Assembly: GCA_003170035.1 (NCBI GenBank)
Contig: PMZX01000540.1
Span: 3,888-15,408 of the forward strand
DNA: 11,521 nucleotides
Reading direction: 5' to 3'
Origin: Myxococcales bacterium
Lineage (GTDB): Bacteria; Myxococcota_A; Polyangia; Fen-1088
Every line of letters begins with the position of its first letter. The first letter of the stretch is position 1. A program made the position numbers and the translations under genes. Below, piece after piece: positions 1-11,521 of this stretch. The notes below the pieces were generated by a model. That model ran no database searches and had not been told where the DNA came from. It worked only from the letters and a program-made list of their open reading frames with translations.

Positions 1-534
1 CGTGACTACCTCTACGCGTACATCGCGGGAGGCCTTGCGGCGGCCGGGCTGGGCGCAGCGCTGGCCCTCTTCATCCGACGCCGCCTGCGCGCGCGCGCGG
101 CGCATCGCCCGGCGCCGCCGCCGCGGCCGGCGCACGAGGTGGCGCTGGAACGCCTCGATCGCCTGGGCGCACGCCTGGGAACTAGCGACGATCTGCGGCC
201 CTTCACCTTCGAGTTGTCGGAGATCATCCGCGAATACCTGGGCGCTCGCTTTGCCTTCGATTCGCTGGAGTTGACCACGGAAGAGCTGGTGCTTCGGTTG
301 CGCCGTCGGGTTCCCATCCAAGAAATGCGCGGTTTTGTGCTCGGCGAAGTCGAAGGGTGGCTGGCGGGCTGCGATCTGGTGAAGTTCGCCAAGGTCTCGC
401 CCTCGATGGCCGAGGCGCGGGGAGCGCTGGAAACCGGCATTCGCATCGTGGAATCGTCGCGCCCGCGACCCGAGCCGCCCGTCTCGGTCCCCGGCGCTGA
501 TGGCGTCAGCCCGCAGGAGGCGCCTCATGCCTGA
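1..534 (+). CDS. Bat-operon membrane protein, 3' part only (DUF4381/BatD-tail-like)
   Basis: The left edge cuts this gene; 177 codons are visible in frame 1, ending with TGA at 532-534. Visible residues 3-25 form a hydrophobic membrane segment followed by an Arg-rich stretch and a Pro-rich linker. The positive-inside rule therefore puts the missing N-terminal part in the periplasm and the visible C-terminal part in the cytoplasm. That part (about residues 46-160) is helical, with the pattern Phe-Glu-Leu-Ser-Glu-Ile-Ile-Arg-Glu-Tyr-Leu followed by a Thr-Thr-Glu-Glu-Leu motif and a Val-Lys-Phe-Ala-Lys motif. This resembles the cytoplasmic tails of DUF4381 proteins and BatD-like proteins encoded just before batA in Bat operons. 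Its end overlaps batA by 8 nt, so the two are translationally coupled. The family is inferred from tail pattern and operon position; the domain that would settle it is outside the window. Confidence 0.75.
   Translation, partial: RDYLYAYIAGGLAAAGLGAALALFIRRRLRARAAHRPAPPPRPAHEVALERLDRLGARLGTSDDLRPFTFELSEIIREYLGARFAFDSLELTTEELVLRLRRRVPIQEMRGFVLGEVEGWLAGCDLVKFAKVSPSMAEARGALETGIRIVESSRPRPEPPVSVPGADGVSPQEAPHA
515..520 (+). promoter_or_regulatory. Shine-Dalgarno of batA, fixes its start
   Basis: AGGAGG lies 6 nt before the ATG at 527 and inside the last codons of the upstream gene. It decides the batA start over upstream in-frame codons and over later TTG codons near 640, where BatA proteins of more usual length would begin. 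Confidence 0.8.
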
Positions 535-1624
535 TCGTCGGGAGTCGGTCCGGCCGGCGCGAGGAGCGATTCCCTACGCGCTGGTGGCTGCCGTCTTCCT
601 GCCCGCGGGATTGATCTATCTCTGGTGGTTCCGTTCGTTGGAACTGTTGCGCTTCGCCCATCCTGCGGCCCTCGCGCTGATTCCGTTGGCTGCGGCTCTG
701 GTGATTTGGGCCGGCATCAGGCGTGCGCCAACTCGCCATCCCGCGCTGGTCTACTCGCGAGCGGACGAAATGCGCCTCGTGCCGCGCGGGTGGGCCGCGC
801 GGCTCGCCGATCTGCCGGCGGTGCTGCGCCTTTTCATCGTGGTCGCGGTGGCTCTGGCTCTCTCGCGACCGCAGACCTCACAGAAGGACGACGATATCGA
901 GCTGGAAGGCATCGACATCGTGGTCACGCTCGACATGTCCGGTTCCATGGAGGAAACCGACCTGCAGCCCAATCGCCTGGAAGCGGCCAAGGCCGTGATT
1001 CAAGACTTCGTGCAGCGCCGGCGTGGGGATCGGATCGGGCTGGTGATCTTCGGCCGCGAAGCCTACACCTACACGCCGCTCACTCTCGATCACGGCACCT
1101 TCCTGCGCATGCTGGCCGAGTTGCAACCGGGCATCGTGGATGGACGCGGCACCGCCATCGGCAACGGGCTGGGCGTGGCGCTGGCGCGTCTACGCAAGTC
1201 TGACGCCAAGTCCAAGGTCGTCATCCTGCTCACCGACGGGGACAACAACTCGGGCAACATCTCGCCCCTGCAGGCCGCCAGTTTCGCGCAGAAAATGGGG
1301 GTCAAAATCTACACCATCCTGGCCGGCGCCCACGACAGCAGCCGCGAGGCTGACGACGCGAACCGGCCGCAGCAGCGCTACGCGGTCAATCCCAAGTTGC
1401 TGGAACAGATCGCGGGCATGACCGGCGGCTCACCCTATCTGGCCACCGACACGCGCGCGCTGGCGCAACGATTCCAGAACATCCTCGAAGAGCTGGAGAA
1501 GTCGCGCATCCGCGATCGTGGCGTGCTCTACGCTGAACTCTATCCGCGCTTCCTGTGGCCGGCCTTCGCAGCCTTGCTGCTCGAGATCGCCTTGCGCCTG
1601 TCCCGCCTGCGGAGGCTGCCATGA
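527..1624 (+). CDS. batA: BatA, von Willebrand factor A membrane protein
   Basis: A 365-residue BatA-type protein, part of the envelope complex linked to aerotolerance and stress resistance in Bacteroides, Francisella and Leptospira. Membrane segments are near residues 16-34, 47-64, 98-113 and 342-357. The vWA domain (about 128-325) has a complete MIDAS metal site: Asp136-Met-Ser138-Gly-Ser140, Thr209 and Asp237. The motif Leu-Ser-Arg-Pro-Gln after the third segment is typical of Bat vWA proteins. Charge distribution puts the N-terminus in the cytoplasm and the vWA domain in the periplasm. The first segment is extra: the usual family start, Leu-Arg-Phe-Ala-His-Pro, occurs here only at residues 41-46. 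The start at 527 is supported by an AGGAGG 6 nt upstream. The gene overlaps its upstream neighbour by 8 nt. Function in this organism is inferred from family and operon. Confidence 0.92.
   Translation: MPDRRESVRPARGAIPYALVAAVFLPAGLIYLWWFRSLELLRFAHPAALALIPLAAALVIWAGIRRAPTRHPALVYSRADEMRLVPRGWAARLADLPAVLRLFIVVAVALALSRPQTSQKDDDIELEGIDIVVTLDMSGSMEETDLQPNRLEAAKAVIQDFVQRRRGDRIGLVIFGREAYTYTPLTLDHGTFLRMLAELQPGIVDGRGTAIGNGLGVALARLRKSDAKSKVVILLTDGDNNSGNISPLQAASFAQKMGVKIYTILAGAHDSSREADDANRPQQRYAVNPKLLEQIAGMTGGSPYLATDTRALAQRFQNILEELEKSRIRDRGVLYAELYPRFLWPAFAALLLEIALRLSRLRRLP
1611..1615 (+). promoter_or_regulatory. Shine-Dalgarno at the batA stop, not used by batB's own ATG
   Basis: GGAGG lies 5 nt before an ATG at 1621-1623 that overlaps the batA stop codon as ATGA. 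This is the arrangement used at other junctions of the operon, but the reading frame opened here is not batB. batB's own ATG at 1713 has no recognisable SD, only an A-rich stretch (1706-1710). Confidence 0.6.
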
Positions 1625-1722
1625 GTCGCGTGGGGAGCGGGCGAGCTTCGCTCGCCGCGAACCATCGTGGGAGGGTATGGGAACCCTTTGAGGGTTCCCA
1701 TGTCGAAAAATCATGCGCATAG
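1621..1722 (+). other. Short ORF bridging batA and batB (vestigial start or coupling leader)
   Basis: A 33-codon frame starts at the ATG overlapping the batA stop, behind a good SD, and ends with TAG at 1720-1722, 10 nt inside batB. It passes through two perfect hairpins, so the peptide is unlikely to be a conserved protein, and I recognise no domain. Two readings fit. It may be the remains of the original batB start, displaced by an inserted palindromic element. Or it may be a leader whose translation delivers ribosomes to the SD-less batB ATG, with a stop-start overlap suited to re-initiation. The sequence alone does not choose between them. Confidence 0.35.
1640..1701 (+). repeat. Double hairpin in the batA-batB gap (REP-like palindromic element)
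   Basis: Two perfect inverted repeats lie in the only sizeable gap of the operon. The first has 7-bp arms (GGCGAGC 1640-1646 and GCTCGCC 1650-1656) with a 3-nt loop. The second has 11-bp arms (ATGGGAACCCT 1677-1687 and AGGGTTCCCAT 1691-1701) with loop TTG. Neither is followed by a T-run on either strand, so a rho-independent terminator is unlikely, and the operon has to continue into batB. Such paired palindromes are typical of REP-like dispersed elements; whether this one is repeated in the genome cannot be seen here. Confidence 0.65.
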
Positions 1723-2735
1723 CCCACCCGCAGTTGCTGTGGCTTCTCCTGGCGGCTCCGGCCGTGGTACTGGCCTATGCGATTGCCTTTGCCCGGCGGC
1801 GCCGCTTGCTCAACCGGCTGGGCGAGCCGGCGCTCATCGCGCGCATGGCGGCCTCGGTGTCCATGGCGCGCAAGGCGCTGCGCGCGGCCTTGGTCGTGCT
1901 GGCGGTGGCATTTCTGGCTCTCGCCTTGGCGCGGCCCCAGGCAGGCGGGCGGGCGCGACTGGAAAAACAACGCGGACTCGACATCGTGGTGGCGCTGGAC
2001 TTTTCCAAGTCCATGTTGGCTAAGGACATCTATCCCTCGCGCCTGGAGCGCGCCAAGCGCGAGCTGGAAAGGCTGATGGACCGGCTGGCCGGCGATCGCA
2101 TCGGGCTGGTGGCCTTTGCCGGCGAGACTTTGACCTACCCGCCCACTACCGACTACGCCGCGGTCAAGCTCTTCTGGCGCGACATGACCCCTTCGGACAT
2201 TCCCGTGGGCGGCACCGCCATCGGCCGCGCGTTGAACTCGGCTCTCGAAATGTTGAAGCGCCTGCGTGCCCGCGGCGGCGAGACGCGGGGACAGGTGATT
2301 TTGTTGCTCACCGACGGAGAGGACACGGACAGCGAACCGATGGAGATGGCCGACGAGGCGGCCAAGCTGGGGGTCAAGGTCTTTGCCGTGGGCATCGGGT
2401 CGCGCTCCGGCGAGCTGGTGCCGGAAGTGACCGAAGAGGGCCAGGCCCAGGGCTACGTCAAGGATCGCGAGGGCAAGTACGTCACCTCGCGGCTGGGCGA
2501 GGATCTGCTGTCCAAGATCGCGGCACGCACAGGCGGCGAGTATCTGCGCGCCGATGCACGCCACTTCGGCGTGGAGGCGATCGAGGCCGCACTGGCCGGG
2601 CTGAAGCGCACCGAAAACGAAGCACGCCTGGTCAAGCGCTACGACGAGGTTTGCGAGTATCTGCTCTTGCCCGCATTTCTGATTCTGGTTGGCGAAGCAT
2701 GCGTGAACGAACGCCGCAGGAGGAGGAGGACATGA
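1713..2735 (+). CDS. batB: BatB, von Willebrand factor A membrane protein
   Basis: A 340-residue partner of BatA. Two N-terminal membrane segments (about 9-26 and 56-73) are separated by a basic loop with four consecutive Arg; then come a periplasmic vWA domain (about 88-290), a final membrane segment (315-329) and an Arg-rich cytoplasmic tail. MIDAS residues are complete: Asp96-Phe-Ser98-Lys-Ser100, Thr168 and Asp201. The Ala-Arg-Pro-Gln motif after the second segment is shared with BatA. The ATG at 1713 is the only possible start, because the frame is closed by TGA at 1689-1691 with no other start codon between. It has no clear SD and follows a strong hairpin, unlike every other bat gene here, so its translation may depend on coupling. 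It overlaps batC by 4 nt, and its Arg-rich tail also encodes the batC SD. Confidence 0.92.
   Translation: MRIAHPQLLWLLLAAPAVVLAYAIAFARRRRLLNRLGEPALIARMAASVSMARKALRAALVVLAVAFLALALARPQAGGRARLEKQRGLDIVVALDFSKSMLAKDIYPSRLERAKRELERLMDRLAGDRIGLVAFAGETLTYPPTTDYAAVKLFWRDMTPSDIPVGGTAIGRALNSALEMLKRLRARGGETRGQVILLLTDGEDTDSEPMEMADEAAKLGVKVFAVGIGSRSGELVPEVTEEGQAQGYVKDREGKYVTSRLGEDLLSKIAARTGGEYLRADARHFGVEAIEAALAGLKRTENEARLVKRYDEVCEYLLLPAFLILVGEACVNERRRRRRT
2718..2730 (+). promoter_or_regulatory. Extended SD of batC inside the BatB Arg tail
   Basis: A 13-nt AGG repeat ends one nucleotide before the batC ATG at 2732. It codes for the last Arg residues of BatB and presents several overlapping anti-SD matches. 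It supports 2732 as the batC start over an in-frame ATG at 2651 further upstream. Confidence 0.75.
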
Positions 2736-3550
2736 AGGTGACCACCCACCACCGACCGACCAGGGCCGAACACGCGCTTGCCATGGCGGTCGCGATCCTA
2801 CCCCTGGTCGCCGCGTGGAATCCGCTGCAGCGCCCGAACCGCGCGATCACCGACGGGAACGCCAGCTTGCAGAAAGGCAAGGCAGAGGAGGCGCTGGCCC
2901 ACTACGACCAGGCTGTCGCGGCCTTGCCGGCCGACCCCACCGTGCACTTCGATCGGGGCTCGGCTCTGTTCGCGTTGTCCCGCTACGACGAGGCCATCGC
3001 CGAGCTGATGCGGGCCACGGAAACCAAGTCTCCATCCTTGAAGGCGGCGGCCTTCTACAACCTGGGCAACAGCTACTTCAAGGCCGAGCGCTTCGCGGAC
3101 GCCATCGCCGCCTACAAGCGTTCGTTGGGCCTGGAGCCGGGCGACGTGCGCGCCAAGTGGAACCTCGAACTGGCGCTGCAGAAGAAGCAGGAGGAAGACA
3201 AGAAGAAGCAGGAGCAACAGGACAAGGACAAGAAGGACGAGCAGAAGAAACAGGACGAGAAGCAGGACAAGGACAAGAAGCAAGACGAGAAGAAGCAAGA
3301 CGAAAAGAAGCAGGAACCCGATGCGGGCGCGCCGAAAGAAGAGCCGCCCAAGCCGCCCCAGGGCCAGGACGCGGGAAGCCAGCCACCTCCGCAGGAACAA
3401 CCGGCTGCGCAGCCCAAGGATGACAAAGCGCCCGAGATGAGCGAGATCGATGCAGTATTGGACAGCCTGGAACGAAGCCCCAAAGACTTGGAGAAGATGC
3501 GCGCCCGTCTGCGCGCCGTGCGCCGCGCGCCGCCAGCCAAGGATTGGTAG
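2732..3550 (+). CDS. batC: BatC, TPR protein with Lys/Gln/Asp-rich tail
   Basis: A 272-residue TPR protein between batB and batD, the standard position of batC. A short basic N-terminus precedes one hydrophobic segment (about 15-30), a signal anchor that would place the rest in the periplasm. Three TPR-like units follow (about 38-66, 71-100 and 107-140); the last has the classical Ala-Phe-Tyr-Asn-Leu-Gly-Asn-Ser-Tyr pattern. Residues 150-195 are almost only Lys, Gln, Glu and Asp in KKQDE-like repeats, then a Pro/Gln-rich linker. The end (about 236-272) contains Leu-Asp-Ser-Leu-Glu-Arg-Ser-Pro-Lys-Asp and closes with Lys-Asp-Trp, an ending I associate with BatC homologues. TPRs probably scaffold contacts with the BatA/BatB vWA domains. 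It overlaps batB by 4 nt (ATGA) and stops 2 nt before batD. Confidence 0.88.
   Translation: MKVTTHHRPTRAEHALAMAVAILPLVAAWNPLQRPNRAITDGNASLQKGKAEEALAHYDQAVAALPADPTVHFDRGSALFALSRYDEAIAELMRATETKSPSLKAAAFYNLGNSYFKAERFADAIAAYKRSLGLEPGDVRAKWNLELALQKKQEEDKKKQEQQDKDKKDEQKKQDEKQDKDKKQDEKKQDEKKQEPDAGAPKEEPPKPPQGQDAGSQPPPQEQPAAQPKDDKAPEMSEIDAVLDSLERSPKDLEKMRARLRAVRRAPPAKDW
3178..3321 (+). repeat. T-free, purine-rich tract coding the BatC charged tail
   Basis: 144 consecutive + strand bases contain no T, and most are A or G. They encode degenerate KKQDE-like pentapeptides (BatC residues about 150-197). The bias follows from the Lys/Gln/Glu/Asp codons AAG, CAG, GAG and GAC; no separate DNA function is claimed. 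Such tracts can vary in length between strains. Confidence 0.7.
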
Positions 3551-3552
3551 CG

Positions 3553-5478
3553 ATGCGGACTGGTTCACGCCTCTCGATCCTCGGTTTGACCATCGCCATC
3601 GCCGCGGGCAAGGCGAACGCGGCCGAGCCAAGCTTCGTCGCGCGAGTGGACCGCACCCAAGTCGGGGTCGGCGAGTCGTTCACCCTGGAGGTCACTCTGT
3701 CGGTCGAAGGCGGTCGTGTGGACAACTATCGGCCGCCGGAATTGCGCGGGTTGCGCATCCTGGCCGAACATCCAAGTCAGTCCACCCAGGTGCAGATGGG
3801 CGGCGGCGGCACGTTCATGCGTCAGGTGTACGGCTGGCACTATGAGGTGCTGGCACCCGACAAGGGCACCTTCAGCGTCGGTCCGGCGCGCGTGCGGGTG
3901 GACGGGCAAGAGCTTCGCACGGAAAAGATCGTTCTTGCCGTGGTTGACTCCGGCCAAGCCCCGCCGACCCGGCGTCCCGGCCGTGGTTTTCCTCGCGGCA
4001 TTCCCAATCCTGTTCTGCCCTTCCCCGGGTTGGGCGTGGACAACGACGCCCCGTCGGCCGACACGGGGCGGGGCCGGCGCAGCTTTCTCCGCGTCCAGAG
4101 CAACAAGATCAAGACCTACGTCGGCGACGAAATCACGGTGGAGTGGTTCTTGTACCTCACCGAGCGGCAGGACAAGTACGGCACCACCGCCGAGCCGCGT
4201 ACCGACGGGTTCTGGGTCGAGGACTTGCCTGTCGCCAACCCGCACGCCGGGCTTTCCCTGACCGAACAGGTCTACGAGGGACGCTCGTATCTGGTGGCCC
4301 CGCTGATGAAGAAGGCGCTTTTCCCGCTTCACCCCGGTCGCCTGACCATCAGTCCGCTCGAATCCGAGATCTCGCGGGTCGACTTCTTCGGCGCGACCCT
4401 GCGCACCGAGCGCCTCAAGACTGAGCCTTTGACCATCGAGGTTCTGCCGCTGCCCACCGCAGGCCAGCCTCCCAAGTTCGATGCCTCGTCGGTGGGCCAT
4501 TTCACCCTGCGCGCCGAGGTGGATCGCGATCGGGTCAACGTGGGTGAGGCGGTCACGCTCAAGCTTGCCATCAGCGGCCAAGGCAATCTGCGCAAGTTGG
4601 CCGCGCCGGCCCTGCCGCGCCTTGAGGGCTGGAAGGTCTACGAGCCTAAGGTGTCGGTGACGCTCGACCCGGGCGAGCGGGTGTCGGGCACCAAGGTGGT
4701 CGAGTACCTGCTTCTGCCTGAGCGGGCAGGGGTGACGACCATTTCGCCCTTCGCCTTGGCCTTCTTCGATCCCGAGCGCGGCACCTACGGCAGCGAGAAG
4801 AGCAATCCACTGCGCATCGAGGTGAGGGCGGATGGCTCGCAGCCGGCTGGGGCGCGTCCGGCCGGCGCTGCGCCTGGAAGCGTCGCATCGGGTTCGGCTG
4901 CAGCCACGCCCGGGGGTGAGAATGTTCTTACCCTGGACATCCGGCCTCTGCGCAACCGCCCCACCTTGCGCCGGGATCTGGGCACCAGTTTCTACCAGTC
5001 GCGCGGCCTTGGGGTGGTGGTCGTGGTGCCGCCGCTGGCGCTGGCGCTGACCGCTCTGGTCGGGTTGGCACGCGAGCGTCTGAGCAAGGAAACCGAGGGT
5101 ACGCGGCGGCGCAGGTTGCGCCGGCTGGTGCGCCGGCGCCTGCGCAGCGCCGAGGCGAATCTCAGGGAAGGTCGACTGGTGCACGCCTTCGGCGAGATCG
5201 AACGCGTCCTGCGTGAGTTTCTCGCCGGGAAACTAGGCACGCAGATCGCGGGGCTGTCGTGGGACGAGCTGCGCTCCACCCTGGCGCAGGCGGGCTTGGC
5301 CCCGACGGTGGTGGATGCCACGCTGGCCGCGCTCGAGGATTGCGACCGCGCCCGCTTTGCCCCAGGGGGCGTGTCGGTGGAGGAAGTGCGCGCGGCCTGC
5401 GATCGAGCTGGCGAGCTCATATTGCAGATCGAGAAGGCACCTTTGCGACCGGTCCCCTCGCCGGAGGTGAGTTCGTGA
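3553..5478 (+). CDS. batD: BatD, exported membrane-anchored oxygen-tolerance protein
   Basis: A 641-residue BatD-type protein. Residues 1-23 form a signal peptide ending Ala-Asn-Ala before Ala-Glu-Pro. The periplasmic part (24-480) is beta-rich, with Ig-like segments each beginning with a pattern such as Gln-Val-Gly-Val-Gly-Glu or Arg-Val-Asn-Val-Gly-Glu (about 33-41 and 325-332), as in the BatD/DUF equivalents of this family. An Ala/Gly/Pro linker (about 428-455) leads to a membrane segment (about 485-505), an Arg-rich stop-transfer stretch and a helical cytoplasmic tail (about 530-625). That tail resembles the tail of the first gene of the window, suggesting related docking modules on the inner face. 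The start at ATG 3553 is preferred because AAGGA (3539-3543) lies 9 nt upstream; a TTG at 3544 is the alternative. It overlaps batE by 4 nt. Confidence 0.88.
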   Translation: MRTGSRLSILGLTIAIAAGKANAAEPSFVARVDRTQVGVGESFTLEVTLSVEGGRVDNYRPPELRGLRILAEHPSQSTQVQMGGGGTFMRQVYGWHYEVLAPDKGTFSVGPARVRVDGQELRTEKIVLAVVDSGQAPPTRRPGRGFPRGIPNPVLPFPGLGVDNDAPSADTGRGRRSFLRVQSNKIKTYVGDEITVEWFLYLTERQDKYGTTAEPRTDGFWVEDLPVANPHAGLSLTEQVYEGRSYLVAPLMKKALFPLHPGRLTISPLESEISRVDFFGATLRTERLKTEPLTIEVLPLPTAGQPPKFDASSVGHFTLRAEVDRDRVNVGEAVTLKLAISGQGNLRKLAAPALPRLEGWKVYEPKVSVTLDPGERVSGTKVVEYLLLPERAGVTTISPFALAFFDPERGTYGSEKSNPLRIEVRADGSQPAGARPAGAAPGSVASGSAAATPGGENVLTLDIRPLRNRPTLRRDLGTSFYQSRGLGVVVVVPPLALALTALVGLARERLSKETEGTRRRRLRRLVRRRLRSAEANLREGRLVHAFGEIERVLREFLAGKLGTQIAGLSWDELRSTLAQAGLAPTVVDATLAALEDCDRARFAPGGVSVEEVRAACDRAGELILQIEKAPLRPVPSPEVSS

Positions 5479-6254
5479 AGGCGAGTGTCACGCGCGTGGG
5501 GACCTTGCTGCTGGCCGGTGCGCTCTTGCTGATGCTGCCCGCGCGGGGCGCGCGCGCTGACCTGCTCGACGAGGCGTGGAAGCGAGGCAACGATGCCTAT
5601 TTTCGTGGCGACTTTGTCGCTGCCATCGCCGCCTACGAACAACTGGATCGACAGAACGTGGTGTCGCGCGATCTGTACTACAACCTGGGCGTCGCCCATT
5701 TCCGCCAGGGCAGCCTGGGTCGCGCCATCTGGTCGTTCGAGCGCACGCTGGGCTTGGATCCCGACGATGAAGACGCGCGTTTCAATTTGACCCAAGCCCG
5801 CAAGCTGGCCGAACGCCGCGTGCTCGACAAGATCGAAAGCGCGGAACGCGAGGCGCTGTGGATTCGTGTCGTCACCTTCTTCACCGCATCGACCGAAACC
5901 TGGGTCTTCGTGGGGCTGTACCTCGGGTGTTTTGTCCTCTTGTTTTTGCGCCGACGCGCGGATGACGACTCGCGCGCCGCGCTGACCGCGGGCGCTGCCA
6001 TCCTGGGCACGGGCGCGCTGCTGGCGGGTATTCTGCTGCTCGGCCGCATGAACCTGGACCGCATTCCCTTTGGCATCGTCCTGCCCGACACGGTCGCGGT
6101 CAAGGAAGGCGCTGAAACCAGCTATCGGACCAGCTTCGAAGTACACGCCGGTCTGCGCGTGCGCTTGCAGGACCGCGATCAGGACTGGGTGAGGGTGCGC
6201 CTGGCCAACGGACTCGAAGGCTGGCTGCGCGCAGAGGACGTGGGCCGGCTCTAG
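5475..6254 (+). CDS. batE: BatE, TPR and SH3-like membrane protein
   Basis: A 259-residue protein starting with GTG that overlaps the batD stop (GTGA), with GGAGG (5463-5467) 7 nt upstream. Residues 1-28 form a signal peptide ending Ala-Arg-Ala. Two TPR units follow (about 32-65 and 67-100), the second with Leu-Tyr-Tyr-Asn-Leu-Gly-Val-Ala-His-Phe. Membrane segments lie at about 142-158 and 169-190, with a basic cytoplasmic loop between. The C-terminal 60 residues (about 198-259) look like a bacterial SH3 domain: a beta-rich stretch ending with Gly-Leu-Glu-Gly-Trp-Leu. This TPR, TM pair, SH3b layout is that of BatE, last gene of the classical batABCDE set. TPR and SH3b would both be periplasmic; the SH3b could bind peptidoglycan or a partner protein, which is inference. 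Confidence 0.88.
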   Translation: MKASVTRVGTLLLAGALLLMLPARGARADLLDEAWKRGNDAYFRGDFVAAIAAYEQLDRQNVVSRDLYYNLGVAHFRQGSLGRAIWSFERTLGLDPDDEDARFNLTQARKLAERRVLDKIESAEREALWIRVVTFFTASTETWVFVGLYLGCFVLLFLRRRADDDSRAALTAGAAILGTGALLAGILLLGRMNLDRIPFGIVLPDTVAVKEGAETSYRTSFEVHAGLRVRLQDRDQDWVRVRLANGLEGWLRAEDVGRL

Positions 6255-6265
6255 CTGGTGAGCCG

Positions 6266-7441
6266 ATGGATCGTCTCTTTTCCCACCGCCTGCCCTGGGC
6301 CACAGCCGAAAACGCGCTGGCCCGCGCCGAGGCCGCCGCGCGTGCCGCGGGCCGGCCGCTTCTGGATCTGACTGTCAGCAATCCCACGCAAGTGGGTCTG
6401 CCCTATCCCGATGAGGAGATCGCGCGGGCCTTTGCCGAAGCCGCAGCCAGTCCCTATCAACCGGCGCCCTTTGGCTTGCCTGGCGCGCGCGCCGCCGTGG
6501 TGGCGGACTACGCCCGCCGCGGTGTCGGGTTGGACGTCAACCAAGTGGTTCTCACCGCCAGCTCAAGCGAATCGTACGCGCTCCTGTTCAAACTGCTCGG
6601 TGATCCGGGGCAAAGGGTACTGTGCCCGGAGCCGAGCTATCCCCTGTTCGAGTACCTGGCCCGCCTGGAGAACTTGACCCCACAGCCCTACCGGCTGCGC
6701 TTCGATGGGTCCTGGCACATCGACTTTGACAGCCTGAATTTCACCGACGCAGCCGCCATCGTCCTGGTCAGCCCCAACAACCCCACTGGTTCCTTCGTGT
6801 CGGGCGACGATTTCGATCGGCTTGCCCAGCTGGCAGCCGAGCACGGGCAGGCGCTCATCGTGGACGAGGTGTTTGCCGACTTCCCGCTTTCACCAGCAGC
6901 CGACGCCGTGACCGCGGTGGCGGGCCGGCCCTCGCCGGGGCTGGTGTTCTCGCTGGGCGGGTTGTCCAAGTCGTGCGGGGTGCCCCACCTGAAACTGGGC
7001 TGGATGGCGGCCAGCGGGCCAGCCGCCCTAGTTCGCGGTGCACTGTCGCGCCTGGAATTGATCGCCGACACATATCTGTCGGTCGGGACGCCGGTGCAGT
7101 TGGCCCTGCCTGGGTTGTTGCAGGCTGGTGCAGCCATCCGCCGCTTGATTCTCGAGCGCGTGCAGCGCAACCGGCACGCGTTGGCCAGCGCCCTGGGTGC
7201 GTATTCGCCCTGCACGCTACTGCCTGCCGAGGCTGGCTGGTGCGCCATCCTGCGCGTGCCGGAAACCATGAGCGACGAGGCCTGGGCCAGTGCGCTGCTG
7301 GAGAACGACGGCGTGTTGGTTCAGCCGGGCTACTTCTTCGATTTAGACGAGGGCGCCACGCTGGTGCTCAGCCTGATCGCGCAGGAGCAAGTCTTCGCCG
7401 AGGGCGTGACGCGCCTCTTGGCGCGTGTAGTCGGGATCTGA
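6266..7441 (+). CDS. PLP-dependent aminotransferase, class I/II fold
   Basis: A 391-residue cytoplasmic fold-type I PLP enzyme, full length for the family. Recognisable elements are Ser-Asn-Pro-Thr (38-41), Ser-Pro-Asn-Asn-Pro-Thr-Gly (169-175; Asn172 matches Asn194 of aspartate aminotransferase), Asp200 in Asp-Glu-Val-Phe (binds the pyridine nitrogen) and Lys235 in Gly-Leu-Ser-Lys-Ser (Schiff base). Three classical positions differ: the Tyr225 equivalent is Phe203, Arg266 is replaced by Lys243 in His-Leu-Lys-Leu-Gly-Trp, and the substrate-carboxylate Arg386 region reads Leu-Val-Leu-Ser-Leu (366-370) with no Arg. Substrate is therefore not assigned; a non-standard amino donor or an alanine-aminotransferase-like subfamily is possible. 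It starts 11 nt after batE with only a weak GGTGAG (6256-6261) upstream, so co-transcription with the bat operon is likely. A role in the Bat system is not shown. Confidence 0.88.
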   Translation: MDRLFSHRLPWATAENALARAEAAARAAGRPLLDLTVSNPTQVGLPYPDEEIARAFAEAAASPYQPAPFGLPGARAAVVADYARRGVGLDVNQVVLTASSSESYALLFKLLGDPGQRVLCPEPSYPLFEYLARLENLTPQPYRLRFDGSWHIDFDSLNFTDAAAIVLVSPNNPTGSFVSGDDFDRLAQLAAEHGQALIVDEVFADFPLSPAADAVTAVAGRPSPGLVFSLGGLSKSCGVPHLKLGWMAASGPAALVRGALSRLELIADTYLSVGTPVQLALPGLLQAGAAIRRLILERVQRNRHALASALGAYSPCTLLPAEAGWCAILRVPETMSDEAWASALLENDGVLVQPGYFFDLDEGATLVLSLIAQEQVFAEGVTRLLARVVGI

Positions 7442-7465
7442 TCTGTAACCCGCCTTTCTCCTCGG

Positions 7466-7484
7466 GCCGACGAGAAACGTCGGC
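7466..7484 (+). other. Hairpin between the aminotransferase and the lipoprotein gene
   Basis: Inverted repeat GCCGACG (7466-7472) and CGTCGGC (7478-7484) with a 5-nt loop AGAAA, 24 nt after the aminotransferase stop. No T-run follows (GTATCATTATGG), so it is not a textbook intrinsic terminator. It could be a weak terminator of the bat operon or an operator upstream of the next gene. The rest of the 91-nt gap contains a possible -10 box TATCAT (7486-7491) without a recognisable -35. Confidence 0.4.
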
Positions 7485-7532
7485 GTATCATTATGGGGGA
7501 CGCTCGGCGCGGCCCAAGCCCAGGAGAAGAGC

Positions 7533-9179
7533 ATGCGCAACACGTTGCTGGTTGTCATTTTCAGCGTGATCCTGGTGTGTGGTGTTGGGGGTTGCCAGAT
7601 GCAGGGGATCGGTGTGCCAGCGCGTGACGGCGCCCCGCCCGTCGGTGGCAGGGGCGGCACCGGCGGTGCGACGACGACCGGAGGAACAACGGCGACGGGA
7701 GGTTCAACCGTGACGGGCGGTGCGAGCGCGGGGGCAGCAACGGGCGGGGCGACAGTGATCGGCGGTTCAACCGCTACCGGCGGGGTGACCAGCCAAGCTG
7801 GAGCATCAGCTTCGGCGGGAGCGACAAGTTCAGGGGGAATCGGTGGCCTGACCACGACGGGTGGCGTGGGTGGAAGGACGGTCACCGGCGGCAGCACGGG
7901 CGGCGCGACCGCGCGCGGAGGCACGACCGCGACGGGAGGCGTGACCTCGGGAGGCACGACTGCGACGGGCGGCACGACCGCGCGGGGAGGAGCGACCGCG
8001 ACGGGCGGCACGACCGCGCGGGGAGGAGCGACCGCGACGGGCGGCGCGACCGTGAGGGGAGGCACGACAGGGATGGGCGGCGTGACCATGGGTGGCACGA
8101 CAACGATGGGTGGAACGACCGCGAGCGGAGGCACCACCAGCACGGGTGGCGGGAAGATGTGCCAGGGCATCTACAGTTTCACCTGTGCGGTCGGACAATT
8201 CTGCGACCTCACTATGGGAAGTTGCGGGACGATCGCGGACAGCGGAGGGACCTGCACTGACACTGGTTCCACCGTAGTCTGCCCCAAGAACCTCGCGCCG
8301 GTGTGCGGGTGCAATGGGCAGACGTACGACAACGATTGCCTGCGCCAAGCCGCCGGGGTGTCCAAAGCCTCGAACGGATCTTGCCCCGCCACCTCTGCGG
8401 CCTGTCCCGCCGATTTCTCGCAGATCGCCGGATGGCCATGCACTGAGGGACTAACCTGCGAATACGGCACCGATCCTCGTCCCAGTTGCCGGATCAGCGC
8501 GACCTGCACCGGAGGAACCTGGGCCGTCACCACACCCAAGTGCGTGGCCTTGCCGCCCGTGACCTGCCCGGCCACGCGCGAGGCTGCCGCTGGGCAAAGC
8601 TGCCCGACCCAAGACGCCTACTGCACCTATGCGGACCTTACTTGCCAATGCACCAACTGCACCAACGGTCCCGTGGTTGGGTGTGCAGGATCGCCGACCT
8701 GGCATTGCGCTGTTCCCAACGCCGATCCGGCCTGTCCTCCGGGCATTCCGTTGCTGGGCTCGGTCTGCAGCACTGCGAACAAGACCTGCAGGTACGCCTG
8801 TGGGCCCGGTGGTGCGCGTCTTTGCCAGCAGGGCGCCTGGTACGCCGCAAATGGCGGGCCGTGCCCGGTGTCGAGCCGGCGGGCCAAGAAGAACATCCTC
8901 TATCTGAGCGAGGCCGAGCGGCAACGCGTGGCCGAGGATCTGGCGCGTTTCAAGCTGGCCACCTACGAGTACCGGGATCCTGCGCTGGGCAACCGGCGCT
9001 ACCTGGGGTTCATCATCGAGGATGTTCCTGGCAGCCCAGCCGTGGATCGCGATGGCACGATGGTGGACTTGTACGGCTACACCAGCATGCTGGTGGCTGC
9101 GGTCCAGGCTCAAGGCGAGGCGCTCGCCAAGTTGCAGGCCGAGCTGGCGCAGGTGAAACGCAGGTTGCGCGTGAAGTAG
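7533..9179 (+). CDS. Gly/Thr-repeat lipoprotein with Kazal-like, Cys-rich and S74 self-cleavage domains
   Basis: A 548-residue predicted lipoprotein; the ATG at 7533 has AGGAG (7522-7526) 6 nt upstream. A signal peptide ends at a lipobox Val-Gly-Gly-Cys21. Residues 38-207 are almost only Gly, Thr, Ala and Ser, with Gly-Gly about every six residues. Residues 241-284 match the bacterial Kazal-like fold: Cys at 241, 250, 258, 260, 269 and 284 around Pro-Val-Cys-Gly-Cys-Asn-Gly-Gln-Thr-Tyr. Three degenerate Cys-rich modules follow (291-337, 345-392, 401-444). Residues 447-548 are an S74/endosialidase chaperone domain: Ser-Ser-Arg-Arg-Ala-Lys-Lys-Asn-Ile (447-455) gives the Ser447/Lys452 dyad, with Leu-Gly-Phe-Ile-Ile-Glu-Asp-Val (491-498) and a coiled-coil end (about 517-545). 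In phage tail proteins this domain drives trimerisation and then cuts itself off. A trimeric surface fibre matured by self-cleavage is the inference; the target is unknown, and the Kazal domain could inhibit a protease. Confidence 0.85.
   Translation: MRNTLLVVIFSVILVCGVGGCQMQGIGVPARDGAPPVGGRGGTGGATTTGGTTATGGSTVTGGASAGAATGGATVIGGSTATGGVTSQAGASASAGATSSGGIGGLTTTGGVGGRTVTGGSTGGATARGGTTATGGVTSGGTTATGGTTARGGATATGGTTARGGATATGGATVRGGTTGMGGVTMGGTTTMGGTTASGGTTSTGGGKMCQGIYSFTCAVGQFCDLTMGSCGTIADSGGTCTDTGSTVVCPKNLAPVCGCNGQTYDNDCLRQAAGVSKASNGSCPATSAACPADFSQIAGWPCTEGLTCEYGTDPRPSCRISATCTGGTWAVTTPKCVALPPVTCPATREAAAGQSCPTQDAYCTYADLTCQCTNCTNGPVVGCAGSPTWHCAVPNADPACPPGIPLLGSVCSTANKTCRYACGPGGARLCQQGAWYAANGGPCPVSSRRAKKNILYLSEAERQRVAEDLARFKLATYEYRDPALGNRRYLGFIIEDVPGSPAVDRDGTMVDLYGYTSMLVAAVQAQGEALAKLQAELAQVKRRLRVK
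7644..8153 (+). repeat. Gly/Thr hexapeptide-coding repeat region
   Basis: This segment encodes residues 38-207 of the lipoprotein. From about residue 141 the pattern is a regular hexapeptide of Thr or Ala, Thr, two variable residues and Gly-Gly (an 18-nt DNA period); before that it is looser. Within it, two identical 36-bp copies stand in tandem at 7962-7997 and 7998-8033, and a third copy begins at 8034 and diverges after about 12 nt. The exact copies indicate recent duplication by slippage or unequal exchange, so the tract is probably length-variable. Confidence 0.85.
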
Positions 9180-9245
9180 GGTGACCGCGACCTCGGGCGT
9201 TCGCGACGGCGAAGCTGGGCCGATCGGGTTTCTGAACGTGGGGGC

Positions 9246-9251
9246 TACAAT
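9246..9251 (+). promoter_or_regulatory. Possible -10 box before the PD40 gene
   Basis: TACAAT, preceded by GGGGC, lies 30 nt before the preferred ATG of the propeller protein. I find no convincing -35 at 16-19 nt spacing. The same heptamer CTACAAT occurs at 10254-10260 before the sigma factor gene. The 102-nt gap before the PD40 gene shows no clear terminator. Confidence 0.3.
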
Positions 9252-9281
9252 ACTTTGCAAACCACGGTCATACTCAGCAGC

Positions 9282-10208
9282 ATGACAGGCCGACACATCG
9301 GCGCCGTGGCCGGAACACTCCTCGCGGGGATCGGCTGCATGAAGGCAGACCGGCTGGTGGCAGTCCAGAACGACGCAGTCCAGATGGATGGGGGCGGAGA
9401 CGCTTCTCTGGTGGTGGGGACACCCTTTTTCGCGCCCACGCCGGTCACTGGCCTGGTCGCCGACACAACCACCGATGCCCATGGTCCCTCGCTCACTGGC
9501 GATGAATTGCAAATCTACTTCTCGTGCGTAAGGCAGGGTGAAGCGACCTACCACATCTGGACCAGCACGCGGGACTCACGCGATGCCAAGTGGAACGTGG
9601 CCACGATGGTTGACGACCTCCTCAGCGCCTATAACGAACAGGATCCAGACGTTTCCCCCGATGGCAAGACCATCTACTTCGCAAGTGACCAATCCGGCGA
9701 GGGGTATCAGCTCTTTGTCTCGCAGCAGACCCCCACAGGGTGGGGTAACCCCACGCTCGTCCAGGGACAGGGTCTTGTCTCTTCCAGCCTGGACTTCAGG
9801 GGACCCAGCGTGGATCCCAGTGGGCTCTTCATGACTTTTTGCTCCGCTCCGCGGGGCAGCGAAGACTTTACCCTCTACTCCGCATCCCGCGCCAACCTGC
9901 TGGCAGCCTGGGGAAATGTGCAGCGGCTTGCGGTCAACTCAAGCATGGCAGACGCGGACCCCGCGCTCTTCAATGATTCGCGTTCCCTTGTCTGGAGCTC
10001 TCGCGCTCCCAGCAACGGAAGATCCTGGGATCTCGTCGAAATCAGCCTTGACCCGTCCTCCCCCTTTTCCGCTGCGTCAATTCCCCTGGACTCTCTCAAT
10101 ACGGCTATTTCGGAGCGCTATCCTTGGGTTTCGCGGGATGGCACCCATATCCTGTTCACCAGGGAGGCTGTCGGAGCCCCTGGCGTCATCTATGAAGCAT
10201 GGCGGTGA
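9282..10208 (+). CDS. Exported PD40 (TolB-like) beta-propeller protein
   Basis: A 308-residue protein with an N-terminal hydrophobic segment (about 6-18) ending at Gly-Ile-Gly-Cys19, a non-canonical lipobox, so lipoprotein status is uncertain. The body carries five PD40/WD40-like motifs: Gly-Pro-Ser-Leu-Thr-Gly-Asp (68-82), Asp-Pro-Asp-Val-Ser-Pro-Asp-Gly-Lys (121-135, the closest to consensus), Gly-Pro-Ser-Val-Asp-Pro-Ser-Gly (174-188), Asp-Pro-Ala-Leu (226-240) and Tyr-Pro-Trp-Val-Ser-Arg-Asp-Gly-Thr (280-294). Each is followed by a short hydrophobic beta strand, which predicts a five- or six-blade propeller of the TolB C-terminal type. Such domains usually bind proteins or peptides; no catalytic residues are visible. 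The ATG at 9282 is preferred over a TTG at 9255, which would sit only 3 nt after the possible -10 box. Third codon positions look less G/C-biased than in the bat genes. Confidence 0.75.
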   Translation: MTGRHIGAVAGTLLAGIGCMKADRLVAVQNDAVQMDGGGDASLVVGTPFFAPTPVTGLVADTTTDAHGPSLTGDELQIYFSCVRQGEATYHIWTSTRDSRDAKWNVATMVDDLLSAYNEQDPDVSPDGKTIYFASDQSGEGYQLFVSQQTPTGWGNPTLVQGQGLVSSSLDFRGPSVDPSGLFMTFCSAPRGSEDFTLYSASRANLLAAWGNVQRLAVNSSMADADPALFNDSRSLVWSSRAPSNGRSWDLVEISLDPSSPFSAASIPLDSLNTAISERYPWVSRDGTHILFTREAVGAPGVIYEAWR

Positions 10209-10215
10209 GCTCACC
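10204..10215 (+). other. 12-bp perfect palindrome at the PD40 stop codon
   Basis: GGTGAGCTCACC is a perfect 12-bp palindrome spanning the stop codon of the propeller gene, 14 bp upstream of the sigma gene's -35 box. Close by, AGGTT-GAC-AACCT (10227-10239) is a second inverted repeat that covers the -35 hexamer. Either could be an operator half-site pair; chance is not excluded at this length. Confidence 0.35.
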
Positions 10216-10229
10216 CGAGAACCGTTAGG

Positions 10230-10260
10230 TTGACAACCTCGCACTTTTCGGCGCTACAAT
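10230..10260 (+). promoter_or_regulatory. Sigma-70-type promoter of the sigma/anti-sigma operon, probably leaderless
   Basis: The -35 box TTGACA (10230-10235) matches the consensus fully and the -10 box TACAAT (10255-10260) matches five of six positions, with a 19-nt spacer, slightly long. Transcription would start near 10267, the A of the sigma factor ATG, giving a leaderless or nearly leaderless mRNA. In agreement, there is no room for a useful SD between the -10 box and the ATG. The housekeeping look of the boxes suggests basal transcription by the primary sigma factor rather than strict autoregulation. Confidence 0.55.
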
Positions 10261-10266
10261 TGGGGA

Positions 10267-10890
10267 ATGGCGCCCGCCGAAAGCGAAGCTCGTCTTGCTG
10301 TCGCCGCTGAGGTGCAATCGTCGCACGAGAGCGGGTACGAGTTGACGGTGCTGGCGTTGGAGGCGCGAGATCGCGATCCCGCGGCCATGCGCAGCTTTCT
10401 GGAAGCCATCGCACCCTCGGTACGCAGCGTCTGCCGCGGCGTAATGGGGGCGGGCCACGTCGACCTGGAAGATACCGTCCAGGAATGCCTGATCGAGATT
10501 CTGCGTGCCCTGCCCAAGTACCGTGTTGAAGGCGCCATTGTGCACTACACGAACCGTATCGCGCTACGGGCATCAATCGCCGCGCGCAAGCGAGGACGAA
10601 GCCGCGAGCAGCGGCTGCGCACGCTCGCTGAGCAGTCTTGCCCACCGAATGTCCCTGCCAACGAAGACACGCTTCCCAACCTCTGGTTGTTGCGCGAGAT
10701 CATCGACGAACTGTCGGCAGTGCAGGCCGAGACCGTTCTCATGCGCATGGTTCTTGGTTGCTCGGTGGAGGAGACGGCTGCGGCTACCCAGGTGCCGGTC
10801 AACACGGCCAAGAGTCGTCTGCGCTTGGCCAAGGACTACCTGCGCCGTCGACTCGACGAGGAACCTGTCGACTGGAAAGGTCGAGCATGA
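10267..10890 (+). CDS. ECF-type sigma-70 family RNA polymerase sigma factor
   Basis: A 207-residue sigma factor with regions 2 and 4 only. Region 2 (about 38-108) contains Asp-Leu-Glu-Asp-Thr-Val-Gln-Glu-Cys-Leu-Ile-Glu-Ile-Leu (66-79), the helix that binds the core enzyme, followed by a basic stretch rich in Arg. Region 4 (about 141-195) contains the helix-turn-helix from Cys165 to about Leu192, with Ser-Val-Glu-Glu-Thr-Ala and then Val-Asn-Thr-Ala-Lys-Ser-Arg-Leu. The N-terminus is about 24-30 residues longer than in most ECF factors; an internal GTG at 10348 would give the shorter form, but promoter position favours the ATG at 10267. It overlaps the anti-sigma gene by 4 nt (ATGA), giving translational coupling and balanced synthesis. 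The ECF subgroup and target promoters cannot be read from this sequence. Confidence 0.88.
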   Translation: MAPAESEARLAVAAEVQSSHESGYELTVLALEARDRDPAAMRSFLEAIAPSVRSVCRGVMGAGHVDLEDTVQECLIEILRALPKYRVEGAIVHYTNRIALRASIAARKRGRSREQRLRTLAEQSCPPNVPANEDTLPNLWLLREIIDELSAVQAETVLMRMVLGCSVEETAAATQVPVNTAKSRLRLAKDYLRRRLDEEPVDWKGRA

Positions 10891-11521
10891 ATCTCGAGGT
10901 GCATCCCGAGGAAGCGCTCGACCGTGCGCTTAGGGGTGAGCTGTCTGAAGTCGAACGGCACGCTCTGGATCAGCACCTGGCCACTTGCACTGCATGCGAG
11001 GCTCACCTGGCGCTGGCGCGCTCGTGGCAAGAGGCATGTGCTCCGCAGCCCTGGGGTAGCCGCTTGAACAGTCTGGCCGTGGATCACGCGTTGGCTCACT
11101 ACGGGCGCGTCCGTTGGCCGGCGTTGTTCTCCTGGCCAGGCCAGAGACGTTGGCTGCTGGTGACCGCAGGAATGCTGGTGGCTGTGGGCGGGGTGGCAAG
11201 CGCGGCTTGGTGGCAGCGGCAAGATTCCGCTCGCCAGACGATCATGTTCCAGGGGACCATGGCACGACCTGCCGCTCGGACAGCAGCGCCGCCCAGGCTA
11301 GCCATGGCTTCTTCGGAGCCGCCTGCGTCCTTTCAGGCTGAAGTTACAGACGAACGCCCCAGCCCTTCACGGGCACCGCGCGTGCAGCCCAGCGCAGCCT
11401 CGCTGTTCGAGCAGGCCTCTGCCTTGCGCGACCGCAACAGGGTGGAGGAAGCCATCGCGGTTTATCGCAAGCTGCAGCAGCGCTTCCCGGAGACGCGCGA
11501 AGGCCGGATCTCATATGCCGT
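10887..11521 (+). CDS. Zinc-finger anti-sigma factor with TPR-like periplasmic part, 3' end missing
   Basis: The frame is open from the ATG at 10887 to the right edge; 211 residues are visible. Residues 1-50 form a zinc-finger anti-sigma (ZAS) domain with His30-x3-Cys34-x2-Cys37; His6, 24 residues before His30, is a candidate fourth ligand. This domain would hold the upstream sigma factor inactive at the membrane. A single membrane segment (about 89-109) follows, then a Pro/Ala/Arg/Ser-rich linker (about 110-170) in the periplasm. A helical stretch (about 171-211) contains Ala-Ser-Ala-Leu-Arg-Asp-Arg-Asn and Glu-Ala-Ile-Ala-Val-Tyr-Arg-Lys-Leu, which reads like the start of TPR repeats. The TPR part could be the signal-sensing domain. 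SD-like GGAAAGG (10874-10880) lies 6 nt upstream of the start. Being open at the edge, its full length and C-terminal domains are unknown. Confidence 0.8.
   Translation, partial: MNLEVHPEEALDRALRGELSEVERHALDQHLATCTACEAHLALARSWQEACAPQPWGSRLNSLAVDHALAHYGRVRWPALFSWPGQRRWLLVTAGMLVAVGGVASAAWWQRQDSARQTIMFQGTMARPAARTAAPPRLAMASSEPPASFQAEVTDERPSPSRAPRVQPSAASLFEQASALRDRNRVEEAIAVYRKLQQRFPETREGRISYA

Follow-up and report, generated by a model that had tools for sequence, protein, structure and literature searches.

The lipoprotein gene at 7533..9179 (+ strand) of the window, by which we mean the whole 11,521-nucleotide stretch of DNA analyzed here, is best read as carrying a divergent, domesticated S74 domain, a cap under which disulfide-rich lipoproteins would fold and be trimmed, a reading in which we infer both the trimer and the cleavage. 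S74 domains are caps that fold and trim trimeric phage spikes, a family of eukaryotic transcription factors and Bdellovibrio fibers. In about a fifth of the genomes sampled across the phylum (73 of 377, by strong matches), a divergent S74 domain is coupled to the disulfide-rich heads of lipoproteins, some of which have Kazal arrays. This makes S74 chaperoning and self-cleavage on a disulfide-rich substrate directly testable, and such small proteins would be convenient for studying the cut. By title and abstract start, no S74 lipoprotein of Myxococcota appeared among the matches listed for the open-licence literature, and our results point to a myxobacterial lipoprotein class without counterpart among those matches.

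The gene has the following layout:

7533..9179, + strand: whole gene, 548-aa lipoprotein precursor (open reading frame and translation)
7533..7595, + strand: signal peptide with lipobox, Cys21 codon at 7593-7595 (read from the sequence; relatives also have a lipobox-like Cys)
7641..8153, + strand: Gly/Thr/Ala stalk, residues 37-207, period 6 aa or 18 bases (composition, lag identity)
8160..8252, + strand: Cys-rich stretch preceding the Kazal core, residues 210-240 (by-eye likeness to pre-Kazal stretches of relatives)
8253..8387, + strand: Kazal domain, residues 241-285, putative P1 residue Lys252 at 8286-8288 (Pfam, LDTI alignment, Foldseek)
8403..8543, + strand: Cys-rich repeat 1, residues 291-337 (sequence)
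8565..8708, + strand: Cys-rich repeat 2, residues 345-392 (sequence)
8733..8864, + strand: Cys-rich repeat 3, residues 401-444, its last residue the invariant Cys444 (sequence)
8862..8873, + strand: junction Cys444-Pro445-Val446/Ser447, predicted scissile bond between 446 and 447 (Cys-Pro and the dyad both present in 107 of 109 distinct copies)
8871..9176, + strand: S74 / ICA domain, residues 447-548, 11.5 kDa, pI 9.7, Lys452 at 8886-8888 (profile, profile-profile comparison, predicted fold)

The signal peptide and lipobox, MRNTLLVVIFSVILVCGVGGC, close at Cys21, which supports the lipid anchor proposed in the initial annotation, and the Cys-rich modules described there proved to be three copies of one motif, approximately CP...G..C...C.Y....C as read by eye from the sequence. 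A lipobox regular expression gave calls in 79 of 107 relatives, some of them wrong (at C16 in the window, and within the Kazal domain in L176 and L179). The source is a draft genome of 5.2 Mb in 540 contigs, and the nearest named relative, the record 'Myxococcales bacterium isolate fen_1144', is 94% identical in the S74 domain. Pfam identified the neighbors as two VWA proteins, TPR proteins, BatD, an aminotransferase, a PD40 protein and an ECF sigma factor, of which the VWA, TPR and BatD genes are presumably a Bat operon; a short open reading frame at 139-534 had no Pfam match. No phage gene was present among the nine neighboring open reading frames scanned (one without a match), as had been noted initially. 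The next gene (9255-10208) encodes a PD40 beta-propeller protein that is lipoprotein-like too (GIGC near its start), with the ECF sigma factor gene (10267-10890) downstream of it.

Searches with the last 146 residues of the protein yielded matches at E 0.001 or better in 19 of 59 related genomes, its own included. A profile of 13 of these 19 places (alignment A1, which excluded L006, L015, L016, L017, L018 and L019) matched 77 of 317 genomes of the class, 56 of them strongly (E below 1e-15). One scan of named genome contigs with a single peptide pattern identified 41 loci, all confirmed as relatives, under titles naming Myxococcales, Myxococcota, Sandaracinaceae, Deltaproteobacteria, Proteobacteria or Pseudomonadota, one Oligoflexia and two Polyangium strains; the records L044 and L051, from Polyangium sp. 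6x1 and y55x31, are among these relatives. A second profile (alignment A2) was built from 40 rows, the window and 39 of 41 loci, with L022 and L052 dropped because a 5'-side truncation had removed the motif CPxSxxxxK; it matched 89 of 377 genomes of the phylum, including the 73 strong matches (E below 1e-20). The totals of 77 and 89 also count canonical S74 proteins that matched weakly, and the strong matches were counted by hand. On these sequence comparisons, the window's protein belongs to a broad S74 clade that is cellular and divergent, and is not a one-off fusion.

Homology of this clade to S74 is virtually certain. The window's own match lies below the Pfam cut-off (15.8 versus 22 bits, E 0.017; 19.7 bits and E 0.001 for the S74 domain alone), and the family was therefore tested instead. 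Of the 40 family members in A2, 37 matched the Pfam S74 profile with E values of up to 1 (best 1.4e-8), and hhalign aligned the family with 12 canonical S74 domains of the same class at 98.5% probability (E 3e-15) with the dyad in register; this canonical set comprised 12 of 14 canonical loci without Cys-Pro, the Cys-rich L099 and L113 being excluded. The predicted S74 fold reached a pLDDT of 89 as a single chain, and its four best Foldseek entries in the PDB were solved S74/ICA chaperones, MyRF first, with a best E of only 1.1e-3. Ser447 and Lys452 align with the canonical Ser and Lys, confirming the dyad named in the initial annotation, and the profile searches that it had suggested gave a Kazal match above cut-off and an S74 assignment secured through the family, hhalign and the predicted fold. 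The +1 position is Ser448 and not the consensus Asp of SDxxxK, and the proteins are therefore classed as a divergent clade homologous to S74 and not as canonical SDxxxK members. PHROGs gave one weak match, to a tail protein (E 0.015), and NCBIfam and PADLOC returned nothing for the lipoprotein. A profile search of PDB sequences was weak, its best match being a long tail fiber (6f45, E 0.095) whose S74 motif aligned in register; the remaining four matches, three of them clostridial neurotoxin chains, had E values of 0.3 or more and were taken as chance.

The strongest regularity of the clade lies at the junction between head and cap. We collected 109 distinct domains from 179 loci with a profile that starts after the dyad, which was then sought within 4 residues of its expected place. 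Ser-x4-Lys was intact in 107 of them, and the two exceptions (L006 and L015) are truncated copies without the entire N-terminal part. All 107 dyad-bearing copies, two of which (L103 and L115) are canonical-type rows, have Cys-Pro at -3/-2 (CPx/SxxxxK, the slash marking the predicted cut), while positions +1 to +3 are variable, with Asp at +1 only in those two canonical-type rows. The 60 residues upstream of the Ser contain 7 or more Cys in 107 of 107 copies (mean 7.8), and at least three kinds of Cys module, distinguished by eye, end in the Cys-Pro; the junction thus outlives the modules. The Ser-Lys dyad is very probably under functional constraint. Comparison of the window with L020 gave a dN/dS of about 0.05 for S74 and about 0.23 for the Cys modules (one pair, simple counting), and the Kazal domain is absent from this intact close relative (L002/L020). 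The slower evolution of S74, together with a Kazal domain that has no fixed presence among relatives, implies a constrained cap and an exchangeable head. The gene is nevertheless easily lost in the window's genus: in one genome (G002, locus L019) the aminotransferase stop codon is directly followed by AQGEALGKLQAELAQVKRRLHVQ, the tail of the S74 protein, with its stop and then by the PD40 gene, so that the aminotransferase, PD40 and ECF sigma factor genes are kept without the S74 gene. Two other genomes of the genus have S74 copies truncated on the 5' side (L006 and L015), and a nearly identical foreign stretch precedes the break in both.

We lean towards a model in which this lipoprotein precursor, probably located at the cell surface, has at its C-terminus a domesticated divergent S74 that trims a disulfide-rich head. 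The precursor would be exported by Sec and lipidated at Cys21, as its lipobox suggests. Disulfides would then form outside the cytoplasm in the Kazal core and the three Cys-rich repeats. Cys444, with which the third repeat ends, is at position -3 from the S74 serine. By analogy with the S74 family, three S74 domains would associate through their C-terminal helix and hold the chains while the heads fold. In the folded trimer, Lys452 would activate Ser447 and the Val446-Ser447 bond would be broken, leaving a free basic 11.5-kDa fragment and a lipid-anchored head of about 39.7 kDa ending in ...GGPCPV, which would display a Kazal loop whose P1 Lys would suit a trypsin-like protease. S74 domains trimerize and cut before the serine (PMC3828593, PMC4690869, PMC10769870), and the MyRF ICA forms a homotrimer (PMC6972908); from these analogies, a trimer is quite likely here, and retained self-cleavage between residues 446 and 447 is somewhat likely. 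Myxococcus lipoproteins are sorted to the inner membrane by Lys at +2 and to the matrix by Ala at +7 (PMC3222651). The start CQMQGIG fits neither signal, a weak pointer to the outer membrane as the default destination.

The conservation of the dyad bears on a second, unlikely explanation, in which S74 persists as a permanent trimerization cap that no longer cuts, with Ser and Lys structural and the Cys-Pro pinning the last disulfide module to the trimer. The lost +1 Asp and an unconserved sensor Arg would be consistent with such a cap, and its slower evolution suits a retained part as well as a removed one. However, every one of the 107 untruncated copies keeps the dyad and its spacing, next to variable positions +1 to +3. 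In our judgment, a purely structural role rarely preserves exactly a nucleophile and a base.

The Kazal domain of the head matches Kazal_1 (PF00050) above the Pfam cut-off (28.2 versus 21 bits, residues 241-270), aligns with the leech-derived tryptase inhibitor LDTI (phmmer E 8e-8) and gave a Kazal match in the Foldseek search of the predicted model. It resembles this non-classical Kazal inhibitor in 55% identity across 38 aligned residues and in a Lys at the P1 position, but lacks the C4-C29 pair of LDTI, with V248 and A273 at those positions and C241/C260 instead. The six-Cys Kazal-like domain of the initial annotation therefore stands as a profile match with six nearby Cys, and the LDTI arrangement of those Cys does not. 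The same CGC variant (C241/C260) occurs in 26 of 26 Kazal units counted in the S74 family. Lys252 is the putative P1 residue by alignment with the reactive site of LDTI. A regular expression detected one to three Kazal units per protein in 19 of the 107 S74 relatives, and lipoproteins with one to three CGC-type units include L123, L137 and L174, among others. The P1 residues of the 26 family units are A (7), M (7), K (5), T (4), E (2) and D (1), variation that either an arms race of inhibitors or a loss of function would be expected to produce. Whether the domain acts as an inhibitor is close to an even call, and we place it slightly on the doubtful side. A second Kazal lipoprotein encoded in the same genome (L181) lacks S74 and has repeated Cys modules together with a linker of Gly and Ser.

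The hexapeptide repeats of about 170 residues that were initially described are real: residues 37-207 (171 aa) include 63 Gly, 49 Thr and 25 Ala, identity at a lag of 6 is 0.47 (shuffled mean 0.24, maximum 0.34, 500 shuffles), and the underlying DNA has an 18-base period. The longest G-x-y run is only 9 residues, so that the stalk is not collagen-like. A trimeric fiber in which the Gly-Gly hexapeptides pack as a polyglycine II-like bundle had been proposed, and the 6-residue spacing of GG pairs seen in 19 of 29 intervals (the longest GGxxxx run without a break is 7), together with the trimer made plausible by S74, would accord with it. The distribution of such stalks argues otherwise. Kazal searches in 18 genomes of the taxonomic family (30 loci analyzed, with further Kazal matches lacking a locus) gave 26 distinct Kazal open reading frames by regular expression, 4 ending in S74 and 22 without it, and 13 of those 22 have a stalk of similar Gly make-up. 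Conversely, among 75 S74 relatives whose lipobox call was usable (L001, L030, L176 and L179 removed by hand), the linker is Gly-rich in 12, shorter than 15 residues in 11 and of another kind in 52; the Gly stalk is thus absent from 63 of 75 and is not tied to the trimerizing domain. Because stalks occur without S74, and S74 without Gly stalks, the polyglycine II trimer has no specific support, was rejected and is very improbable; as far as its composition and distribution tell, the stalk is a generic spacer. The term 'fiber' is itself doubtful, as the part before S74 is disulfide-rich and no triple beta-helix or beta-prism shaft was seen there, in a weak model of residues 205-548 (10-row alignment, pLDDT 61, poor over S74) in which Foldseek singled out no family beyond Kazal. 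Taken as a whole, the initial annotation was right in its observations and partly right in its interpretation: the lipid anchor, the Kazal domain, the S74 domain with its dyad and the cellular use are supported, and the polyglycine II stalk is not.

No relative of the window's clade was found in viral contigs (one peptide pattern; 15 stretches matched, none confirmed), nor in phage or plasmid records (one query each). A tblastn search with the window's domain recovered no phage S74 whatsoever, canonical ones included, and these viral, phage and plasmid absences therefore speak only for the window's clade. The same kinds of search with a second S74 type yielded 58 viral loci and 68 phage records. 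The 58 viral loci, in which the dyad was again sought within 4 residues of its expected place, were reduced to 41 distinct sequences with the dyad (8 lacked it, and duplicates were merged), with Cys-Pro in 0 of 41, Asp at +1 in 38 of 41 and a mean of 0.3 upstream Cys. Gly is the commonest residue at many of the last 25 positions before the Ser in these viral relatives (L210-L267), so that phage S74 may often act without a beta-helix directly before it. A second set, of canonical S74 proteins from the same class with a mostly lipoprotein-like start, contained CPx/SD in 16 of 30 with the motif. This CPx/SDxxxK family (L018, L098, L100, L103-L105, L107-L109, L111, L112, L115-L119) has a knottin-like Cys pattern and, in many members, Ser/Thr- or Gly-Asp-rich stalks.

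In trees built on few columns, the window's clade was single and on a long stem (support 100/98 with 68 rows; 100/99 with 91 rows, 22 of them from the 40 of A2, stem about 1.2), with no viral row inside it in the 91-row tree, and the CPx/SD proteins grouped with viral sequences (97/96 for the 59-row side). The Cys-Pro coupling therefore lies on two separate branches, and by these trees of few columns it likely arose by convergence; the Cys-Pro could instead have been lost in phages and not have arisen twice. Domesticated cellular use, as initially suggested, is supported by the lack of viral, phage or plasmid relatives of the clade in these searches and by its phylum-wide spread. S74 is known mainly from phages and the CPx/SD lipoproteins of the same class nest with viral sequences, but recent capture of a phage tail-fiber end, as prophage debris fused to a cellular lipoprotein, is the least credible reading given the single clade without a viral row, the viral, phage and plasmid searches (one pattern or query each) that yielded no member of it, the 73 genomes with strong matches and the purifying selection.

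In T5, an Arg of the neighboring chain gates the cut (PMC4690869). An equivalent sensor Arg is conserved neither in the window's clade nor in the viral set, and it was dropped as a discriminating feature, being rare in the viral set too. Any gate here would therefore be of another kind, for which the invariant Cys-Pro is a candidate. A speculative and rather improbable extension is that the Cys-Pro makes S74 a redox and folding checkpoint, with cleavage certifying oxidized heads; the Val-Ser bond would be bent into the active site only after the disulfide of the last Cys module closes. If so, a sensor of beta-helix folding would have become, in myxobacteria, a sensor of disulfide formation during folding.

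Among known systems, the ICA of MyRF and MrfA has an SD motif, belongs to a eukaryotic transcription factor tethered to the membrane, and serves a different purpose. The intramolecular chaperones of phage endosialidase, T5 pb1 and 3gud are alike in the dyad and in the fold, as predicted here, but belong to fiber or spike proteins, and none of the 41 viral relatives retrieved carries a Cys-Pro where the cut falls. Nearest to the window's protein are the mosaic adhesive trimer (MAT) proteins of Bdellovibrio, in their S74 subgroup (Bd3182), from which the anchor, shaft and cut-site motif differ. One genome has 13 S74 members of this kind, which are likewise cellular, secreted and modular with S74 at the end, and are self-cleaving (PMC10769870). 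MATs are described as trimeric beta-helix/beta-prism fibers of about 1000 aa with an SDxxxK motif and a conserved beta-rich domain of ~130 aa after the signal peptide; the window's protein has its low-complexity stalk there. The window's protein is distinguished from them by its lipid anchor, low-complexity linker, disulfide-rich modules and a CPx/SxxxxK cut-site motif without the Asp.
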